In this document: positions 1 to 64,000 of the stretch, piece after piece | Layout: every line of letters begins with the position of its first letter | Position numbering within the stretch: position 1 is the first letter of the stretch | Source: Protaetiibacter sp. SSC-01 | Lineage (GTDB): Bacteria > Actinomycetota > Actinomycetes > Actinomycetales > Microbacteriaceae | Reading direction: 5' to 3' | NCBI RefSeq assembly: GCF_014483895.1 | Contig: NZ_CP059987.1 | Location: 2,790,001-2,854,000, forward strand | Length of the DNA: 64,000 nucleotides | Program-made: the position numbers and the translations under genes | The notes under the pieces: generated by a model | What the model saw: the letters and a program-made list of their open reading frames with translations, nothing else | Told to the model about the DNA's origin: nothing | Database searches by the model: none

Positions 1-253
1 GCGGGCGCTGCACGCGGAAGCTCAGCGAGTTGACCACGGCGTCGGCCTGCTCACGCAGAACGAGCGAGTGGTGGTGGAGCTCCTGGTAGCCGCGCAGGTA
101 CGCGACACCCGGCTGCTCCGCCACGACCTCCATCCCGAGGATGTCGCGGAAGAACCGCAGGGACGCCTGCAGGTCCTTGGTGCCGAGGTCGATCGCGCCC
201 GTCTTCGCGATGCGCGGCCCCTGGTCGTAACGGTCAGCGTGGATGGACATCAT
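1..253 (-). CDS. Extradiol ring-cleavage dioxygenase, VOC family (N-terminal part)
   Basis: The C-terminal part lies outside the window. The visible 84 residues begin MMSIHADRYDQGPRIAKTGA and continue with the pattern typical of the first vicinal-oxygen-chelate module of catechol 2,3-dioxygenase and 2,3-dihydroxybiphenyl dioxygenase (an AIDLGTKDL stretch, then LRFFRDILGMEVV and a YQELHHHSL stretch). Two adjacent ATG codons at 253 and 250 are possible starts. The gene is the last visible one of a leftward operon, 25 bp after the aldolase gene. Its inferred job is meta-cleavage of the catechol made by the monooxygenase encoded at 3012-4724. Because it is VOC-type, it is not an MhpB (LigB-type) enzyme, so the operon is not a plain copy of the E. 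coli mhp operon. Metal ligands of the C-terminal module cannot be checked. Confidence 0.8.
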   Translation of the reverse strand, partial: MMSIHADRYDQGPRIAKTGAIDLGTKDLQASLRFFRDILGMEVVAEQPGVAYLRGYQELHHHSLVLREQADAVVNSLSFRVQRP

Positions 254-278
254 CGTCTCCTTTGTCTTCTGTCTTCGT

Positions 279-1301
279 TCAGTCGTCGCCGTCGGCCGCG
301 ACGAGGTCGAGGGCCACGTCGGCGAGCATGTCCTCCTGGCCGCCGATGAGCTTGCGGCGGCCCACCTCGACGAGGAGCGTGCGGGCGTCGACTCCGTACT
401 CTCCGGCGATGCGCTCGGCGTGCCGCAGGAAGCTCGAGTAGACCCCCGCGTATCCGACCGTGAGCGTCTCGCGGTCGACCTGCACGGGGCGGTCCTGGAG
501 GGGACGCACGATGTCGTCGGCCGCATCCTGGAGCGCGAAGACGTCGGCGGGCACCTCGTATCCTTCGAGCTGGGCGACGGCGACGAACGCCTCGATGGGC
601 GTGTTGCCGGCGCCGGCACCGAGCCCGGCGAGCGAGGCGTCGACACGATAGGCGCCCTCCTCGACGGCCGCGATCGAGTTCGCGACCGAGAGCGAGAGGT
701 TCTGGTGGGCGTGGACGCCGATCTCGGTGCTCGGATCGAGCACGTCGCGGTAGGCGCGCACGCGCTCGCGGATGCCGCCCATCGTGAGGCGCCCGGCCGA
801 GTCGGTCACGTAGACGCACCGGGCCCCGTAGGACTCCATGAGCTTCGCCTGCTGGGCCAGCTCGGCGGGGCCGATCAGGTGCGACATCATGAGGAAGCCC
901 GAGACGTCCATGCCCCACTCGCGCGCCGTGGCGATGTGCTGCGCCGCGACATCCGCCTCCGTGCAGTGGGTCGCGACGCGCACCGATCGCACGCCGTGGT
1001 CGAACGCGGCGCGCAGGTCGGCGAGCACACCGACGCCCGGCAGCAGCAGGGTCGTGAGAACGGCGTTCTCGACCACCTCGGCGGCGGCGTCGATCCACTC
1101 GAGGTCGGTCTGCGATCCGGGGCCGTAGGTGAGGCTCGAGCCACCGAGGCCGTCCCCGTGGGTCACCTCGATCGCGTCGACGCCGGCGCGGTCGAGCGCC
1201 CCGACGACGGCGCGCACGGTGTCGAGCGACGCCTGGTGGCGCAGCGCGTGCATTCCGTCGCGCAGCGTCACGTCCTGCACGTAGATGCGGTTCCCGGTCA
1301 T
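279..1301 (-). CDS. mhpE: 4-hydroxy-2-oxovalerate aldolase (MhpE/DmpG family)
   Basis: The 340-residue product matches the usual length of the family, which splits 4-hydroxy-2-oxopentanoate into pyruvate and acetaldehyde. Visible signs are the N-terminal [13 protein letters not shown] segment (catalytic Arg-Asp and His of the TIM barrel, residues about 10-22), a [10 protein letters not shown] metal-binding segment near residue 200, and the C-terminal communication-domain stretch ending in a GGQEDM motif. It starts 2 bp after the stop of the acetaldehyde dehydrogenase gene. In this family the two proteins form a complex that channels acetaldehyde, so tight coupling is expected. It closes the meta-cleavage pathway in this operon. 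Confidence 0.93.
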
Positions 1302-1302
1302 G

Positions 1303-2232
1303 TCAGCGTGCTCCCTGGGCCAGTTCCTCGCCCACGCGCAGCGCGGCGGAGGTCATGATGTCGAGGTTTCCCGCGTAGGCGGGCAGGTAGTGGGCGGCTC
1401 CCTCGACCTCGAGGAAGACCGTCGTCTTCGTGTAGGCGTCGAGACGCTCGGCCTCGGGCACGACCGGATCGACCTCCGGTCCGACGTCGGCGAACTGCAG
1501 GGAGTGCTTGAGTCGGTAGCCCGGCACGTACTCGGCGACGTCGGCGATCATGCGCTCGACCGATGCCGCCACCTCGGCGCGCTGTGCCTCGTCGAGGCGC
1601 GGCGTGAGGGTCAGCACCGTGTCGCGCATGATCATGGGCGGATCGGCGGGGTTCAGGATGATGATCGCCTTGCCGCGCGCCGCGCCGCCGACCGTCTCGA
1701 TGGCGTGCGCGGTCGTCTCGGTGAACTCGTCGATGTTGGCGCGCGTGCCCGGGCCCGCGGAGCGCGAGGCGACGGATGCGACGATCTCGCCGTAGACGAC
1801 GGGCACCACCCGGCTGACGGCCGCGACCGCGGGGATCGTGGCCTGGCCGCCGCACGTCACCATGTTGACGTCGTCGGCGTCGAGGTGCGCGCCCAGGTTG
1901 ACGGGCGGCACGACGAACGGACCGATCGCGGCGGGCGTGAGGTCGACGAGGCGCTTGCCGTAGGGCTTGAGCTTCTCGGCGTTCGCGACGTGCGCTTTCG
2001 CGGATGTCGCGTCGAACACGATGTCGACGTCGTCGAAGTGCTCCCAGGCGATGAGCCCGTCGACACCCTCCGCCGTGGTGGCGAAGCCCAGCCGGGCCGC
2101 GCGCGCGAGGCCGTCCGACTCGGGGTCGATGCCGACCATGATGCCCAGCTCGAGCACCGACGACAGCCGATGCACCTTGAACATCAGGTCCGTGCCGATG
2201 TTGCCGGATCCGATGATGGCGACCTTGCTCAT
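1303..2232 (-). CDS. mhpF: Acetaldehyde dehydrogenase (acetylating)
   Basis: The 309-residue protein has an N-terminal Rossmann motif ([12 protein letters not shown], residues 5-16) and the catalytic cysteine in [10 protein letters not shown] (Cys127), as in MhpF/DmpF enzymes, which convert acetaldehyde, NAD and CoA to acetyl-CoA. The start at 2232 overlaps the stop of the hydratase gene by 4 bp (ATGA). The next gene encodes the partner aldolase. Longer reading in the same frame upstream is a shadow of other genes and lacks the Rossmann start. Strongly supported by sequence and by gene order. Confidence 0.94.
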
Positions 2233-3008
2233 GATTCCCCTCCTGCGATCGCGGCGACGCGACCGAGTCCATCGACCTCTGCGACGACCGACATGCCCGG
2301 CCGCAGCGCGACCATGGGGCCGAGCGCGCCCGAGAGCACGACCTCCCCCGCCCGCAGTGGCCGCCCCTGCGCCGCGGCGGTGCGCGCGACCCAGACGAGC
2401 GCCTCGACGGGGTCGCCGAGGCAGTCGGCGCCTCGGCCCGTGGAGGCGACCTCGCCGTCGATCGACATGCGCATGACCACCTCCCGCAGATCGATGCGGC
2501 GCGGGTCGACCGCCGCCTCGCCGAGCACGTACATGCCGCTCGAGGCGTTGTCGGCCACGGTGTCGAAGAGGCCGATGCGCCAGTCCTGGATGCGGGAGTC
2601 GACGATCTCGAGGGCGGGCGTCGCGTACTCCACGGCGCGCAGCACCGACTCGCGGTCGAGCTCGTCGACGTCGGTGTCGAGCACGAAGGCGATCTCCGCC
2701 TCGACCTTGGGCTGGATGAGGCGTCGCATGTCGATCTGCCCGCGATCGTGGATCTCCATGTCGGCGAGCAGGATGCCGAAGTCGGGCTGATCGACGCCGA
2801 GCTGGCGTCGCACGGCGTCCGAGGTGAGGCCGACCTTGTGCCCGACGAGCGGGTTGTCGGCGCTCTCGCGCTCGGCCATGTGGAGGGCCTGGACCTCGTA
2901 CGCCTCCTCGAGGCTGCGGAGCGTCGACGCGATGGGCGCGATAGGCACGCGCGTCTCGAGCGCCTCGGTGAGCGCGCGCGCGGCGGCGCGGATGCGATCG
3001 TCGGCCAT
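2229..3008 (-). CDS. mhpD: 2-hydroxypenta-2,4-dienoate hydratase
   Basis: The 259-residue product matches the 2-keto-4-pentenoate hydratase / fumarylacetoacetase-like family. Recognisable segments are GHKVGLTS near residue 56, [10 protein letters not shown], and [13 protein letters not shown], which carries the metal-binding glutamates. The enzyme hydrates 2-hydroxypentadienoate, released by the meta-cleavage hydrolase, to 4-hydroxy-2-oxovalerate. It lies 3 bp after the monooxygenase gene and overlaps the start of mhpF by 4 bp, so it sits mid-operon. A decarboxylase of the same fold (4-oxalocrotonate type) is an alternative, but the mhpF/mhpE neighbours and the C-C hydrolase encoded at 5666-6562 favour the hydratase. 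Confidence 0.9.
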
Positions 3009-3011
3009 GGC

Positions 3012-4724
3012 TCAGCCCACCTTCTCGGCGGGCGCGCTCGCGATGACGCGGAGGTGGCCCGCGGCGACGGCGGCCTCCAGCATCCGTCCGACGTCCTGCA
3101 CGGGGCCCGCCGCGGCGATGAAGCGGTCCGGGCGCAGGATGAGCGCCGCCGTGGGGCGGACGTCGAACCACTTCTTGATGCGTCCGTCGACGTCGCCGAG
3201 CACCTGCGCGCCCGGAGCGTCGTCGACGAGCTGCGTCGTGGGACGCAGCCAGACGACCGCGGCGTCGAGGCGCTCGAGCATCGCCCGCTGCTCCTCGTCG
3301 AGGTGCGCGATCGGGTTGCTCCCCCACGCGAGCACAGCCCAGCGGTAGCCGATGACGTCGTCGAGACGGTGCTCGGCGCCGTCGACCGTGCGCACGCGCG
3401 GCTGGATGAACTGCGTGCCGACGGGCGACGGGGTGTCGCGGAAGTGGCGGTAGGAGGTGAGCAGCCCGCGTCCGTCGATGGTCGCGCACGCCTCCCCCGG
3501 GGTCGCGGAGATGGGATCGACGACGACCCCGCGCGTGTAGCGCGGCATGGGCTTGTACTTCATCTGCACGAAGTACTGCTTGACCGAGGGGACGACCGTG
3601 AGCAGCCGCGCGGCGCCGTCGCGCAGAAGTGCGACGAGTCGATTCGTGGGCCTGACGAAGCGGCCGAAGGCCACGGAGATGCCGATCATGGCCTTGGCGT
3701 GGGGCTGGCGCTCGACCGTGTAGGTGTCGAGCAGGGCGTCGTCCGCTTCGCCGAGCACGACCGCCGAGAGCTTCCACGCGAGATTCGTCGAGTCGCGCAT
3801 CCCGCTGTTCCAGCCCTGTCCCTGCCATACGGGCATGAGGTGCGCGGCATCGCCCGCGATGAAGCAGCGCCCAGCGCGGAAGCTGCTCGCGATACGCGAG
3901 TGGTGCGTGTAGACGCGGCGGCGGATGATCGACGCCTTCGCCGGGTCGGGCATGTGGGCGGAGAGCAGACCGGCGATGAACGCGTCGTCGTCCGCGAGCT
4001 CGTCGGGTTCCTTGTCGAACAGCATGAACTCGAAACGGCGGAGGCCGTGCGGGAGGGCGAGCGACACGTACGGGCGCTTGGGGTCGCCGCCCACCCAGAC
4101 GTTGGGCAGGCCGAGCGGGTCGTTCTCCATGTCGATGACGATCCATCGGGTCGATGGCGACTGACCGTCGAAGGCGACGCCCATGTGCTTACGCGTGAAG
4201 CTCCGGCCGCCGTCGGCTCCGACGAGGTAGCGGCTGCGGAAGGTCACGACCTCGTCTCCGACGCGCGCGTGGAGGTCGACGTGGTCGCCGTGGTCGTCGA
4301 TCTGCTCGGCCTCGTGTCCGAAGTGGACGGTCACGTGCGGGAAGCGGCCGAGACCCTCGAGGAGCACGCGATCGACCGCGGGCTGCACGAAGGCGTTCCG
4401 GCGCGACCAGCCGAATTCGTCGATGGCGGGCGCGATCGCCGCCATGACCCGGCCGCGACCGTTGACGAGATGCATGATGTGGCTCGGCGTCGTGTGGGGC
4501 AGCACCTCCTGGATGAGCCCCATGGTCTGGATCGAGCGCAGGGACTCGTCGTCGATCCCGACGCCGCGCGGGTAGTTGATGAGCTCGGGGAGCGCCTCGA
4601 CCAGGTTGACGCTCACGCCTCGCAGCCCCAGGAGGTTGGCGATGGAGAGGCCGGCGGGGCCCGCCCCCACGACCGTGACGTCGGCCTCGCGTACGGAACC
4701 GCGAGTTGACGAGGAAGTCATCAT
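3012..4724 (-). CDS. FAD-dependent aromatic monooxygenase, MhpA type
   Basis: The 570-residue protein belongs to the class A flavoprotein hydroxylases. An N-terminal dinucleotide motif reads [19 protein letters not shown] (about residues 19-37). [11 protein letters not shown] segment and the FAD-binding [21 protein letters not shown] segment follow, then a thioredoxin-like C-terminal part. Length and motifs resemble 3-(3-hydroxyphenyl)propionate hydroxylase (about 554 residues in E. coli), which ortho-hydroxylates a phenol to a catechol using NADH. It is the first gene of the leftward operon. The chosen ATG at 4724 has AAAGGG just upstream, and a second ATG follows at once. An operator palindrome lies 23 bp before the start. 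The exact substrate cannot be read from sequence. Confidence 0.88.
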
Positions 4725-4746
4725 TGACCCTTTCGACGTTCAATTA

Positions 4747-4764
4747 GTGAACACCATAGTTCAC
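4747..4764. promoter_or_regulatory. Palindromic operator of the aromatic-degradation regulon, copy 1
   Basis: GTGAACaccataGTTCAC is a perfect inverted repeat with 6-bp arms and a 6-bp spacer. It lies in the 190-bp gap between the monooxygenase start and the end of the IclR gene. The same arrangement recurs at 11375 and 14780, in front of functionally linked genes. The likely binder is the IclR protein encoded at 4915-5616, which is inference. Confidence 0.7.
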
Positions 4765-4914
4765 ATGTTGCATAGTGGACGCTAGCGCGGAGCGCCCCGG
4801 GCGTCAACCGCCGCGTGAGAGAAGTTGTGCGTGCGCGAGCGCACGCCGACGAGCGGGCGCTGCAGCACCCGTGCGAAGCGCGACGGCCGGGTCAGCCGAT
4901 CACGGCGAGGTGAC

Positions 4915-5616
4915 TCAGGCCGACGACTCGACCTGCTCCGAGAGCTTCGCGCACGCGGCAAGGGCCGGCTCGATGGCCGCGTCGAGCACCTCGGGTCGAT
5001 TGCTCACCATGTTGACGCAGCAGTCAATGCCGGCGATGCGCAACGGGATCGCCAGGCCGTGGAGGTTCGGCTCGATCTCCCCGAACGTGCGCGCGTAGCC
5101 TATCTCCCGCGCCTCGGTGACCCGCTCCGAGTCCGACTCGCGCGGCGGCTCGAGCACGCGCAGCGCGAGTCCTGCCGCACCGCGGTCGATCACGTGCCTG
5201 TCGCCGACCTGGAAGCCCATGCGGAAGCCCTGCCGTGCCGACTCGACGACCGAGAGCGCCACGGCGTCGTCGCCCTCTCGCACGAAGAGCGCGACCGTGG
5301 CCCCGACCTCGTCGGCGAGCGCGGCGAGCTGCGGCTTGACGGCGACGCTGAGGGCCGAGAGGCCGCCCTCCGCGAGGTTCACGAGCCCCACCGCACCGCG
5401 GAACCGGCCGTCGGGTCCGCGTGCGATGAGGCGCGCATCCGACAGTGCCGCGAGGATCCGGTTGGCGATCGAGCGGTGTACGCCGAGGTGCTCTGCGAGC
5501 TCCGCGATGCTCATTCCCGTCGGCGAGAGCGCGACCGCGCGCAGCGCGCGCAGGCCGCGGACGAGCGTCTGCGCGCCGAGCGTCGAACCCGACGTCTGCT
5601 CCTGCTGCACGGTCAC
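4915..5616 (-). CDS. IclR-family transcriptional regulator
   Basis: The 233-residue product has the IclR layout: an N-terminal winged helix-turn-helix (TGMSIAELAEHLGVHRSIAN, then ILAALSDARLI; roughly residues 34-65) and a C-terminal ligand domain with a GLAIPLRIAGIDCCVNMV stretch. IclR proteins often control aromatic catabolism and bind 6-arm palindromes as dimers of dimers. The start is uncertain between GTG 5616 and GTG 5610; no ATG fits and no strong ribosome site is visible. It is the last gene of the transporter operon and lies just upstream of the monooxygenase operon, so it probably regulates both. The operators at 4747, 11375 and 14780 are candidate targets. Confidence 0.87.
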   Translation of the reverse strand: MTVQQEQTSGSTLGAQTLVRGLRALRAVALSPTGMSIAELAEHLGVHRSIANRILAALSDARLIARGPDGRFRGAVGLVNLAEGGLSALSVAVKPQLAALADEVGATVALFVREGDDAVALSVVESARQGFRMGFQVGDRHVIDRGAAGLALRVLEPPRESDSERVTEAREIGYARTFGEIEPNLHGLAIPLRIAGIDCCVNMVSNRPEVLDAAIEPALAACAKLSEQVESSA

Positions 5617-5665
5617 GACTCGATGATAGGTCCGCGCGGGTCCGGGAACTGAGGACTCACCACGA

Positions 5666-6562
5666 TCACCCCTCACCCTCGAGGAACCCGAGCACGAGCC
5701 CGTTGAACCGCTCCCATTGCTCCCACTGCGGCCAGTGACCCGCGTCCTCGATGAGCTCGAACCGGCCCTGCGGGATCTGCTCGGCCATGTGCAGGCCGGC
5801 GCCCGCCGGTCCGGACGGATCGTCGCTCGTCCACACCACAAGCGTAGGGGCGGAGATCCCCTGCAGCTCCTCGTCCGTGATGAGGTTGCGCGCACGGATC
5901 TCCGGGTCCTGAAGGCACAGGATGTGGCGCATCGAGTCGGCGAAGCCCGGCTGGGCGTAGATGCCCTGGCGGATGTCCACGAGCTCCTCGGTGACCGACT
6001 CCGGATGCGCCATGAGCCACTCGAGTCGCGACCGGACGCGTTCGCGGCTCGGATCGTCGACGGCGGCCTGGCTGAGCTCGCGGATGCGCGCCATGACCTC
6101 CGGCCTGGCCATCGTGCCGCCCGGGGTGTTGAGCACGAGGCGGCCCACCCGTTCGGGATGCGCGGCCGCGAACTTGACGGCGACCCATCCGCCGAGGGAC
6201 TCGCCGTTGAGGTGGGCGCGGTCGACGCCGAAGGCGTCCATGAGGGCCGCGAGGTGCTCGACGTACTCGGGCAGCTCGAGGTCATGATCGGTGGGCGTCG
6301 TGTAGCCGTGTCCCGGGTAGTCGTAGGCGACGACCCGGTACCGGCGGGCGAAGTCGGCGATATTGCGCGAGTACGCCTCGAGGTGCCCGCCCGTGCCGGG
6401 GAGCAGGAAGACAGTCTCGGCGCCCTCCCCCGCGACGAGGCAGCGGGTGCGCCACCCGGCCGCGTCGACGTACTCGACGCGATGGGCGACGGCGCCCAGC
6501 TCGCCCCATGCTGTCGCCCGCGGGCGGGTCTGAACGTTGAGGTCTCCGATGACGGCGCTCAC
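5666..6562 (-). CDS. Alpha/beta hydrolase, meta-cleavage product hydrolase type
   Basis: The 298-residue protein has the nucleophile elbow NGESLGGW (Ser122), a YPGHGYTTP segment after strand 4, an acid in the WTSDDPSGP region near residue 248, and the catalytic His in EDAGHWPQ (His276). Length and motif spacing match C-C bond hydrolases such as MhpC/BphD, which split the ring-opened dienoate into hydroxypentadienoate and an acid. The start is a GTG that overlaps the ATPase stop by 4 bp. Its place in the importer operon rather than with mhpADFE is unusual, but the shared operator links the two. Other ester hydrolases share the fold, so the substrate is inferred from context. Confidence 0.82.
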   Translation of the reverse strand: MSAVIGDLNVQTRPRATAWGELGAVAHRVEYVDAAGWRTRCLVAGEGAETVFLLPGTGGHLEAYSRNIADFARRYRVVAYDYPGHGYTTPTDHDLELPEYVEHLAALMDAFGVDRAHLNGESLGGWVAVKFAAAHPERVGRLVLNTPGGTMARPEVMARIRELSQAAVDDPSRERVRSRLEWLMAHPESVTEELVDIRQGIYAQPGFADSMRHILCLQDPEIRARNLITDEELQGISAPTLVVWTSDDPSGPAGAGLHMAEQIPQGRFELIEDAGHWPQWEQWERFNGLVLGFLEGEG

Positions 6563-7278
6563 GATCGCGCCTCCTCTCCCAGGTAGATGTCGCGGAAGAT
6601 CGACCAGTCGGCGACGTCGGCGACGCGTTCGTCGAGCGCGACGCGCCCGTGGTCGAGCACCGCGACGCGGTCGGCGATCGCGAGTGAGTTGTCGACGAGC
6701 TGCTCCACGAGCACGACGCACAGGCCCTCGTCGCGCAATCGCGAGATTTCGCCGAACACCTCCTGCACGATGGCGGGGGCGAGCCCCGCCGAGGGCTCGT
6801 CGAGCAGCAGCACACGCGGATCGAGCATGAGCGCCTGGGCGATCGCGAGCATCTGCTGCTGGCCGCCGGAGAGCAGGCCCGCCGCGAGGTCGCGCTTCTC
6901 GCCGAGGATCGGGAATCGCTCGTACGCCGCCTCGAGGCCCTGCGCGACGTAGCCGCGGCGTCGACGATGCACGTACCCGCCGATGCGCAGGTTCTCCTCG
7001 ACGGTGCGGGCCCGGAAGACGCGCTTGCCCTCCTGCACGAGGGCGATGCCCGCCCGGGCTCGCGCGTACGCCTGCCCCGTGATCGCCCGACCGTCGTACT
7101 CGACGGTGCCCGTCGAGCCGATGAGCCCGACGACGGCCGACAGCAGCGTCGTCTTGCCGGCACCGTTGCGCCCGAGCACCGCGGTGATCTGGCCTGCGGG
7201 GCACTCGAGGCTCAGGTCGCGGATGACCTGGATCTGGCCGTACCCCGTCGACAGGCCGCGGATCGAGAGACCGCTCAT
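6559..7278 (-). CDS. ABC transporter ATPase, LivF type
   Basis: The 239-residue ATPase has Walker A GRNGAGKTT, signature LSGGQQQ and Walker B VLLLDEPSAGLAP. Size and the VQEGKRVFRARTVEENL stretch are typical of LivF of branched-chain-amino-acid-type importers. The start overlaps the stop of the permease-ATPase fusion by 4 bp. Together with the fusion, LivH-like permease and binding protein it forms a complete importer. Homologues of this group in soil actinobacteria often import aromatic or other carboxylic acids, which suits this locus. Confidence 0.9.
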   Translation of the reverse strand: MSGLSIRGLSTGYGQIQVIRDLSLECPAGQITAVLGRNGAGKTTLLSAVVGLIGSTGTVEYDGRAITGQAYARARAGIALVQEGKRVFRARTVEENLRIGGYVHRRRRGYVAQGLEAAYERFPILGEKRDLAAGLLSGGQQQMLAIAQALMLDPRVLLLDEPSAGLAPAIVQEVFGEISRLRDEGLCVVLVEQLVDNSLAIADRVAVLDHGRVALDERVADVADWSIFRDIYLGEEARS

Positions 7279-9077
7279 CGCTCCTCCTCCCCGGCGCCGA
7301 GCGCCGTGCCCAGATAGACCTCGGTGACACGCGGATCGGAGCGCACGTGATCCGGGTCGCCCTCGGAGACGATGCGCCCGGTGTCGAGCACGTAGACGTG
7401 GTCGGAGACCGACATGACCATCTCGAAGTTGTGCTCGACGAGCACGATCGTGGCGCCGGATTCCCGCAGCGTGCGGATGAGGGCGGCGAGCTCGGCGACC
7501 TCGCCCTCGTCGAGCCCGGATGCCGGCTCGTCGAGGAGAACGAGCTTGGCGTCGGCGGCGAGCGCGCGCGCGACCTCGACGAGGCGGCGCGTGCCGAGCG
7601 GCAGGGAGCTCGCCTCGACGTCGGCGAGGTGCGCGATGTCGAGGAGCGCGAGCAGCTCGAGAGCCTGGGCGCGGTGCCGACGGCGCGTCCGCGCGAAGCC
7701 GGGGAGCCGCAGGATCGACGAGATGAGGGGGACACCGTGCGCGCTCTGCATCGCGATGGCGATCGTCTCGACGACCGTGAGGTCTTGCGGGATGATCGGC
7801 GTCTGGAAGGTGCGGGCGACCCCGCGGCGCGCGACCTGGTGCGGCTGGAGCGTCGTCAGGTCGTCTCCGTCGAGGCGGATCGCTCCCTCGTCGGGCCGGT
7901 AGAAGCCAGAGACGACGTTGAGGAGCGTCGTCTTGCCCGAGCCGTTCGGCCCGATGAGGCCCGTCACGGTGCCGGCGGCGAAGGTGACGCTCACATCCGC
8001 GAGTGCGGTGTTGCCTCCGAACCTCTTCACGAGGCCCGTCACCTCGAGCTTCTCCCCGCGCAGCCGCGAGATGAGCTCGTCGGAGGCGACGGCCGCCTGC
8101 GCGTCCGGGAGAACCTCGTCGCGGACGAGGTGGCGACGCACGAGCTTCCGCGCGAGACCCGCGATGCCGCCCGAGAAGAAGAGCGCACCGCCCAGCAGGA
8201 TGAGGCCGAAGATGATGAGCGAGTACTGCTGGAGCCCGGTGGCCCTGAGCGGCCCGATCACCATGATCGCCGCGCCCACGACCGCGCCGTAGATGCTCGC
8301 GCTGCCGCCGATGATGGTGGCCGCGAGGATCACGATGGCCATCGTCAGGCCGAACGAGGTCGGGGAGATGTAGCCGTCCTGGTAGGCGAAGAGGGCACCC
8401 GCGACGCCGGCGGGCGCCGCGCCGATGAGGTAGGCGGTGAGCTTGAGCCTCGTGACCGAGAACCCGAGGGAGCGCGCGAGCACGGGGCTCGTGTGCATGA
8501 CGCGCAGCGCCTGGCCGTGCGGCGACACGATGAAGTTGCGGATCACCGCGAAGAACACGATCGTCACGATCACGACGAGCGTGTAGTAGCCGCTCGTGCT
8601 GAGCTTCGCGCCGAACAGCACGGGGAGCGGGATTCCGGTGAGGCCGGAGGGGCCGCCCGTGTGCTCCGTGAGGAGCGTGACCACATCCGGCACGAGCAGC
8701 ACGAGGAAGAACGTCACCATCGCCATCGACCACGACCCGAGTCGCAGACCGGGGATGCCGGTCAGGAAGCCAACGACGGCGGCCGCGACGAGCGCCACGA
8801 GCACGGTGATCGAGAGGTCGAAGCCCTGGATGGCGAGATAGCCCGCGAGGTATGCGCCCACGGCATAGAACGCGGCCTGCCCGAGGGCGAGTTCGCCGCT
8901 GTAGCCGAAGGTGACGTTGAGACCCACGACGAGCAGCGCGAGGAGGCAGATCGACACGATGATCCGCAGCACCGCGGGAGCCGCGCCCATGTAGGGCAGG
9001 GCGAGAACGATCGCGGCGAGCGCGAGCGGGATGATCCAGAGGGGCGCCGTGAGGTAGCGCCGGAGGCTCATGCGCAT
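7275..9077 (-). CDS. Fused LivM-type permease and LivG-type ATPase
   Basis: One 600-residue frame carries two subunits that are often separate. Residues 1 to about 320 are a LivM-like inner-membrane permease with many hydrophobic helices and the EAA-like LGFSVTRLKLTAYLIGAAPAG stretch. After a short linker rich in R, D and A, about residues 345-600 form a LivG-like ATPase with Walker A GPNGSGKTT and Walker B LVLLDEPASGLD. The signature region reads SSLPLGTRRLVEVARAL, the relaxed LivG form rather than LSGGQ. Start ATG 9077 overlaps the LivH stop by 4 bp; ATG 9071 is a near alternative. Such fusions are known in this transporter group, so the join is probably real. Confidence 0.9.
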   Translation of the reverse strand: MRMSLRRYLTAPLWIIPLALAAIVLALPYMGAAPAVLRIIVSICLLALLVVGLNVTFGYSGELALGQAAFYAVGAYLAGYLAIQGFDLSITVLVALVAAAVVGFLTGIPGLRLGSWSMAMVTFFLVLLVPDVVTLLTEHTGGPSGLTGIPLPVLFGAKLSTSGYYTLVVIVTIVFFAVIRNFIVSPHGQALRVMHTSPVLARSLGFSVTRLKLTAYLIGAAPAGVAGALFAYQDGYISPTSFGLTMAIVILAATIIGGSASIYGAVVGAAIMVIGPLRATGLQQYSLIIFGLILLGGALFFSGGIAGLARKLVRRHLVRDEVLPDAQAAVASDELISRLRGEKLEVTGLVKRFGGNTALADVSVTFAAGTVTGLIGPNGSGKTTLLNVVSGFYRPDEGAIRLDGDDLTTLQPHQVARRGVARTFQTPIIPQDLTVVETIAIAMQSAHGVPLISSILRLPGFARTRRRHRAQALELLALLDIAHLADVEASSLPLGTRRLVEVARALAADAKLVLLDEPASGLDEGEVAELAALIRTLRESGATIVLVEHNFEMVMSVSDHVYVLDTGRIVSEGDPDHVRSDPRVTEVYLGTALGAGEEER

Positions 9078-9949
9078 CAGACGACCCTCTCCTGTGCCTT
9101 GCCGCGGGAGAACAGCCCGTGCGGCAGGACGACGAGCACGATGAGCAGCAGCACGAAGACCGTGATGTTCTGCCAATCGCTTCCGAGGTAGCGCGCCGCG
9201 AACATCTCGAGGATGCCGACGACGCCGGCCGCGACGAGGGCGCCGAGCATGCTGCCGAACCCTCCGAGGGCGAGCACGAGGAAGGCCTTGACGGCGAGTC
9301 CCTCGCCGAGGTGGTACGTCGCGTAGGTCTTCGTGGCCACGAGCGGCGCGACCGCGCCGACGAGGGCGCCGGCGAGCGCGAACGCGCCCGTCGCGAGGCC
9401 CCGGACGTTGACGCCGCGCAGCATCGCAGCATCCCGATCCTCCGAGGTGGCGAGCGCCGTGAGACCGATCGAGGTCTTGGTGCTCAGCAGCCACATCCCG
9501 ACGCCCACGACGATCGCCGTCGCGACGAGCGCGAGCTCTCCGACGGTCACGCGACCTCCGAGCACGTCGAGCACGCCGAACTCCTTGAGGTACGGCATCG
9601 AGCGGGGCTCCGAGCCCCAGAGCACGAGAGCGATCCCCGAGAGGATCACACCGATGCCGAGCGTCGTGACGAGCTCGTTGTGGGATCCCTTGCGGGCGAG
9701 CGGGCGCACCGCGATGAACTCCTCGATCGCGCCGATGAGAGCGCCGGCGACCGCGCACACGACGATCGCAACGCCGAGCGGCAGCTCGAACCGGGACGCG
9801 GCCTCGACGGCGATGAAGGTGCCGACCATGAGGATGTAGGCCTGCGCGAAGTTGAAGACGCGTGTGCCGATGAAGACGATGTTGTACGCGATCGCGACGA
9901 ACGCGTACACGGCGCCGATCGAGAGACCGGCCCAGAGGGTTGTGACCAT
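9077..9949 (-). CDS. ABC transporter permease, LivH type
   Basis: The 290-residue membrane protein has about eight hydrophobic segments and begins MVTTLWAGLSIGAVYAFVAI, a common LivH opening. The cytoplasmic ALATSEDRDAAMLRGVN loop is the ATPase-coupling site. It lies 73 bp downstream of the binding-protein gene, with a strong hairpin in between, and overlaps the fusion gene by 1 bp. It forms the membrane pore with the LivM part of the fusion. Confidence 0.9.
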   Translation of the reverse strand: MVTTLWAGLSIGAVYAFVAIAYNIVFIGTRVFNFAQAYILMVGTFIAVEAASRFELPLGVAIVVCAVAGALIGAIEEFIAVRPLARKGSHNELVTTLGIGVILSGIALVLWGSEPRSMPYLKEFGVLDVLGGRVTVGELALVATAIVVGVGMWLLSTKTSIGLTALATSEDRDAAMLRGVNVRGLATGAFALAGALVGAVAPLVATKTYATYHLGEGLAVKAFLVLALGGFGSMLGALVAAGVVGILEMFAARYLGSDWQNITVFVLLLIVLVVLPHGLFSRGKAQERVV

Positions 9950-9983
9950 GTGAGGGCTTCCGGGTTGCGACGGATCGGATGGG

Positions 9984-10016
9984 CCGCCGCCGGCCGCGTC
10001 GTGCGGCCGGCGGCGG
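9984..10016 (-). terminator. Strong hairpin just after the binding-protein gene
   Basis: A perfect 14-bp GC stem (9984-9997 with 10003-10016) and a 5-nt loop start 6 bp past the stop of the solute-binding-protein gene and end 34 bp before the permease start. No T-run follows on the minus strand. Placement inside the operon suggests partial termination or 3'-end protection of the binding-protein mRNA. The cebE gene at 16520-17818 has an equivalent hairpin. Confidence 0.7.
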
Positions 10017-10022
10017 TCACGA

Positions 10023-11243
10023 TCACTCGATGGACTGGATGGTTCCCTCGACCACGGGACCGGGGCGCACGACGATGTAGGCGTCGGTGCCGAGGTTCCG
10101 GAAGTGGTTCTCACCCGTGTAGCTCTTGTACTCGGGGAAGGTGAGGTAGGGCGACTCGCCGTCGAGGGCCTCGAGGTTCTCGAGCGCCTCGGCGACCGCC
10201 GCGGCATCCTTGGAGCCCGCCTGCTCGACGCCCTGCTTCACGACGTGCACCGCGTCCCACTGGTGCGTGTAGAGCTGCATGAGCTGGTCGAACGAGCTGC
10301 CGCGCTTCTCGAGCTCGGCGGTCAGGTAGTCGAACGCGGCCGTGCCCGTCACCGTGCGCTCGGCCGTGTTGATGGCGAAGACGCGGAGGTACAGGTTGTT
10401 CCAGTCGGCCTCGCTCGAGATGAGCGCGAGGTTGTTGCCGTTGCCGAGGCCGCCGTCGCCGTAGGTCGGGATGTCCCATCCCAGCTTCGTGCGGCTCTCG
10501 AGCGCGTATCCCGAGGCGCTCCCGTAGCCCTGGATGATGAGGGCATCCGGGTCGCCCGACTGAAGGCGCTGCAGTTGCGCGGTCATGTCGAGGTCGGCCG
10601 GCGCGTAGGCCTCCTGCACGAGCTCGAAGCCCTTGCCGGGCAGCTCCTCGGCGAACGCCTCGGCGATGCTCTGACCGAGCGCGTCGTTGGCGCCGAGGTA
10701 GGCGATCTTCTTGTACCCCTCGTCTGCGAAGAGCTCCGCGGCCGCCTGCGGGTCGAGCGCGACGACGGGGTTGGTGCCGAAGGCATAGGGGTACGTGGCG
10801 GGGTCGTTGATCGCGTTAGCGTAGGTGTTACCGATCGAGAGGATCTCGTTGCGTGTCAGGAGCGGCAGCATGGCGAGGGTGACGGCGCTCGAGACGCCGT
10901 GGACGACGAGGTCGGGAGCCTCCTTGTCGATCTGCTCCTGCAGCAGCGTGACGGCCTTGGTCGGGTCGAGTTGATCGTCGGCGACGATGAGCTCGATCTG
11001 CTCGCCGGCGATGCCGCCGTTCGCGTTGATCGAGTCGACCGCGATCTCGAGGCCCTCCTGCTGCGCCTTGGACGACCCCGCGAGCGCGCCCGTCAGCGAG
11101 AGGCTCGCGTAGATGGTGTAGGTGCCGCCGGACCCTTCGCCACCGGTTCCGCCGGTGCCGCCGTCGTCAGCCGCGCAGCCCGTCAGCACGAGGGCTGCCG
11201 CTGTGGTGAGGGCCACCGCGGGCCCCAGAATCTTCGAAACCAC
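10023..11243 (-). CDS. Solute-binding lipoprotein of branched-chain-amino-acid type ABC importer
   Basis: The 406-residue product starts with a lipoprotein signal: basic N-terminus, hydrophobic core and lipobox LTGC (Cys23), then a Gly/Thr-rich linker. The body is a periplasmic-binding-protein type 1 (LivK-like) domain, with GALAGSSKAQQEGLEIAVDS, IELIVADDQLDPTKAV and LGANDALGQS segments. Start GTG 11243 has GGAAGGA six bases upstream; longer frames upstream are shadows. It is the first gene of the leftward importer-hydrolase-iclR operon and is divergent from the flavoprotein at 11440, sharing a 196-bp promoter region with operator copy 2. The ligand is not identifiable from sequence. Confidence 0.92.
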   Translation of the reverse strand: MVSKILGPAVALTTAAALVLTGCAADDGGTGGTGGEGSGGTYTIYASLSLTGALAGSSKAQQEGLEIAVDSINANGGIAGEQIELIVADDQLDPTKAVTLLQEQIDKEAPDLVVHGVSSAVTLAMLPLLTRNEILSIGNTYANAINDPATYPYAFGTNPVVALDPQAAAELFADEGYKKIAYLGANDALGQSIAEAFAEELPGKGFELVQEAYAPADLDMTAQLQRLQSGDPDALIIQGYGSASGYALESRTKLGWDIPTYGDGGLGNGNNLALISSEADWNNLYLRVFAINTAERTVTGTAAFDYLTAELEKRGSSFDQLMQLYTHQWDAVHVVKQGVEQAGSKDAAAVAEALENLEALDGESPYLTFPEYKSYTGENHFRNLGTDAYIVVRPGPVVEGTIQSIE

Positions 11244-11374
11244 GTTGTTCCTTCCGATCGGATTCGCGCTTCGTCGCGCCGGTTCCCCCTTGGTGCGGGG
11301 TGCCGATCCCTCACGTCCGCGTGAGGGGGCTCGGCCTTGACAGCATGACCCACCCTCACCACACTCGTCAATAT

Positions 11375-11392
11375 GTGAACGCGGATGTTCGC
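11375..11392. promoter_or_regulatory. Palindromic operator of the aromatic-degradation regulon, copy 2
   Basis: GTGAACgcggatGTTCGC, 6-bp arms with one mismatched pair and a 6-bp spacer, lies between the divergent binding-protein and flavoprotein genes, 48 bp before the flavoprotein ATG. One bound dimer could control both directions. It shares arms and spacing with the sites at 4747 and 14780. Confidence 0.68.
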
Positions 11393-11439
11393 AAAATGAC
11401 CACATTCGCAAGATGACCGCAGGACGCAAAGGAGCTCCG

Positions 11440-13053
11440 ATGTCAGAACCCGGCCTTCCCGATTTCGACGAGACGTTCGACGTGCTCGTCGTGGGCACTG
11501 GAGCAGGGGGTCTGAGCGCCGCCGCCATCGCGGCGGAGGGCGGCGCATCCGTCGTCGTGCTCGAGAAGGCTGCGCGGATCGGCGGCACGACCCGGAAGTC
11601 GGCGGCCGCTCTCTGGATCCCGGGCAACCGGTTCATGCGCGAGGCCGGGATCGACGACCGTGCCGAGGACGTCATCCGCTTCCTCGCGCGCATCGGACGC
11701 CCCGCGCTGTACGACCCTGAGGCGCCGCGGTTCGGGCTCCCGGAGTGGGAGTACGACATGCTCCACGCGTTCTGCGAGAATGCCGCGACCGCGCAGGATG
11801 AGCTCGAGCGCGTCGGCGCCATGTGGCTCGCGCCGTCGCCGTTCGGCATCTCCGACTACCAGGGCCATCGGCCCGAGAACGTCCACCCGGTCGGCCGCAC
11901 GCTGTACGAGGCCAAGACCCTCGGCGCGGCCGACGGCGGGCAGGTGCTCGTCGACCGCCTCGCTGCGGGCGCCGAGAAGCACGGGGCCGTCATTCGCCTC
12001 GAGCACGAGGTCGCGGATGTCGTGCTCGACGAGGACGGCGCGGTGATCGGCCTCGAGGTGCGCACGCCCGCAGGCGACGTGCGCCTCGGCGCGCGCGCGG
12101 GCGTGATCTTCGCGAGCGGCGGGTTCACCCACAACCCCGAATACCGCGTGCAGTTCCTCAACGGCCCGTTCATGGGCGGCTGCGCGGCCCCCACCAACAC
12201 CGGCGACTTCCTCCGCATCGGCATGCAGCTCGGCGTGGAGCTCGGTGACCTCTCGGAAGCCTGGACCGTCGCGATCAACACCGAGCGCATGGAGCGCGAG
12301 CCCGACACGTTCATGTCGAGCTTCTACGTGCTCGGCGACGGGATGATCGAGGTCAACCGCGCCGGCCGTCGCGTCGTCAACGAGAAGGCGCCGTACAACG
12401 AGCACGGTCGGGTCATGTCGAACTGGGACCCCGTCGAGCTGCGCTACCCGAACATGCCGCTCATCGCGATCTGGGACCAGCAGGTCGCCGACCGCTGGGG
12501 CATCGACCGCTTCGGGAACCCCGTGCCGGCCCCCGGAGCCGACCCCTACTGGGTCGTCTCGGGCGACAGCCTCGAGGAGCTCGCCGAGGCCATCGACGCC
12601 AAGCTCTCCGAGCTCGGCCCCCGCACGGGCAACGCTCGACTCGACGCCGATTTCGTCGAGAACCTGCGGGCGACGATCGAGCGCTACGGCGAGCTCGCCG
12701 ACGCCGGGTCCGACACCGACTTCGGCCGCGGCGACACGCCGTTCGAACGCTACGTCTCGAGCCGCTTCGGCGACGGCGACGGCCCCAACCCGCTCATGCG
12801 GCGCCTCGACACGAGCGGCCGTCTCTACGCATCCGTCCTCGCGCTCGGCACCCTCGACACCAAGGGCGGGCCGCGCACGACGCCGCACCGCGAGGTGCTG
12901 CGCCCCGACGGCTCGACCATCCCCGGCCTCTACGCGGTCGGCAACTGCGCCGCGTCGGCGACGGGTCAGGGCTACCCCGGGGCGGGCGCGACCCTCGGGC
13001 CGATCGTGACCGAGGGGTACCTGGCGGCGAAGCGCGTCCTCTCGCGCATCTGA
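11440..13053 (+). CDS. FAD-dependent dehydrogenase, KstD/fumarate reductase family (copy 1)
   Basis: The 537-residue protein has an N-terminal FAD motif VVGTGAGGLSAAAIA, then EKAARIGGTTRKSAAALWIPGN, the pattern of 3-ketosteroid dehydrogenases and flavocytochrome-c-like enzymes. The C-terminal FAD segment LYAVGNCAASATGQGYPGAG also matches. Start ATG 11440 is chosen over ATG 11413 because AAAGGAG ends 5 bp before it. The family removes or adds hydrogens next to a carbonyl. Here it stands divergent from the importer and shares its operator with a meta-cleavage pathway. I infer dehydrogenation of a ring ketone or enone toward a phenol; steroid specificity is not shown. The family is clear, the substrate is not. 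Confidence 0.87.
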   Translation: MSEPGLPDFDETFDVLVVGTGAGGLSAAAIAAEGGASVVVLEKAARIGGTTRKSAAALWIPGNRFMREAGIDDRAEDVIRFLARIGRPALYDPEAPRFGLPEWEYDMLHAFCENAATAQDELERVGAMWLAPSPFGISDYQGHRPENVHPVGRTLYEAKTLGAADGGQVLVDRLAAGAEKHGAVIRLEHEVADVVLDEDGAVIGLEVRTPAGDVRLGARAGVIFASGGFTHNPEYRVQFLNGPFMGGCAAPTNTGDFLRIGMQLGVELGDLSEAWTVAINTERMEREPDTFMSSFYVLGDGMIEVNRAGRRVVNEKAPYNEHGRVMSNWDPVELRYPNMPLIAIWDQQVADRWGIDRFGNPVPAPGADPYWVVSGDSLEELAEAIDAKLSELGPRTGNARLDADFVENLRATIERYGELADAGSDTDFGRGDTPFERYVSSRFGDGDGPNPLMRRLDTSGRLYASVLALGTLDTKGGPRTTPHREVLRPDGSTIPGLYAVGNCAASATGQGYPGAGATLGPIVTEGYLAAKRVLSRI

Positions 13054-13091
13054 CCCTCCCCGGGTCGGGGGTACCGGTGCAGGATGGTCCC

Positions 13092-14711
13092 ATGACCTCG
13101 CGAGCCGGTACCCCCGCCCAGCCGTCCGACCTCATCGACGTGCACGAGCTCGTCGATGCGTACTACCAGCGCACCCCCGACATGTCGGATGCGGCGCAGC
13201 GGGTCGTGTTCGGCACGAGCGGGCACCGCGGATCGAGCCTCGACGGCGCCTTCACCGAGACGCACATCGCCGCGATCACGCAGGCGATCGTCGAGTACCG
13301 CGCCTCGCAGGGCATCACGGGCCCCCTCTTCGTCGGGGCGGACACGCACGGCCTCTCCGCCCCCGCCCAGACGACGGCGCTCGGCGTGCTCGAGGCGAAC
13401 GGGGTGCACGCCCTCGCCGACGAGTTCGACGACTTCGTGCCGACGCCCGCGCTCAGCCGCGCCATCATCCGGTACAACGCCGAGCACGAGGGCGGCCCGC
13501 AGGCCGACGGCATCGTCATCACGCCGAGCCACAACCCGCCGCGCGACGGCGGCTTCAAGTACAACCCGCCGCACGGCGGCCCGGCCGACTCGGATGCGAC
13601 GGGCTGGATCGCGAACCGCGCCAACGAGATCATCGAGGGCGGCAACCGCGAGGTGCGCTTCGCGGAGCCGTCGGCGGTCGACACCTACGACTTCCGCGGG
13701 GCGTACGTCGACGACCTCGCGAACGTGCTCGACATGGAGGCCATCGCATCCTCGGGCCTCAAGCTCGGCGCCGACCCGCTCGGCGGCGCGAGCGTCGGCT
13801 ACTGGGCGCTCATCGCGGAGCGCTACGGGCTCGACCTCGAGGTCGTGAACCCGGCCGTCGACCCGACGTGGTCGTTCATGACGCTCGACTGGGACGAGAA
13901 GATCCGCATGGACCCGTCGTCGCCCTCGGCGATGGCGTCGGTCGTGGCGCGCGCGGCCGACTTCGCGATCCTCACGGGCAACGACGCCGATGCCGACCGG
14001 CACGGCATCGTGACGCCCGACGGCGGGCTCATGAACCCCAACCACTACCTCGCGGTCGCGATCCAGTACCTCTACACCCACCGCCCCGGCTGGCGCCCGG
14101 ATGCCGCCATCGGCAAGACGCTCGTCTCGAGCTCGATGATCGACCGCGTCGCGGCGTCGCTCGGCCGGCGGCTGTGGGAGGTGCCGGTCGGGTTCAAGTG
14201 GTTCGTGCCGGGGCTCGTCGACGGCTCGGTCGGCTTCGGCGGCGAGGAGTCGGCGGGCGCGAGCTTCCTGACCCTCGACGGGAAGGCGTGGACGACCGAC
14301 AAGGACGGCATCATCCTCGCGCTCCTCGCGGCCGAGATCCGCGCCGTCACGGGCAAGAGCCCGAGCGAGCTCTACCGCGAGCTCACGGAGCAGTTCGGCG
14401 ACCCGGCGTACGCGCGCGTCGACGCCGCCGCGACGCCCGAGCAGAAGGCGCGCCTCGGCAAGCTCTCGGGCGACGACATCACGGCGACGGAGCTCGCGGG
14501 CGACCCCATCACGGCGAGGCTCTCGCACGCTCCGGGCAACGGCGCGGCGATCGGCGGCGTGAAGGTGGAGAGCGAGCACGCGTGGTTCGCGGCGCGCCCC
14601 TCGGGCACCGAGAACGTCTACAAGATCTACGCCGAGTCGTTCCGCGGGCCCGAGCATCTGGCCCTCGTGCAGGCGGAGGCGAAGCGCATCGTGGATGCCG
14701 CCCTCGCCTGA
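13092..14711 (+). CDS. pgm: Phosphoglucomutase (alpha-D-glucose phosphate-specific)
   Basis: The 539-residue enzyme interconverts glucose 1-phosphate and glucose 6-phosphate. The active serine lies in TPSHNPPRDGG (Ser146, the same position as in E. coli Pgm), the magnesium loop is GNDADADRHG, the sugar-binding loop is GFGGEESAG, and the phosphate-binding end is ARPSGTENVYKIY. ATG 13092 is preferred to ATG 13077. It is a housekeeping gene lodged between two flavoprotein genes that share the catabolic operator. It has no copy of that operator, so it is probably an independent unit, or read through from the upstream gene across a 38-bp gap. Confidence 0.96.
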   Translation: MTSRAGTPAQPSDLIDVHELVDAYYQRTPDMSDAAQRVVFGTSGHRGSSLDGAFTETHIAAITQAIVEYRASQGITGPLFVGADTHGLSAPAQTTALGVLEANGVHALADEFDDFVPTPALSRAIIRYNAEHEGGPQADGIVITPSHNPPRDGGFKYNPPHGGPADSDATGWIANRANEIIEGGNREVRFAEPSAVDTYDFRGAYVDDLANVLDMEAIASSGLKLGADPLGGASVGYWALIAERYGLDLEVVNPAVDPTWSFMTLDWDEKIRMDPSSPSAMASVVARAADFAILTGNDADADRHGIVTPDGGLMNPNHYLAVAIQYLYTHRPGWRPDAAIGKTLVSSSMIDRVAASLGRRLWEVPVGFKWFVPGLVDGSVGFGGEESAGASFLTLDGKAWTTDKDGIILALLAAEIRAVTGKSPSELYRELTEQFGDPAYARVDAAATPEQKARLGKLSGDDITATELAGDPITARLSHAPGNGAAIGGVKVESEHAWFAARPSGTENVYKIYAESFRGPEHLALVQAEAKRIVDAALA

Positions 14712-14741
14712 GCTCGGCGGCGGCGGCGGCGAGGAGCCTTG

Positions 14742-14758
14742 ACCTCGGCCACCGAGGT
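14742..14758 (+). terminator. Weak hairpin after pgm
   Basis: ACCTCGG cca CCGAGGT forms a 7-bp stem with a 3-nt loop 31 bp past the pgm stop, with no T-run. It may end pgm transcripts before the next operator, but this is weakly supported. Confidence 0.3.
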
Positions 14759-14779
14759 GTGGGTGAATAGCGGCTAATA

Positions 14780-14797
14780 GCGAACAACGATGTTCGC
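14780..14797. promoter_or_regulatory. Palindromic operator of the aromatic-degradation regulon, copy 3
   Basis: GCGAACaacgatGTTCGC is perfect, and two further flanking pairs extend the arms to TAGCGAAC/GTTCGCTA. It ends 26 bp before the ATG of the second flavoprotein. It is the best-matched member of the set at 4747, 11375 and 14780. Confidence 0.72.
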
Positions 14798-14823
14798 TAT
14801 GTGAGCGAATCGCGGAGGAGCCC

Positions 14824-16233
14824 ATGGCCGGACCCGAGTGGGATGTCGTCGTCGTCGGAAGCGGGGCCGCCGGTCTCTGCGCAGCGCTCGAAGCGCACGA
14901 TGCAGGAGCCCGCGTGCTCGTGCTCGAGTCACAGGAGGAGCCCGGCGGGTCGTCGCGCATCTCGGGCGGCATGATGCTGGCCGCGGGCACCCCGCTGCAG
15001 CGCCGCCACGGCATCGACGACACGGCCGACGCGTTCTACCACGACTACCTCATGCACACGCAGTGGAAGGTGCTGCCGGGAGCCGCCCGCCGCATCGCCG
15101 ACGAGTCGGCATCCTCGATCGCGTGGCTCGAGAGCATGGGCGTCGAGTTCTACGACTTCCTCTCCGACGCGGGCTACGACGGCGTGCCGCGCACGCACTC
15201 GGCCGTCGGCCGCGGCGCCGGTGTCATCGAGCCGCTTCTCGAGCGCGTCGCCGAGCGGGGCATCGAGATCCGCTGCGGACGCCGGGTCACATCCCTCGCC
15301 TCCGACGGCGAGCGCGTCGTCGGCGTCGAGACCCCGGAGGAGACGGTGCGCGCACGGCAGGTCGTGCTCGCCACCGGCGGGTTCGGCGCCAACCCCGACC
15401 TCGTGCGCGAGCTCATCCCGGCGACCCGCAAGGCGGGCGACTGGCTCTGGTACATCGGAGCCGAGGGGGCGCAGGGCGACGCCCTCGAGCTCGTCGAGCG
15501 GATCGGGGTGCCGATCATCGGACACGGTCGGGGCGTCGTGATGACGACCCCGGGCTTCACGACGGCGGCCTTCGAGGGCTACCTGCCCGGCTGGATGGTG
15601 CTCGTCAACTCGCGAGGGCTGCGGTTCTGCGACGAGTCGCTTCCCTACGGCCTCATGGACGGGCTCGTGCGCGAGCAGGGCGACGAGGCGTGGGTCGTCT
15701 TCGACGACGCCGCGAAGACCGCGGCCGTGCCAGGCGGGCCCGCCGCCTACCGCCTGCAGATCCCGTCGCTTCCCGGCCGGCCGAGCCCCAACTGGGACAG
15801 CGACATCATCGACGCGCAGGTGGCCGCCGGACGGGTCGCGCGGGCCGACACCCTCGAGGAGCTCGCGCGCGCGGTCGGCCTCCCCGCCGACACCCTCGCC
15901 GGGTCCGTGGCCCGCTACAACGCCCTCGTGAGCTCGGGCGACGACGCGGACTTCGGCAAGCGGACGGAGTTCCTGCGGCCGATCCAGACGGGACCGTTCT
16001 ACGCGGCCCACATGCGGCTCGCCACCGTGTGCCTCACCTCCGTCGGTCCGGCCGTCGACCGGGATGCGCGAGTGCTCGGCGCGAGCGGCCCGGTGGAGGG
16101 CCTGCTCGCGGCCGGCGAGTGCACGGGCGGCACGCTCGGCGACCGCTATGTCGGCACCGGCAACTCCTGGATCAACTGCGTCGTCTACGGTCGCGTCGCG
16201 GGCCGGACGGCGGCCGCGGCGACCGTCGGCTGA
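14824..16233 (+). CDS. FAD-dependent dehydrogenase, KstD/fumarate reductase family (copy 2)
   Basis: The 469-residue protein has VVVVGSGAAGLCAALEA near the N-terminus, the family segment EEPGGSSRISGGMMLAAG, and a C-terminal AAGECTGGTLGDRYVGTGNS flavin segment. GGAGGAG directly precedes the ATG at 14824. It is shorter than copy 1 and clearly a paralogue in family only, not a recent duplicate. Its own operator and a strong terminator make it a single-gene unit. In alicyclic acid degradation, pairs of such desaturases turn an oxocyclohexane ring into a phenol; by analogy the two copies here may act in sequence. This is inference. Confidence 0.86.
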   Translation: MAGPEWDVVVVGSGAAGLCAALEAHDAGARVLVLESQEEPGGSSRISGGMMLAAGTPLQRRHGIDDTADAFYHDYLMHTQWKVLPGAARRIADESASSIAWLESMGVEFYDFLSDAGYDGVPRTHSAVGRGAGVIEPLLERVAERGIEIRCGRRVTSLASDGERVVGVETPEETVRARQVVLATGGFGANPDLVRELIPATRKAGDWLWYIGAEGAQGDALELVERIGVPIIGHGRGVVMTTPGFTTAAFEGYLPGWMVLVNSRGLRFCDESLPYGLMDGLVREQGDEAWVVFDDAAKTAAVPGGPAAYRLQIPSLPGRPSPNWDSDIIDAQVAAGRVARADTLEELARAVGLPADTLAGSVARYNALVSSGDDADFGKRTEFLRPIQTGPFYAAHMRLATVCLTSVGPAVDRDARVLGASGPVEGLLAAGECTGGTLGDRYVGTGNSWINCVVYGRVAGRTAAAATVG

Positions 16234-16243
16234 CCTCTCCGGG

Positions 16244-16276
16244 CGGGCGTGCAGGACAACCCCGCACGCCCGTTTT
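16244..16276 (+). terminator. Rho-independent terminator after the second flavoprotein gene
   Basis: A perfect 9-bp stem CGGGCGTGC/GCACGCCCG with an 11-nt loop is followed at once by TTTT. It starts 11 bp after the stop codon and separates the catabolic island from the cellobiose operon. Confidence 0.85.
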
Positions 16277-16283
16277 CGGGGGT

Positions 16284-16297
16284 CGACAGGCCTGTCG
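16284..16297. promoter_or_regulatory. Perfect 14-bp palindrome, unknown binder
   Basis: CGACAGGCCTGTCG lies between the terminator and the first CebR-type site. It may be an additional operator of the cellobiose operon, but nothing else in the window matches it. Confidence 0.3.
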
Positions 16298-16309
16298 CCC
16301 GATGCCCCG

Positions 16310-16323
16310 TGGGAGCGCTCCCT
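16310..16323. promoter_or_regulatory. CebR-type operator upstream of cebE (distal)
   Basis: TGGGAGCGCTCCCT matches the known 14-bp CebR site TGGGAGCGCTCCCA at 13 of 14 positions. It lies about 77 bp upstream of the -35 box, a position that would allow looping to the proximal pair at 16444-16481. Confidence 0.75.
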
Positions 16324-16399
16324 TCGGCCGCCGCGCTCGCTGACATCCGCTCCTGACCAGGGATTTCGCGTCGTTGCCGATTCGTTGCCATTTTCCGTG

Positions 16400-16429
16400 T
16401 TGACACGCGTTCCGAGGCCTGCGTATCGT
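16400..16429 (+). promoter_or_regulatory. Promoter of the cebEFG-bglC operon
   Basis: TTGACA (16400-16405) and TATCGT (16424-16429), separated by 18 bp, fit a vegetative promoter. Two CebR-type operators start about 15 bp past the -10 box, so a bound repressor would block initiation or early elongation. Confidence 0.65.
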
Positions 16430-16443
16430 TGCGTCCGATTTCG

Positions 16444-16481
16444 TGAGAGCGCTCCCACAGCGCTTCGTGAGAGCGCTCCCA
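16444..16481. promoter_or_regulatory. Tandem CebR-type operators just downstream of the promoter
   Basis: TGAGAGCGCTCCCA occurs at 16444-16457 and again at 16468-16481, each 13 of 14 against the CebR consensus. They are offset by 24 bp and end 38 bp before the cebE start. Tandem sites suggest tight repression relieved by cellobiose, as known for Streptomyces CebR. Confidence 0.82.
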
Positions 16482-16519
16482 CCGAGATCGTCCCCATCCA
16501 CGCACACAAAGGAGTGACC

Positions 16520-17818
16520 GTGAAGCTCTCACGACGCACCGCCACTGTCGCTGCGATCGCCGGTACCGCCTCCCTCGCCCTGGTTCTCTCCGGGTGCTCG
16601 ACGGACGGCGGCAACGGCGGCAACGGCGACGAGAAGATCACGCTGACCATCACGACGTTCGGCACCATGGGCATCGACGTCAACTACGAGAAGTACATGG
16701 AGGAGAACCCGAACATCGTCATCGAGGCGACCAACCTCGAGAACGGTGGCGCGGCGCGCGACGACGCTTACGCAAAGATCGCGGCCGGCACGGGCCTCAG
16801 CGACGTCGTCGCGATCGAGGAGGGCTGGCTCTCCACGATCGCCGAGGTGTCGACCGCGTTCGTCGACCTCCGCGACTACGGCATCGAGGACAACAAGAGC
16901 GACTGGCTCGACTGGAAGTACGCCCAGGGCACGGATGCCGACGGCCGCGTGTTCGGCGCCGGCCTCGACATCGGCCCGCAGGGCCTCTGCTTCCGCGGCG
17001 ACCTCTTCGAGGCGGCTGGCCTGCCGGGCGACCGCGAGGGCTTCGCCGAGGCCATCGGCGGCGAGGACGCCACGTGGGAGTCGTTCTTCGAGTTCGGCCA
17101 GCAGTACACGGCCGCGAGCGGCAAGCCGTTCTACCACAACCCCTCATTCTTCTGGAACTCGTTCGTGAACCAGCAGGAGGAGGGCTACTACAAGAAGGAC
17201 GGCGAGACCCTCAACATCAAGGACAACGCCGCCCTCAAGGGCCAGATGGACCTCATCGTCGCGAACGCCAACATCGGCGCCGGCCTCCCCGGCTGGGGGG
17301 TCGCCGACCAGGCCAAGAACGACGAGTTCGCGGTCTACGTCTGCCCGTCGTGGATGCTCGGTGTCGTGAGCGGCTACTACGACGCCGGCACGACCGGCAC
17401 CGGCTGGGACTTCGCCGACGTCCTCCCGGGCGGTGCGGCCAACTGGGGTGGCGCCTTCCTCGGCGTCTCCGAGTCGTCCGAGCACAAGGAGGAGGCCGCC
17501 AAGCTCGCGCTGTGGCTCGCCGCCCCCGAGCAGCAGGCCGCTGCGTTCGAGGCCGCCGGTCCGTTCCCGAGCACGCTCGCGGGCCAGGACCTCGTGAAGG
17601 ACTCGGTCTCCGAGTTCTTCAACGACGCCCCCGTCGGTGAGATCTTCTCGAACCGCGCCCAGGGCGTCATCGCCCAGGTCAAGGGCCCGGAGGACTCGAA
17701 CATCCAGGACAACGTGTTCGGTCCGGTCTTCGACAAGGTCGGCCAGGGCGAGATCACCACGGGTGACGCCGCTTGGGCCGCCGCCATGGAGCTCCTCGAC
17801 CAGCTCGTCAAGCAGTAA
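16520..17818 (+). CDS. cebE: Cellobiose/cellodextrin-binding lipoprotein
   Basis: The 432-residue protein has a lipoprotein signal with lipobox LSGC (Cys26), a Gly/Asn linker, and a family 1 extracellular solute-binding domain. Segments such as AKIAAGTGLSDVVAIEEGWL, the aromatic-rich YHNPSFFWNSF, and the end-of-fold VKGPEDSNIQDNVFGP suit an oligosaccharide binder. GTG 16520 is chosen because AAAGGAG lies 5 bp upstream; GTG 16514 overlaps that site. The symbol rests on the CebR-type operators, the following cebF/cebG-like permeases and beta-glucosidase, and CebR downstream. Cellobiose or cellotriose is the inferred ligand, captured on the outer face of the membrane. No ATPase gene is present; in streptomycetes MsiK, encoded elsewhere, serves this role. 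Confidence 0.88.
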   Translation: MKLSRRTATVAAIAGTASLALVLSGCSTDGGNGGNGDEKITLTITTFGTMGIDVNYEKYMEENPNIVIEATNLENGGAARDDAYAKIAAGTGLSDVVAIEEGWLSTIAEVSTAFVDLRDYGIEDNKSDWLDWKYAQGTDADGRVFGAGLDIGPQGLCFRGDLFEAAGLPGDREGFAEAIGGEDATWESFFEFGQQYTAASGKPFYHNPSFFWNSFVNQQEEGYYKKDGETLNIKDNAALKGQMDLIVANANIGAGLPGWGVADQAKNDEFAVYVCPSWMLGVVSGYYDAGTTGTGWDFADVLPGGAANWGGAFLGVSESSEHKEEAAKLALWLAAPEQQAAAFEAAGPFPSTLAGQDLVKDSVSEFFNDAPVGEIFSNRAQGVIAQVKGPEDSNIQDNVFGPVFDKVGQGEITTGDAAWAAAMELLDQLVKQ

Positions 17819-17824
17819 CACCTC

Positions 17825-17858
17825 GAGCGGTCCCCGGCGCCTCCGCCGGGGACCGCTC
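17825..17858 (+). terminator. Strong hairpin between cebE and cebF
   Basis: A perfect 15-bp stem (17825-17839 with 17844-17858) and CCTC loop starts 6 bp after the cebE stop, without a clear T-run. It probably dampens or processes the transcript so that more CebE than permease is made. Compare the hairpin after the binding-protein gene at 10023. Confidence 0.75.
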
Positions 17859-17901
17859 ACCCCCTTCGTCACCGCACCACCCGGATCAGATAGGCACCAC
17901 G

Positions 17902-18900
17902 ATGAGCGCAGTCACGGCAGGTCGGCGGACCGGCACCCAGTTGACGTTCCGCCAGAAGCTCTCGAACTTCGACTACAAGTTCTCGCCGTACCTGTACGTC
18001 GCACCGTTCTTCATCCTGTTCGCGCTCCTCGGCGCCTTCCCGATCATCTACACCGTCAACGTCTCGCTGTACGACTGGGACCTGCTCAAGGGCCAGGGCG
18101 ACTTCATCGGCTTCGAGAACTACCTGACGACCCTGCAGGACCCGTTCTTCTGGAACGCCTTCGGCAACACCATCAGCATCTTCCTGCTCTCCGCGGTGCC
18201 GCAGCTCGTCATGGCGACGATCATCGCCGCCGTGCTCGACCAGGCCATCCGCGCCAGCACCTTCTGGCGGATGAGCGTGCTGCTGCCCTACATCGCCGCC
18301 CCCGTCGCGGTGGCGGTCATCTTCACCCAGGTCTTCAACCAGTTCGGCGGACCCATCACGGGCCTCACCGAGCTCATGGGGCTCGAGCCGATCCGCTGGG
18401 GCTACGACCCCTTCCCCGCGCACATCGCGATCGCGACGATGGTCAACTGGCGCTGGACGGGCTACAACGCGCTCATCCTGCTCGCCGCGATGCAGGCCAT
18501 CCCGCGTGACATGTACGAGTCGGCCGCGCTCGACGGCGCCGGCCGCATCCGCCGCTTCTGGTCGATCACGATCCCGATGATCCGCCCCACGATGATCTTC
18601 GTCATCATCACCGCCACGATCGGCGGCCTGCAGATCTTCACCGAGCCCAAGCTCTTCGACGGCCAGTCGAACGGCGGCGCGAACCGCCAGTTCCAGACGA
18701 TCGTGCTCTACCTCTACGAGATGGCGTTCCCGCGCCGCGACTTCGGCCGCGCCGCCGCGACCGCCTGGATCCTCTTCCTCATCATCGTCCTCATCGGTCT
18801 GATCAACTACGCCATCTCGCGCACGATCGCCTCCCAGGACATCTCGCGCGTGCGCACCCCCAAGCGCGCCGCGCTCACCGCGAACGGAGTCCGCCGATGA
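17902..18900 (+). CDS. cebF: Cellobiose ABC transporter permease, inner subunit F
   Basis: The 332-residue protein has six predicted membrane segments, the first FILFALLGAFPIIYTVNVSL. The ATPase-coupling EAA loop reads ESAALDGAGRIRRFWSITIP. This is the MalF-like partner of the sugar importer. ATG 17902 is chosen; the upstream in-frame extension runs through the hairpin and is not coding-like. It overlaps cebG by 4 bp. Confidence 0.87.
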   Translation: MSAVTAGRRTGTQLTFRQKLSNFDYKFSPYLYVAPFFILFALLGAFPIIYTVNVSLYDWDLLKGQGDFIGFENYLTTLQDPFFWNAFGNTISIFLLSAVPQLVMATIIAAVLDQAIRASTFWRMSVLLPYIAAPVAVAVIFTQVFNQFGGPITGLTELMGLEPIRWGYDPFPAHIAIATMVNWRWTGYNALILLAAMQAIPRDMYESAALDGAGRIRRFWSITIPMIRPTMIFVIITATIGGLQIFTEPKLFDGQSNGGANRQFQTIVLYLYEMAFPRRDFGRAAATAWILFLIIVLIGLINYAISRTIASQDISRVRTPKRAALTANGVRR

Positions 18901-19799
18901 CCTCGACCATCACCCGCCCCCCGGTCGCGCCGACCCGTCCCCTCGGCCGCGAGGAGCGCCGCCGCAAGGCGCGCTTCTACGACCGACCCGGCTGGCTGAG
19001 CTACGCGCTGCTCGTCGTCTTCTTCATCGCGGCCGTCTTCCCGCTGTGGTGGTCGTTCGTCATGGCGAGCCGCCAGGCGTCCGACATCAACGCCGTGCCG
19101 CCCGTCGTGATCCCCGGGCCGAACTTCATCGAGAACGTGCTGAAGGCGTTCGCGACGGTCGACTTCGCGAAGGCGCTGCTCAACAGCCTCATCATCTCGG
19201 GCGCGATCGCGGTCGCCGTCGTCTTCTTCTCGACGCTCGCCGGCTTCGCGTTCGCCAAGCTCAAGTTCCGCGGCCGCAACCCGCTCATGGTGACCGTCAT
19301 CGCGACGATGGCGATCCCGACCCAGCTCGGCATCATCCCGCTCTTCATGCTCGTGTCGGAGCTCAAGCTCGCGAACTCGCTGTGGGCCGTCATCATCCCC
19401 GGCCTCGTGTCGGCGTTCGGCGTGTTCTTCATGCGCCAGTACCTCGTCGACACGATCCCCGACGAGCTCATCGAGGCCGCCCGCATGGACGGCGCCTCGA
19501 TGTGGGGCACCTTCTGGCACGTGGCCATCCCGGCGGCGCGACCCGCGATGGCGGTGCTCGGCCTCTTCATGTTCATGGCCGCCTGGACCGACTTCCTGTG
19601 GCCGCTGCTCGTGCTCGGGCCGAAGAACCCCTCGGTGCAGACGGCGCTCGCCGCCCTCAACGCCTCGGGCGGCCACACACCCGACTACTCGATGGTGCTC
19701 GCGGGTGCGATCATCTCGATCGTCCCGCTGCTCATCCTGTTCCTCTTCGCGGGCAAGCAGCTCATCGCGGGCATCATGTCCGGGGCGGTGAAGGGCTGA
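18897..19799 (+). CDS. cebG: Cellobiose ABC transporter permease, inner subunit G
   Basis: The 300-residue MalG-like permease has six hydrophobic segments and the EAA loop EAARMDGASMWGTFWHVAIP. Its start overlaps cebF (ATGA), and its stop overlaps the beta-glucosidase ATG (TGATG), so the operon is translationally coupled. With CebF it forms the membrane channel. Confidence 0.87.
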   Translation: MTSTITRPPVAPTRPLGREERRRKARFYDRPGWLSYALLVVFFIAAVFPLWWSFVMASRQASDINAVPPVVIPGPNFIENVLKAFATVDFAKALLNSLIISGAIAVAVVFFSTLAGFAFAKLKFRGRNPLMVTVIATMAIPTQLGIIPLFMLVSELKLANSLWAVIIPGLVSAFGVFFMRQYLVDTIPDELIEAARMDGASMWGTFWHVAIPAARPAMAVLGLFMFMAAWTDFLWPLLVLGPKNPSVQTALAALNASGGHTPDYSMVLAGAIISIVPLLILFLFAGKQLIAGIMSGAVKG

Positions 19800-21220
19800 T
19801 GGCGCTGGAGCTCCCCGACGGGTTCGAGTGGCCCGTCGGGTTCATCTGGGGCGCCGCCACCGCCGCCGCGCAGGTCGAGGGCGCCGCCCACGAGGACGGC
19901 AAGCTCGACTCGATCTGGGACCACTTCGCCCGCACGCCCGGCAACATCGCGGGCGGCGACGACCTCGAGGTGTCGGTCGACCACTACCACCGGATGCCGC
20001 AGGACGTGCAGCTCATGAAGAGCCTCGGCCTCGACAGCTACCGCTTCTCGGTGAGCTGGGCGCGCGTCAAGCCGGCCGATGGACCCGTCAACCCGAAGGG
20101 CCTCGACTTCTACAGCCGCCTCGTCGACGAGCTGCTCGACAACGGCATCCTGCCCTGGCTCACGCTCTACCACTGGGACCTCCCTCAGGCGGTCGAGGAG
20201 ACCGGCGGCTGGGCGAACCGCGACACCTCGCAGCGCTTCCTCGACTACGCGATCGCGGTGCACGACGCCCTCGGCGACCGCGTGGACCACTGGACGACGT
20301 TCAACGAGCCGCTGTGCTCGTCGCTCATCGCCTACGCGGGCGGCGAGCACGCCCCCGGACGCCAGGAGCCGCGCGCGGGCCTCGCCGCACTGCACCATCA
20401 GCACCTCGCGCACGGCCTCGCCGTGCAGGAGCTGCGCGCCCGGGGCGCCGAGAAGCTCGGCATCACGCTCAACCTCACGAACGCCATCCCGAACGACCCG
20501 AGCGATCCCGTCGACATCGATGCGGCGCGACGCCTCGACGCGCTGTGGAACCGCGCCTACCTCGAGCCGATCCTCCTCGGCGCGTACCCGGAGGACTTCC
20601 TCGAGGACGTGCGCGCGCACCGCTTCGACGAGCTCGTGCGCGACGGCGACCTCGAGACGATCCACCAGGAGATCGACTTCCTCGGGGTGAACCACTACCA
20701 CGACGACAACGTCTCCGGGCATCCGCTCCCCGCGGACCACCCGAAGGGGCTCTCGCCGACCACGAAGAAGACCTCGTCGTGGTTCGTCGGCTCCGAGTTC
20801 CTCACGAGCCCCACTCGCGGTCTCCCCCGCACCGCGATGGGTTGGGAGATCAACCCGGATGGTCTCCGTCACCTGCTGGTGCGCCTGGGGCGGGAGTACC
20901 CCGCACTCCCGCCCCTCTACATCACCGAGAACGGCTCCGCGTGGGACGACGTCGTCGACCCCGACGGCCACGTGCACGACGCGCAGCGCGTCGACTTCCT
21001 CGAGCGCCACCTCGAGGCCGTCGCGCAGGCGATCGACGAGGGGGCGGATGTGCGCGGCTACTTCGCGTGGTCGCTCATGGACAACTTCGAGTGGGCCTGG
21101 GGCTACGACAAGCGGTTCGGCATCGTCTACGTCGACTACGTCACGCAGGAGCGCATCGTGAAGGACTCCGGCCACGCGTTCGCCGCGGCGGCCGCCTCCG
21201 CGCGTACGCTCGCCTCATAG
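19799..21220 (+). CDS. bglC: GH1 beta-glucosidase, cytoplasmic
   Basis: The 473-residue enzyme is full length for glycoside hydrolase family 1. The acid/base glutamate lies in TFNEP (Glu170) and the nucleophile in ITENG (Glu377). A GAATAAAQVEGAA start and the WSLMDNFEWAWGY end are diagnostic. There is no signal peptide, so it hydrolyses imported cellobiose to glucose inside the cell. It is the last gene before cebR and is coupled to cebG. The symbol follows the Streptomyces cebEFG-bglC order. Confidence 0.93.
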   Translation: MALELPDGFEWPVGFIWGAATAAAQVEGAAHEDGKLDSIWDHFARTPGNIAGGDDLEVSVDHYHRMPQDVQLMKSLGLDSYRFSVSWARVKPADGPVNPKGLDFYSRLVDELLDNGILPWLTLYHWDLPQAVEETGGWANRDTSQRFLDYAIAVHDALGDRVDHWTTFNEPLCSSLIAYAGGEHAPGRQEPRAGLAALHHQHLAHGLAVQELRARGAEKLGITLNLTNAIPNDPSDPVDIDAARRLDALWNRAYLEPILLGAYPEDFLEDVRAHRFDELVRDGDLETIHQEIDFLGVNHYHDDNVSGHPLPADHPKGLSPTTKKTSSWFVGSEFLTSPTRGLPRTAMGWEINPDGLRHLLVRLGREYPALPPLYITENGSAWDDVVDPDGHVHDAQRVDFLERHLEAVAQAIDEGADVRGYFAWSLMDNFEWAWGYDKRFGIVYVDYVTQERIVKDSGHAFAAAAASARTLAS

Positions 21221-21256
21221 GATGTACGGGCCGATGTCGGCCAGGAGGACACCCCG

Positions 21257-22273
21257 ATGACCCCGGAATCGCCAGGTAGCGCTCCCACGCTCGAGCAGGT
21301 CGCCAAGGCGGCGGGCGTCTCCCGGTCGACGGTGTCGCGCGTCATCAACGACTCGCCGAAGGTGACCCCCGAGGCGCTCGCGGCGGTCAAGAAGGCGATC
21401 GACGAGCTCGGCTACGTGCCGAACCGCGCCGCGCGCATCCTCGCGAGCCGTCGCACGCAGTCGATCGCCCTCGTGATCCCCGAGAACACCGCGCGGTTCT
21501 TCGCCGACCCGTACTTCGCGACGGTCGTGCAGGGCATCGCGATGTACCTCTCCGACACCGACTACACGCTGAGCCTCGTGATCGCCGCCGAGAAGGACGG
21601 CGAGAAGACGCGCCGCTACCTGCAGGCCGGCAACGTCGACGGGGCGCTCATCCTGTCGCACCACTCCGACGACCGCTCCTACACCGAGCTCGCGCGGTCG
21701 ATCCCCGTCGTGTTCGGCGGGCGGCCCATGAGCCAGGAGGGGTCGAGGGCGTACTACATCGACGTCGACAACGTCGAGGCGGCCCGCAACGTCACGCGCA
21801 AGCTCATCGAGAAGGGCCGTCGTCGCATCGCGACGATCGCGGGCCCCGCCGACATGTCCGCCGGACTCGACCGCCTCGAGGGCTGGACGCAGGCGCTCGA
21901 CGCCGCCGGCATCCCGACCGACCTCGTGGAGCACGGCGACTTCAGCCCGGCCGGCGGTGAGGCCGCCATGCGGCGCCTCCTCGCGCGTGACGAGAGCATC
22001 GACGGCGTCTTCGCGGCGAGCTCGCTCATGGCGCAGGGCGCCCTCAACGTGCTGCGCAGCCACGGCAAGGCCGTGCCGCACGACCTCGGGCTCGTGACCT
22101 TCGACAACGACTACGCCGCGCAGTCGTCGAGCCCACCGCTCACGACCGTCGAGCAGCCGACCGTCGAGCAGGGCCGCCGCATGGTCGACGTGCTGCTGCA
22201 CCTCATCGACGGCGGCACCGTGTCGCAGATCACCATGATGCCGACGCGCATCATCGAGCGCGGGAGCGAATGA
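21257..22273 (+). CDS. cebR: LacI-family repressor, CebR type
   Basis: The 338-residue protein has an N-terminal LacI helix-turn-helix and hinge (LEQVAKAAGVSRSTVSRVIN, then GYVPNRAARILASRRT) and a sugar-binding periplasmic-protein-like core. Its position right after bglC, the TGGGAGCGCTCCCA-type sites before cebE, and the same perfect site before a GH6 cellulase support CebR. Release by cellobiose is expected from the family. A degenerate operator lies inside its own first codons, so it may restrain its own expression. Confidence 0.88.
   Translation: MTPESPGSAPTLEQVAKAAGVSRSTVSRVINDSPKVTPEALAAVKKAIDELGYVPNRAARILASRRTQSIALVIPENTARFFADPYFATVVQGIAMYLSDTDYTLSLVIAAEKDGEKTRRYLQAGNVDGALILSHHSDDRSYTELARSIPVVFGGRPMSQEGSRAYYIDVDNVEAARNVTRKLIEKGRRRIATIAGPADMSAGLDRLEGWTQALDAAGIPTDLVEHGDFSPAGGEAAMRRLLARDESIDGVFAASSLMAQGALNVLRSHGKAVPHDLGLVTFDNDYAAQSSSPPLTTVEQPTVEQGRRMVDVLLHLIDGGTVSQITMMPTRIIERGSE
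21274..21287. promoter_or_regulatory. CebR operator-like site inside the cebR coding start
   Basis: The 14-mer ending in AGCGCTCCCA matches the consensus at 12 of 14 positions and covers codons 6-11 of cebR. Autoregulation by a roadblock is possible. The fit could also be chance, since coding constraint applies. Confidence 0.4.
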
Positions 22274-22290
22274 GCGGCTAGCGTCGGGGC

Positions 22291-22575
22291 ATGGCAGACC
22301 AGGTCGTCGACATCCCGGAACGCAGCCGCTTCGTGCTTGAGCGAGACGGCGAGCAGATCGGCAAGGCCATCTACCGGCGCGAGCCGGGAGTGATCACCTT
22401 CACGCACACCGAGGTCGATCCCGAGATCCAGGAGCGCGGCCTGGGCTCAGCGCTCGCGAAGGGCGCGCTGGATGCCGTGGCCGCCGAAGAGGGCACGCGC
22501 GTCGTCGCGCAGTGCCCCTTCATCGCGGACTACATCGAGCGCCACCCCGAGTACCAGCCGCTGCTCACCCGGTGA
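22291..22575 (+). CDS. Small GNAT-family acetyltransferase (NATD1/YjdJ type)
   Basis: The 94-residue protein has the compact GNAT layout: FVLERDGEQIGKAIYR, then ITFTHTEVDPEIQERGLGSALAKGAL with the acetyl-CoA-binding R/Q-x-x-G-x-G/A-like loop, ending VVAQCPFIADYIERHPEY. This matches the small GNAT family (PF14542 type). The acceptor is unknown. It sits 17 bp after cebR but is probably a separate function. Confidence 0.8.
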   Translation: MADQVVDIPERSRFVLERDGEQIGKAIYRREPGVITFTHTEVDPEIQERGLGSALAKGALDAVAAEEGTRVVAQCPFIADYIERHPEYQPLLTR

Positions 22576-22612
22576 TCGAGGAGCGCCGCGCCCAGCGCGA
22601 CGCGTCTCGAGA

Positions 22613-23635
22613 TCACCGCCGGCGCGCGACCGCCCGGCGCGCGACGGCCCACCGCACGCCGATCCCGACGGCCGCGACCGCGATCGCGACGACGAGCGGC
22701 GGCAGCACGAGCTGCGGCATCGTGACGGCCGACCGGAACACCTGCGCGATGTAGTCGAGCAGGTCGCCGGGGCTGCGCAGCAGCGCACGGGATCCCACTC
22801 CCGCCTGCACGGCCGTCGCGATCGCCGGGATCACCCAGAGCATCACGAGGCTCGCGACGGTCGCGACGATGCGGCCGACGCTCCGGCCCGCTCCCCACGC
22901 GATGGCCGCACCGACGAGCACGGGCGGCGTCCACGTGACGAGGGGCGCGAGGGCGTACGGCATGGGCGACAGCGGGCCGAGCGACACGAGCGCGCCCGAG
23001 ATCCACCATCCGGTCGCGATCGCCGCCAGGGTGAGCGCGATGACGGCTGCCGGCACCCGCCCGCGCGCGACGAGGCCGAACACGAGCAGCCCGCCCGCGA
23101 TGCCGAGCACGACGACGGCGATGCACGCGGCGAGGTAGAAGGCGGTCTCTCCCCCGTCCCGCAGTCCCCTGCGCAGCACGTCGACCGACTGCGCCGCCGC
23201 CACGATCTGCACGAAGAGCGGGCCCGCGGCGATCGAGAAGGGCGCCGCGTTCGGCAGGCGGCGGCGCAGGGCGCGCGCCGCGATGCCCGCGATCGCGCCG
23301 CCGACGACGAGGATGCCGAGCAGGTAGGTCACGGAGTACTGGCTGAGCGGCAGCCAGGCGACCGGCATCCGGTCGGGCGTCGTCTCGAACGCCCAGAGGT
23401 TCTGCAGCGGCAGCCGCGCACCCGTCAGAAGCCACGGCAGCAGCGCGAGGAGACCCGCGGCCACGCCGATGCCGAGGCTCGCGAGGGCGCCGCCCCACGC
23501 GGGTCGCGGCCGCACGGCCGGCGGTGCCGGGTCCGGCCAGGGCTCGGATGCCGGCGTGGCCGATGCGGGGGTGGCGGATGCCGGGGTGGCTGATGCGGCA
23601 GCGGCAGCGGGCACGGACGGGTCGGTCTCGGTCAC
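22613..23635 (-). CDS. Membrane protein of unknown function
   Basis: The 340-residue protein begins with a cytoplasmic Ala/Pro/Ser-rich segment containing the five-residue repeat SATPA three times (visible as a DNA direct repeat near 23545-23600). About eight to nine hydrophobic helices follow from residue 50 to the end, and the C-terminus is Arg-rich. I recognise no family. It lies 9 bp after the small gene at 23645-23932 on the same strand, so they may be co-transcribed. Confidence 0.75.
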   Translation of the reverse strand: MTETDPSVPAAAAASATPASATPASATPASEPWPDPAPPAVRPRPAWGGALASLGIGVAAGLLALLPWLLTGARLPLQNLWAFETTPDRMPVAWLPLSQYSVTYLLGILVVGGAIAGIAARALRRRLPNAAPFSIAAGPLFVQIVAAAQSVDVLRRGLRDGGETAFYLAACIAVVVLGIAGGLLVFGLVARGRVPAAVIALTLAAIATGWWISGALVSLGPLSPMPYALAPLVTWTPPVLVGAAIAWGAGRSVGRIVATVASLVMLWVIPAIATAVQAGVGSRALLRSPGDLLDYIAQVFRSAVTMPQLVLPPLVVAIAVAAVGIGVRWAVARRAVARRR

Positions 23636-23644
23636 CGCACCACG

Positions 23645-23932
23645 CTATCCGTCGCGCTCGTCATCCAGTTCGATGCGCACGTGCCCCGAGTCGAGATCGA
23701 GCGGCCCGTCGCCCGGGGTCGGCGCGGGCGCCGGCAACTCCGTCTCGGCCGCGGCGATCTTCTGCGCCTCGTGCTTCGTCGGGTGGAAGACCTCGTCGGC
23801 GAAGCCGAGCGCGCCGTTGCCCGAACCGCGGCCCTGGTTCGTGCCGCGCAGCTCGATCCACCCGCGCCACTGCGCGACGGCGATCACCGCGACGAATACG
23901 GCGCCGAGGATCAGCCAGAACCAGGACGGCAT
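23645..23932 (-). CDS. Small single-span membrane protein
   Basis: The 95-residue product opens with MPSWFWLILGAVFVAVIAVA, one membrane helix, followed by a hydrophilic tail containing GFADEVFHPTKHEAQKIA and an acidic C-terminus. The FHPxxHEA motif is a shared mark of small actinobacterial membrane proteins I cannot name with certainty. ATG 23932 is chosen because the helix begins there. The function is unknown. Confidence 0.68.
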   Translation of the reverse strand: MPSWFWLILGAVFVAVIAVAQWRGWIELRGTNQGRGSGNGALGFADEVFHPTKHEAQKIAAAETELPAPAPTPGDGPLDLDSGHVRIELDDERDG

Positions 23933-23945
23933 CCGCTCAGGGTAG

Positions 23946-24707
23946 TCACGCGGGCTGGACGGTCGTCCAGCCGCCGCCGAACTTCGGCTCGCGCCCGTCG
24001 CCCGACGAGGTGCCCGTGAGGCGGCGGCGCACCCACGGCCCCACGTGCTCGCGGTAGTAGCCCATGCCCCGGAGGCGCACGGCATCCGGCAGCTCGGGGA
24101 GCGACCACCAGCCCTCGGGCGCCGTCGCCCCGACCGCCTCGAGCACGCGCGCCGCGACGCGGTGGTGCCCGCGCGGGTTCATGTGCAGTCGGTCCTCCGA
24201 CCAGTACGAGGGGGTCGCGAGCTCCTCGTCGAACCAGTTGAACGCGCGGATGACGTCGGGGCGGTCGGCGATGCGCGCTTCGACGATGTGCGACATGAGG
24301 TCGCCGCGCTTGCGCATGACCGCGCCCATCGGCAGCTGCCCCGTCGGGTTCGCGCCCGACAGCAGCACGAGCGTCACGCCCTCCTCGTCGCAGCGGCGCA
24401 GCACGTGGTCGAAGAGGCCCACGATGCGTGCGACATCGGCGCGCGGGCGCAGGATGTCGTTGCCGCCGCCGTTGAAGGAGAGGTGCGTGGGCTTCAGCGC
24501 GAGCGCCGGCTCGAGCTGCTGCTCGATGATCGGGCCGATGAGCTTACCGCGGATGGCGAGGTTCGCGTAGTCGATGGGCTCGCCGAGCGAGCGCGCCCAC
24601 CCCTCCGCGACGAGGTCGGCCCAGCCGCGCACGCGGCCGTCGGGCAGCTCGTCGCCGACGCCCTCCGTGAACGAGTCGCCGATGGCGACGAAGCGGATGC
24701 CGCTCAC
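23946..24707 (-). CDS. SGNH/GDSL-family hydrolase
   Basis: The 253-residue protein has the block I serine motif AIGDSFTEGVGDELPDG (Ser12), block II Gly in the NLAIRGKL region, block III FNGGGNDIL, and block V RLHMNPRGHHRVA with the Asp/His pair. These residues define a lipase/esterase-like acyl hydrolase. There is no signal peptide, so it acts in the cytoplasm. It overlaps hmuV by 4 bp at its start, which places it as the last gene of the lplA-hmuU-hmuV operon, though the functional link is unclear. Confidence 0.88.
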   Translation of the reverse strand: MSGIRFVAIGDSFTEGVGDELPDGRVRGWADLVAEGWARSLGEPIDYANLAIRGKLIGPIIEQQLEPALALKPTHLSFNGGGNDILRPRADVARIVGLFDHVLRRCDEEGVTLVLLSGANPTGQLPMGAVMRKRGDLMSHIVEARIADRPDVIRAFNWFDEELATPSYWSEDRLHMNPRGHHRVAARVLEAVGATAPEGWWSLPELPDAVRLRGMGYYREHVGPWVRRRLTGTSSGDGREPKFGGGWTTVQPA

Positions 24708-25468
24708 AGCGCGCCCCGCCGCGGGATGACGAGCGGGCGGCCGTCGCGCACGAGCACCTCGACGTCGAGGCCGTAGACCTCCGAGACGAGGGCCTCGGTG
24801 AGCACGTCAACGGGGCGGCCGAGGGCGCGCATCCGTCCCTGCTCGAGGAGGGCGACGCGGTCGGCGTAGGCCCCCGCGAGCGAGAGGTCGTGGAGCACGA
24901 CGATGACCGTGCGGCCCTCGGCGGCGAGGCTGCGTGCGATTCGGAGCACGTCCTCCTGGTGGCGCAGGTCGAGCGCGGCCGTCGGCTCGTCGAGCAGCAC
25001 GACCTCGGTCTCCTGCGCGAGCACGCGCGCGAGCGAGACCCGCGCGCGCTCGCCGCCCGACAGCTCGGTGAAGCGGCGGCCGACGAGGTGCTCGACGTCG
25101 GCGCGCTCGAGGGCCGCCTCGATCGCCTGGTCGTCGAGCTCGCGGGCCGGGGTGCGCATCCACGGGCTGCGGCCCATCTCGACGACCTCGGCGACCCGGA
25201 ACGGGAAGCTCACGGCGTTGTCCTGCGTGAGCACGGCGCGCAGGCGCGCGAGCTCGAGCGGCTCGATGTGCTGGATCGCGCGGTCGCCGAGCAGCACGCG
25301 GCCCGCATCCGGACGCCGCTCGCCTGCGAGCACCGACAGGAGGGTCGACTTGCCGGCGCCGTTCGGCCCCACGAGGGCGAGCAGCTCGCCGCTCGGCACC
25401 TCGAGATCGACGGAGTCGACGACGCGGCGCCCGCCGAGCTCGACCGTGACCTGCTCCGCGCGGATCAT
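24704..25468 (-). CDS. hmuV: Heme/siderophore ABC transporter ATPase
   Basis: The 254-residue ATPase has Walker A GPNGAGKS, signature LSGGERAR and Walker [14 protein letters not shown]. The [20 protein letters not shown] opening and the [21 protein letters not shown] stretch are typical of HmuV. It overlaps the FecCD-type permease by 4 bp. The iron-box-like site before lplA suggests iron-controlled expression. Heme as substrate is likely but not proven. Confidence 0.83.
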
Positions 25469-26532
25469 GCCCAGCCGCCCGAGGCGCGGCGCTGACGCCA
25501 CAGCAGGATGAAGAAGAAGGGTCCGCCGACGAGCGAGGTGAGCAGGCCGATCGGCAGCTCGGCGCCCGTGACGGCCGTGCGCGCGAGCAGGTCGGAGAGC
25601 ACGAGCAGGAGCGCGCCGCCGAACGCGCTCGCCGTGAGGAGCGCGCGGTGCGACGGCTCGAGGATCATGCGCATGAGGTGCGGCACGACGAGACCCACGA
25701 ACGAGATGATGCCGACGAATGCGACGCCGACGCCCGTGAGCAGGGCGACGAGCAGGATTGACCAGAGGCGCAGGCGCTCGACGTCGATGCCGAGGTGACG
25801 CGCGTTGCGCTCGCCGAGCGACAGGATGTCGTAGCGGCGCCCGAGCGCGATCGCGATGACGGTTCCGAGCGCCGCGACGATGAGCACGAGCAGCGACTCG
25901 CGCCAGAGCGACCCCGAGAGCGATCCGAGCTGCCAGAACACGATCTGCTCGCGGCTCGAGTCGCCGCCGATGAAGAGCAGGAACGCGAGGCCCGCGCCGC
26001 CGAACGCGTTGACGGCGATACCCGTGAGCAGGAGCGTCACGACCTCGGTGCGCCCGTTGGCGCGCGAGACGCCGTAGACGAGCAGCGTCGCGCCGAGGCC
26101 GCCCGCGAAGGCGAGCACGGCGATGGTCCACTCACCGAACGCGAGCAGGCCCGTGACGATCGCGAACGCGGCGCCGAGCGCGGCGCCCGAGGAGACGCCG
26201 ACGACGCCGGGCTCCGCGAGCGGGTTGCCGAACACGGCCTGCATGACGGCACCCGCGACGGCGAGCGCCGCCCCGACCGCCATGGCCATGACGATGCGCG
26301 GGAACCGGATGACCCAGAGCGCCGCATCCGCCGTCTCGTCGATCTCGGGCCACGGGTTCGCGAACCACGGGTTCGGGATCCACGAGTGCCGCAGCACCGA
26401 GAGCACGACCTCCTGCACGGTCACGCCGAACTGTCCGACGACCGCCGAGAGCAGGATGGATGCGACGAGCAGCACGGCGAGCGAGATCCCGACGATCGTG
26501 CGGCGCCGGCCGAGCTGAGGCGTCGCGTTCAC
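25465..26532 (-). CDS. hmuU: FecCD-type permease for heme/siderophore
   Basis: About 355 residues with nine to ten hydrophobic helices and the FecCD marks [34 protein letters not shown] and [21 protein letters not shown] 26532 overlaps the lplA stop by 4 bp, the coupling seen elsewhere in this window; ATG 26550, six codons earlier, is the alternative. It forms the inner-membrane channel with HmuV. The matching binding protein is most likely HmuT at 38152-39258, 12 kb away. Confidence 0.86.
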
Positions 26533-27578
26533 GGGACCCGGTACAGCCATTCCTCGGTCGCGAACTTCTCCGCCACGAGCTGCTCGGCGCGCGCGTACTC
26601 GTCCGGGGTGATCTCGCCCGCGTGGAGGCCGTGCAGCGAGCGGAACGTCTCGATCATCCGCTCGATGATGGCCTCGCGGGGCAGGCCCGTCTGGCTGCGG
26701 AGCGGGTCGACGCGCTTCTGCGCCGACTTCGTGCCCTTGTCGCTGAGCTTCTCGCGGCCGATGCGCAGCACCTGCACCATCTTGTCGGCGTCGATGTCGT
26801 ACGACATCGTCACGTGGTGCAGCACGGCGCCGTCGGCGAGCCGCTTCTGGGCGGCGCCGCCGATCTTGCCCGAGGGGCTCGCGATGTCGTTGAGCGGCTG
26901 GTAGGTGGCGTCGATGCCGAGCGAGCGCAGCGCCACGAGCACCCAGTCGTCGAGGTAGGCGTAGCTGTCGGCGAAGCTCATGCCCTGCACGAGCTCGACG
27001 GGCGCGTAGAGCGAGTAGGTGATGATGGAGCCCGCCTCCATGAACATCGCGCCGCCGCCCGAGATGCGGCGCACGACCGGGATGCCGTACTTCGCCGCGT
27101 TCTCGGGGTCGACCTCGTTCTTGACCGACTGGAAGCTGCCGATGACGACGGCGGGTTCGTTCCACTCCCAGATGCGCAGCGTGGGCTTCCGGCGACCGGC
27201 GCCGACCTCCTCGGCGAGCACCTGGTCGAGCGCGAGGTGTGTGACGGGCGCGAGGGGACCCGGATGCACGAGCTCCCACTCGTAGTCGGCCCACGTGGTG
27301 GCGCGGTTGACCGCGCGGCGCACGGCCGTCGCGATCGCGTCGGGCGAGAAGCCGAGCAGCACGGCGCCCTCGGGGAGCGCGGCCTGCACGGCCGCCGAGA
27401 TCGTCTTGCCGTCCGCATCCGCCGGGAGCCCGGTGAGCGCCGCATCGATGAGCGGGAGGGCGTCGTCGGGTTCGAGGAAGAAGTCGCCCGAGAGCCGCAC
27501 GTTCGCGAGGCGTCCGTCGGCGACGTCGAGATCGACCACGACGAGCTTGCCGCCCGGCACCTTGAACTCGCCATGCAC
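26529..27578 (-). CDS. lplA: Lipoate-protein ligase A family protein
   Basis: The 349-residue protein combines an N-terminal accessory domain (MHGEFKVPGGKLVVVDLDVA, then SGDFFLEPDDAL), as in separate LplB/LipB-accessory or LplA C-terminal domains, with a ligase core. The core shows PAVVIGSFQSVKNEVD, the RRISGGGAMF lipoyl-adenylate motif and the lysine segment GKIGGAAQKR. It attaches lipoate to E2 and GcvH proteins. The order with the accessory domain first is circularly swapped relative to E. coli LplA. It is first in an operon with hmuU and hmuV and stands behind an iron-box-like sequence, an unexpected pairing. Confidence 0.86.
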   Translation of the reverse strand: MHGEFKVPGGKLVVVDLDVADGRLANVRLSGDFFLEPDDALPLIDAALTGLPADADGKTISAAVQAALPEGAVLLGFSPDAIATAVRRAVNRATTWADYEWELVHPGPLAPVTHLALDQVLAEEVGAGRRKPTLRIWEWNEPAVVIGSFQSVKNEVDPENAAKYGIPVVRRISGGGAMFMEAGSIITYSLYAPVELVQGMSFADSYAYLDDWVLVALRSLGIDATYQPLNDIASPSGKIGGAAQKRLADGAVLHHVTMSYDIDADKMVQVLRIGREKLSDKGTKSAQKRVDPLRSQTGLPREAIIERMIETFRSLHGLHAGEITPDEYARAEQLVAEKFATEEWLYRVP

Positions 27579-27599
27579 CCGTCTAGCTTAGGCGTGGGG

Positions 27600-27615
27600 G
27601 TTAGGTGCGCCTAAC
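27600..27615. promoter_or_regulatory. Iron-box-like palindrome before lplA-hmuUV
   Basis: GTTAGGtgcgCCTAAC has perfect 6-bp arms. Read on the minus strand, its 14-bp core agrees with the second half of the DtxR/IdeR consensus at 12 of 14 positions. It lies 22 bp before the lplA ATG. Binding by a DtxR/IdeR-type repressor is inferred. Confidence 0.55.
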
Positions 27616-27684
27616 TAGAGCATCGGATGCCGGCCGGAAGCCGCCGGGGGACGTACCCGTCCAGGCCCCCCGGCGGCCGGTCGG

Positions 27685-29235
27685 TCAGCTGCTCGTGCAG
27701 CCCCTCCCGTTCACGGTGAACAGCAGGGGCTCTGCCGCACCCGACGACGTCGCGCCGATGAACCCGATCGTCGTGCGCTGGCCCGGCTTGATGACCTTGT
27801 TCCAGTCGAGGCTGCGTGCGTGCTGGCGGCCCTCCTCGACGGCCCACGCCGCGCTCCAGCCGTTCGCGACCGACTGGCCCGCGGGGAGCGTCCACGCGAG
27901 GTCCCATCCGCTGATCGGCTTGGTGCCCGTGTTCTTCAGCCAGATCTGCACGTTGAAGCCGCCGGGCCACGTGCCGTGCACGATGTACTCGACATCGCAC
28001 GTGGGGCGCGCGACGGGCGGCTCGGCGAGGGCGATGAGCTCGGCCGCCTGCTCGACGAACCACTGGCCCGCCTCGGGGTCGACGATCCCGCGTTCGGGGT
28101 CGGTCGGCCCGCCCGTGCCGCGGAAGCAGCGTCCGTCGGACTCGCCCGGCACCTTGATCCACAGGAACGCGTCGGCGAGGGCCGAGCCCGTGTCGGTCGT
28201 CGGCGGGATGCCGAGGCCGCGTCCGGGCGGGTTGCACCACACCTCCGCGTCGCTGTACTTTCCCGCGGGCGCCGTCCACGGTCCCTGCCCGTTGCGACTC
28301 GTGTCGATCACGAAGTGCGCCTGGCTCTCGGGGTCGCGCGCGAGGCCCGTGTCGGCGAACGCCTGATCGTAGGCGGCATCCGTGAGCCCCCACGTCGAGA
28401 AGTCGTCGGGGTTCGCGGGGTAGTACTGGCTGCCGCACCACTCGCGCTGCCACCAGCTGTTCTGGTCGAGGTGGATGCAGTCGGAGATCCAGGTGCCGTA
28501 CTTCAGCAGGCGCTCGGTCTCGATGTAGTTCGAGGCGTTGAGGTAGAAGCCGTCGGCCTCCGCGACGCCGGCCTTGATGAGGCGGTCGGAGATGTCGCCG
28601 ACGCCGAGCCACCCGCTGTGCGTGCCGTCGAGGTACACCGAGGTGCCCGGCAGCGCCGTGAGCACGTCGACCGCGTGGTTCAGCTGCGCGAAGCGCTCGG
28701 ATGCCGCGGTCGCGGGGTCGGCCTCGGCCGGCCGGCACCACTCGAGCTCGCCGTTGATGGTCGTGTACCAGGGGATGATGCCGAGACCGTCGGGCTCGAC
28801 GATCACGACGGCCTCGCGGTCGCCGATCGCATCCGCGACGGCGTCGATCCACGCGACGTACTCGGCCGTGCTCGTCGCGCCGCCTGCCGAGTACTGCGCG
28901 CAGTCGCGGAACGGAAGGTTGTAGACGACCACGACCGGCACCTCGCCCGCCGCGCTCGAGCGGTCGAGCAGCGCGTCGACGGCCGCGTGCACCTCGGCGG
29001 GGGTGCCCTTCGTGAACCACGAGCCCGAGGGGAACGAGGCGAGCAGCTGCGCGTCGGCGCGTGCCTGGCCGCTCAGGCCCGCGGCCGCCTGCGCGGTCGT
29101 GCTGAGGGGGTCGACGTAGAAGGTCGTGTCCGATGCGAGGTCGGCGGATGCCGCGGTCGCGGGGACGAGGGTGAGGACGAGCCCGGCGGCGGCTACGGCC
29201 GCGCCGATCGCTCGCCTCGTCGTTGAGGCGTGCAT
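27685..29235 (-). CDS. Secreted GH6 cellulase with C-terminal CBM2
   Basis: The 516-residue precursor has an export signal (MHASTTRRAIGAA, a hydrophobic core, then ATAASA), a family 6 glycoside hydrolase domain with NLPFRDCAQYSAGG (Asp111) and VVIVEPDG (Asp149), and a C-terminal family 2 carbohydrate-binding module. The module starts near residue 412 with a CDVEY stretch and has Trp residues in GWDLAW and NGWSAAW, plus terminal cysteines. GH6 enzymes release mainly cellobiose from cellulose chains, which fits uptake by CebEFG. A GGAGGAG ribosome site precedes ATG 29235. A perfect CebR operator lies 44 bp upstream. The linker between domains is unusually short. Confidence 0.94.
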   Translation of the reverse strand: MHASTTRRAIGAAVAAAGLVLTLVPATAASADLASDTTFYVDPLSTTAQAAAGLSGQARADAQLLASFPSGSWFTKGTPAEVHAAVDALLDRSSAAGEVPVVVVYNLPFRDCAQYSAGGATSTAEYVAWIDAVADAIGDREAVVIVEPDGLGIIPWYTTINGELEWCRPAEADPATAASERFAQLNHAVDVLTALPGTSVYLDGTHSGWLGVGDISDRLIKAGVAEADGFYLNASNYIETERLLKYGTWISDCIHLDQNSWWQREWCGSQYYPANPDDFSTWGLTDAAYDQAFADTGLARDPESQAHFVIDTSRNGQGPWTAPAGKYSDAEVWCNPPGRGLGIPPTTDTGSALADAFLWIKVPGESDGRCFRGTGGPTDPERGIVDPEAGQWFVEQAAELIALAEPPVARPTCDVEYIVHGTWPGGFNVQIWLKNTGTKPISGWDLAWTLPAGQSVANGWSAAWAVEEGRQHARSLDWNKVIKPGQRTTIGFIGATSSGAAEPLLFTVNGRGCTSS

Positions 29236-29278
29236 GTTTCTCCTCCGAAGGGGGGTGAGGGATGGCGGAGGCGCATCG

Positions 29279-29292
29279 TGGGAGCGCTCCCA
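29279..29292. promoter_or_regulatory. Perfect CebR operator before the GH6 cellulase gene
   Basis: TGGGAGCGCTCCCA is identical to the known CebR consensus and lies 44 bp upstream of the cellulase ATG. It puts the secreted enzyme and the cebEFG-bglC operon 13 kb away under the same control. Confidence 0.88.
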
Positions 29293-29374
29293 CAATGCGC
29301 TCGTGCCGTCATCCTTCTCCCGCGCGGGCGCGAGGTCAAGAGCCCGTGCGACGAGCGGTCAGCCGGACGAGCGG

Positions 29375-30235
29375 TCAGCGCGCGACGTGCCCGTCGAGCC
29401 AGGCCACGACATCCGCGCGCACCTCGGCCTGGTTCGTCTCGTTGAGCATCTCGTGACGGCCGCCGGGGTAGATCGTGACCGTCACATCCGAGAGACCGCC
29501 GCGCTTCTCGTACGCCGCCGCGAGCTTCGCGACGCTCTTCGGGCCGCCGAGCGAGTCCTCCTCGCCGATCATGATGAGCATCGGGATGTCGCGGTTGAGC
29601 CGCGTGGGCGTGCCGAGCAGGCGCAGCGTGTCGGGCAGGCCGAAGAGCTTGAGCACGGTCGCGTCGAAGGTGAGCGGGTCGGCTGCGAACGCCTTCGCGA
29701 CCTCCGGGTCGCGCGAGAGCCACTCCGCGCCCGTCGTGCCGAGGTGCTTGTGCCGCGCGTTGAGGTCGCCGCCGTTCATGTCGGTGAGGGTGCGGTAGGC
29801 GGTGGCCGAGAGCACGACCGCGTCGTAGCGCGCGGCATCCGCATCCACGAGCTTCTGCGCGAAGAGTGAGCCGAGGCTGTGGCCGAACAGCACGACGGGC
29901 ACGCGCGGGTGCTCGCCGTGGATGATGCCCGTGAGCTGCTCGATCGCCGCGAGCGCCGCACGCACCCCGCCCGGGCCGAGGCGGCCGAGCTTCGCGCGGT
30001 CGTCGCCCCACTGGCCGAGACCCGTCTGGCCATGGCCGCGGTGGTCCTGCGCGTAGACGGTGTAGCCGGCGGCCGCGAGCGCCTGCGCGAATCGCTCGTA
30101 GCGCGTCGCGTACTCCCCCACGCCGTGCAGCAGCTGCACGACGGCGCGGGGCGTCTGCGCCTCCCACACGTAGTAGTGGATCGTCACGCCATCGGCGTCG
30201 ACGAAAGTCCGCGCGTCACGGGTCACGTCGCTCAT
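29375..30235 (-). CDS. Alpha/beta hydrolase, monoacylglycerol-lipase type
   Basis: The 286-residue protein has VQLLHGVGEYATRYERFAQAL (oxyanion region), DHRGHGQTG, the nucleophile elbow FGHSLGS and the late YPGGRHEMLNE histidine segment. These mark the lysophospholipase/monoacylglycerol lipase group. There is no signal peptide. It is monocistronic and divergent from the MFS exporter at 30308. The exact substrate is unknown. Confidence 0.85.
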   Translation of the reverse strand: MSDVTRDARTFVDADGVTIHYYVWEAQTPRAVVQLLHGVGEYATRYERFAQALAAAGYTVYAQDHRGHGQTGLGQWGDDRAKLGRLGPGGVRAALAAIEQLTGIIHGEHPRVPVVLFGHSLGSLFAQKLVDADAARYDAVVLSATAYRTLTDMNGGDLNARHKHLGTTGAEWLSRDPEVAKAFAADPLTFDATVLKLFGLPDTLRLLGTPTRLNRDIPMLIMIGEEDSLGGPKSVAKLAAAYEKRGGLSDVTVTIYPGGRHEMLNETNQAEVRADVVAWLDGHVAR

Positions 30236-30307
30236 TCGGGCCTCCTCGCCGCATCCGAGCGTAGGGCGTCCAGGACGCATCCGGGTGACAGGAGGATGAT
30301 GGATGCG

Positions 30308-31627
30308 ATGAGCCAGATGTTCCGATCCTTCGCGACCCGGAACTACCGCATCTGGTTCGCGGGCGCGCTCGTCTCGAACGTCGGCACGTGGATGCAGCGC
30401 ATCGCCCAGGACTGGCTCGTGCTCGCCGAGCTCACCGACGACGACGCGATCGCGGTCGGCGTCGTCATGGCGCTGCAGTTCGGCCCGCAGCTCGTGCTGC
30501 TGCCCGTGACCGGATGGGTCGCCGACCGCTTCGACCGCCGGCATGTGCTCGCCGCGACGCAGGCGGCGATGCTGCTGCTCGGCGTCGGGCTCGGCCTGCT
30601 GACGCTCTTCGAGGTCGTCGAGCTGTGGATGGTGTTCGCCTTCGCGCTCGGACTCGGCGTCGCTGCGGCGTTCGACGCGCCCACGCGGCAGGCCTTCGTC
30701 GGCGAGCTCGTCGACGACCGCACGCTCGCCAACGCCGTCGCGCTCAACGCGGCATCCTTCAACGCGGCCCGCCTCATCGGGCCGGCCGTCGCGGGCATGC
30801 TCGTCGCGGCCGTCGGGTCGGGGTGGGTGTTCCTCATCAACGCGGCGAGCTTCCTCGCGGTGCTCGGGTCACTGTGGGCTCTGCGCCCCCGCGAGTTCAC
30901 AGCGTTCACGCGTCGGGCCCGCGGCAAAGGCCAGATGCGCGCGGGCTTCCGCTACGTGCGGCGGCGGCCCGACATCCAGCTCGTCTTCGCGATGGTGTTC
31001 CTCACCGGCACCCTCGGCTACAACTTCCCGATCTACACCTCGACGATGGCGAAGGTCGAGTTCGGCGAGGGACCCGAGGAGTTCGGATGGCTCTCCTCGG
31101 CTCTCGCGATCGGCTCCGTCGCGGGGGCGCTCATCGCCGCGCGCCGCGAGCGCCCGCGCCTGCGCACCGTCACGCTCGCGAGCCTCGGCTTCGGCCTCTC
31201 GCTCGGCGCGGCCGCCGTCGCGCCCGGACCCGTGAGCTTCGCCGTGCTGCTCGTCATCGTGGGCTTCACGGGGCTCTCGATGATGAACACCGCCAACGCC
31301 TACGTGCAGACGACGACCGCGCCGTCGATGCGCGGTCGCGTCATGGCGCTCTACCTCGCGATCTTCATGGGCGGCACCCCGCTCGGGGCTCCCCTCATCG
31401 GCGCCATCGCGGATGCCGCGGGGCCGCGGTGGGCGATCGTCGCGGGGGCCGCATCCGGGCTCGTCGCCGCGGCCATCGCGGCGGTGTTCTACGTGCGCAC
31501 GCGCGAGGTGCGGGTGCGGTGGACGCGCGACGGCCGCTGGCCGCTGCGCCTCTCGTCGGCGACGCCCGCCGACCGCGACACCGCGACGCAGGAGATCGCG
31601 ATCGTCGAGGTCGAGACGCAGCGCTGA
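30308..31627 (+). CDS. MFS transporter, EntS-like family
   Basis: A protein of about 439 residues with twelve membrane segments. The MFRSFATRNYRIWFAGALVS opening, DRFDRRHVLAATQ loop A motif and DAPTRQAFVGELV stretch are typical of the MFS_3/EntS group of exporters. Three ATGs (30296, 30299, 30308) follow a GGAGG at 30291. Spacing is too short for the first two and long for the third, so the start is uncertain by four codons. The C-terminal cytoplasmic tail is charged. The substrate is unknown. Confidence 0.86.
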   Translation: MSQMFRSFATRNYRIWFAGALVSNVGTWMQRIAQDWLVLAELTDDDAIAVGVVMALQFGPQLVLLPVTGWVADRFDRRHVLAATQAAMLLLGVGLGLLTLFEVVELWMVFAFALGLGVAAAFDAPTRQAFVGELVDDRTLANAVALNAASFNAARLIGPAVAGMLVAAVGSGWVFLINAASFLAVLGSLWALRPREFTAFTRRARGKGQMRAGFRYVRRRPDIQLVFAMVFLTGTLGYNFPIYTSTMAKVEFGEGPEEFGWLSSALAIGSVAGALIAARRERPRLRTVTLASLGFGLSLGAAAVAPGPVSFAVLLVIVGFTGLSMMNTANAYVQTTTAPSMRGRVMALYLAIFMGGTPLGAPLIGAIADAAGPRWAIVAGAASGLVAAAIAAVFYVRTREVRVRWTRDGRWPLRLSSATPADRDTATQEIAIVEVETQR

Positions 31628-31686
31628 GGTTCGTGGCGCGCCGCTCGTGGCGCGCCATCCGCGCTGACGTCTCGTGGCGCGGCTGG

Positions 31687-31766
31687 AGAAATGCAGGAGA
31701 TCGGCAGGAACCCGCCCGAGGTCTCGGGTCGGGCGCCCATCCGCCACCGGCTTCGCCTGCATCTCT
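31687..31766. repeat. Imperfect long inverted repeat in the gap 31628-31830
   Basis: Arms AGAAATGCAGG (31687-31697) and CCTGCATCTCT (31756-31766) pair with one mismatch, enclosing further GC-rich complementarity. The 14 bp before the left arm (TGGCGCGGCTGGAG) are identical to the outer arm of the hairpin at 62692. The rest of the gap is GC-rich filler with a duplicated GTGGCGCGCC segment. Confidence 0.45.
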
Positions 31767-31830
31767 GAGGCTCGATCGAGATGCCGCGCAACCCCCTGCG
31801 GCGCGGCGAGGCCCGACGTAGCGTGGACGC

Positions 31831-32415
31831 ATGGCCGAGACGAGCGACGGCGACGCGATCCGCGCCGCGCTGCGCTACCGGCTCGACAGGTTCCGCCGGG
31901 AGGAGCTCGGCGAGGAGGTCGAGGACGAGCCGGAGCAGCAGCGGCAGGTGACGGATGCCGACCGCGCCCTGGCAGCGGAGATCGCCGTGCAGCAGGCCAT
32001 GCGCCGCGGCGACTTCGAGAACCTGCCCGGCGCGGGCAAGCCGCTGCCCGGCATCGGCGGCGACCGCCCGCACGACCCGGACTGGTGGATGCGGCGCAAG
32101 ATCGAGCGCGAGCAGTTGCGGGGCCTCGGGCCCGCGGCTTTGACCCTGCGCACGGAGGACGCCGAGCTCGACGCCCGCCTCGACGAGCTCACGCGCGCCG
32201 ACGACGTGCGCGCCGCCCTCGAGGACTTCAACGGCCGCGTGCTCGAGGCCCGCCGTCAACTGCTCGGCGGCCCACCCGTCATCACGCAGCCGCGCGACGT
32301 CGATGCCGAGCTCGCGGCGTGGGCGGAGCGCCGCGCGGCCCGTCTGGCGCCGCCCACCCCCGAGCCGGAACCCGCGTCCCCACGCCGACGGCGGCGCATC
32401 CGCCGGCGTCGCTAG
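31831..32415 (+). CDS. DUF1992 (DnaJ-homologue subfamily C-like) protein
   Basis: The 194-residue protein contains the DUF1992 core: QQAMRRGDFENLPGAGKPLP, then WWMRRKIEREQL (about residues 48-95). An acidic N-terminus and an Arg-rich basic tail flank it. The family is widespread, and its role is unproven. It stands alone between an intergenic inverted repeat and the first cluster of family A repeats. Confidence 0.82.
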   Translation: MAETSDGDAIRAALRYRLDRFRREELGEEVEDEPEQQRQVTDADRALAAEIAVQQAMRRGDFENLPGAGKPLPGIGGDRPHDPDWWMRRKIEREQLRGLGPAALTLRTEDAELDARLDELTRADDVRAALEDFNGRVLEARRQLLGGPPVITQPRDVDAELAAWAERRAARLAPPTPEPEPASPRRRRRIRRRR

Positions 32416-32770
32416 CGCGCACGCCTTACCGCTGGTCGAGTGCGCGCGGCCGCGCGAAGCGCGACCATTCGCGCCGCTATACCGCTGATCGAGTGCGCGC
32501 GGCCGCGCGAAGCGCGACCACGCGCGTATCGAGACCCGACGAACGCATCACCCGCGGCAGCCACCAGCGGGCAGCACAGCCCCCGCGAGTCACCCGCCCG
32601 TCCGTTTCGATACGCCGTGCGTCGCGCCCTCCGGGCACGGCGCGCGGCACTCAACCAGCGGTAACGGGCGCGCTGCGGCCGCCAGGCGACCGAGAGGCAC
32701 AGTCGCGGCCCCGCGAAGCGGGGGCGCGGCCGCTGGGCAGAGACCGCTACGGCCACGAGCCCAGCGCCCC
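32416..32770. repeat. Gap with three family A repeats
   Basis: No gene is visible here. A partial copy starts at 32429 (CCGCTGGTCGAGTGC), a full copy runs 32482-32537 (from CCGCTGATCGAGTGC to GTATCGAGACCC), and a reverse copy runs 32603-32661 (from GTTTCGATACG to CACTCAACCAGCGG). Each copy has a fixed end CCGCTGGTYGAGT, a variable self-complementary middle and a fixed end GTATCGARACC. The remaining bases, 32662-32770, are GC-rich with no feature seen. Confidence 0.8.
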
Positions 32771-34126
32771 CTACGGCCGCGGGTTCCGCGCGTCGTAGTG
32801 GCGGAAGGTGCTCTGCATCCGCAGCAGCAGCGCGATGATGACGACGATCGCGAGGCCGCCCGCGACGGGCGGCACCCACAGGGCGATGACGGCGAGGGTG
32901 CCCGCGATCATGTCGCCGACGCGGGGCCCGCCGGTGACGACGACGATGAAGATGCCCTGCAGCCGCCCGCGCATCTCATCCGGAGCCGCGGTCAGCAGCA
33001 TCGTCGAGCGGAAGATGGCGCTCACCTCGTCGGATGCGCCCGTGCCGGCGAGCGCGACCGCCGCGAGCAGGAGCAGCGGCAGGTTCACCTGGTCCCACTC
33101 CTCGCCGACCGGACCGAACCATCCGGTCGCCGCCACCGCGATGACGACGCCGAAGAGCGCCGTGAACGCCCCGAACACCATGATCGCCCGGCCGATCGCG
33201 ACACCGTAGCGGTGCACGTGCGCGACGGGCCCGCTGAAGAGCCCCGTGAGGAAGGTGCCGACCGCGGTCGCCGCCGTCAGCACGCCGACGGTCACCGAAC
33301 CTCCGCCGAGCACGGATGCGCCGATCGCCGGCAGCAGCACGTACGGGCGGCCGAGGCTCATGGCGACGATGTCGACGAGGAAGCTCATGCGGATGTTGGG
33401 CGCCGTGCGCAGGAACCGCACGCCGTCCTTGAGCGACTCCCAGCCGGGCCGCACGGTCTCGCCGAGCGGCGGGAGCTTCGGCAGCCCGAGCACCCCGAGG
33501 AAGCCGGCCGTGAAGAGCACGGCGTCGACCGCGAAGGTCAGCGGGAAGCCGACCGTCGCGACGAGCACGCCGGCGAGCGCGGGGCCGATCGTGAGCTGCA
33601 GGCCGAAGGTGATGCCGTTGAGCGCGTTCGCGCGCGCCACCATGTGCTCCGGCACGATGCGCGGGGTCACCGAGCTGCGCGTCGCGTTCGAGATGGTGGA
33701 GGCGGCAGCGTTGAGCGTCGTGAGCACGTAGAGCGGCCACACGGGAGGCCGCCCGCCGGCCAGCTCGTCGACGGCCGCGAGCACGACGATGCCGATGATG
33801 GCGAGCCACGCGACGACGCTCGACACGATCAGCACGAGCCGCCTGTCGAACGCGTCGGCGAGCATCCCTCCCCAGACGCCGGCGATGATCATCGGCACGA
33901 GCGAGATGCCGCCGACGAGGGCGACGGCGAAGGTGTCGCCCGTGATGTCGTAGATGAAGAGGCCCACCGCGACCGACGTCACCCAGAAGCCGATGCCCGA
34001 CACCGAGGTGCCGATGAACAGGCGCGCGAACGCCGGATGCTCGCGCAGCGGGCTCAGGTCGACGAAGCGTCGGCGACGCGGCAGCTCGATCGCCTCGGTC
34101 GGGTCCTGGGCGTCGGGCGAGGTCAT
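32771..34126 (-). CDS. MFS transporter
   Basis: The 451-residue membrane protein has about twelve hydrophobic segments. It shows ARLFIGTSVSGIGFWVTSVA in the first helix, the GMLADAFDRRLVLI loop motif between helices 2 and 3, and RSSVTPRIVPEHMVARANAL, a segment shared with EntS-like exporters. It is related at family level to the protein at 30308 but is not a close copy. Its substrate is unknown. It is the only gene of its transcription unit, ending just after a repeat-filled gap. Confidence 0.86.
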   Translation of the reverse strand: MTSPDAQDPTEAIELPRRRRFVDLSPLREHPAFARLFIGTSVSGIGFWVTSVAVGLFIYDITGDTFAVALVGGISLVPMIIAGVWGGMLADAFDRRLVLIVSSVVAWLAIIGIVVLAAVDELAGGRPPVWPLYVLTTLNAAASTISNATRSSVTPRIVPEHMVARANALNGITFGLQLTIGPALAGVLVATVGFPLTFAVDAVLFTAGFLGVLGLPKLPPLGETVRPGWESLKDGVRFLRTAPNIRMSFLVDIVAMSLGRPYVLLPAIGASVLGGGSVTVGVLTAATAVGTFLTGLFSGPVAHVHRYGVAIGRAIMVFGAFTALFGVVIAVAATGWFGPVGEEWDQVNLPLLLLAAVALAGTGASDEVSAIFRSTMLLTAAPDEMRGRLQGIFIVVVTGGPRVGDMIAGTLAVIALWVPPVAGGLAIVVIIALLLRMQSTFRHYDARNPRP

Positions 34127-34157
34127 AGCCGACCCAGCCTACGCGGCACGCGGAGGG

Positions 34158-35003
34158 TCAGGCCTCGCGCGTGATCTCGACCGTCACGAAGAGCCGGGAG
34201 CTCGACGGGCCCGCGTAGACGCCGCGCAGGGGCGCCACATCCGTGTAGTCGCGCCCGCGTCCGACGATGACGTGCCGGTCGCCGATGTCGATGAGGTTCG
34301 TCGGGTCGAAGCCGTGCCACTGCCCGCAGTACCACTCGACCCACGCGTGCGACTCCCCCGCGACGGTCACGCCGATCTCGGCGTCGGGACGCGGGTGCAG
34401 GTACCCCGACACGTAGCGCGCCGCGATGCCGACCGAGCGCAGCGCGCCGATCGCGAGGTGCGTGATGTCCTGGCAGACGCCCTTGCGGTGCTCCCACGCC
34501 TCCGCGGCGGTCGTGTGCACGCCCGTGACGCCCGGCATGTACTCGATGCGCTCGCCCACCGCGACGCACACGGCGCGGGCGGCCTCGCACGGGTCGTCGT
34601 GCTCGGCGACGATCGCGCGCGCGAGCTCGACGACCTCCTCCGGCGGTCGGGTGCGGGGGGTCTGGGTGAGCTGCTCGACGTAGGCGGTCGCGCGCGCCGT
34701 CTCGACGGCTAGCTCGTCCCAGCCGAGTCCGCGCTCGACCGCGTCGCGCGGGCGCACCTCCACGAGGCTCGTCGCGGTGAGCGACAGCTCCTCGTGAGGC
34801 GTGAGGATCTCGAAGCTCGAGACGCGCGTTCCCCAGTAGTCGACGTAGGAGTGCGTGCTCGAGATGGGCGAGATCTCGAGGTTGGAGTAGAGCACGAGCT
34901 GGCCGTCGCCCGTGACGGGCAGCATCCGCGCCTCGTTGTACGACGCGGTCGCGGCACCCTGGTAGTGGAAGCCGGTGCTATGCCGGATGCGGAGCCGGTT
35001 CAC
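34158..35003 (-). CDS. Transglutaminase-like cysteine peptidase
   Basis: The 281-residue protein carries the transglutaminase core: the nucleophile in HRKGVCQDITHLAIGALRS, His in ESHAWVEWY, and Asp in GFDPTNL, in the family order Cys-His-Asp. An N-terminal beta-rich domain (HSTGFHYQGAATASYNEARM) is usual in this group. The GTG start overlaps the alpha-E gene stop by 4 bp. It forms the classic trio with an alpha-E protein and a circularly permuted ATP-grasp enzyme, a conserved but biochemically poorly known set thought to make and cut small peptide-like bonds. Confidence 0.9.
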   Translation of the reverse strand: MNRLRIRHSTGFHYQGAATASYNEARMLPVTGDGQLVLYSNLEISPISSTHSYVDYWGTRVSSFEILTPHEELSLTATSLVEVRPRDAVERGLGWDELAVETARATAYVEQLTQTPRTRPPEEVVELARAIVAEHDDPCEAARAVCVAVGERIEYMPGVTGVHTTAAEAWEHRKGVCQDITHLAIGALRSVGIAARYVSGYLHPRPDAEIGVTVAGESHAWVEWYCGQWHGFDPTNLIDIGDRHVIVGRGRDYTDVAPLRGVYAGPSSSRLFVTVEITREA

Positions 35004-35929
35004 GTGGACTCCCCCGCCCAGCTGGGCGCCGCGTTCGTCGGGAAGTAGCGCTGGCGGATGGCCTCGGATGCGGCGCTCGTCGCGAGCTGCACCTCGTCCA
35101 TGTGGCGCGGCAGGTCGTCGAGGATGTCGGAGATGGGCCGGTACTCGAGCTCGGAGCGGATCTGCCCGAGCAGCCGCAGCGCCTGGTCGGAGACGCCGAC
35201 GCGGTCGGAGCGCGGCTCGATCTCGCGCAGGCACTGCTCGGCGCGCGTCACGGAGAACAGGATGCTGCGCGGGAACAGCCGGTCGAGCAGCAGGAACTCG
35301 GCGGCGTTCCGCGCGCTCGGCACGCCGCGGTAGGTGCGCAGGTAGGCCTCGTACGCGCCGACGGAGCGCAGGATGGTCGTCCAGCTCGGACCGGATGCCT
35401 CGGTGAGCGAGCGGGTCGCGAGCAGTCGCGCGGTCATGTCGGCGCGCTCGATCGACCGGCCGAGGGTGAAGAAGCGGTACGCCTCGTCGCGGCTCGTCGC
35501 CGACTCGATGATGCCGACGGCGAGGGCCGCGCGCTCGCGCACCCAGCCGAAGAACTCGTGCACCTTGTCGCTCGCGACCTTGCGCGGCATCCGGGCCCGG
35601 GTCGTGTTGAGCACCTCCCACAGCTCGGTCGAGACCACTTCGCGGGCGCGGCGCGCGTTCTCGCGGGCGGCGGCGAGCGAGTAGGCGATCGACGCGGGCT
35701 GGTTGCGGTCGACGGCGAGGATCGACAGCACGTCGGCGCGCGCGACGTCGGCGTGCTCCTCGACCTCGACGCCCATGACGCTCAGCAGGGAGCGGCAGGC
35801 CAGGTTCTCCTCGATCCACGGATCCTCGAGCAGCAGCTGCAGGTGCACGTCGAGGATGCGCGCGGTGCCGTCGCTGCGCTCGATGTAGCGGCCGATCCAG
35901 AAGAGGCTCTCGGCGATGCGGCTCAGCAT
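35000..35929 (-). CDS. Alpha-E domain protein
   Basis: The 309-residue, mostly helical protein matches the alpha-E family (formerly DUF403), with the MLSRIAESLFWIGRYIERSD opening and further conserved FFTLGRSIERADMTARLL and ELWEVLNTTRARM segments. It always travels with CP-ATP-grasp and transglutaminase genes. The ATG lies inside the last codons of the ATP-grasp gene (7-bp overlap), and its ribosome site GGGGAGG is encoded within the repeat-derived tail of that gene. Confidence 0.9.
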   Translation of the reverse strand: MLSRIAESLFWIGRYIERSDGTARILDVHLQLLLEDPWIEENLACRSLLSVMGVEVEEHADVARADVLSILAVDRNQPASIAYSLAAARENARRAREVVSTELWEVLNTTRARMPRKVASDKVHEFFGWVRERAALAVGIIESATSRDEAYRFFTLGRSIERADMTARLLATRSLTEASGPSWTTILRSVGAYEAYLRTYRGVPSARNAAEFLLLDRLFPRSILFSVTRAEQCLREIEPRSDRVGVSDQALRLLGQIRSELEYRPISDILDDLPRHMDEVQLATSAASEAIRQRYFPTNAAPSWAGEST

Positions 35930-37761
35930 GCGTCCTCCCCTGTCTTCGCCGCTGGTTGAGTAGCGCCCGCAGGGCGCCTACTCGTTGGTTGAGTAGCGCC
36001 CGCAGGGCGCCCACCCGCTGGTTGAGTAGCGCCCGCAGGGCGCCTACTCGCTGATTGAGTAGCGCCCGCAGGGCGCGTGTCGAAACCAGCCCCCGTCACA
36101 CCGCTGCTGGTTTCGACACGCCCGCTGCGCGGGCTACTCAACCAGCGGGTGATCGCCTGCTGCTGCTGCTGTTGCTGCTGCTGGTCGCGCCGCGGGGCGT
36201 CTTGCGGGTTGTGGTCCTGCACGTGCGGCTCGGTGACAATCGGGATGGCTGAGGTCACCGCCGCCTGCTCTGCGACGAGGCCCTGGATGTTGTGGTCGGT
36301 CGAGGCGAGCGCATCCGTTCCGACCACCCAGGTGTCCTTCGACCCGCCGCCCTGCGAGGAGTTGACGACGAGCTGGCCCTCGGGGAGCGCGACGCGCGTG
36401 AGGCCGCCCGGCAGCACCCACACATCCGTTCCGTCGTTGACGGCGAAGGGGCGCAGGTCGGCGTGACGCGGGCGCAGTCCGTCGTCGACGAGGGTCGGAA
36501 TGGTGGAGAGCTGCACGACCGGCTGCGCGATCCAGCCGCGCGGGTCGCGCCGCAGCCGCGTCCGCAGCTCGTCGAGCTGCTCGCGCGACGCATCCGGACC
36601 CACGACGAGCCCCTTCCCGCCCGAGCCGTCGACGGGCTTCACAACGAGCTCGTCGAGGCGGTCGAGCACCTCCTCGAGGGCGCCGGGCTCCTCGAGCCGC
36701 CAGGTGGTGACGTTCGGGAGGATGGGCTCCTCGGCGAGGTAGTAGCGGATGAGGTCGGGCAGGTAGGTGTAGACGAGCTTGTCGTCGGCCACGCCGTTGC
36801 CGACCGCGTTGGCGATCGTGACGTTGCCGAGGCGCGCGGCGAGCATGAGGCCGGGCGAGCCGAGCATCGAGTCGGCGCGGAACTGCAGCGGGTCGAGGAA
36901 CTCGTCGTCGACGCGGCGGTAGATGACGTCGACGCGCGTGGGGCCGGCGGTCGTGCGCATGAAGACGCGGCCGCCCGAGCAGTAGAGGTCGCGGCCCTCG
37001 ACGAGCTCGACGCCCATGAGGCGCGCGAGCAGAGTGTGCTCGAAGTAGGCGGAGTTGTAGACGCCGGGCGTGAGCACGACGACGGTGGGGTCGTCGACGC
37101 CCTCGGGAGCGGATGCGCGCAGGGCCGAGAGCAGGCGCTGCGGGTAATCTCCGACCGGCCGCACGCGCATCGACACGAACAGCTCGGGCAGCGTCTGCGC
37201 CATGACGCGGCGGTTCGAGATGACGTAGCTCACGCCCGACGGCACGCGCACGTTGTCTTCGAGCACGCGCCACTCGCCCTGCTCGTCGCGGATGAGGTCG
37301 ATGCCCGACACCTGGATGCGCACGCCGTTCGCGGGCTCGATGCCGAACGCCTGGCGGTGGAAGTGGCTCGAGGAGCTGATGAGCTTCGCGGGGATGACGC
37401 CGTCGAGCACGGCTCGCTGCAGGCCGTACACGTCGGAGAGGAACGCCTCGAGGGCCTTCACGCGCTGCTTGACGCCCGCCTCGACCTTCGTCCACTCGGA
37501 CTGCTCGATGACGCGCGGCACGGCGTCGAGCGGGAACGGGCGCTCCTCGCCCGCGAAGTCGAACGTGACACCCTGCGCGAGGTAGGAGTCGGCGAGCGCC
37601 TCGGTGCGACCACGCAGCTCATCCTGCGTCATGCGCGCGAGGGCGGCGTGGATGTCGCGGTACGGCGGCCGCGCGACGTCGGGTGAGGCGAACATCTCGT
37701 CCCAGGGGCGGCCGCTGCGGCGCGTGGCGACCGCGTCGTAGCCCTCGAACAGCTCACCCAT
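35923..37761 (-). CDS. Circularly permuted ATP-grasp protein with repeat-derived tail
   Basis: The 612-residue protein has a CP-ATP-grasp core of about 500 residues. Visible marks are YISNR-like RRVMA stretches, FMRTTAGPTRVDVIYRRVDD, the glycine-rich VKPVDGSGGKGLVVGPD and the end segment SQGGGSKDTWVV. Family members usually stop soon after this. Here about 110 more residues follow: a nine-glutamine run, a short unique part, and four 11-residue units of the form RPAGATQ-x4, encoded by a 33-bp tandem repeat of the intergenic repeat family. The frame stays open to the overlap with the alpha-E gene. First gene of the trio operon. The predicted role is ATP-dependent amide-bond formation. Confidence 0.9.
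   Translation of the reverse strand: MGELFEGYDAVATRRSGRPWDEMFASPDVARPPYRDIHAALARMTQDELRGRTEALADSYLAQGVTFDFAGEERPFPLDAVPRVIEQSEWTKVEAGVKQRVKALEAFLSDVYGLQRAVLDGVIPAKLISSSSHFHRQAFGIEPANGVRIQVSGIDLIRDEQGEWRVLEDNVRVPSGVSYVISNRRVMAQTLPELFVSMRVRPVGDYPQRLLSALRASAPEGVDDPTVVVLTPGVYNSAYFEHTLLARLMGVELVEGRDLYCSGGRVFMRTTAGPTRVDVIYRRVDDEFLDPLQFRADSMLGSPGLMLAARLGNVTIANAVGNGVADDKLVYTYLPDLIRYYLAEEPILPNVTTWRLEEPGALEEVLDRLDELVVKPVDGSGGKGLVVGPDASREQLDELRTRLRRDPRGWIAQPVVQLSTIPTLVDDGLRPRHADLRPFAVNDGTDVWVLPGGLTRVALPEGQLVVNSSQGGGSKDTWVVGTDALASTDHNIQGLVAEQAAVTSAIPIVTEPHVQDHNPQDAPRRDQQQQQQQQQAITRWLSSPRSGRVETSSGVTGAGFDTRPAGATQSASRRPAGATQPAGGRPAGATQPTSRRPAGATQPAAKTGEDAC
35951..36148. repeat. Coding tandem array of family A repeats (33-bp period, four units)
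   Basis: Units start at 35953, 35986, 36019 and 36052 with TGGTTGAGTAGCGCCCGCAG or near matches, exactly 33 bp apart. The array closes with GTGTCGAAACCAGC (36077-36090). After 14 bp a mirror-image copy follows (36105-36148, from GCTGGTTTCGACACG to ACTCAACCAGCGGG). The whole array lies in the 3' end of the ATP-grasp gene and is read as 11-residue units. Confidence 0.9.
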
Positions 37762-37816
37762 GGGCAGAGCCTAGGCCCGCGATGTTGCGCGAGTGTTTCG
37801 GCCGCCGGGGCCGCCC

Positions 37817-37924
37817 CCGCTGGTCGAGTGCGCCCGCAGAACGGCACACCCCGCTGGTCGAGTGCGCCCGCAGGGCGGCCACCCCCGCGGGTCGAGTGCG
37901 CTCGCAGGGCGTGTATCGAGACCC
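37817..37924. repeat. Family A tandem array upstream of the ATP-grasp gene (34-bp period, three units)
   Basis: Three units with CCGCTGGTCGAGTGCG or near matches, anchored at 37821, 37855 and 37889, are spaced 34 bp apart and closed by GTATCGAGACCCC. They lie in the 390-bp gap between the divergent ATP-grasp and hmuT genes. The rest of this gap holds the structured segment at 37944-38044 and the iron box at 38121. Confidence 0.85.
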
Positions 37925-37943
37925 CCGCCCCACGGACAGGGAA

Positions 37944-38044
37944 ACGGCCCGCCGCAGGGGGGGTCGCGGGCGGGCCGTCTCACGGAGCTCGAGGCTCCGA
38001 GGGGGATCTCCCGCGGCGGCGACCACCACAGCGCCGCCGCGGGA
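37944..38044 (-). ncRNA. Candidate structured small RNA ending in a C-loop terminator
   Basis: Read leftward, a perfect 12-bp hairpin (38044-38033 with 38020-38009) is followed by a linker containing CCCCC and a small GGAGC/GCTCC stem. A 10-bp hairpin (37978-37969 with 37953-37944) comes next; its 15-nt loop holds seven consecutive C, and TTT follows. Two strong stems and C-rich single-stranded parts recall the actinobacterial 6C RNA, but only one loop has six or more C, so identity is unsure. A short upstream peptide frame starting MNAFPRRRCGG overlaps the first hairpin and would allow a leader-peptide attenuator instead. Confidence 0.35.
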
Positions 38045-38120
38045 ATGCATTCATGGTAGGTACGGACCCTGTGCGTCCGCCCGACGCGCGCTGGGAAATC
38101 GAGACGCGTCGCGATCGCAC

Positions 38121-38139
38121 ACAGGTAAGGCTCACCTAA
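38121..38139. promoter_or_regulatory. DtxR/IdeR-type iron box before hmuT
   Basis: ACAGGTAAGGCTCACCTAA agrees with the 19-bp DtxR/IdeR consensus at 15 positions by my alignment and ends 12 bp before the hmuT start. A bound repressor would block this promoter when iron is plentiful. Confidence 0.78.
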
Positions 38140-38151
38140 CACCCGCGTAGG

Positions 38152-39258
38152 ATGAGAAGCGTGACCCGAGCCCTCCGCGCTGCCCTCGCGGCAGCCGCAT
38201 CCGTCGTGCTGCTCGCCGGATGCGCCACCGCCCAGCCGGGCGACGCCGCCACCCCGACGCCCGAGGTCGACACGCGCCCGCTCGCCGAGCTCTCGCTCTA
38301 CGCCGACCCGCGCGCCGCCGAGGGCCCGCGCACGGCCGTCGCCGGCGACGAGGCCATCGAGCCGATCGCCGAGAACCCCGCGCAGACCCTCCCCGCGAGC
38401 GTCGTCTCGCACGACCCGAGCGGCGACAAGACGATGACCGTCACCGACACCTCGCGCGTGCTCGCCCTCGACCTCGCGGGCTCGCTCGCCGCGACCGTGT
38501 GGGGCCTCGGCCTCGGCGACACGCTCGTGGGCCGCGACATGACCACGACCTTCCCCGGCACGGAAGACCTGCCGGTCGTCACCTCGGGCGCGCACGCCGT
38601 CAACGCCGAGAGCGTGCTCGAGCTGCGGCCGACCCTCATCCTCACCGACGGCAGCGTCGGCCCGCGCGACGTGCTCGAGCAGCTGCGAGAGACGGGCGTC
38701 ACGGTCGTCTTCATCGAGAACGAGGCGAGCTTCGAGGGCGCGGCCCAGCTCGCGCGCGACGTCGCCACGGCCCTCGGCGTGCCCGAGGTGGGCGAGCAGC
38801 TCGCCGATCGCATCGCATCCGAGATCGACGACATCCGGGGCCAGATCGACGCGATCGCGCCGACCGACCCCGAGAGGAAGCTGCGCATCGTCTTCCTCTA
38901 CCTGCGCGGCGGCAGCGGCATCTACTACCTCTTCGGCCCCGAGTCGGGCGCCGACCACCTCATCGAGGGGCTCGGCGCGCGCGACGTCGCGGGCGAGATG
39001 GGCTGGGAGGGCATGAAGCCCATGACCGACGAGGCCCTCGTCGAGGCGGACCCGGATGTCATCCTCGTCATGACCGACGGCCTCGCCTCCGCGGGCGGCG
39101 TCGACGGCCTGCTCGCGGCGAAGCCCGCGCTCGCGCTCACGACCGCCGGCCAGCAGCGCCGCATCGTCGACATGGACGACGGCGAGGTGCTGAGCTTCGG
39201 CCCGCGCACCGCGCGCGTGCTCGACGCGCTCGCGCGCGTGCTCTACGCGGAGCCCTGA
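38152..39258 (+). CDS. hmuT: Hemin-binding lipoprotein
   Basis: The 368-residue protein has a signal with lipobox LAGC (Cys23) and a type III periplasmic binding domain (VLALDLAGSLAATVWGLGLG, the LRPTLILTDGSV turn, the long helix IDDIRGQIDAI). The YLRGGSGIYYLFGPESGADHLIEGLG segment is typical of HmuT/hemin binders. The start is ATG 38152; GTG 38161 is an alternative. No permease or ATPase follows. The likely partners are hmuU and hmuV at 24704-26532, which also have an iron-box-like site. Confidence 0.87.
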   Translation: MRSVTRALRAALAAAASVVLLAGCATAQPGDAATPTPEVDTRPLAELSLYADPRAAEGPRTAVAGDEAIEPIAENPAQTLPASVVSHDPSGDKTMTVTDTSRVLALDLAGSLAATVWGLGLGDTLVGRDMTTTFPGTEDLPVVTSGAHAVNAESVLELRPTLILTDGSVGPRDVLEQLRETGVTVVFIENEASFEGAAQLARDVATALGVPEVGEQLADRIASEIDDIRGQIDAIAPTDPERKLRIVFLYLRGGSGIYYLFGPESGADHLIEGLGARDVAGEMGWEGMKPMTDEALVEADPDVILVMTDGLASAGGVDGLLAAKPALALTTAGQQRRIVDMDDGEVLSFGPRTARVLDALARVLYAEP

Positions 39259-39285
39259 GCCGGCGATCCTCTCCGCGGGGAGGCG

Positions 39286-40176
39286 TCAGTCGGTCGGCGG
39301 GGCCGGCGGCGTGCCGAGCGCGTCGAGCGCGCTCCAGAACTCGACGTCGATGACGGCGTGCTCGTGCTTCTCGAGCTCCGCGAGGCGCTCGACCGAGTTG
39401 ATTCCGACGACGGTCGTGTGGATGCGCGGCTCGCGCAGCGAGAAGTGCAGGGCCGCCGCGGCGGGCTCGACACCCCACTCGGCGCACAGCGCGCGGAAGC
39501 GGTCGACGTGTGCGAGGAACTCGGGGCTCGGCTCCGAGTAGCCGTAGGTGCGGCCGCGGAAGTTGTCGCCCGCGAGGATGCCCGCGCCGAAGGGCGCCGC
39601 GTTGAACACCGTCATGCCGCGCTCCGTCGCGAGCTCGAGGATGCGCTCGGCCGAACGGTCGACGACCGTGTAGCGGTTGTGGGTGAGCACGACGTCGAAC
39701 GCGTCGGTCTTCACGTACTCCTCGACGAGCTCGCGGCGGCCGGCCGCGATGCCGATCGCTCCGATGCGCCCCTGCTCGCGCAGGCGCAACAGCACATCGA
39801 CCGCGCCGCCGGGCGCCATCGCCTCCGCGACCGAGATCGTGTACGGATCATGCAGCTGGTAGAGCGGCAGCGTCTCGAGGCCGAGACGCTCGGTCGACTC
39901 CTCGAAGCTGCGCCGCATCCGGTCGCCCGAGAATGCGCCCGTCACCGGGTCCTGGTCGCCCTTCGAGAACACCACGCGGTCCTCGGGGAGGCCGCCCAGC
40001 TCGCGGATGGCCTCGCCGAGCAGGCGCTCGCTCTCGCCGTCGGCATAGTTGTTCGACGTGTCGGCCTGGCGGTAGCGCGACGTCAGGATCGCCTTCGCGA
40101 GGCCGAGGTCGGCGCTGGGGCGCTTGCCGAGACCGGATGTTCCGACGGTGATGGGTTCGAGCACGACATCGAGCAT
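39286..40176 (-). CDS. Aldo/keto reductase
   Basis: The 296-residue TIM-barrel protein has SRYRQADTSNNYADGESERLLG with the catalytic Asp and Tyr, a YQLHDPYTISVAE segment, and the NADPH-binding end VVGINSVERLAELE. It resembles D-threo-aldose 1-dehydrogenase / L-fucose dehydrogenase-like enzymes. Start ATG 40176 is uncertain, with ATG 40185 as alternative. It is convergent with hmuT, only 27 bp between stops. Confidence 0.82.
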   Translation of the reverse strand: MLDVVLEPITVGTSGLGKRPSADLGLAKAILTSRYRQADTSNNYADGESERLLGEAIRELGGLPEDRVVFSKGDQDPVTGAFSGDRMRRSFEESTERLGLETLPLYQLHDPYTISVAEAMAPGGAVDVLLRLREQGRIGAIGIAAGRRELVEEYVKTDAFDVVLTHNRYTVVDRSAERILELATERGMTVFNAAPFGAGILAGDNFRGRTYGYSEPSPEFLAHVDRFRALCAEWGVEPAAAALHFSLREPRIHTTVVGINSVERLAELEKHEHAVIDVEFWSALDALGTPPAPPTD

Positions 40177-40202
40177 GCCTCCCATGCTCGCAGAGGCGGC
40201 GG

Positions 40203-40829
40203 CTATTCGCCCGACGAGAAGACAGGTTCGGCGCCCTCCGCCGCTTCCCACGCCTCCGCGATGAGCTCCGCGCCGAGCGGTGTCGGATGCACGCCGTCGG
40301 CTGCGATCGCGGCGGCGCCGTGGTGCGCGGCGGCGACCGTGAGGATGCGGTGCAGCGGCACGAACGCGGCGTGGAACTCCGTCGCGAGCGAGGCCACGGC
40401 ATCCCGCTTGCCCGCGAGGTCGTCGAGCCACTCCTGCTGCGCCTCGTCGACGGGCACGACGAACGGCTCGACGAGGATGAGCCGCGGGTTGACCGTCGCG
40501 CGCGCCTCGTCGAGCAGCCCGCGGTAGACCGCCTCGAAGTGCTGGGCGCTCGTGGGCAGGCCGCTGTCGAAGCGGCGCCAGGTGTCGTTGACACCCACAT
40601 AGACCGTGAGCACGCTCGGAGCGACGTCGATCACGTCGCGCTGCCAGCGGTCGGCGAGGTCTCCGATGCGGTCGCCGCCGATGCCGCGGTTGACGATCGC
40701 GCGGTGGTCGCCGCGGCGGGCGAGACCCTGCGCCGCGAGCCGCACATAGCCGTGGCCGAGGCCCTCGGGGTCGTCGCGGCGCCCCGCATCCGTGATGGAG
40801 TCGCCGATGAAGAGGACAGGGCCGGTCAT
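40203..40829 (-). CDS. SGNH/GDSL-family hydrolase
   Basis: The 208-residue protein contains block I FIGDSITDAGRR (Ser10), block II NRGIGGDR, block III VYVGVNDTWR and block V DGVHPTPLGAELIA. It is a typical short cytoplasmic GDSL esterase (TesA/rhamnogalacturonan-acetylesterase-like). It shares little with the SGNH protein at 23946 beyond the blocks. It lies upstream of the aldo/keto reductase gene on the same strand with a 26-bp gap, so co-transcription is likely. Confidence 0.88.
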   Translation of the reverse strand: MTGPVLFIGDSITDAGRRDDPEGLGHGYVRLAAQGLARRGDHRAIVNRGIGGDRIGDLADRWQRDVIDVAPSVLTVYVGVNDTWRRFDSGLPTSAQHFEAVYRGLLDEARATVNPRLILVEPFVVPVDEAQQEWLDDLAGKRDAVASLATEFHAAFVPLHRILTVAAAHHGAAAIAADGVHPTPLGAELIAEAWEAAEGAEPVFSSGE

Positions 40830-40867
40830 GCGAGCAGGTTAGGGCACACCGGGGTCATGATGGGGTG

Positions 40868-41527
40868 ATGGCCGAGCTCCACGTGATCGTGCTGCCGGGC
40901 GGCGGGTACCACCGGCACGCCCCGCACGAGGGCGAGCCGGTCGCCGAATGGCTGCGGGGGCTCGGGCACGACGCGAGCGTCTTCGCCTACCCCGTGCTGA
41001 CGCCGCATCCGGGGCCGCTGGATGCCGTGCGCGCCGAGGTGCGGCGCGTGCGCTCGGCGGGTGCCGCGCGGGTGGCGCTGCTCGGGTTCTCGGCGGGCGG
41101 GCACGCGGCGGGAATGGCGGCGTATGCGCCCGGCGCCTCCCCCGAGGAGCGTGTCGACGCGGTCGTGCTCGGCTACGCGGTCGTGTCGATGATGCTGGCG
41201 AAGCACAAGGGCTCGCGCGTCAACCTGCTCGGCGAGAGGGCGACGTGGGACGCCCGGCGAGAGACGTCGCTCGACCAGCTCGTGACCGCCGACGCCCCGC
41301 CCACCTTCGTGTGGCACACCGCCGAGGACGCCGTCGTGCCCGTGCAGCACAGCTACCTGCTCGGAATGTCGCTCGCCGCCGCGGGCGTGCCCCACGAGGT
41401 GCACGTGCTGCCCGGGGCGAAGCACGGCGTCGGCCTCGCCACCGGCACCCCCGCCGCCGCCTGGACGGATGCGTGCGCGGCCTGGCTGCGGCGGCTCGGC
41501 GCCGCAGCCGTGCCGTCTGTGGATTAG
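40868..41527 (+). CDS. Alpha/beta hydrolase, BD-FAE/esterase type
   Basis: The 219-residue protein has VLPGGGYHRHAPHEGEPVAEW (oxyanion HGGG-like loop), the nucleophile GFSAGGHAAG, an acid in WHTAEDAVVPVQHS and the late histidine PGAKHGVGL. This layout fits acetyl-esterases of the BD-FAE/endo-xylanase-esterase group. ATG 40868 is chosen over GTG 40865. It diverges from the SGNH hydrolase gene with 38 bp between them. Confidence 0.83.
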   Translation: MAELHVIVLPGGGYHRHAPHEGEPVAEWLRGLGHDASVFAYPVLTPHPGPLDAVRAEVRRVRSAGAARVALLGFSAGGHAAGMAAYAPGASPEERVDAVVLGYAVVSMMLAKHKGSRVNLLGERATWDARRETSLDQLVTADAPPTFVWHTAEDAVVPVQHSYLLGMSLAAAGVPHEVHVLPGAKHGVGLATGTPAAAWTDACAAWLRRLGAAAVPSVD

Positions 41528-41914
41528 GGCGCGGGCTGCCGCCCGCGCGCTGCGCTTCCCCGCGCTCGCGCGCGGCACGGCGGCAAGCGGGAGAAGGGGC
41601 GCTTCCGCGGGTCATCAGAGGTGGGTCTCGATACACGCGTGGTCACGCTGCGCGCGGCCGCGCGCACTCGACCAGCGGTTGAGCGGCGGTGCGAGTTCAC
41701 CGCGGTTCGCCTGGCGCGCGTTCACCGCTGGTTGAGTGCCGCGCGCCGCGCCCGCAGGGCGCGACGCACGGCGTATCGAAACCCGAGGGACGAATGACGT
41801 GCGGAGGTCTCGCATCTAGTGCCCGCTCTTGATACGCCGTGCGAGGGTTTCGATACGCGTCGTGCCGCGCGTCGCGCGGCGCGGCGCTACTCAACCAACG
41901 GAAAAGGGCACCCC
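41528..41914. repeat. Gap with three family A repeats
   Basis: No gene is visible. Copies are at 41624-41678 (GGTCTCGATACACG to CACTCGACCAGCGG), 41725-41783 (CCGCTGGTTGAGTGCC to GTATCGAAACC) and 41846-41901 (GGTTTCGATACGCG to TACTCAACCAACGG). Middles are long GC hairpins such as GCCGCGCGTCGCGCGGCGC. A truncated end (CTCAACCAGCGGG, from 41914) runs into the next gene and supplies its stop codon. The first 96 bases hold GC-rich sequence without a feature. Confidence 0.82.
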
Positions 41915-43060
41915 TCAACCAGCGGGAGGCGCGACGGGCGGCGGCACGGCCCCCAGCAGCGCCTGCGCCACCGTCGCGTGCACCGACTCCGTGTCGGACG
42001 GGTGGTAGATGCCCGCGAGCACGTCGCGCTGCAGCCGCACGAGCTCGCTGCCGCTGCGGTACCCGCCACCGCCGGCGACGCGCATCGCCTGGTCGACGAC
42101 GTACCGCGCCGTCTCGGTCGTGCGGTGCTTCACCCCGGTCAGGTCGCGGAACCACCGCGCACCCCGGTCGACGCCGCCGTCGACGTCGCGGGCGACCGCC
42201 TCCAGCTGCGGGCCGAGCGCGTCGAGGGCGAGGGCGGCATCCGCGATGCGCCAGCGGATGTCGGGGTCGGCCGAGTAGGGCGCTCCCCCGTTCTTGAGGC
42301 TCGTGCGCCTGTGGGCCGCCTCGACGGCGAGCTCGAGCGCGCGATCCGCGATGCCGGTGTACACGGCGCCGATGAGGGTCAGGAAGTTGGCGAAGAGGGC
42401 GAAGATGAACGGATCGGCGTTGGGGCCTACCGGCAGGAACCGCACGATGCGCTCGTCGGGCACGACCACGTGGTCGAGCTTCGTGGTGCGCGACTGGGTG
42501 GCGCGCATGCCGAGGGTGTCCCAGTCGTCGAGGGTCGTGACGCCGGTGTCGTCGCGGGTCAGGATGCCGTGCACGAGCCGCGGGGCGCCCTCGCCCTCGG
42601 TCTGCTTGCCGAAGACGATGAGCCGCGTCCAGGCGGGGGCGAGCGAGGTGAAGATCTTGGTGCCCGTGAACGCGTAACCGGGCACGGGGGTCTCGACGCG
42701 TTCGGCCGTCGTGAGCGAGTCCCACATGACGAGGTCGTTGCCGGGCTCCGAGTTGCCGAACGCGAAGAGCTCGCCGGCCTCGGCATCCGCGAGCACCCAC
42801 GCGAGAGAGTCGTCACCGCGCTCGGCGAGCGTGCGGGCGATGCCGACGACGACGAGGTGCATGTTCACCGCGAGCGCGGTGGCGGGAGCGTAGGCGGCGA
42901 GCAGGCGCTGGTCGGCGACCGAGTCGGCGAGGCTGCGGGGTTTCAGGTAGCCGGCCTCGCGGAGCTCGGCGAGGTCCTCGTCGAAGAAGCGGTTGTCGCG
43001 GTCGTAGTCGGCGGCGCGCGAGCGGATCCGCTCGAGCAGCTCTGGGCTCAGCACGGTCAC
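41915..43060 (-). CDS. Acyl-CoA dehydrogenase family protein
   Basis: The 381-residue protein follows the acyl-CoA dehydrogenase fold: a helical N-domain, the flavin segment around LFAFGNSEPGNDLVMWDS, a beta domain with YAFTGTKIFTSLAP and MRATQSRTTKLDHVVVPDE, and C-terminal helices ending with the YRSGSELVRLQRDVLAG region. The usual catalytic Glu position is not obvious, so a flavin monooxygenase of the same fold is possible. The start is GTG 43060. The last codons and stop (Ala-Gly-TGA) lie inside a truncated family A repeat, so the present C-terminus was shaped by the repeat. Confidence 0.84.
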   Translation of the reverse strand: MTVLSPELLERIRSRAADYDRDNRFFDEDLAELREAGYLKPRSLADSVADQRLLAAYAPATALAVNMHLVVVGIARTLAERGDDSLAWVLADAEAGELFAFGNSEPGNDLVMWDSLTTAERVETPVPGYAFTGTKIFTSLAPAWTRLIVFGKQTEGEGAPRLVHGILTRDDTGVTTLDDWDTLGMRATQSRTTKLDHVVVPDERIVRFLPVGPNADPFIFALFANFLTLIGAVYTGIADRALELAVEAAHRRTSLKNGGAPYSADPDIRWRIADAALALDALGPQLEAVARDVDGGVDRGARWFRDLTGVKHRTTETARYVVDQAMRVAGGGGYRSGSELVRLQRDVLAGIYHPSDTESVHATVAQALLGAVPPPVAPPAG

Positions 43061-43435
43061 GGGTCAACGGTACGCGGGTGGGCGGTCGCCCCGCTGGTCG
43101 AGTGACCTCCCCACCCCCGCTGGTCTGGTGCCCGCCCCCACCCCCGCTGGTCGACTGCCCGCCCCCACCGCTGGTTGAGTAGCGCGCGGCCGCGAAGCGA
43201 CCGCACGCGTATCGAAACCCTCGCACCGCGTATCAAGAGCGGGGCGGGGAACGATCCCGTGGCGACGTCATAGCGCCGTCCGGTTTCGATACGCCGTGCG
43301 TCGCGCCTGCGGCGCGGCGCGCGGCACTCAACCAGCGGGAGAGCGGGCGCCCGGCGCAGCGGTGACGCGGGGGCCGCGCAGCGTCATCCGCCCGTCCGGT
43401 TTCGATACGCCGCTTCGCGGCTACTCAACCAGCGG
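43061..43435. repeat. Gap with three degenerate and three complete family A repeats
   Basis: Degenerate half copies (CCGCTGGTCGAGTGACC and two variants) lie at 43091-43160. Complete copies are at 43168-43219, 43282-43338 and 43398-43435. The last is the shortest and clearest: GGTTTCGATACGCC, hairpin GCCGCTTCGCGGC, TACTCAACCAGCGG. The 43282-43338 copy is identical over 57 bp to the copy at 47699-47755. The final copy overlaps the stop of the next gene. No gene is seen in the gap. Confidence 0.85.
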
Positions 43436-44455
43436 TTGAGCCCCGAGCTGGCGGCGGGCCTCGTCGATCACGCCGAGGATATCGAGGGTCGCGTCGAGCG
43501 GATGCTCGGGGGCCTCGAGCAAGCCGTCGGCGACGTGCCGCGCCACGGCTGTCGCCTGGTAGCACAGCCCGTCGCGCCACCGCATCCCGGTCTCGTCCTC
43601 CCAGTAGGCGTTGCCGCCGTCGAGCCGGCCGAGGCGGAAGCCGCCGGGCGCGACGAACGGCTCGACCTCGAGCTTCAACCCGTTGGAGCCGGCGACGATC
43701 GCCGTGATCGGCAGGTCGACGGTCATGGCGGTGTGCGAGCTCGCCGAGACCTCGTCACCCCAGCCGAGCACGACGCGTGCGTCGGCGTCGACTCCCGTGG
43801 GCGCGAGCTCGCCCGTCGCCGACACCGAGTCGGGGCGGCCGAGCACGAAGTGCGTCCACCAGAGCGTGTAGACGCCGAGGTCGAGCAGGCTGCCGCCGCC
43901 GAGAGCGGGGTCGAAGGCGCGGCTGTGCGGGTCGTACTCGAAGCGGCCCGCGAAGGTCGCGGCGGCGCCCGTCACCTCGCCGAGCTCGCCGTCGTCGAGG
44001 AGGCGCCGGATGATCGTCGTCTGCGGCAGGAAGCGCGACCACATCGCCTCCATCGCGAAGACGCCCGCCATCCGCGCGGCCACGACGATCTCCGCCGCAT
44101 CCGCTGCCGAGACGCCCATGGGCTTCTCGACGAGCACGTGCTTGCCGGCGTCGATCGCGAGCAGGGCGAGCCGCCGGTGCTCGGTGTGCGGCGCGGCGAT
44201 GTAGACGACGTCGACCTCGGGGTCGGCCACGAGCTGCTCGTACGAGCCGAAGGAGCGCGGGATGCCGTGCGTGCTCGCGAAGGCCGCCGCCTTCTCGGGT
44301 GAGCGCGACGCGACCGCGACGACGCGCTGATCCGTGAACGAGTGCACGGATGCGACCCAGTCGTTCGCGATGGCGCCGGGCGCGAGCACGCCCCAGCGCA
44401 GGACGGGACCGCCGCGCAGCGGGGCGTGCGTGGGCTCGGGGAACACGAAGCTCAT
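43421..44455 (-). CDS. Gfo/Idh/MocA-family oxidoreductase
   Basis: The 344-residue protein has an N-terminal Rossmann domain (LRWGVLAPGAIANDWVASVH), the conserved EKP motif in KHVLVEKPMGVSAADAAEIV (the catalytic Lys), and a C-terminal alpha/beta dimerisation domain containing GGGSLLDLGVYTLWW. It is an NAD(P)-dependent dehydrogenase of sugars or polyols, with unknown substrate. Its last residues Pro-Leu-Val-Glu and the TAG stop are encoded by the family A end CCGCTGGTTGAGTAG. Confidence 0.88.
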   Translation of the reverse strand: MSFVFPEPTHAPLRGGPVLRWGVLAPGAIANDWVASVHSFTDQRVVAVASRSPEKAAAFASTHGIPRSFGSYEQLVADPEVDVVYIAAPHTEHRRLALLAIDAGKHVLVEKPMGVSAADAAEIVVAARMAGVFAMEAMWSRFLPQTTIIRRLLDDGELGEVTGAAATFAGRFEYDPHSRAFDPALGGGSLLDLGVYTLWWTHFVLGRPDSVSATGELAPTGVDADARVVLGWGDEVSASSHTAMTVDLPITAIVAGSNGLKLEVEPFVAPGGFRLGRLDGGNAYWEDETGMRWRDGLCYQATAVARHVADGLLEAPEHPLDATLDILGVIDEARRQLGAQPLVE

Positions 44456-44560
44456 GTCCGCACGCTACCGTCAGCCTTCGCTGACCGGTCGCAAAGTAGC
44501 CTCAAACCGGCCCGATGAGGCCAGAAACCGACCACTCAGCGGGTGTGACGCGGGCCCGGG

Positions 44561-45787
44561 TCAGCCGCGGAGGTCGGCGAGCACCGCCTCGAGCTGGTCG
44601 ACCGCCCAGTCGAGCTCGTCCGCCTCCACCACGAGCGGCGGCGCGAGGCGGATCGTGGAGCCGTGCGTGTCCTTCGCGAGCACGCCGCGCTCGGCGAGCA
44701 GCTCGGCCACCCGGCGACCCGAGGCGAGCCCGGGGGCGATGTCGATCCCCGCCCACAGCCCCACCGAGCGCACCTCGACGACGCCGCGGCCGACGAGCGC
44801 GTCGAGCCGCGCCCGCAGCCCCGCGCCGAGCTCGCGCGCACGCCGCTGATAGTCGCCCGTCTCGAGCAGCCCCACGACCGCGAGGCCGACGGCCGCCGCG
44901 AGCGGGTTGCCGCCGAACGTCGAGCCGTGCTCGCCCGGCCGCAGTACGCCCAGCACGGATGCGTCGCCCACGACCGCGCTCACCGGAACGATGCCACCCC
45001 CGAGCGCCTTGCCGAGCAGGTACAGATCGGGGATGACGCCCTCGTTGTCGCACTGGAACGTCGCACCCGTGCGCCCGAGCCCCGACTGGATCTCGTCGGC
45101 GATGAACAGCACACCGGCATCCAGGGTGAGGCGGCGCACCTCGGCAAGGTAACCGTGGGGGGGCACGACGATGCCCGCCTCACCCTGGATGGGCTCGAGA
45201 AGCACGGCGACGGTGTCGTCGTCGATCGCGGCCGCGAGGGCCGCGGCGTCGCCGTAGGGCACCGACACGAAACCGGGGGTGTACGGACCGAAGTCGTCAC
45301 GCGCATCCGGGTCGTCCGAGAAGCTGATGATCGTGGTCGTGCGGCCGTGGAAGTTGCCGTTCGCGACGATGATCTTCGCGCGGTCGTGCTCGACGCCCTT
45401 CACGCGGTAGCCCCACGCGCGCGCGACCTTGATGGCCGACTCGACGGCCTCGGCGCCCGTGTTCATGGGCAGCACCATGTCCTTGCCGGCGAGCTTCGCG
45501 AGCCCCTCGAGGAACGGTCCGAGCCGGTCGTTGTGGAACGCGCGGCTCGTGAGCGTGAGGCGGTCGAGCTGCGCCTTCGCGACATCGACGAGCACCGGAT
45601 GCGCGTGCCCGAAGTTGAGTGCGGAGTACGCGGCGAGGCAGTCCAGGTAGCGCTTGCCGTCGACATCCGTCACCCACGCGCCGAACGCCTCCGACACGAC
45701 GATCGGCAGCGGGTGGTAGTTGTGCGCGCCGAACTCCTCCGCCTGCGCGAGGTAGCGCTGCGTCTCGGATGCGAGGTGCGCGGTCAT
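44561..45787 (-). CDS. rocD: Ornithine aminotransferase
   Basis: The 408-residue class III PLP transaminase has MNTGAEAVESAIKVARAWGY, NFHGRTTTIISFS, the PLP-Asp segment FIADEIQSGLGRTG, and the Schiff-base lysine in LGKALGGG, followed by HGSTFGGNPLA. These match ornithine--oxo-acid transaminase, which gives glutamate semialdehyde. The start overlaps the upstream hydrolase gene by 4 bp, so the two act together in arginine/ornithine use. The product would feed PutA's second active site, encoded at 48788-52216. Confidence 0.93.
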   Translation of the reverse strand: MTAHLASETQRYLAQAEEFGAHNYHPLPIVVSEAFGAWVTDVDGKRYLDCLAAYSALNFGHAHPVLVDVAKAQLDRLTLTSRAFHNDRLGPFLEGLAKLAGKDMVLPMNTGAEAVESAIKVARAWGYRVKGVEHDRAKIIVANGNFHGRTTTIISFSDDPDARDDFGPYTPGFVSVPYGDAAALAAAIDDDTVAVLLEPIQGEAGIVVPPHGYLAEVRRLTLDAGVLFIADEIQSGLGRTGATFQCDNEGVIPDLYLLGKALGGGIVPVSAVVGDASVLGVLRPGEHGSTFGGNPLAAAVGLAVVGLLETGDYQRRARELGAGLRARLDALVGRGVVEVRSVGLWAGIDIAPGLASGRRVAELLAERGVLAKDTHGSTIRLAPPLVVEADELDWAVDQLEAVLADLRG

Positions 45788-46632
45788 CGACGCAGCTCCA
45801 GGGTGCAGCACTTCACGCCGCCGCCGCCGAGCAGCAGCTCCGACAGGTCGACGCCGTGCGGCACGTAGCCGCGCTCGCGCAGCTGACGCTCGAAGTCGAG
45901 CGCGCGCGACGCGATCACGACGTTGCGTCCGTCGCTGAACGAGTTGAGGCCCAGCACGGATGCGTCCTCGTCGTTCACGTGGATCGCCTCGGGAAAGCGC
46001 TCCTCGAGCAGCGCACGGCTCTCGTCGTCGAACGCCTTCGGCAGGTAGGCGACGGAGTCCGGCCCTCCGTTCGAGTCGAGCACAGCGAAGGCGGTGTCGA
46101 GGTGGTAGAACGCGGGGTCGACGAGCTTGAGGGTGACGACCTCCCGGCCATAGATGCGTCGCAGCTCATCGTGGCTCGCGGCATCCGAGCGGAAGCCCGT
46201 GCCCGCGTAGATGGTGTCGCCGACGAGCAGGAAGTCGCCCTCGCCCTCGTTCGTGGAGACGGGCTCGCCCACCTCGAAGCCGTTCGCGGCGAACCACTCC
46301 ATGTAGGCGGGGCCCTCGGGGCCGCGCTCCGGGTACTGGAAGCGCGCACCGTAGGCGATGCCGTCGAGCACGAAGCCGCCGTTGGCCGCGTAGACCATGT
46401 CGGGCAGCCCCTCGACGGGGTCGATGAGATGCACCTCGTAGCCCAGCATGAGGTAGAGCTCGTAGAGCTTCTGCCACTGCTCGAGGGCCGTGCCGGTGTC
46501 GGTCGGCTCCTCGGGGTGCATCCAGGGGTTGATGCGGTAGCTGACGGTGAAGAACTCGGGTCGGCACATGAGCACGGTGCGCGTCGTCGCGCGGCGCTCG
46601 GTCACGTGGGGGGCCTGGTCGGTCAGGGTCAT
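45784..46632 (-). CDS. Guanidine-group-modifying hydrolase (arginine dihydrolase or dimethylargininase)
   Basis: The 282-residue protein has the beta/alpha-propeller family signs: an N-terminal INPWM motif, EQWQKLYELY, a YAANGGFV segment, FYHLDTAF with the catalytic His, and the C-terminal GGGVKCCTLELRR with the catalytic Cys. Annotation pipelines often call such proteins dimethylargininase (DdaH). However, INPWM, EQWQKLY and PDMVxxANxG also occur, as I recall, in the cyanobacterial arginine dihydrolases ArgZ/AgrE, which release ornithine. The rocD partner needs ornithine, which favours that role. ATG 46632 is chosen; ATG 46683 is an extended alternative. Divergent Lrp gene upstream. Confidence 0.8.
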   Translation of the reverse strand: MTLTDQAPHVTERRATTRTVLMCRPEFFTVSYRINPWMHPEEPTDTGTALEQWQKLYELYLMLGYEVHLIDPVEGLPDMVYAANGGFVLDGIAYGARFQYPERGPEGPAYMEWFAANGFEVGEPVSTNEGEGDFLLVGDTIYAGTGFRSDAASHDELRRIYGREVVTLKLVDPAFYHLDTAFAVLDSNGGPDSVAYLPKAFDDESRALLEERFPEAIHVNDEDASVLGLNSFSDGRNVVIASRALDFERQLRERGYVPHGVDLSELLLGGGGVKCCTLELRR

Positions 46633-46736
46633 GCCTGCCAGTGTCGCACGCAGGCATCCGGAGCCGTCGGGCGTCGCGTGCATGATTACTGCGCGCCGAT
46701 GGGGGGTCGCGCAAGGAATCGTCGTATGCTCGGCGC

Positions 46737-47174
46737 GTGGACAACATCGACTACGGCATCCTCGACATGCTCCGCCAGAACTCCCGCGCCGGCTACGGCG
46801 ACATCGGCGACCGCGTCGGCCTCTCCGCCTCCGCCGTGAAGCGGCGCGTCGACCGCCTCGTGGCCGACGGCGTCATCCGCGCCTTCACGATCCAGGTCGA
46901 CCCCGCCGTCGACGGCATGGCGACCGAGGCGTACGTCGAGCTGTTCTGCCGCGGCACGGTCGCCCCCGAGGAGCTGCGCCGCATCCTGTCGCAGGTGCCC
47001 GAGGTGGTCGACGCCGCGACCGTCACGGGCTCCGCGGATGCCGTCGTGCACATCCGCTCGCGCGACATCCCCTCGCTCGAGGACGCGCTCGAGCGCGTGC
47101 GCATCGCGCCGAGCGTCGACCACACCCGCAGCGCGATCGTGCTGAGCCGCCTCATCCACCGCAGCTACGACTGA
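46737..47174 (+). CDS. Lrp/AsnC-family regulator
   Basis: The 145-residue protein has an N-terminal HTH (NIDYGILDMLRQNSRAGYGD, then GLSASAVKRRVDRLVADGVI) and a C-terminal RAM ligand domain. The GTG start is divergent from the hydrolase-rocD operon with 104 bp between, so it probably senses an amino acid such as arginine and controls that operon. The stop overlaps the GntR gene start (TGATG). Confidence 0.9.
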   Translation: MDNIDYGILDMLRQNSRAGYGDIGDRVGLSASAVKRRVDRLVADGVIRAFTIQVDPAVDGMATEAYVELFCRGTVAPEELRRILSQVPEVVDAATVTGSADAVVHIRSRDIPSLEDALERVRIAPSVDHTRSAIVLSRLIHRSYD

Positions 47175-47512
47175 TGAGCGCGGCGCCCTACGAGCAGTTG
47201 CGCGACCGCCTGCTCGCCGAGATGCGCGACGGCACGCGCCCCGCCGGTTCACGCCTGCCGACCGTGCGCGGCCTCGCCGACGAGCTCGGGCTCGCGCCGG
47301 GAACGGTCGCGCGGGCCTACAAGGAGCTCGAGGCGTCGGGCGCGATCGAGGCCCGCGGCCGTGCGGGCACCTTCGTCGCGTGGTCGGCGGATGCGGCGGA
47401 GCGTCGCGTCGAGGAGCTCGCCGCCCAGCTCGCCGCCGCCGCCCGTTCGGGCGCCGTGCCCGCGGACCGGGTGCGGGCGCTCGTGGATGCGGCGCTCGCC
47501 GCGCGCGACTGA
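47174..47512 (+). CDS. GntR-family regulator, YtrA-like short form
   Basis: The 112-residue protein has a winged HTH (PYEQLRDRLLAEMRDG, SRLPTVRGLADELGLAPGTV, ARAYKELEASGAIEARGRAGTF) and a short helical tail rather than a full ligand domain. It is coupled to the lrp gene by a 1-bp overlap. Targets are unknown; no ABC transporter gene follows, although YtrA-type regulators often control one. Confidence 0.88.
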   Translation: MSAAPYEQLRDRLLAEMRDGTRPAGSRLPTVRGLADELGLAPGTVARAYKELEASGAIEARGRAGTFVAWSADAAERRVEELAAQLAAAARSGAVPADRVRALVDAALAARD

Positions 47513-47533
47513 CCGCACCCCTCGGCCGCCGGT

Positions 47534-47755
47534 CGGTTGAGCAGCGCCGCCAGTCCGTAGGTTGAGTAGCGCCGGCTTTCCGTTGGTCGAGTAGCGCCGC
47601 GCCGCGCATCGCGCGGCACGACGCGTATCGAAACCCCCGCACCCGCGCATCAACAGCGGGCCATGGATGCGCTGCATCCGCACGTCACCCTTCCCTCCGG
47701 TTTCGATACGCCGTGCGTCGCGCCTGCGGCGCGGCGCGCGGCACTCAACCAGCGG
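47534..47755. repeat. Gap with two partial and two complete family A repeats
   Basis: Partial units CGGTTGAGCAGCGCC and AGGTTGAGTAGCGCC come first. A full copy follows at 47580-47635 (CCGTTGGTCGAGTAGC to GTATCGAAACC) and a reverse copy at 47699-47755 that is identical over 57 bp to the one at 43282-43338. The rest of the 266-bp gap shows nothing else. Confidence 0.83.
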
Positions 47756-47778
47756 TGAACGCGCACCGCCGCACGTAC

Positions 47779-48609
47779 TCAGTGCCCCGACACGTTCGAG
47801 TCGACCCCCGCATCCGGGCCCTGCGAGAGGGTCGCGAGCGCGTCCATGTCGGCGGCGGTGAGCTCGAAGTCGAAGACGGCGAGGTTGTCGCGCATGCGCT
47901 CGGGCGACGCCGACTTGGGGATGACGACGAGCCCCTGCTGCACGTGCCAGCGCACGACGACCTGCCCGGGGGTGCGCCCGATCCGCTCGGCGATCTCGGC
48001 GACGACGGGCTCACGCAGCACGCCCGCGCCCTGCCCGCCGAGGGGGCTCCACGACTCGGTGACGATGCCGTGCTCGGCGCCGTACGCGCGCTGAGCGGGC
48101 CGCGTGATGTGCGGGTTGAGCTGGATCTGGTTCACGGCGGGCACGACGTCCGTCTCGGCGAGCAGGGTGTCGAGGTGCTCGGTGCGGAAGTTGGAGACGC
48201 CGATCGCGCGCGCCCGCCCGTCGGCGTGCAGCTTCTCGAAGGTGCGCCAGGTGTCGACGAAGAGACCACGCTGCGGCAGCGGCCAATGCATGAGCAGCAG
48301 GTCGACGTAGTCGAAGCCCATGCGGTCGAGCGCCGCCTCGAGCCCGCCGATCGCCTTGTCGTCGCCCTGGAACTCGCCGTCGAGCTTCGTCGTCACGAAG
48401 AACTGCTCGCGCGGGATGCCCGTGCGGCGGATGCCCTCGCCCACGCCCGCCTCGTTGCCGTAGCGGGTGGCGGTGTCGATGTGGCGGTAGCCGAGGGATG
48501 CGGCGGCCTCGACCGCGTCGGCGACCTCGGCGTCGTCGAGCGGCCACGTGCCGAGCCCGAGCTGCGGGATGCCGGCGCCGGTGTTGAGGGTGATGGTGGG
48601 GACGGTCAT
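47779..48609 (-). CDS. Aldo/keto reductase, 2,5-diketo-gluconate reductase-like
   Basis: The 276-residue enzyme has GYRHIDTATRYGNEAGVGEGI (catalytic Asp and Tyr), the LLLMHWPLPQ segment with His, VNQIQLNPHI, and the nucleotide-binding VVIPKSASPERMRDNLAVFDF. This is the DkgA/prostaglandin-F-synthase-like group. ATG 48609 is chosen; the upstream frame is repeat-derived. Family A repeats flank both sides of the gene. Confidence 0.9.
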   Translation of the reverse strand: MTVPTITLNTGAGIPQLGLGTWPLDDAEVADAVEAAASLGYRHIDTATRYGNEAGVGEGIRRTGIPREQFFVTTKLDGEFQGDDKAIGGLEAALDRMGFDYVDLLLMHWPLPQRGLFVDTWRTFEKLHADGRARAIGVSNFRTEHLDTLLAETDVVPAVNQIQLNPHITRPAQRAYGAEHGIVTESWSPLGGQGAGVLREPVVAEIAERIGRTPGQVVVRWHVQQGLVVIPKSASPERMRDNLAVFDFELTAADMDALATLSQGPDAGVDSNVSGH

Positions 48610-48631
48610 GCCCACCAAGTTACGCGGGGCC

Positions 48632-48780
48632 GGTTTCGACACGCCTGCTGCGCGGGCTACTCAACCGGCGAGTCACCCGCGGGTCGAGCAGCGCAACCGG
48701 CGAGTCACCCGCTGGTCGAGTAGCGCAACCGGCGAGTCACCCGCTGGTTGAGTAGCGATGGAGGCGCGTGTCGAAACCAG
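48632..48780. repeat. Family A array with 32-bp period between putA and the aldo/keto reductase
   Basis: A reverse copy (GGTTTCGACACG to TACTCAACCGGCG) is followed by three units anchored at 48671, 48703 and 48735, each with CCGCTGGTCGAGTAGCG or a near match, and closed by GTGTCGAAACCAG. The period is 32 bp. The array ends 7 bp before the putA stop. Confidence 0.87.
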
Positions 48781-48787
48781 CCCCCGC

Positions 48788-51700
48788 CTACACCGGCAGC
48801 GCGATCATCGCCCGGTCGGGCGTGCCGAACCGGTGCGCCGTGATCGACACCGACTGCTCGCGCAGGAACGGCAGCAGCTCGATGCGCCCCGCGGCCGTGA
48901 CGGGCGCCGCGTACACGGTCACCTCGGGCATCGCCGCGAGCTGCGCGGCGAGCGCCCGCGCATCCCCTCCCACGAGGCGGATGCGCTCGGGCACCTCCCG
49001 CGCGACGCGCCCCGCGAAGGCGTCGTCGTGCTCGACGACCGCGGTCCAGCCGAGCTCCCCGAACGCGCGGCCCATGCGCAACGGTGTCGCCGAGCTGATG
49101 GCGAGCGGAGCACGGGCGAGCGCCGCGGCCGCGAGCACGCGCACGAGGTCGGCGAGCGATCCGCCCTCCGCGAGCCGCACCGTGACGGGCGTCGGCCGGT
49201 ACCGGAACACGTTGCGCTCGACCCCGAGCTGCGACACGTCGCGCGACTCGGCGAACTCCGCGGCCCACGCCGCCGCATCCGAGAACGCGCCACGGCGCAC
49301 GGCGTCGAAGCCCGCGTAGTCGAGCGCCGGCTGGAACGCCTCGACGAGCCCCCGCACACGCGGGGAGAGCCCGTCGAGCCGCAGGTCGCCCGCGGGGGCC
49401 GCGGGCACCGGATGCCAGTCCCCCAGCACGAGCAGCGAGTTCGGCCCGCCCGCCTTGGCGCCCGGCCCCACCGACGACCGCTTCCATCCGCCGAACGGTT
49501 GCCGCCGCACGATCGCGCCCGTGATGGGCCGGTTGACGTAGAGGTTGCCGGCCTGCACGCGGTCGAGCCAGACGGCCACCTCGTCGGCGTCGAGCGAGTG
49601 GATACCGGCCGTGAGCCCGTAGGCGACGCCGTTCTGCAGCGCGAGCGCCTCGTCGAGGTCGGCGGCGCGCATGAGGCCGAGCACGGGCCCGAAGTACTCG
49701 GTGCGGTGGAACTCGGATCCCGCGACGACCCCGTCGCGCACGCCCGGCGCCCACAGGCGGCCCGTCTCGTCGAGCTGCCGCGGCGCGACGAGCCACGACT
49801 CGCCCTCGTCGAGACGCGTGAGGCCGCGCGCGAGCTTGCCGCCCGCCGGTTCGATGAGCGGCCCGACGACCGTGCCCGCGTCCTGCGGCCACCCGACCGC
49901 GAGGCTCGTGACGGCATCCGCGAGCTGGCGGCGGAAACGGTCCGAGTCGGCGACCGCGCCGACGAGGATCGCGAGCGACGCCGCCGAGCACTTCTGGCCG
50001 GCGTTGCCGAAGGCGCTCGCGACGATGTCCTTGACGGCGAGGTCGAGGTCGGCCGAGGGGGTGACGACGATCGCGTTCTTGCCGCTCGTCTCGGCGAGCA
50101 GCGGGAGGTCGGGGCGCCACGAGCGGAACAGCGCGGCCGTCTCGAACGAGCCCGTGAGCACGACGCGCTCGATCTCGGGCGCGGTCACGAGCCGCTGCCC
50201 GAGCTCGCCCTCGTCGACGTCGACGAGCCGCACGAGTTCGCGGGGCACGCCGGCCTCCCACAGCGCCTCGGCGAGCACGGCACCGCAGCGTCGGGCCTGC
50301 GGTGCCGGTTTGAGGATGACGGCGCTGCCCGCCGCGAGCGCCGCGAGCACCCCGCCCGCGGGGATCGACACGGGGAAGTTCCACGGCGGCGCGACGAGCG
50401 TGAGGGTCGCGGGCGTGAACGTCGCGTCGCGCACCGCCCCCAGCTCCCGCGCGCGTTCGGCGTAGAAGAAGGCGAAGTCGACGGCCTCGCTCACCTCGGC
50501 GTCGGCCTCCGTGAGCGTCTTGCCCGTCTCGGCCGCCATCACCTCGATGAAACGCCCGCGGAACACCGAGAGCACCTCGCCGACGCGTTCGAGCAGCTCG
50601 GCGCGCACGGGGGCCGCGACGCCCGCCCACGTGCGCCCCGCATCCGCTTCCGCCCGCACGACGGCGTCGAGCCGCGCGGGGTCGTCGATGCGCGCCTCGG
50701 CGATCGTGTCGAGGCCGAGCCGGGTCGTGCGCGAGCGCTCGAGCACGCCCTCGGCCCACATCCGGTTGGCGACGAGCGCGGGGTCGGTGTCGGGCTCGTT
50801 GCGGAACGCCTGCGGTGCGCGCGGCAGCGGCGGGCTCAGCCGGTTCTGGGTGCGGTTGGCGGGCGGCACCTCGTCGTCGAGCTCGGCGAGGGATGCGGCG
50901 AAGCGCTCCGCCTCGCGCCGGAACACCTTCGGGTCGTCGAGGTCGAAGAGCCCCGAGATGAAGTTCTCGCCGCTCGCGTTCTCCTCCAGCCGCCGGACGA
51001 GGTAGCTGATGGCGGCGTCGAACTCCTCGGGGTGCACGACGGGCGTGTAGAGGAGCAGCCTCCGGGTGTCGGCGCGCACGGCGCGCGCCTGGGCGGGCGC
51101 CATGCCGAGCAGCATCTCGATGTCGATCTGGTGGTCGATCTCGCGGTAGCTCGCGAGCAGCCACGCGAAGGCGAGGTCGAAGAGGTTGTGGCCCGCGACC
51201 CCGACCCGCACGGCGGCGGTCGCCTCGGGCGTGAGCGCAGCCACGAGCATCCGCTTGTAGTTGGTGTCGGTCTGCTTCTTGGTGGGCCAGGTCGCGAGCG
51301 GCCAGCCGTGCATGGTCGCGTCGACGCGCTCCATCGCGAGGTTGGCGCCCTTCACGATGCGCACCTTGATGCCCGCGCCCCCGGCGGCGACCCGACGCTG
51401 TGCCCATTCGGTGAGGTGCTGAAGGGCGGCGACCGAGTCGGGCAGGTACGCCTGCAGCACGATGCCCGCCTCGAGGCCGTGCAGCTCGGGCTCCTCGAGC
51501 AGGCGCGTGAACACCGCGATCGTGAGGCCGAGGTCGCGGTACTCCTCCATGTCGAGGTTGATGAACTTGCGCGGCCGCGCGCGCGACGTCGCCGCGTCGA
51601 GGTAGAGCGGACGCAGCAGCTCGACGACGCGCTCGACGGTCTCGTCGAAGCCCCACAGGTTGAGCTGCGCCGCGACGGCCGACACCTTGACCGACACGTA

Positions 51701-52216
51701 GTCGACGTCGTCGCGCGCGAGCAGCTCGCGCGTGCCCTGCAGGCGGCGGGCGGCCTCCCGGTCGCCGAGCACGGCCTCGCCGAGCAGGTTGACGTTGAGC
51801 CGCGCGCCCGTCGACCGCAGCTCGGCGAGCGACTTGTCGAGGCTCTTGGGCGTCGCGTCGATGACGAGGTGGCTCACCATGTAGCGCAGGGCGCGGCGGG
51901 CGATGGGGATGACGATGCGCGGCGCGAGCAGCGAGAACCCGCCGCCCAGCACGATGAGCGCGCGCAGGTACCAGGGCAGGAACCTCGGCACGCGCCGCGA
52001 GAGCCGCTCGAAGTTCTTCGCGGCGACGCGGGGGTCCTCGGGGCGCACGACGCGGTCGACGAAGCCGAGCGCGAAGTCGAGGCCGTCGGGGTCGCGCAGG
52101 AGGTCCGCGAGGCGCTCGGCCCCCGCATCCGGTTTCACATCGGATGCGGCCGCGAGCCAGCGGTGCACGAGCGCGACCGTCTCATCGAGGGTCGGCAGAT
52201 CGGGGGGAACCGCCAT
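48788..52216 (-). CDS. putA: Bifunctional proline dehydrogenase / glutamate-semialdehyde dehydrogenase
   Basis: The 1142-residue protein joins a PRODH barrel to an aldehyde dehydrogenase. The barrel shows KVSAVAAQLNLWGFDE, NLDMEEYRDLGLTIAVF, IKVRIVKGANLAMERVDA and GVAGHNLFDLAFAWLLA, about residues 60-420. The dehydrogenase shows PWNFPVSIPAGG, a VVLTGSFETA segment and the catalytic Cys743 in GNAGQKCSAAS. A C-terminal extension of about 150 residues follows. It oxidises proline to glutamate in two steps at the membrane face. No DNA-binding RHH domain is present. The start has no clear ribosome site. A 58-bp hairpin lies 27 bp upstream. Confidence 0.95.
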   Translation of the reverse strand: MAVPPDLPTLDETVALVHRWLAAASDVKPDAGAERLADLLRDPDGLDFALGFVDRVVRPEDPRVAAKNFERLSRRVPRFLPWYLRALIVLGGGFSLLAPRIVIPIARRALRYMVSHLVIDATPKSLDKSLAELRSTGARLNVNLLGEAVLGDREAARRLQGTRELLARDDVDYVSVKVSAVAAQLNLWGFDETVERVVELLRPLYLDAATSRARPRKFINLDMEEYRDLGLTIAVFTRLLEEPELHGLEAGIVLQAYLPDSVAALQHLTEWAQRRVAAGGAGIKVRIVKGANLAMERVDATMHGWPLATWPTKKQTDTNYKRMLVAALTPEATAAVRVGVAGHNLFDLAFAWLLASYREIDHQIDIEMLLGMAPAQARAVRADTRRLLLYTPVVHPEEFDAAISYLVRRLEENASGENFISGLFDLDDPKVFRREAERFAASLAELDDEVPPANRTQNRLSPPLPRAPQAFRNEPDTDPALVANRMWAEGVLERSRTTRLGLDTIAEARIDDPARLDAVVRAEADAGRTWAGVAAPVRAELLERVGEVLSVFRGRFIEVMAAETGKTLTEADAEVSEAVDFAFFYAERARELGAVRDATFTPATLTLVAPPWNFPVSIPAGGVLAALAAGSAVILKPAPQARRCGAVLAEALWEAGVPRELVRLVDVDEGELGQRLVTAPEIERVVLTGSFETAALFRSWRPDLPLLAETSGKNAIVVTPSADLDLAVKDIVASAFGNAGQKCSAASLAILVGAVADSDRFRRQLADAVTSLAVGWPQDAGTVVGPLIEPAGGKLARGLTRLDEGESWLVAPRQLDETGRLWAPGVRDGVVAGSEFHRTEYFGPVLGLMRAADLDEALALQNGVAYGLTAGIHSLDADEVAVWLDRVQAGNLYVNRPITGAIVRRQPFGGWKRSSVGPGAKAGGPNSLLVLGDWHPVPAAPAGDLRLDGLSPRVRGLVEAFQPALDYAGFDAVRRGAFSDAAAWAAEFAESRDVSQLGVERNVFRYRPTPVTVRLAEGGSLADLVRVLAAAALARAPLAISSATPLRMGRAFGELGWTAVVEHDDAFAGRVAREVPERIRLVGGDARALAAQLAAMPEVTVYAAPVTAAGRIELLPFLREQSVSITAHRFGTPDRAMIALPV

Positions 52217-52243
52217 GGTGGAGAGGGTAGACGACCGGCCTGT

Positions 52244-52301
52244 GTTCCCGTTCCGCGTGTTTGTTCCCGAAGGAACGGGTGCGAACACGCGGAACGGGAA
52301 C
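52244..52301. repeat. Family B hairpin, copy 1
   Basis: The 58-bp element has perfect 18-bp outer arms (GTTCCCGTTCCGCGTGTT with its complement at 52284-52301) and an inner TTCC-cgaa-GGAA stem. It lies between putA and the FMN reductase gene. A copy differing at one base lies at 57622-57679. Confidence 0.88.
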
Positions 52302-52336
52302 TTTTGTGGGCGGCTCCCGGTACGCGGATGCGGGGG

Positions 52337-52933
52337 CTACGCGGCGGCGGCGGCCTCGAGCTTCGCGACGCGGACGCCCTGGAGCGCCTTCGCCCAGGTC
52401 TCGAGCTGGCCGACGAGGGTCTGCAGGGTAGCGACGTGCTTCTCGCCGGGCGTGAAGACGCTGAAGTTCTCGAAATCGTGGAAGAACGAGAACGCGAGCT
52501 GGGTGCGCACGTCGGCGATCTGCAGCTCGCCCAGGGTGCTGCGCAGCTTGTCGGCGGCGCGGACGCCGCTCGAGACGGCGCCGTAGCTGACGATCGCGGC
52601 GGCCTTGTCGTTCCACTCGCCGTAGATGAACGAGATCGCGTTGAGCAGCGCGGGCGACGGCGCGTGGTTGTACTCGGAGGTCACGAAGATGAAACCGTCG
52701 TAGCCGGCGACCTTCTCGGCCCACGCGCGCGTGTGCTCGTGCTCGTAGCGGCCGGCGGATGCGGGCACGGCCTCGTCGAGCAGCGGCAGCTGGAAGTCGG
52801 CGAGGTCGACGACCTCGTAGCTCGCGTCGCCGAGGCGCGCGGCGTGCTCGTGCACCCAGTTCGCGACCTGGTCGCCCACGCGACCGGGGCGGGTGCTGCC
52901 GATGATGATGCCGATGCGGAGCTCGTTGCTCAT
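52337..52933 (-). CDS. NADPH-dependent FMN reductase-like flavoprotein
   Basis: The 198-residue protein has the flavodoxin-like opening RIGIIIGSTRPGRVGDQVANW, a VTSEYNHAPSPALLNAISF loop that binds flavin, and VSYGAVSSGVRAADKLRSTL. It is a cytoplasmic NAD(P)H:FMN or quinone reductase. ATG 52933 with AGGAGG eight bases upstream is favoured. It is divergent from a MarR gene, and paired palindromes lie between them. Confidence 0.9.
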   Translation of the reverse strand: MSNELRIGIIIGSTRPGRVGDQVANWVHEHAARLGDASYEVVDLADFQLPLLDEAVPASAGRYEHEHTRAWAEKVAGYDGFIFVTSEYNHAPSPALLNAISFIYGEWNDKAAAIVSYGAVSSGVRAADKLRSTLGELQIADVRTQLAFSFFHDFENFSVFTPGEKHVATLQTLVGQLETWAKALQGVRVAKLEAAAAA

Positions 52934-52955
52934 TCCGTCGTCCTCCTGAAGGGTA

Positions 52956-52995
52956 GTTGACACGTCACCGTAGCAGAACAGGTTGATACGTCAAC
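52956..52995. promoter_or_regulatory. Paired MarR-type operators
   Basis: GTTGAcacgTCACC (52956-52969) and GTTGAtacgTCAAC (52982-52995, perfect arms) share sequence and lie 26 bp apart in the 88-bp divergent region between the flavoprotein and MarR genes. They are the obvious targets of the MarR protein. Confidence 0.75.
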
Positions 52996-53021
52996 TTATT
53001 CCTGAGGCTATCCTGAGGCGC

Positions 53022-53531
53022 ATGTCGACCGTGTCCGAGGTGAGCCCCGAGGAGTGGGACCTGTGGCGCGACTACTTCCGCGGCGGGCGTGAGCTCGTCG
53101 CCGCCCTCGACCGCCGCCTCCAGGACGACGCCGGCATCTCCCACCCCGAGTACCTGCTCATGATGAGCCTCTGGCACGCGCCCGAGCACAGCCTCCGCAC
53201 GGGCGAGCTCGCCGAGGAGCTCTCGTGGGAGAAGAGCCGCGTCTCGCACCAGGTCACCCGCATGGAGGCGCGCGGGCTCGTCGAGCGCCGCGAGTGCGAG
53301 ACGGATGCGCGGGGCGTGTGGGTCACGCTCACCCCCGACGGCAGCCGCCTCCTGCTGCGCGCCACACGCGACCACACCGACGCCATCCGCGAGTGGTTCT
53401 TCGAGCAGCTCGACGCCGAGGAGCGCGAGGTGCTCGGGCGCATCTCCCGCCGCATGCGCCGCGTGCTCGGCACCGCGTGCGAGCAGACGCTCCCCCCTGA
53501 GGCGGAGGCGCAGACCGGCGACGCCGCCTAG
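53022..53531 (+). CDS. MarR-family regulator
   Basis: The 169-residue winged-helix protein contains HPEYLLMMSLWHAPEHSLRT, LAEELSWEKSRVSHQVTRME (recognition helix) and the wing RRECETDARGVWVTLTPDG. Such regulators repress a divergent reductase and are released by phenolics or oxidants. A cysteine near the C-terminus (GTACEQT) could be a redox sensor, but this is speculative. ATG 53022 follows a TGAGGCG stretch. Confidence 0.9.
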   Translation: MSTVSEVSPEEWDLWRDYFRGGRELVAALDRRLQDDAGISHPEYLLMMSLWHAPEHSLRTGELAEELSWEKSRVSHQVTRMEARGLVERRECETDARGVWVTLTPDGSRLLLRATRDHTDAIREWFFEQLDAEEREVLGRISRRMRRVLGTACEQTLPPEAEAQTGDAA

Positions 53532-53541
53532 GCTCGCCGGG

Positions 53542-54822
53542 GTGAGCACGCCGACCCGCGCATCCGCGTCGCGAGAGGCCGCCGGATGGGTTCGTCCGGC
53601 GCCGAGCCGCCGCGATCGCCTCATCGATCTCGCGACCGCCGTCGGCCTCTACATCGCGGCGATCCTCAGCCAGCAGCTGTACCGCATCGCGGGCGTCTAC
53701 GAGGAGCCCGCGGATGCGCCCCTCACCTTCGCGGTGCTCGCCCTCGCCTCGCTCCCGCTCGCCGTGCGCCGCAGCCATCCGCTCGTCGCGGGCGTGCTCA
53801 TCGCGGCGGGGTTCTTCGCCGTCGGCATGCTCGAGGTGCCCGAGCTGCTCATCTGCAACATCACGCTCTTCATGGCGCTGTACTCGATCGGCGCGTGGGT
53901 CTCGCGGCGCTCGCTCGCCGCCACCGTGCGCGCCGTCATCGTCGTCGCGATGATCGTGTGGCTGATGGTCGCGCTCTTCCAAGCCGCGACCGACCCCGAC
54001 TCCTTCGAGGGCCTTTCGCGCGCGGGCGCGTTCTCGCCGCTCGTGGCGTACATGCTCATCCAGGTGCTCATCAACGTGCTCTACTTCGCGGGCGCGTGGT
54101 GGTTCGGCGACCGGGCCTTCGCCTCCGCCCACGCACGCTGGCAGCTCGAGGAGCGCACGCGCGAGCTCGAGGCCGAGCGCGAGCGCAGCGCCGCGCAGGC
54201 CGTGGCCCTCGACCGCGTGCGCATCGCGCGCGAGCTGCACGACGCCGTCGCGCACCACGTGAGCGTCATCGGCATCCAGGCGGGCGCCGCGCGCACCGTG
54301 CTGCGCACGGACCCGGATGCCGCATCCGCCGCCCTGCAGACGATCGAGGCGACCTCGCGCGAAACCATCAGCGAGCTGCACGGGATGCTGCAGACCCTGC
54401 GCGACGACGACGAGGCCGTCGACACGGCCCGTGGACTCGACCGGCTGCCCGAGCTCATCGCGGCGTCGGAGGACGCGGGCGTGCCCACCACGTTCCAGGT
54501 CGTCGGCGACCCCGTGCCCGTGCCGTCGGTCGCGAGCGTCAACCTCTACCGCATCGCCCAGGAGGCCCTCACGAACGTGCGCAAGCACGCGGGGCCCACC
54601 GCGAGCGCCGACGTGCGTGTGCGCTACGGCGGCGATCACGTCGAGCTCGAGGTCGCCAACACGGGCGGCCGCGCCATCGCGCGCGTGCCGGGCGGGCTGG
54701 GTCAGCTCGGCATGCGCGAGCGCGTGGCGGCATCCGGGGGCACCCTCGAGCTCGGACCGCGCAGCCGCGGCGGCTACCTCGTGCGCGCCCGCGTGCCGCT
54801 CGCGCGCGAGGTCGCCGGATGA
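53542..54822 (+). CDS. Sensor histidine kinase, HisKA_3 type
   Basis: The 426-residue kinase has about five to six N-terminal membrane helices (residues 30-200), a coiled segment WQLEERTRELEAERERSAAQ, and the phospho-acceptor motif ARELHDAVAHHVSVIGIQAG (His233). An HATPase domain follows with LYRIAQEALTNVRKHAG (N box) and GGLGQLGMRERV. The GTG start lies 10 bp after the marR stop. It forms a NarL-type two-component system with the next gene. Confidence 0.92.
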   Translation: MSTPTRASASREAAGWVRPAPSRRDRLIDLATAVGLYIAAILSQQLYRIAGVYEEPADAPLTFAVLALASLPLAVRRSHPLVAGVLIAAGFFAVGMLEVPELLICNITLFMALYSIGAWVSRRSLAATVRAVIVVAMIVWLMVALFQAATDPDSFEGLSRAGAFSPLVAYMLIQVLINVLYFAGAWWFGDRAFASAHARWQLEERTRELEAERERSAAQAVALDRVRIARELHDAVAHHVSVIGIQAGAARTVLRTDPDAASAALQTIEATSRETISELHGMLQTLRDDDEAVDTARGLDRLPELIAASEDAGVPTTFQVVGDPVPVPSVASVNLYRIAQEALTNVRKHAGPTASADVRVRYGGDHVELEVANTGGRAIARVPGGLGQLGMRERVAASGGTLELGPRSRGGYLVRARVPLAREVAG

Positions 54823-55463
54823 CGCGCGTGCTGCTCGTCGACGACCAGACGCTCGTGCGCACGGGCTTCCGCGTCATCCTCGACGCCCAGCCCGACCTCG
54901 AGGTCGTCGGGGAGGCGGGTGACGGGCTCGAGGCGATCGCCGCATCCGCCGAGCTCGCGCCCGACGTCGTGTGCATGGACGTGCAGATGCCCGGGCTCGA
55001 CGGGCTCGAGGCGACGCGGCGCATCACGGCGTCGCCCGAGGCGCCCGCGGTGCTCGTGCTCACGACCTTCGACCGCGACGAGTACCTGTTCCAGGCGCTC
55101 GAGGCGGGCGCATCCGGGTTCCTGCTCAAGACGGCGAGCCCCGAGCAGCTCGTCGACGCCGTGCGCGTGCTCGCGGCGGGCGACGCCCTGCTCTCCCCGG
55201 CCGTGACGCGACGCGTCATCGAGCGCTTCGGCACGGCATCCGCGTCGCCGCCCGACCCGGGGTTCGAGGAGCTCACGGAGCGCGAGGCCGACGTGTTCCG
55301 GCTGCTCGCCGACGGTCTCTCGAACGCCGAGATCGCGGCGCGGCTGTACGTCGGCGAGGCGACCGTCAAGACGCACATCTCCAACATCCTGCTCAAGCTC
55401 GGGGTGCGCGACCGCGTTCAGGCCGTCGTGCACGCCTACCGCTCGGGGTTCGTGCGCCCCTGA
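54819..55463 (+). CDS. LuxR/NarL-family response regulator
   Basis: The 214-residue regulator has a receiver domain with phospho-acceptor Asp54 in CMDVQMPG and Lys in GFLLKTAS, and a C-terminal HTH (LTEREADVFRLLADGLSNAE, then ATVKTHISNILLKLGV). It overlaps the kinase gene by 4 bp. The following ABC exporter genes are the probable targets, as in envelope-stress or antibiotic-response systems. Confidence 0.94.
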   Translation: MTRVLLVDDQTLVRTGFRVILDAQPDLEVVGEAGDGLEAIAASAELAPDVVCMDVQMPGLDGLEATRRITASPEAPAVLVLTTFDRDEYLFQALEAGASGFLLKTASPEQLVDAVRVLAAGDALLSPAVTRRVIERFGTASASPPDPGFEELTEREADVFRLLADGLSNAEIAARLYVGEATVKTHISNILLKLGVRDRVQAVVHAYRSGFVRP

Positions 55464-55472
55464 CCCGCCGCC

Positions 55473-55543
55473 GGTCCGCGAGAGTACGTGCTTTTCGCGC
55501 TGAGCGGCCCGAATCGGGGGAAAAGTACGTACTCTCGCGGACC
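55473..55543. repeat. 24-bp-stem hairpin after the response regulator gene
   Basis: Arms at 55473-55496 and 55520-55543 (starting GGTCCGCGAGAGTACGT) pair over 24 bp with one mismatch, around a 23-nt loop. It starts 10 bp after the response-regulator stop and may end transcription before the ABC genes. Its size and near-perfect symmetry also suit a mobile hairpin element. Confidence 0.8.
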
Positions 55544-55625
55544 CTCCCCCGCACGGAGTCCGCCGCAGGGGGGAGGCGGATGCCGTGGCGCGGCCGTAGC
55601 TTGGGTCGCGACCCAGGGAGGTTCC

Positions 55626-56510
55626 GTGCTCGAGATCCGAGACGTCAGCAAGAGCTACGGCACGCGACGCGTGCTGACCGACGTCAGCTTCGACGTCGCC
55701 CCCGGCCGGATGACCGGGTTCGTGGGCGGCAACGGGGCGGGCAAGACGACGACCATGCGCATCGTGCTCGGCGTGCTCGAGCCGGATGCCGGCACCGTCA
55801 CGCTCGACGGCGCGCCGCTCGGCACCACCGGTCGCCGCCGCTTCGGCTACATGCCCGAGGAGCGCGGCCTCTACCCGAAGATGAAGCTCGCCGAGCAGCT
55901 CATCTACCTCGCGCGCCTGCACGGCCTCACGCCCGCCGACGCGAAGCGCAGCACCGACGAGCTGCTCGCACGCCTCTCGCTCACCGAGCGCGCCAACGAC
56001 AACATCGAGAAGCTCTCGCTCGGCAACCAGCAGCGCGCCCAGATCGCGGCGGCGCTCGTACACGAGCCCGACGTGCTCATGCTCGACGAGCCGTTCAGCG
56101 GGCTCGACCCGATGGCGGTCGACGTCGTCGCCGAGGTGCTCGCGGAGCGCGCCCACCAGGGCATCCCCGTGCTGTTCTCGAGCCACCAGCTCGACATCGT
56201 CGAGCGCCTGTGCGACGACCTCGTCATCATCGCCGACGGCACGATCCGCGCCGCCGGCCCGCGGGAAGAGCTGCGCGCGCAGCACGCCACCCTCCGCTAC
56301 CAGCTGCAGACCGACGCGGATGCCGGATGGGTGCGCGAGCAGGCGGGCATCGCCGTGATCGAGGCCGACGGCGGCTACGCCCTCTTCGACGCGGAGACGC
56401 CCGAGGCGGCGCAGCGCGTTCTCGAGGCGGCCGTCGCGCGAGGCGGGGTCTCCGACTTCGCGAGGCAGCATCCGACCCTCTCCCAGATCTTCAAGGAGGT
56501 CGTGCGATGA
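55626..56510 (+). CDS. ABC exporter ATPase, NatA-like
   Basis: The 294-residue ATPase has Walker A GGNGAGKTT, signature LSLGNQQR, Walker B VLMLDEPFSGLD and a C-terminal extension with AGWVREQAG, in the style of NatA/CcmA exporters. GTG 55626 has GGGAGG seven bases upstream. It overlaps the permease gene by 4 bp. The signature is degenerate, as usual for this subfamily. Confidence 0.92.
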   Translation: MLEIRDVSKSYGTRRVLTDVSFDVAPGRMTGFVGGNGAGKTTTMRIVLGVLEPDAGTVTLDGAPLGTTGRRRFGYMPEERGLYPKMKLAEQLIYLARLHGLTPADAKRSTDELLARLSLTERANDNIEKLSLGNQQRAQIAAALVHEPDVLMLDEPFSGLDPMAVDVVAEVLAERAHQGIPVLFSSHQLDIVERLCDDLVIIADGTIRAAGPREELRAQHATLRYQLQTDADAGWVREQAGIAVIEADGGYALFDAETPEAAQRVLEAAVARGGVSDFARQHPTLSQIFKEVVR

Positions 56511-57604
56511 CCACGGCACACGCCCCCGCCGCCCGCCCCTACTCGACGGGACGCAGCGTCTGGCTCGTCGCCCAGCGCGAGATCATGGTGCGCCTGCGCT
56601 CGGTCGCGTTCCTCGTGTCGACGGGGCTCATGCTCGTGCTGCTGCTCGGCTCGATCGTCGTGAGCGCCCTCGTGTCGGCGAACGCGCCCGACCCGAAGGT
56701 CGCGGTCGTCGCGGGGGCCACGCTGCCGGATGGCGCGGACCTCGACGCCCAGGATGTCGCGACGCGTGCGGATGCCGAGGCGCTCCTGCGCGAGGGCGAG
56801 GTCGACGCGGCCATCCTCCCGTCCGACAGCACGCTCGGCTTCACCGTGCTCGGCGACGACAGCGTGCCGACGGGCGTCGTGCAGGCGCTCAGCGTGACGC
56901 CCGACGTGGAGCTGCTCGACGCATCCGGTGCCGCCGAGTTCCTCGGCTACATCGTGGCGATCGGCTTCGGGCTCATCTTCTTCCTCTCGGCGATGACATT
57001 CGGCTCGACCATCGCGCAGTCGGTCGTCGAGGAGAAGCAGACCCGCATCGTCGAGATCCTGCTCGCGACGATCCCCACGCGCGTGCTGCTCGCGGGCAAG
57101 ATCATCGGCACGACGATCCTCGCGCTCGGCCAGGTGGCGCTGCTGCTCGCGATCGCGATCGTGTCGCTCAGCGTCACAGGACAGAGCGAGCTGCTGCTGG
57201 GGCTCGGCATGCCGTTCGTGTGGTTCGCGATCTTCTTCGTGTTCGGCTTCGTGCTGCTCGCGTCGCTCTTCGCCGCGACGGGCGCGATGGTGTCGCGCCT
57301 CGAGGACATCGGCTCGACGACGACGCCCGTCACGATGCTCGTGATGATCCCCTACTTCGCGGTCGTGTTCTTCAACGACAACCCGGTCGTCGTGACCGTC
57401 ATGTCGTACGTGCCGTTCTCGGCGCCCATCGGGATGCCGCTGCGCCTGTTCACGGGCGACGCGCAGTGGTGGGAGCCGCTGCTGTCGCTCGGCATCCTCG
57501 TGGGCACGTGCCTCGCGGTCATCGCGCTCGGCGCCCGCATCTACGAGAACTCGCTCCTGCGGCTCGGGCAGCGTGTCAAGCTCGCCGAGGCCCTCAAGGG
57601 TTAG
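56507..57604 (+). CDS. ABC-2 type exporter permease, NatB-like
   Basis: The 365-residue protein has one N-terminal helix, an extracellular domain of about 115 residues, then five to six helices in the C-terminal half. The VVEEKQTRIVEILLATIPTR segment is the marker of NatB-like permeases. With the ATPase it forms a two-gene exporter (Na+ or drug/peptide), probably controlled by the preceding two-component system. Confidence 0.9.
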   Translation: MTTAHAPAARPYSTGRSVWLVAQREIMVRLRSVAFLVSTGLMLVLLLGSIVVSALVSANAPDPKVAVVAGATLPDGADLDAQDVATRADAEALLREGEVDAAILPSDSTLGFTVLGDDSVPTGVVQALSVTPDVELLDASGAAEFLGYIVAIGFGLIFFLSAMTFGSTIAQSVVEEKQTRIVEILLATIPTRVLLAGKIIGTTILALGQVALLLAIAIVSLSVTGQSELLLGLGMPFVWFAIFFVFGFVLLASLFAATGAMVSRLEDIGSTTTPVTMLVMIPYFAVVFFNDNPVVVTVMSYVPFSAPIGMPLRLFTGDAQWWEPLLSLGILVGTCLAVIALGARIYENSLLRLGQRVKLAEALKG

Positions 57605-57621
57605 CGACCCCCTCCGGGTTA

Positions 57622-57679
57622 GTTGCCGTTCCGCGTGTTTGTTCCCGAAGGAACGGGTGCGAACACGCGGAACGGGAAC
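57622..57679. repeat. Family B hairpin, copy 2
   Basis: This 58-bp element matches 52244-52301 at 57 positions; the only change, in the outer arm, opens one base pair. It fills most of the gap between the ABC permease and threonine aldolase genes and ends 9 bp before the aldolase GTG. Confidence 0.88.
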
Positions 57680-57688
57680 AATGGTGGG

Positions 57689-58750
57689 GTGACTCTGCAC
57701 GACAGCGACTTCCGCGGCTTCGCGAGCGACAACTACGCCGGCATCCACCCGGAGGTGCTCGACGCGATCGCGGATGCCAACGGCGGCCACCAGATCTCGT
57801 ACGGCGAGGACGTCTACACGGCCCGCCTCGGCGAGGTGATCCGCGCCGAGTTCGGCGAGCGCGCGGAGGTGTTCCCCGTGTTCAACGGCACGGGCGCCAA
57901 CGTCGTGTCGCTCACGGCGCTCCTGCCGCGCTGGGGTTCGGTCGTCGCGACGAGCACGGCCCACATCCACACGGATGAGGGCGGAGCCCCCGAGAAGGTC
58001 GCGGGCCTCAAGCTCTTCGTCGTGCCGACGCCCGACGGCAAGCTCACGCCCGAGCTGCTCGCGACCGAGGCGTGGGGCATGGACGACGAGCACCGCGCCG
58101 AGCCCGCCGCCGTGTCGATCACCCAGACCACCGAGCTCGGCACCCTCTACACGCCCGACGAGGTGCGCGCGATCGTCGACGCCGCCCACGCCGCCGGCCT
58201 CGCCGTGCACATGGACGGCGCCCGCATCTGGAACGCCGCGGCCGCCCTCGGCGTGCCGTTCCGCGCGTTCACGACGGATGCCGGGGTCGACATCCTGAGC
58301 TTCGGCGGCACCAAGATCGGCGCGCTCGGCGTGGAGGCGATCGTCGTGCTGAACCCCGAACGCGTCGCCGACATCGTGCGCCTGCGGAAGACGACGATGC
58401 AGCTCGCGAGCAAGATGCGCTTCTTCAGCGCGCAGCTGCTCGCACTCTTCGACGGCGTCGGCTTGCGGGCGGCCGGCCACGCCAACGCGATGGCGGCGCG
58501 CCTCCGCGCGGCGCTCGAGGCGGGCATCGCCGACGGCTCGATCCCGAACCTCTCGTTCAGCCAGGCGACCCAGGCGAACGCGGTGTTCGCGGTGCTGCCG
58601 AACGACGCGGCCGACCGCATCCGGGCGCGCTTCCGCTTCTACGACTGGGATCGCGCGGCCGGCCAGGTGCGCTGGATGACGGCCTTCGACACGACCGAGG
58701 CCGACATCGACGCGTTCGTCGCCGCCATCCGCGAGGAGCTCGCGCGCTGA
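57689..58750 (+). CDS. ltaA: Low-specificity threonine aldolase
   Basis: The 353-residue PLP enzyme has SDNYAGIHPEVLDAIADANG, VFPVFNGTGANVVSLTALLP, HMDGARIWNAAAALGV, and the PLP lysine in LSFGGTKIGALG. It cleaves threonine to glycine and acetaldehyde. The GTG start lacks a good ribosome site; the in-frame sequence upstream is the hairpin. A terminator follows. Confidence 0.9.
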   Translation: MTLHDSDFRGFASDNYAGIHPEVLDAIADANGGHQISYGEDVYTARLGEVIRAEFGERAEVFPVFNGTGANVVSLTALLPRWGSVVATSTAHIHTDEGGAPEKVAGLKLFVVPTPDGKLTPELLATEAWGMDDEHRAEPAAVSITQTTELGTLYTPDEVRAIVDAAHAAGLAVHMDGARIWNAAAALGVPFRAFTTDAGVDILSFGGTKIGALGVEAIVVLNPERVADIVRLRKTTMQLASKMRFFSAQLLALFDGVGLRAAGHANAMAARLRAALEAGIADGSIPNLSFSQATQANAVFAVLPNDAADRIRARFRFYDWDRAAGQVRWMTAFDTTEADIDAFVAAIREELAR

Positions 58751-58759
58751 CAGGATGAG

Positions 58760-58780
58760 CGAGTCGGGAACCCCGACTCG
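58760..58780 (+). terminator. Hairpin terminator after ltaA
   Basis: CGAGTCGGG aac CCCGACTCG, a perfect 9-bp stem with a 3-nt loop, starts 10 bp past the ltaA stop and is followed by GAAAGAC rather than T-rich DNA. Confidence 0.65.
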
Positions 58781-58818
58781 AAAGACGGGTGCGGGCCCAC
58801 CCTCGAAGCCTCTCCTAG

Positions 58819-58863
58819 CGGGAAGATTCCCGTCGCTCCCTTCCAAAAACTCCCCAAGGGAGC
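58819..58863. promoter_or_regulatory. Two further inverted repeats upstream of the HTH-HATPase gene
   Basis: CGGGAAgaTTCCCG (58819-58832) is a perfect small palindrome. GCTCCCTT/AAGGGAGC arms (58835-58842 and 58856-58863) enclose a 13-nt loop and are followed by AATTTCTT, which resembles a terminator. With the tandem sites at 58889 they make this 215-bp gap unusually structured and less GC-rich than its surroundings. Confidence 0.5.
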
Positions 58864-58888
58864 AATTTCTTCGGGCCATGATCCGCAA

Positions 58889-58952
58889 AATCTCCTCATT
58901 CGGGTAGATTTTGAGGCCACCGCGTGTGAGAATCTCCCCGTTCGGAGAGATT
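58889..58952. promoter_or_regulatory. Tandem 22-bp operator-like repeats
   Basis: AATCTCCTCATTCGGGTAGA plus TT (58889-58910) and AATCTCCCCGTTCGGAGAGA plus TT (58931-58952) agree at 18 of 22 positions and are 42 bp apart, about four helical turns. Both contain AATCT/AGATT arms, so each is also a weak palindrome, and GAGG follows each. They end 13 bp before the ATG of the HTH-containing gene, which fits autoregulation. Confidence 0.65.
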
Positions 58953-58965
58953 CGAGGTCACACGA

Positions 58966-59982
58966 ATGGCGACGCGCGAGCCGGTACGCATCGGCGAACT
59001 GAGCGAACGCCTCGGAATCCCGATCAAGACCCTCCGGCGACTCGCGGACGCGGGGAGGATCCCCTCCGAACGAAGCCCGGGCGGCCATCGGATGTTCGAT
59101 CCGCATGCCGTCGCCTCCTCGCTCAGCGGTGCGCTTCCCCAACCGGAGATCGTGCCCGCGCGTACGCCCGACTGGCGTGGGTCGCGGAGTCTCGATGGCC
59201 TCGACGAGGCCTTGGTCTGGGGAGCGGCTGCCGAGGCGCTCCACCTCGACCGCTACGAGGAGGGCGTCCGGATCGCGACCTACGCCTTCACCGAGATGCT
59301 CAACAACGCGATCGACCACAGCGGCGGCACGACGTCCGAGGTCGCCGTGTGGTCGTCTCCTCAAGAGATCGCGTTCCGCGTCGCCGACGACGGGAGAGGC
59401 GCCTTCGCCCACCTTCGGGCCGGGCTCGCCCTGGAGCGCGACCTCGACGCAGCCGCGGAGCTCACGAAGGGCAAGCGCACCACCTGGAGCGAGAGGCACA
59501 CCGGCGAAGGCATCTTCTTCACCTCGAAGGCTGTCGGCGTTTTCCGCATCTCCGCAAACGGCTTCAGGCTCACCATCGACAACGAGCGGGGCGACGTCGC
59601 GCTGGGTATCTCGACCGTTCGGACGGGGACGATGGTCGAGGCGAGCATCCCGATCCCCCCTCCCAGGACGCTCCGTGCGGTGTTCGCCGAGTTCGCCGAC
59701 GACGATCGGGGATTCAGTCGGAGTCGCCCCACGGTCAAGCTCTTCGGGTCCGGTGTGACGTTCGTCTCCCGCTCCGAAGCACGACGACTCATGGAAGGCA
59801 TGGAACCCTTCGCCGACATCGACATCGATTTCGGCGGAGTCGAGGATGTGGGCCAGGGTTTCGTCGACGAGATCATGCGCGTCTGGCCGTCGCAGCACCC
59901 CGGCGTCGGATTGCACCCCATCAATATGAACGAGGCCGTGGAGTTCATGGTGCGACGGGCTGCGCGTAGGCTCGACGGGTGA
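58966..59982 (+). CDS. HTH-HATPase-DUF4325 fusion protein
   Basis: The 338-residue protein has three parts. Residues 6-55 form a MerR/excisionase-like HTH (VRIGELSERLGIPIKTLRRL, then GGHRMFD). Residues about 85-235 are a GHKL ATPase with N box TEMLNNAIDHSG (110-120), G1 DDGRG (141-145) and G2 HTGEGIFFTSKA (178-189). Residues about 256-335 match the STAS-like DUF4325 (LFGSGVTFVSRSEARRLMEG, then VGQGFVDEIMRVWP). This resembles an anti-sigma/kinase and STAS partner-switch joined to a DNA-binding head in one chain. Tandem sites precede it, and it overlaps the next gene by 4 bp. The role is unknown; a signal-gated repressor is inferred. Confidence 0.85.
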   Translation: MATREPVRIGELSERLGIPIKTLRRLADAGRIPSERSPGGHRMFDPHAVASSLSGALPQPEIVPARTPDWRGSRSLDGLDEALVWGAAAEALHLDRYEEGVRIATYAFTEMLNNAIDHSGGTTSEVAVWSSPQEIAFRVADDGRGAFAHLRAGLALERDLDAAAELTKGKRTTWSERHTGEGIFFTSKAVGVFRISANGFRLTIDNERGDVALGISTVRTGTMVEASIPIPPPRTLRAVFAEFADDDRGFSRSRPTVKLFGSGVTFVSRSEARRLMEGMEPFADIDIDFGGVEDVGQGFVDEIMRVWPSQHPGVGLHPINMNEAVEFMVRRAARRLDG

Positions 59983-61685
59983 CTCGGTCGCCCGCAGAGA
60001 AGCCCTGGCTCGACTCGTACGCCCCCGGCGTGCCGCATGAGCTCGACATCCCCGCCGGATCGCTGTCGAACCTCATCGCCGAGTCGGTCGAGACCTATCC
60101 CAAGAACGTCGCGCTCGAGTTCTTCGGCCGCGAGACCAGCTACGCCGAGCTCGGCGCCGACATCCGCCGCGCCGCGGAGGGCCTGCGCCGCCTCGGCGTG
60201 AAGGCCGGCGACCGCGTCGCCATCATCCTGCCGAACTGCCCGCAGCACGTCGTCGCGTTCTACGCGGTGCTGCGCCTCGGCGCGATCGTCGTCGAGCACA
60301 ACCCGCTCTACACGCCGCGCGAGCTGCGACACCAGTTCGAGGACCACCACGCGCGCGTCGCGATCGCGTGGGACAAGACGGTGCCGACGCTGCAGGACTT
60401 CCCCCGCGACCTCGCGCTCGACGCGATCGTCTCCGTCGACATGACGCGCGCGTTCCCGCTCAAGATGCGCGCCCTGCTCAAGCTCCCCCTCGACAAGGCC
60501 CGCAAGAGCCGCGCCGAGCTCACGACCGAGGTGCACGGCACGACGCCGTGGGAGAAGCTGCTCGACGGCCCCGAGATCCCCGAGACGGTGCCGCGTCCGG
60601 ATGCCGAGGACGTCGCGCTCATCCAGTACACGAGCGGCACGACCGGCAACCCCAAGGGGGCCACCCTCAGCCACCGCAACCTCATGGCGAACGCCGCCCA
60701 GGCGCGCGCGTGGGTGCCGTCCATCCAGCGGGGCACGGCATCCGTGCACGCGGTGCTACCGCTCTTCCACGCCTACGGCCTCACACTGAGCCTCACCTTC
60801 GCGATGAGCATGGGCGCGCGGCTCGTGCTGTTCCCGAAGCCCGACCCCGACCTCGTCATCCCCGTCTTCAAGAAGCGACCGCCGACGTTCCTGCCCGCCG
60901 TGCCGCCGCTCTACGACCGGCTGCGCAAGGCCGCCGAGGAGCGCGGCGTCTCGCTCGAGGGCATCGAGATCGCGATCTCGGGCGCCATGCCGCTCTCGAA
61001 GGAGGTCGTCGAGCCGTGGGAGGCCCTCACCGGCGGCTACCTTGTTGAGGGTTACGGCCTCTCCGAGTGCTCCCCCGTGCTCATGGCGAACCCCGTCGCG
61101 CCGAACCGCCGCGCGGGCACCGTCGGCCTGCCGCTGCCCGGCACCGAGGTGCGCGTCGTCGACCCCGACGACCCCACGGTCGACGTCGAGCCGGGCACGC
61201 CCGGCGAGCTCGTCGTGAAGGGTCCGCAGGTCTTCTCCGGGTACTGGAACAAGCCCGAGGCGACGGCCGAGGTGTTCACCGAGGGCTGGTTCCGCACGGG
61301 CGACATCGTGAGCGTCGACGACGACGGCTTCGTCACGATCACCGACCGCATCAAGGAGCTCGTCATCACGGGCGGCTTCAACGTGTCGCCGTCCGAGGTG
61401 GAGGAGACCCTGCGCAAGTACGAGGGCATCGTGGATGTCGCGATCGTCGGCATCCCGAACGCGCGCGACGGCGAGCACGTCGTGGCCGCGGTCGTGCCGG
61501 CGCCCGGCGCGCACATCGACACGGATGCGCTGCGCGCGTGGGCGAAGCAGCAGCTCGCCGCCTACAAGGTGCCGCGCCGCGTGCACCTCGTCGACGAGCT
61601 TCCCAAATCGATGATCGGCAAGGTGCTGCGCCGCAAGGTGCGCGACCAGCTGATCGAATCCGGAGCAGAGAAGGGCACCAAGTGA
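59979..61685 (+). CDS. Long-chain acyl-CoA ligase (AMP-forming)
   Basis: The 568-residue adenylate-forming enzyme has the P-loop IQYTSGTTGNPKGATLSH, the mid-protein GYGLSECSPV, and the C-terminal hinge DGFVTITDRIKELVITGGFN with a final Lys in SMIGKVLRRK. It activates fatty or aromatic acids as CoA thioesters. The GTG start overlaps the fusion gene stop by 4 bp, so it is translated from the same mRNA, although the functional link is not obvious. Its stop overlaps the LLM gene. Confidence 0.93.
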   Translation: MTRSPAEKPWLDSYAPGVPHELDIPAGSLSNLIAESVETYPKNVALEFFGRETSYAELGADIRRAAEGLRRLGVKAGDRVAIILPNCPQHVVAFYAVLRLGAIVVEHNPLYTPRELRHQFEDHHARVAIAWDKTVPTLQDFPRDLALDAIVSVDMTRAFPLKMRALLKLPLDKARKSRAELTTEVHGTTPWEKLLDGPEIPETVPRPDAEDVALIQYTSGTTGNPKGATLSHRNLMANAAQARAWVPSIQRGTASVHAVLPLFHAYGLTLSLTFAMSMGARLVLFPKPDPDLVIPVFKKRPPTFLPAVPPLYDRLRKAAEERGVSLEGIEIAISGAMPLSKEVVEPWEALTGGYLVEGYGLSECSPVLMANPVAPNRRAGTVGLPLPGTEVRVVDPDDPTVDVEPGTPGELVVKGPQVFSGYWNKPEATAEVFTEGWFRTGDIVSVDDDGFVTITDRIKELVITGGFNVSPSEVEETLRKYEGIVDVAIVGIPNARDGEHVVAAVVPAPGAHIDTDALRAWAKQQLAAYKVPRRVHLVDELPKSMIGKVLRRKVRDQLIESGAEKGTK

Positions 61686-62680
61686 AGTTCGGCATCTTCA
61701 TCCCGCAGGGCTGGCGTTTCGACCTCGTGGGGATCGACCCCGCGAGGCACTGGGGCGTCATGCACGACCTCGCGCAGTCGGCCGAGGCCGGCCCGTGGGA
61801 GTCGCTGTGGGTGTACGACCACTTCCACACGACGCCCGTGCCGAGCGAGGAGGCGACCCACGAGGCGTGGACGCTCATGGCGGCGTTCGCGGCATCCACC
61901 TCGCGCATCCGCCTCGGCCAGATGTGCACGTGCGTCGCCTACCGCAACCCCGCCTACCTCGCGAAGGTCGCGGCGACCGTCGACCTCATCTCGAACGGGC
62001 GGCTCGAGATGGGCATCGGCGCGGGCTGGTACGAGCACGAGTGGCGCGCCTACGGCTACGGGTTCCCGGATGCGCCTGCCCGGCTCCGCGCGCTCCGCGA
62101 GGGCGTCGAGGTCATGCACCAGGCGTGGACGACGGGCACGGCGACCCTCGACGGCGAGTTCTGGCAGGTCGACGGCGCGATCGTCGAGCCGCGCCCGCTG
62201 CAGGAGGGCGGCATCCCGTTCTGGGTCGCCGGCGGTGGCGAGAAGGTGACGCTCAAGATAGCGGCCCAGTACGCGAAGTACACGAACTTCAACGGCGGCG
62301 CCGAGGAGTTCGCGCGCAAGAGCGAGATCCTCCGCGGGCACTGCGAGAAGCTCGGCACCGACTTCGACGCGATCACGCGCTCGAGCAACTTCAACACGAT
62401 CATCGCCGAGACGCCCGTCGAGGTTCAGCGCAAGGTCGACGCCTACGAGGCCCGCCTCGCGACGCACATCGGCGACGCGAAGGCCGCCGAGATCGTGTCG
62501 CAGTACCGCGGCGTCGACTCGAAGGAGGGCATCGCGGGCACGCCCGACGAGGTCATCGAGGTGCTGCGCGAGCGTCAGGAGCTGGGCCTCGGCTACAGCA
62601 TCCACTACTTCCCCGACTCGGCGTACGACCGCTCCGGCGTCGAGCTCTTCGAGAAGACGGTGATCCCGGCGCTCTCGTAA
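61682..62680 (+). CDS. LLM-class F420-dependent oxidoreductase
   Basis: The 332-residue protein has the luciferase-like start FGIFIPQGWRFDLVGIDPAR, the ESLWVYDHFHTTPVP segment, LISNGRLEMGIGAGWYEHEW and WVAGGGEKVTLKIAAQYA. These match F420-dependent oxidoreductases of actinobacteria. It overlaps the ligase stop (GTGA). A large hairpin ends the unit. Substrate unknown. Confidence 0.9.
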   Translation: MKFGIFIPQGWRFDLVGIDPARHWGVMHDLAQSAEAGPWESLWVYDHFHTTPVPSEEATHEAWTLMAAFAASTSRIRLGQMCTCVAYRNPAYLAKVAATVDLISNGRLEMGIGAGWYEHEWRAYGYGFPDAPARLRALREGVEVMHQAWTTGTATLDGEFWQVDGAIVEPRPLQEGGIPFWVAGGGEKVTLKIAAQYAKYTNFNGGAEEFARKSEILRGHCEKLGTDFDAITRSSNFNTIIAETPVEVQRKVDAYEARLATHIGDAKAAEIVSQYRGVDSKEGIAGTPDEVIEVLRERQELGLGYSIHYFPDSAYDRSGVELFEKTVIPALS

Positions 62681-62691
62681 CTCGGGGTTCA

Positions 62692-62765
62692 TGGCGCGGC
62701 TGGAGCCACGACCGGGCGGCGGGAGAAACAACTCCCGCCGTGAGGTCGTAGCTCCAGCCGCGCCA
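62692..62765. repeat. 22-bp-stem double hairpin after the LLM gene
   Basis: Outer arms at 62692-62713 and 62744-62765 (beginning TGGCGCGGCTGGAGC) pair over 22 bp with one mismatch. Inside lies a second perfect 9-bp hairpin CGGCGGGAG/CTCCCGCCG with loop AAACAA. It starts 12 bp after the stop, so it can serve as a terminator. Its first 14 bp recur at 31675. Confidence 0.8.
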
Positions 62766-62827
62766 CGTATGACACCGCGTTGCGGCTCGATTCGGGCGGG
62801 CGCGGCCGCGGGGTTACCGTCGAGGCC

Positions 62828-64000
62828 GTGACTGACGCGCCGATTCGAGAACTGCTGGTGGAGACGCGGGCCTACGCGCCCCCGCCCGAGCTCGCGGCGA
62901 CGTCGAACGTGGCCCCGGATGCGTGGGCGCGCGCCGCCGAGGACCCGGATGCCTTCTGGGTCGAGGCCGCCCGCCGCCTCACCTGGGCGACCCCGTTCAC
63001 GCGCGGCCTCGACTGGACCCCCGCCCTCGCCGACGACGGCACCCTGCAGCCGCCGCGCGCCGAGTGGTTCGCCGACGGCACCCTCAACGTCGCCGTGAAC
63101 TGCGTCGACCGTCACGTCGACGCGGGGCTCGGCGACAAGGTCGCGCTGCACTGGGAGGGCGAGCCGGGCGACACCCGCAGCCTCACCTTCGGCGAGCTGC
63201 AGCGGGAGGTCGCGAAGGCGGCGCACGCGCTCACCGAGCTCGGCATCCGCACGGGCGACCGCGTGGTCATCTACCTGCCGGTGCTGCTCGAGACGATCAT
63301 CGTGACGCTCGCGATCGCCCGCATCGGCGCCATCCACTCGCTCGTGTTCGGCGGGTTCTCGGCCGACGCCCTGCGTTTCCGCGTCGAGGACACGCGCGCG
63401 AAGCTGCTCGTGACGACCGACGGCCAGTTCCGCCGCGGCAAGGCCGTGCCCGTGAAGGGCAACGCGGACGCCGCGGTCGCGGGCCTCGACCACGTCGAGC
63501 ACGTGCTCGTCGTGCGTCGCACGGGCAGCGACATCGCCTGGACCGAGGGCCGCGACGTGTGGTGGCACGACGTCGTCGACCGCCAGCCCGACACCCACGA
63601 GGCGGAGGCGTTCCCCGCCGAGACGCCGCTCTTCATCATCTACACCTCCGGCACGACGGGGAAGCCGAAGGGCCTCGTGCACACGAGCGGCGGCTATCTC
63701 ACGCAGGCGTCGTGGACGCATTGGGCGGCGTTCGACGCGAAGCCCGACGACGTGCACTGGTGCACGGCCGACCTCGCGTGGGTCACCGCGCACACTTACG
63801 AGATCTACGGCCCGCTCAGTAACGCCACGACGCAGGTGATCTACGAGGGCACGCCCGACACCCCGCGGCCGACGCGTCACTTCGAGATCATCGAGCGCTA
63901 CGGCGTCACCGTCTACTACACGGCCCCCACGCTCGTGCGCACCCTCATGACGTGGTTCCCGGATGGCGTGCCCGCTGAGCACGACCTCTCGAGCATCCGG
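62828..64000 (+). CDS. Acetyl-CoA/acetoacetyl-CoA synthetase family ligase (5' part)
   Basis: Only the first 391 codons are in the window. They show the N-terminal acetyl-CoA-synthetase part (WFADGTLNVAVNCVDRHVDA), GDRVVIYLPVLLETIIVTLA, ARIGAIHSLVFGGFSADAL, and the P-loop IIYTSGTTGKPKGLVH, then WCTADLAWVTAHTYEIYGPL. These fit acetyl-CoA synthetase (Acs), but the segments that decide between acetyl, propionyl and acetoacetyl are partly outside. The GTG start at 62828 follows CGAGGCC. It may use acetate from nearby degradative routes. Confidence 0.85.
   Translation, partial: MTDAPIRELLVETRAYAPPPELAATSNVAPDAWARAAEDPDAFWVEAARRLTWATPFTRGLDWTPALADDGTLQPPRAEWFADGTLNVAVNCVDRHVDAGLGDKVALHWEGEPGDTRSLTFGELQREVAKAAHALTELGIRTGDRVVIYLPVLLETIIVTLAIARIGAIHSLVFGGFSADALRFRVEDTRAKLLVTTDGQFRRGKAVPVKGNADAAVAGLDHVEHVLVVRRTGSDIAWTEGRDVWWHDVVDRQPDTHEAEAFPAETPLFIIYTSGTTGKPKGLVHTSGGYLTQASWTHWAAFDAKPDDVHWCTADLAWVTAHTYEIYGPLSNATTQVIYEGTPDTPRPTRHFEIIERYGVTVYYTAPTLVRTLMTWFPDGVPAEHDLSSIR

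Follow-up and report, generated by a model that had tools for sequence, protein, structure and literature searches.

The gene described here lies in a window of 64,000 nucleotides from Protaetiibacter sp. SSC-01 (contig NZ_CP059987.1, positions 2,790,001 to 2,854,000 of the forward strand). It occupies window positions 58966-59982 on the plus strand, stop codon included, and its open reading frame encodes a protein of 338 amino acids (P0001) in which Pfam models outline an HTH-GHKL-DUF4325 arrangement. Two operator-like palindromes and a promoter-like pair of hexamers precede the start codon, and the start of an acyl-CoA ligase gene (GTG at 59979) overlaps the stop codon by 4 bases.

Domain composition of the protein

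The helix-turn-helix (HTH) head, MerR/BldC-like, spans aa 8-50 (58987-59115, plus strand); the Pfam MerR model matches aa 8-44 with 42.3 bits, passing its cut-off of 28.2, and the BldC and excisionase models stay under theirs. The GHKL (HATPase) domain follows at approximately aa 78-230 (59197-59655, plus strand) and contains an N box (aa 110-118), a G1 box (aa 141-145) and a conserved lid, KGKRTT...HTGEG (aa 168-182). The protein itself scores just under the Pfam cut-offs of HATPase_c_2 (24.6; cut-off 27.4) and HATPase_c (23.8; cut-off 26.4), and each of these models matches 79 of the 81 family sequences introduced below at E<=0.01. Seven residues are invariant in all 81: E110 and N114 of the N box, D141, G143 and G145 of G1, and G180 and G182 of G2. 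The STAS-like domain, at about aa 251-338 (59716-59979, plus strand), was delimited from Pfam, the structure model and Foldseek; DUF4325 (PF14213) matches aa 271-325 with 36.4 bits, which passes the curated cut-off of 23.

The AlphaFold2 model of the full protein has a mean pLDDT of 87.8 and a pTM of 0.65, the packing between domains being uncertain. It resembles GHKL structures, and the highest target TM among the best 50 matches (0.67) belongs to SpoIIAB (1til_E). When the C-terminal domain was modelled alone (pLDDT 88.6), Foldseek returned mostly STAS-containing proteins (SLC26, RsbS, SpoIIAA), with a best E not below 0.017. The sequence search of solved structures with the window protein gave nothing below E 0.03, and a family profile (A2) matched histidine kinases and winged-HTH regulators separately. 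One chain combines a MerR-type HTH, a GHKL ATPase and a STAS-like DUF4325, as the initial annotation had proposed from the letters alone; Pfam, the invariant residues and the model bear this out, including the intact N, G1 and G2 boxes and the two predicted folds. Also found at the head (aa 5-49, window 58978-59112) is a match to mad1, a 60-residue model belonging to the MADS defence system, with E 1.4e-9, which probably reflects just a common type of HTH.

Palindromes over a promoter-like pair

The first operator-like palindrome, AATCTCCTCATTCGGGTAGATT, lies at 58889-58910 and the second, AATCTCCCCGTTCGGAGAGATT, at 58931-58952 (no strand assigned to either). Each 22-bp copy has the form AATCT-N12-AGATT, and the two are 82% identical and 42 bp apart from start to start, which confirms the near-identical sites reported earlier before the ATG. 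When the window was shuffled 100 times, a pattern built from both 22-mers never matched. A third, degenerate copy, AGCCTCTCCTAGCGGGAAGATT, was identified at 58807-58828 (no strand assigned); it shares 64% identity with the reference copy, has 3 mismatches to AATCTNCCN6GGNAGATT and keeps 9 of 10 arm letters in a loose scan.

The promoter-like pair TAGATT-17-GAGAAT spans both main copies, and its hexamers overlap their facing arms. The -35-like TAGATT (58905-58910, plus strand) overlaps the right arm of the first palindrome, which has equivalents before homologues, and the -10-like GAGAAT (58928-58933, plus strand), 17 bases further on, overlaps the left arm of the second, whose remainder would cover the transcription start. 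GAGAAT is a weak match to the consensus, and a sigma-70 consensus scan found no sigma-70-like site at the window's TAGATT/GAGAAT; the related pair TAGATT-17-TANAAT is also present in L012, L013 and L025. Promoters were recognizable in 4 of the 18 genes with a MerR head, the window included; in these, the spacer is 17 bp and the palindromes, centered outside it, cover the -35 and -10 boxes from there, an arrangement that suits a repressor. Neither this overlap with a promoter-like pair nor the wide occurrence of the layout appeared in the initial annotation.

In L012, L013 and L025 the start codon lies inside the last palindrome, and the -10-like box, which ends at -7, leaves a gap of six bases before the ATG; given this gap and the palindrome over the ATG, the mRNAs of these genes are probably leaderless.

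Distribution of the family

GTDB contigs were searched for relatives, of which the best 80 of 176 were retained, and viral contigs supplied 8 loci; the GTDB relatives come from Actinobacteria, Omnitrophota, Patescibacteria groups and other phyla. From the 87 loci L012-L098 we dropped three without a full-length start (L014, L062, L083) and four more than 90% identical to another (L023, L032, L056, L095), and the remaining 80 plus the window make up the 81 sequences; L099 was excluded, L003 and L004 served in the upstream tests only, and L005 was used nowhere. Start codons were partly set by a length rule, so that L047, for example, probably begins earlier. DUF4325 is matched in all 81 sequences, each HATPase model in 79 and MerR in 16, and the winged-HTH models HTH_24, MarR_2 and HTH_11 match 32, 24 and 19 respectively, counted per model and without a union. 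The HTH, GHKL and DUF4325 layout was found in 80 non-redundant homologues from several phyla.

The gene itself is sporadic. Among 299 genomes searched from the family to which the window belongs, 4 have it at E<=1e-10, including the one the window comes from, and this search did not find it in the five other listed genomes of the genus; in the phylum of G593 (Omnitrophota), 14 of 117 genomes carry it at E<=1e-30, G593 counted. DUF4325 as such is broader, being present in 25 of the 296 genomes from the phylum that includes the window and in 3 of 14 control genomes. Seven of the eight viral-contig loci contain the GHKL-DUF4325 part and one (L099) the head only. The plasmid and phage collections gave nothing at E<=1e-5, and the best 50 matches among predicted viral structures included no whole-chain match, GHKL proteins ranking highest and HTH-only and DUF4325-only proteins lower. 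Three further observations concern individual members. With alignment A2, the AbiEi_4 antitoxin model matches 12 of the 81 sequences at E<=0.01. The homologue at L005:1459-2055 (minus strand, G062) covers query residues 152-332 only, in an open frame without head and N box, and is perhaps a decayed copy; that at G684:C6:2125-3152 is broken into two matches that overlap, one of them containing a TAG, and is perhaps decaying.

The upstream motif changes with the head

We compared 81 upstream regions of 215 bases: those of the window, L003, L004 and 78 of the 80 homologues (L055 and L097 have fewer than 120 bases before the start). Controls were the upstreams of other ORFs from the same loci, called with a simple ORF caller, and those for the MerR heads take in the ORFs of the 64-kb window. 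Eighteen regions belong to MerR heads; the other 63 heads were labelled winged HTH by exclusion, without a one-by-one check. The motifs were written after most of these upstreams had been inspected, so the test is not blind. The pair AAYCT-N5..15-AGRTT occurs in 14 of 18 MerR-head upstreams against 0 of 142 controls, and with other heads in 1 of 63 against 4 of 342. Conversely, GTTKACAA is present in 39 of the 63 other-head upstreams, 9 of 342 controls and none of the 18 MerR-head upstreams, although part of this excess may be promoter, given that the motif resembles a -35 box. The same 63 regions are enriched in TTGWMAACTT (20, against 3 of 342 controls) and in TTKACA-16..18-TANNNT (38, against 26 of 342), and GTTGACAACTT is a candidate operator of a winged-HTH member. 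The named motif is missing from 4 of the 18 MerR-head and 24 of the 63 other-head upstreams. This crossed comparison, in which the site changes as the head changes, is the strongest point of our sequence analysis; since the type of head varies between lineages and the motif varies along with it, the HTH head most likely reads its own promoter. The check on conservation of the repeats before homologues, proposed along with the initial annotation, was therefore favorable.

The 18 MerR-head upstreams hold 22 pairs, compared with 0.15 expected at random places in the same loci. Copies are spaced 41-45 bp apart in L012, L013, L015, L016, L019 and L022, as are the window's two main copies; the spacing is not uniform, with 32 and 40 bp in L025, 43 and 65 in L003, 77 and 53 in L021, and about 26 in L017 and L018. 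In a motif-free repeat test, 28 of 81 upstreams beat all 30 of their shuffles, compared with 13 of 147 controls; the window is unremarkable in it, 4 of 30 shuffles reaching its score. A correspondence between half-site letters and the recognition helix looked suggestive by eye and was set aside, no count having been made.

Sites elsewhere in the genomes

In the window's own genome, no place besides the two main copies fits AATCTNCCN6GGNAGATT at <=2 mismatches, and the others listed have three. Sites at <=1 mismatch lie solely before the gene in G123, G591 (L012) and G592 (L013), and the idea of a regulon was rejected for the four MerR-head genomes, which hold no further site at <=1 mismatch. 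Further places at two mismatches (four in G123, three in G591 and two in G592; one, none and one with a reversed-pattern control) were taken as background. For ten other-head genomes we used a longer pattern in exact form; it was present in nine, and 10 of its 11 occurrences are located between 5 and 119 bp ahead of the gene. It is important to note that this pattern was drawn from such sites and finds them by construction, so that its near absence elsewhere is what counts, and that sites can be missed because many of these genomes are draft assemblies. Sites so nearly confined to the gene itself indicate, as far as genome sequences can, a regulator that is mostly self-targeted. The eleventh place is in G602, where a cluster of TTTACAACTT-type sites lies away from the regulator gene (L111:1760-2140, G602:C27), some 420 bp ahead of an ORF of 196 aa and beside ORFs that resemble an efflux system by eye; it is a possible second target.

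Neighbouring genes

Our study identified no recurring neighbour. The largest cluster of neighbour genes (called with a simple ORF caller) reaches 6 of 80 non-redundant loci, its example being ABC-transporter ATPase-like by eye. A same-strand ORF lies within 60 bp upstream in 2 of 71 loci and downstream in 20 of 76. The downstream set comprised 75 of 77 genes (L091 and L097 were left out for length); its families have at most 3 of the 75 genes each, and the AMP-binding family has one, the window's own. PADLOC (2023), applied to these 75 immediate downstream genes, assigned 20 families of one gene each without recurrence, and no PIN family is among the best 25 of the 97 families in the downstream genes. 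The link with the acyl-CoA ligase is local, not general: the co-translation reported earlier agrees with the 4-base overlap in the window and does not extend to the family. The earlier remark that no known partner sigma factor lies beside the gene is in line with the lack of a recurring neighbour, and a more distant partner may exist.

A glutamine apparently at the usual acceptor position

Gln297 (59854-59856, plus strand) is present in 81 of 81 sequences. A profile of the C-terminal domain (A3) meets VapS (structure 9z7o) in register, weakly, as the second of four matches (E 0.52; a designed protein ranks first with 0.47), and in this weak alignment Ser66 of the VapS chain falls on Gln297. 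We take chain Ser66 to be VapS Ser48, assuming an 18-residue tag inferred from the chain length, and treat that serine as the phospho-serine of VapS. Ten further DUF4325 loci, some of them perhaps in genomes already counted, have GQ[GA]F in nine cases, and L107 gives no regex match. Ser270 is conserved throughout the 81 sequences, and 79 of them have Ser268. As the position is apparently Gln throughout, subject to the weak register, classical partner switching is unlikely at the usual site, and the usual phospho-switch has probably been lost. The partner-switching framing of the initial annotation keeps its two domains, GHKL and STAS-like, and apparently loses the usual acceptor.

The same genome encodes another protein with DUF4325 (405 aa; L110:4035-5252, G000:C1 near 1387009), which combines this domain with GHKL and has no HTH match. 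Its N-terminal stretch is STAS-like by eye, it has VSSSF at the acceptor position and VapS is its sole match (E 0.023); it may be a VapK-VapS-like fusion.

Discussion

The explanation that we favor, and consider probable, is a self-contained autorepressor gated by a nucleotide or a ligand and not by phosphorylation at the usual serine. The HTH head would bind the palindromes of its own promoter as dimers, adjacent to each other and on the same face of the double helix in keeping with the 42-bp spacing, and the bound dimers would hide the -35 and -10 boxes. The GHKL domain would bind ATP and pack with the STAS-like domain; a changed nucleotide, ligand or partner would alter the dimer, upon which the head would release the DNA and the gene would be expressed. 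With an invariant glutamine apparently at the acceptor position, such a switch could not use phosphorylation of the usual STAS serine, and our guess is that Gln297 turns the STAS-like domain into a pseudo-substrate that remains docked in the ATP site. We infer repression rather than activation, dimer binding and, from the invariant ATP-site residues, nucleotide gating; from the "self-contained nucleotide-gated repressor" of the initial annotation, the repressor fits the operator-like sites, and the gating is suggested by those residues.

Other readings of the locus start from the same observations. The protein could be CapK and CapS in one chain, its GHKL domain phosphorylating the STAS-like domain, in cis or in trans, at another residue such as Ser270 or Ser268 and so freeing the operator, perhaps on DNA damage. 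The invariant GHKL motifs and the conservation of these two serines agree with this, as do the three kinds of domain and the self-bound promoter shared with CapK/CapS as presented in the main text of PMC13373217; the apparent glutamine at the usual acceptor in 81 of 81 sequences, the different order given there for CapK (HTH-STAS-GHKL) and the lack of a recurring neighbour gene make it rather unlikely. A role as regulator of the acyl-CoA ligase operon, with fatty-acid control as its purpose and autoregulation just a part, would agree with the 4-base overlap between the ligase start and the regulator stop, through which repression would cover the ligase too; yet AMP-binding occurs in one of 75 downstream genes, the window's own, and a closely following same-strand ORF in 20 of 76 loci, and we regard such a role as improbable.

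The promoter evidence bears on two more proposals. Activation of its own promoter in the MerR manner would suit a head that passes the MerR cut-off, but the palindrome centers lie outside the 17-bp spacer in the four recognized promoters and, among the 81 sequences sharing this body, 65 lack a MerR match, which renders activation quite improbable. The repeats might also be RNA hairpins (a terminator or attenuator) or chance repeats and not protein sites, which would agree with their palindromic form, with a terminator-like stem close by (58850-58862) and with the motif-free test, where the window is unremarkable. Against this, the arm letters are kept and not the pairing alone, the motif changes with the type of head, and the palindrome runs across the start codon in L012, L013 and L025, so that we consider it extremely improbable.

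Around the autorepressor we tentatively place a wider proposal, which is possible but which we would not assert: a multi-phylum family in which kinase-like and substrate-like domains are permanently fused with a head, the substrate-like domain bearing an invariant pseudo-substrate Gln in place of the acceptor serine, the main target is the family member's own promoter, and a one-gene circuit can swap its head together with its operator. The sequence comparisons point to a switch that is widespread, has received little study and acts mainly on its own gene; they suggest a family of transcription regulators for which the open-licence literature searched offers no description. Since the operators can be read off the genome, the specificity, the gating and the signal are directly testable. 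If the regulator acts on DNA mainly at its own gene, these results also raise the question of why several phyla retain it as a single, sporadic gene. A second question is whether switching by a GHKL-STAS pair is possible when the usual serine is not phosphorylated.

Comparison with known systems

The anti-sigma kinases SpoIIAB and RsbW have a sigma factor and a SpoIIAA-type STAS antagonist as separate partners. The window protein shares with them the GHKL fold with N, G1 and G2 boxes and a STAS-type fold, but it is a single chain with a DNA-binding head, has no recurring neighbour and apparently lacks the acceptor Ser. Regulators of the MerR family have a coiled-coil dimerization helix and act on promoters whose long spacer encloses the dyad. 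The N-terminal MerR HTH is common to both, whereas in the window protein GHKL and STAS-like domains follow the head, and in the four promoters the spacer is 17 bp with the dyads outside. BldC, a MerR-like regulator against whose model the window head scores under the cut-off, is described in PMC5859096 as a protein of 68 aa that binds direct repeats head to tail, in contrast to a three-domain chain with palindromes.

For the single-chain HTH-GHKL-DUF4325 layout, no description was found in the open-licence literature searched, where two papers name DUF4325 in tables, another has a "STAS-like domain-containing protein" in its table, and a further one with this phrase deals with MlaFB. The terms DUF4325, single polypeptide, single-chain and fusion are absent from the main text of PMC13373217. 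VapS of the VapK-VapS-VapC system is the protein (9z7o) that aligns in register, weakly (E 0.52), with the C-domain profile; according to that text, it is an antitoxin without HTH head and keeps Ser48, a residue like that of CapS, whereas the window protein has an HTH head and Gln297.

The nearest described system, judging from the main text of that report, published in June 2026 (PMC13373217), is CapK/CapS, which controls adjacent immune operons. There, CapK (an HTH-STAS-GHKL kinase), upon activation by single-stranded DNA, phosphorylates Ser54 of CapS (a STAS-wHTH repressor), and the repressor dimer falls apart. CapK/CapS are two adjacent genes, capK then capS, with a conserved acceptor Ser, whereas the window has one chain in the order HTH-GHKL-STAS-like, and its family apparently has Gln at that position (weak register), no recurring neighbour and sites nearly confined to its own gene. 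Both have HTH, GHKL and STAS domains and palindromic sites over their own promoter, and the negative autoregulation shown for CapS is what we propose for the window protein.
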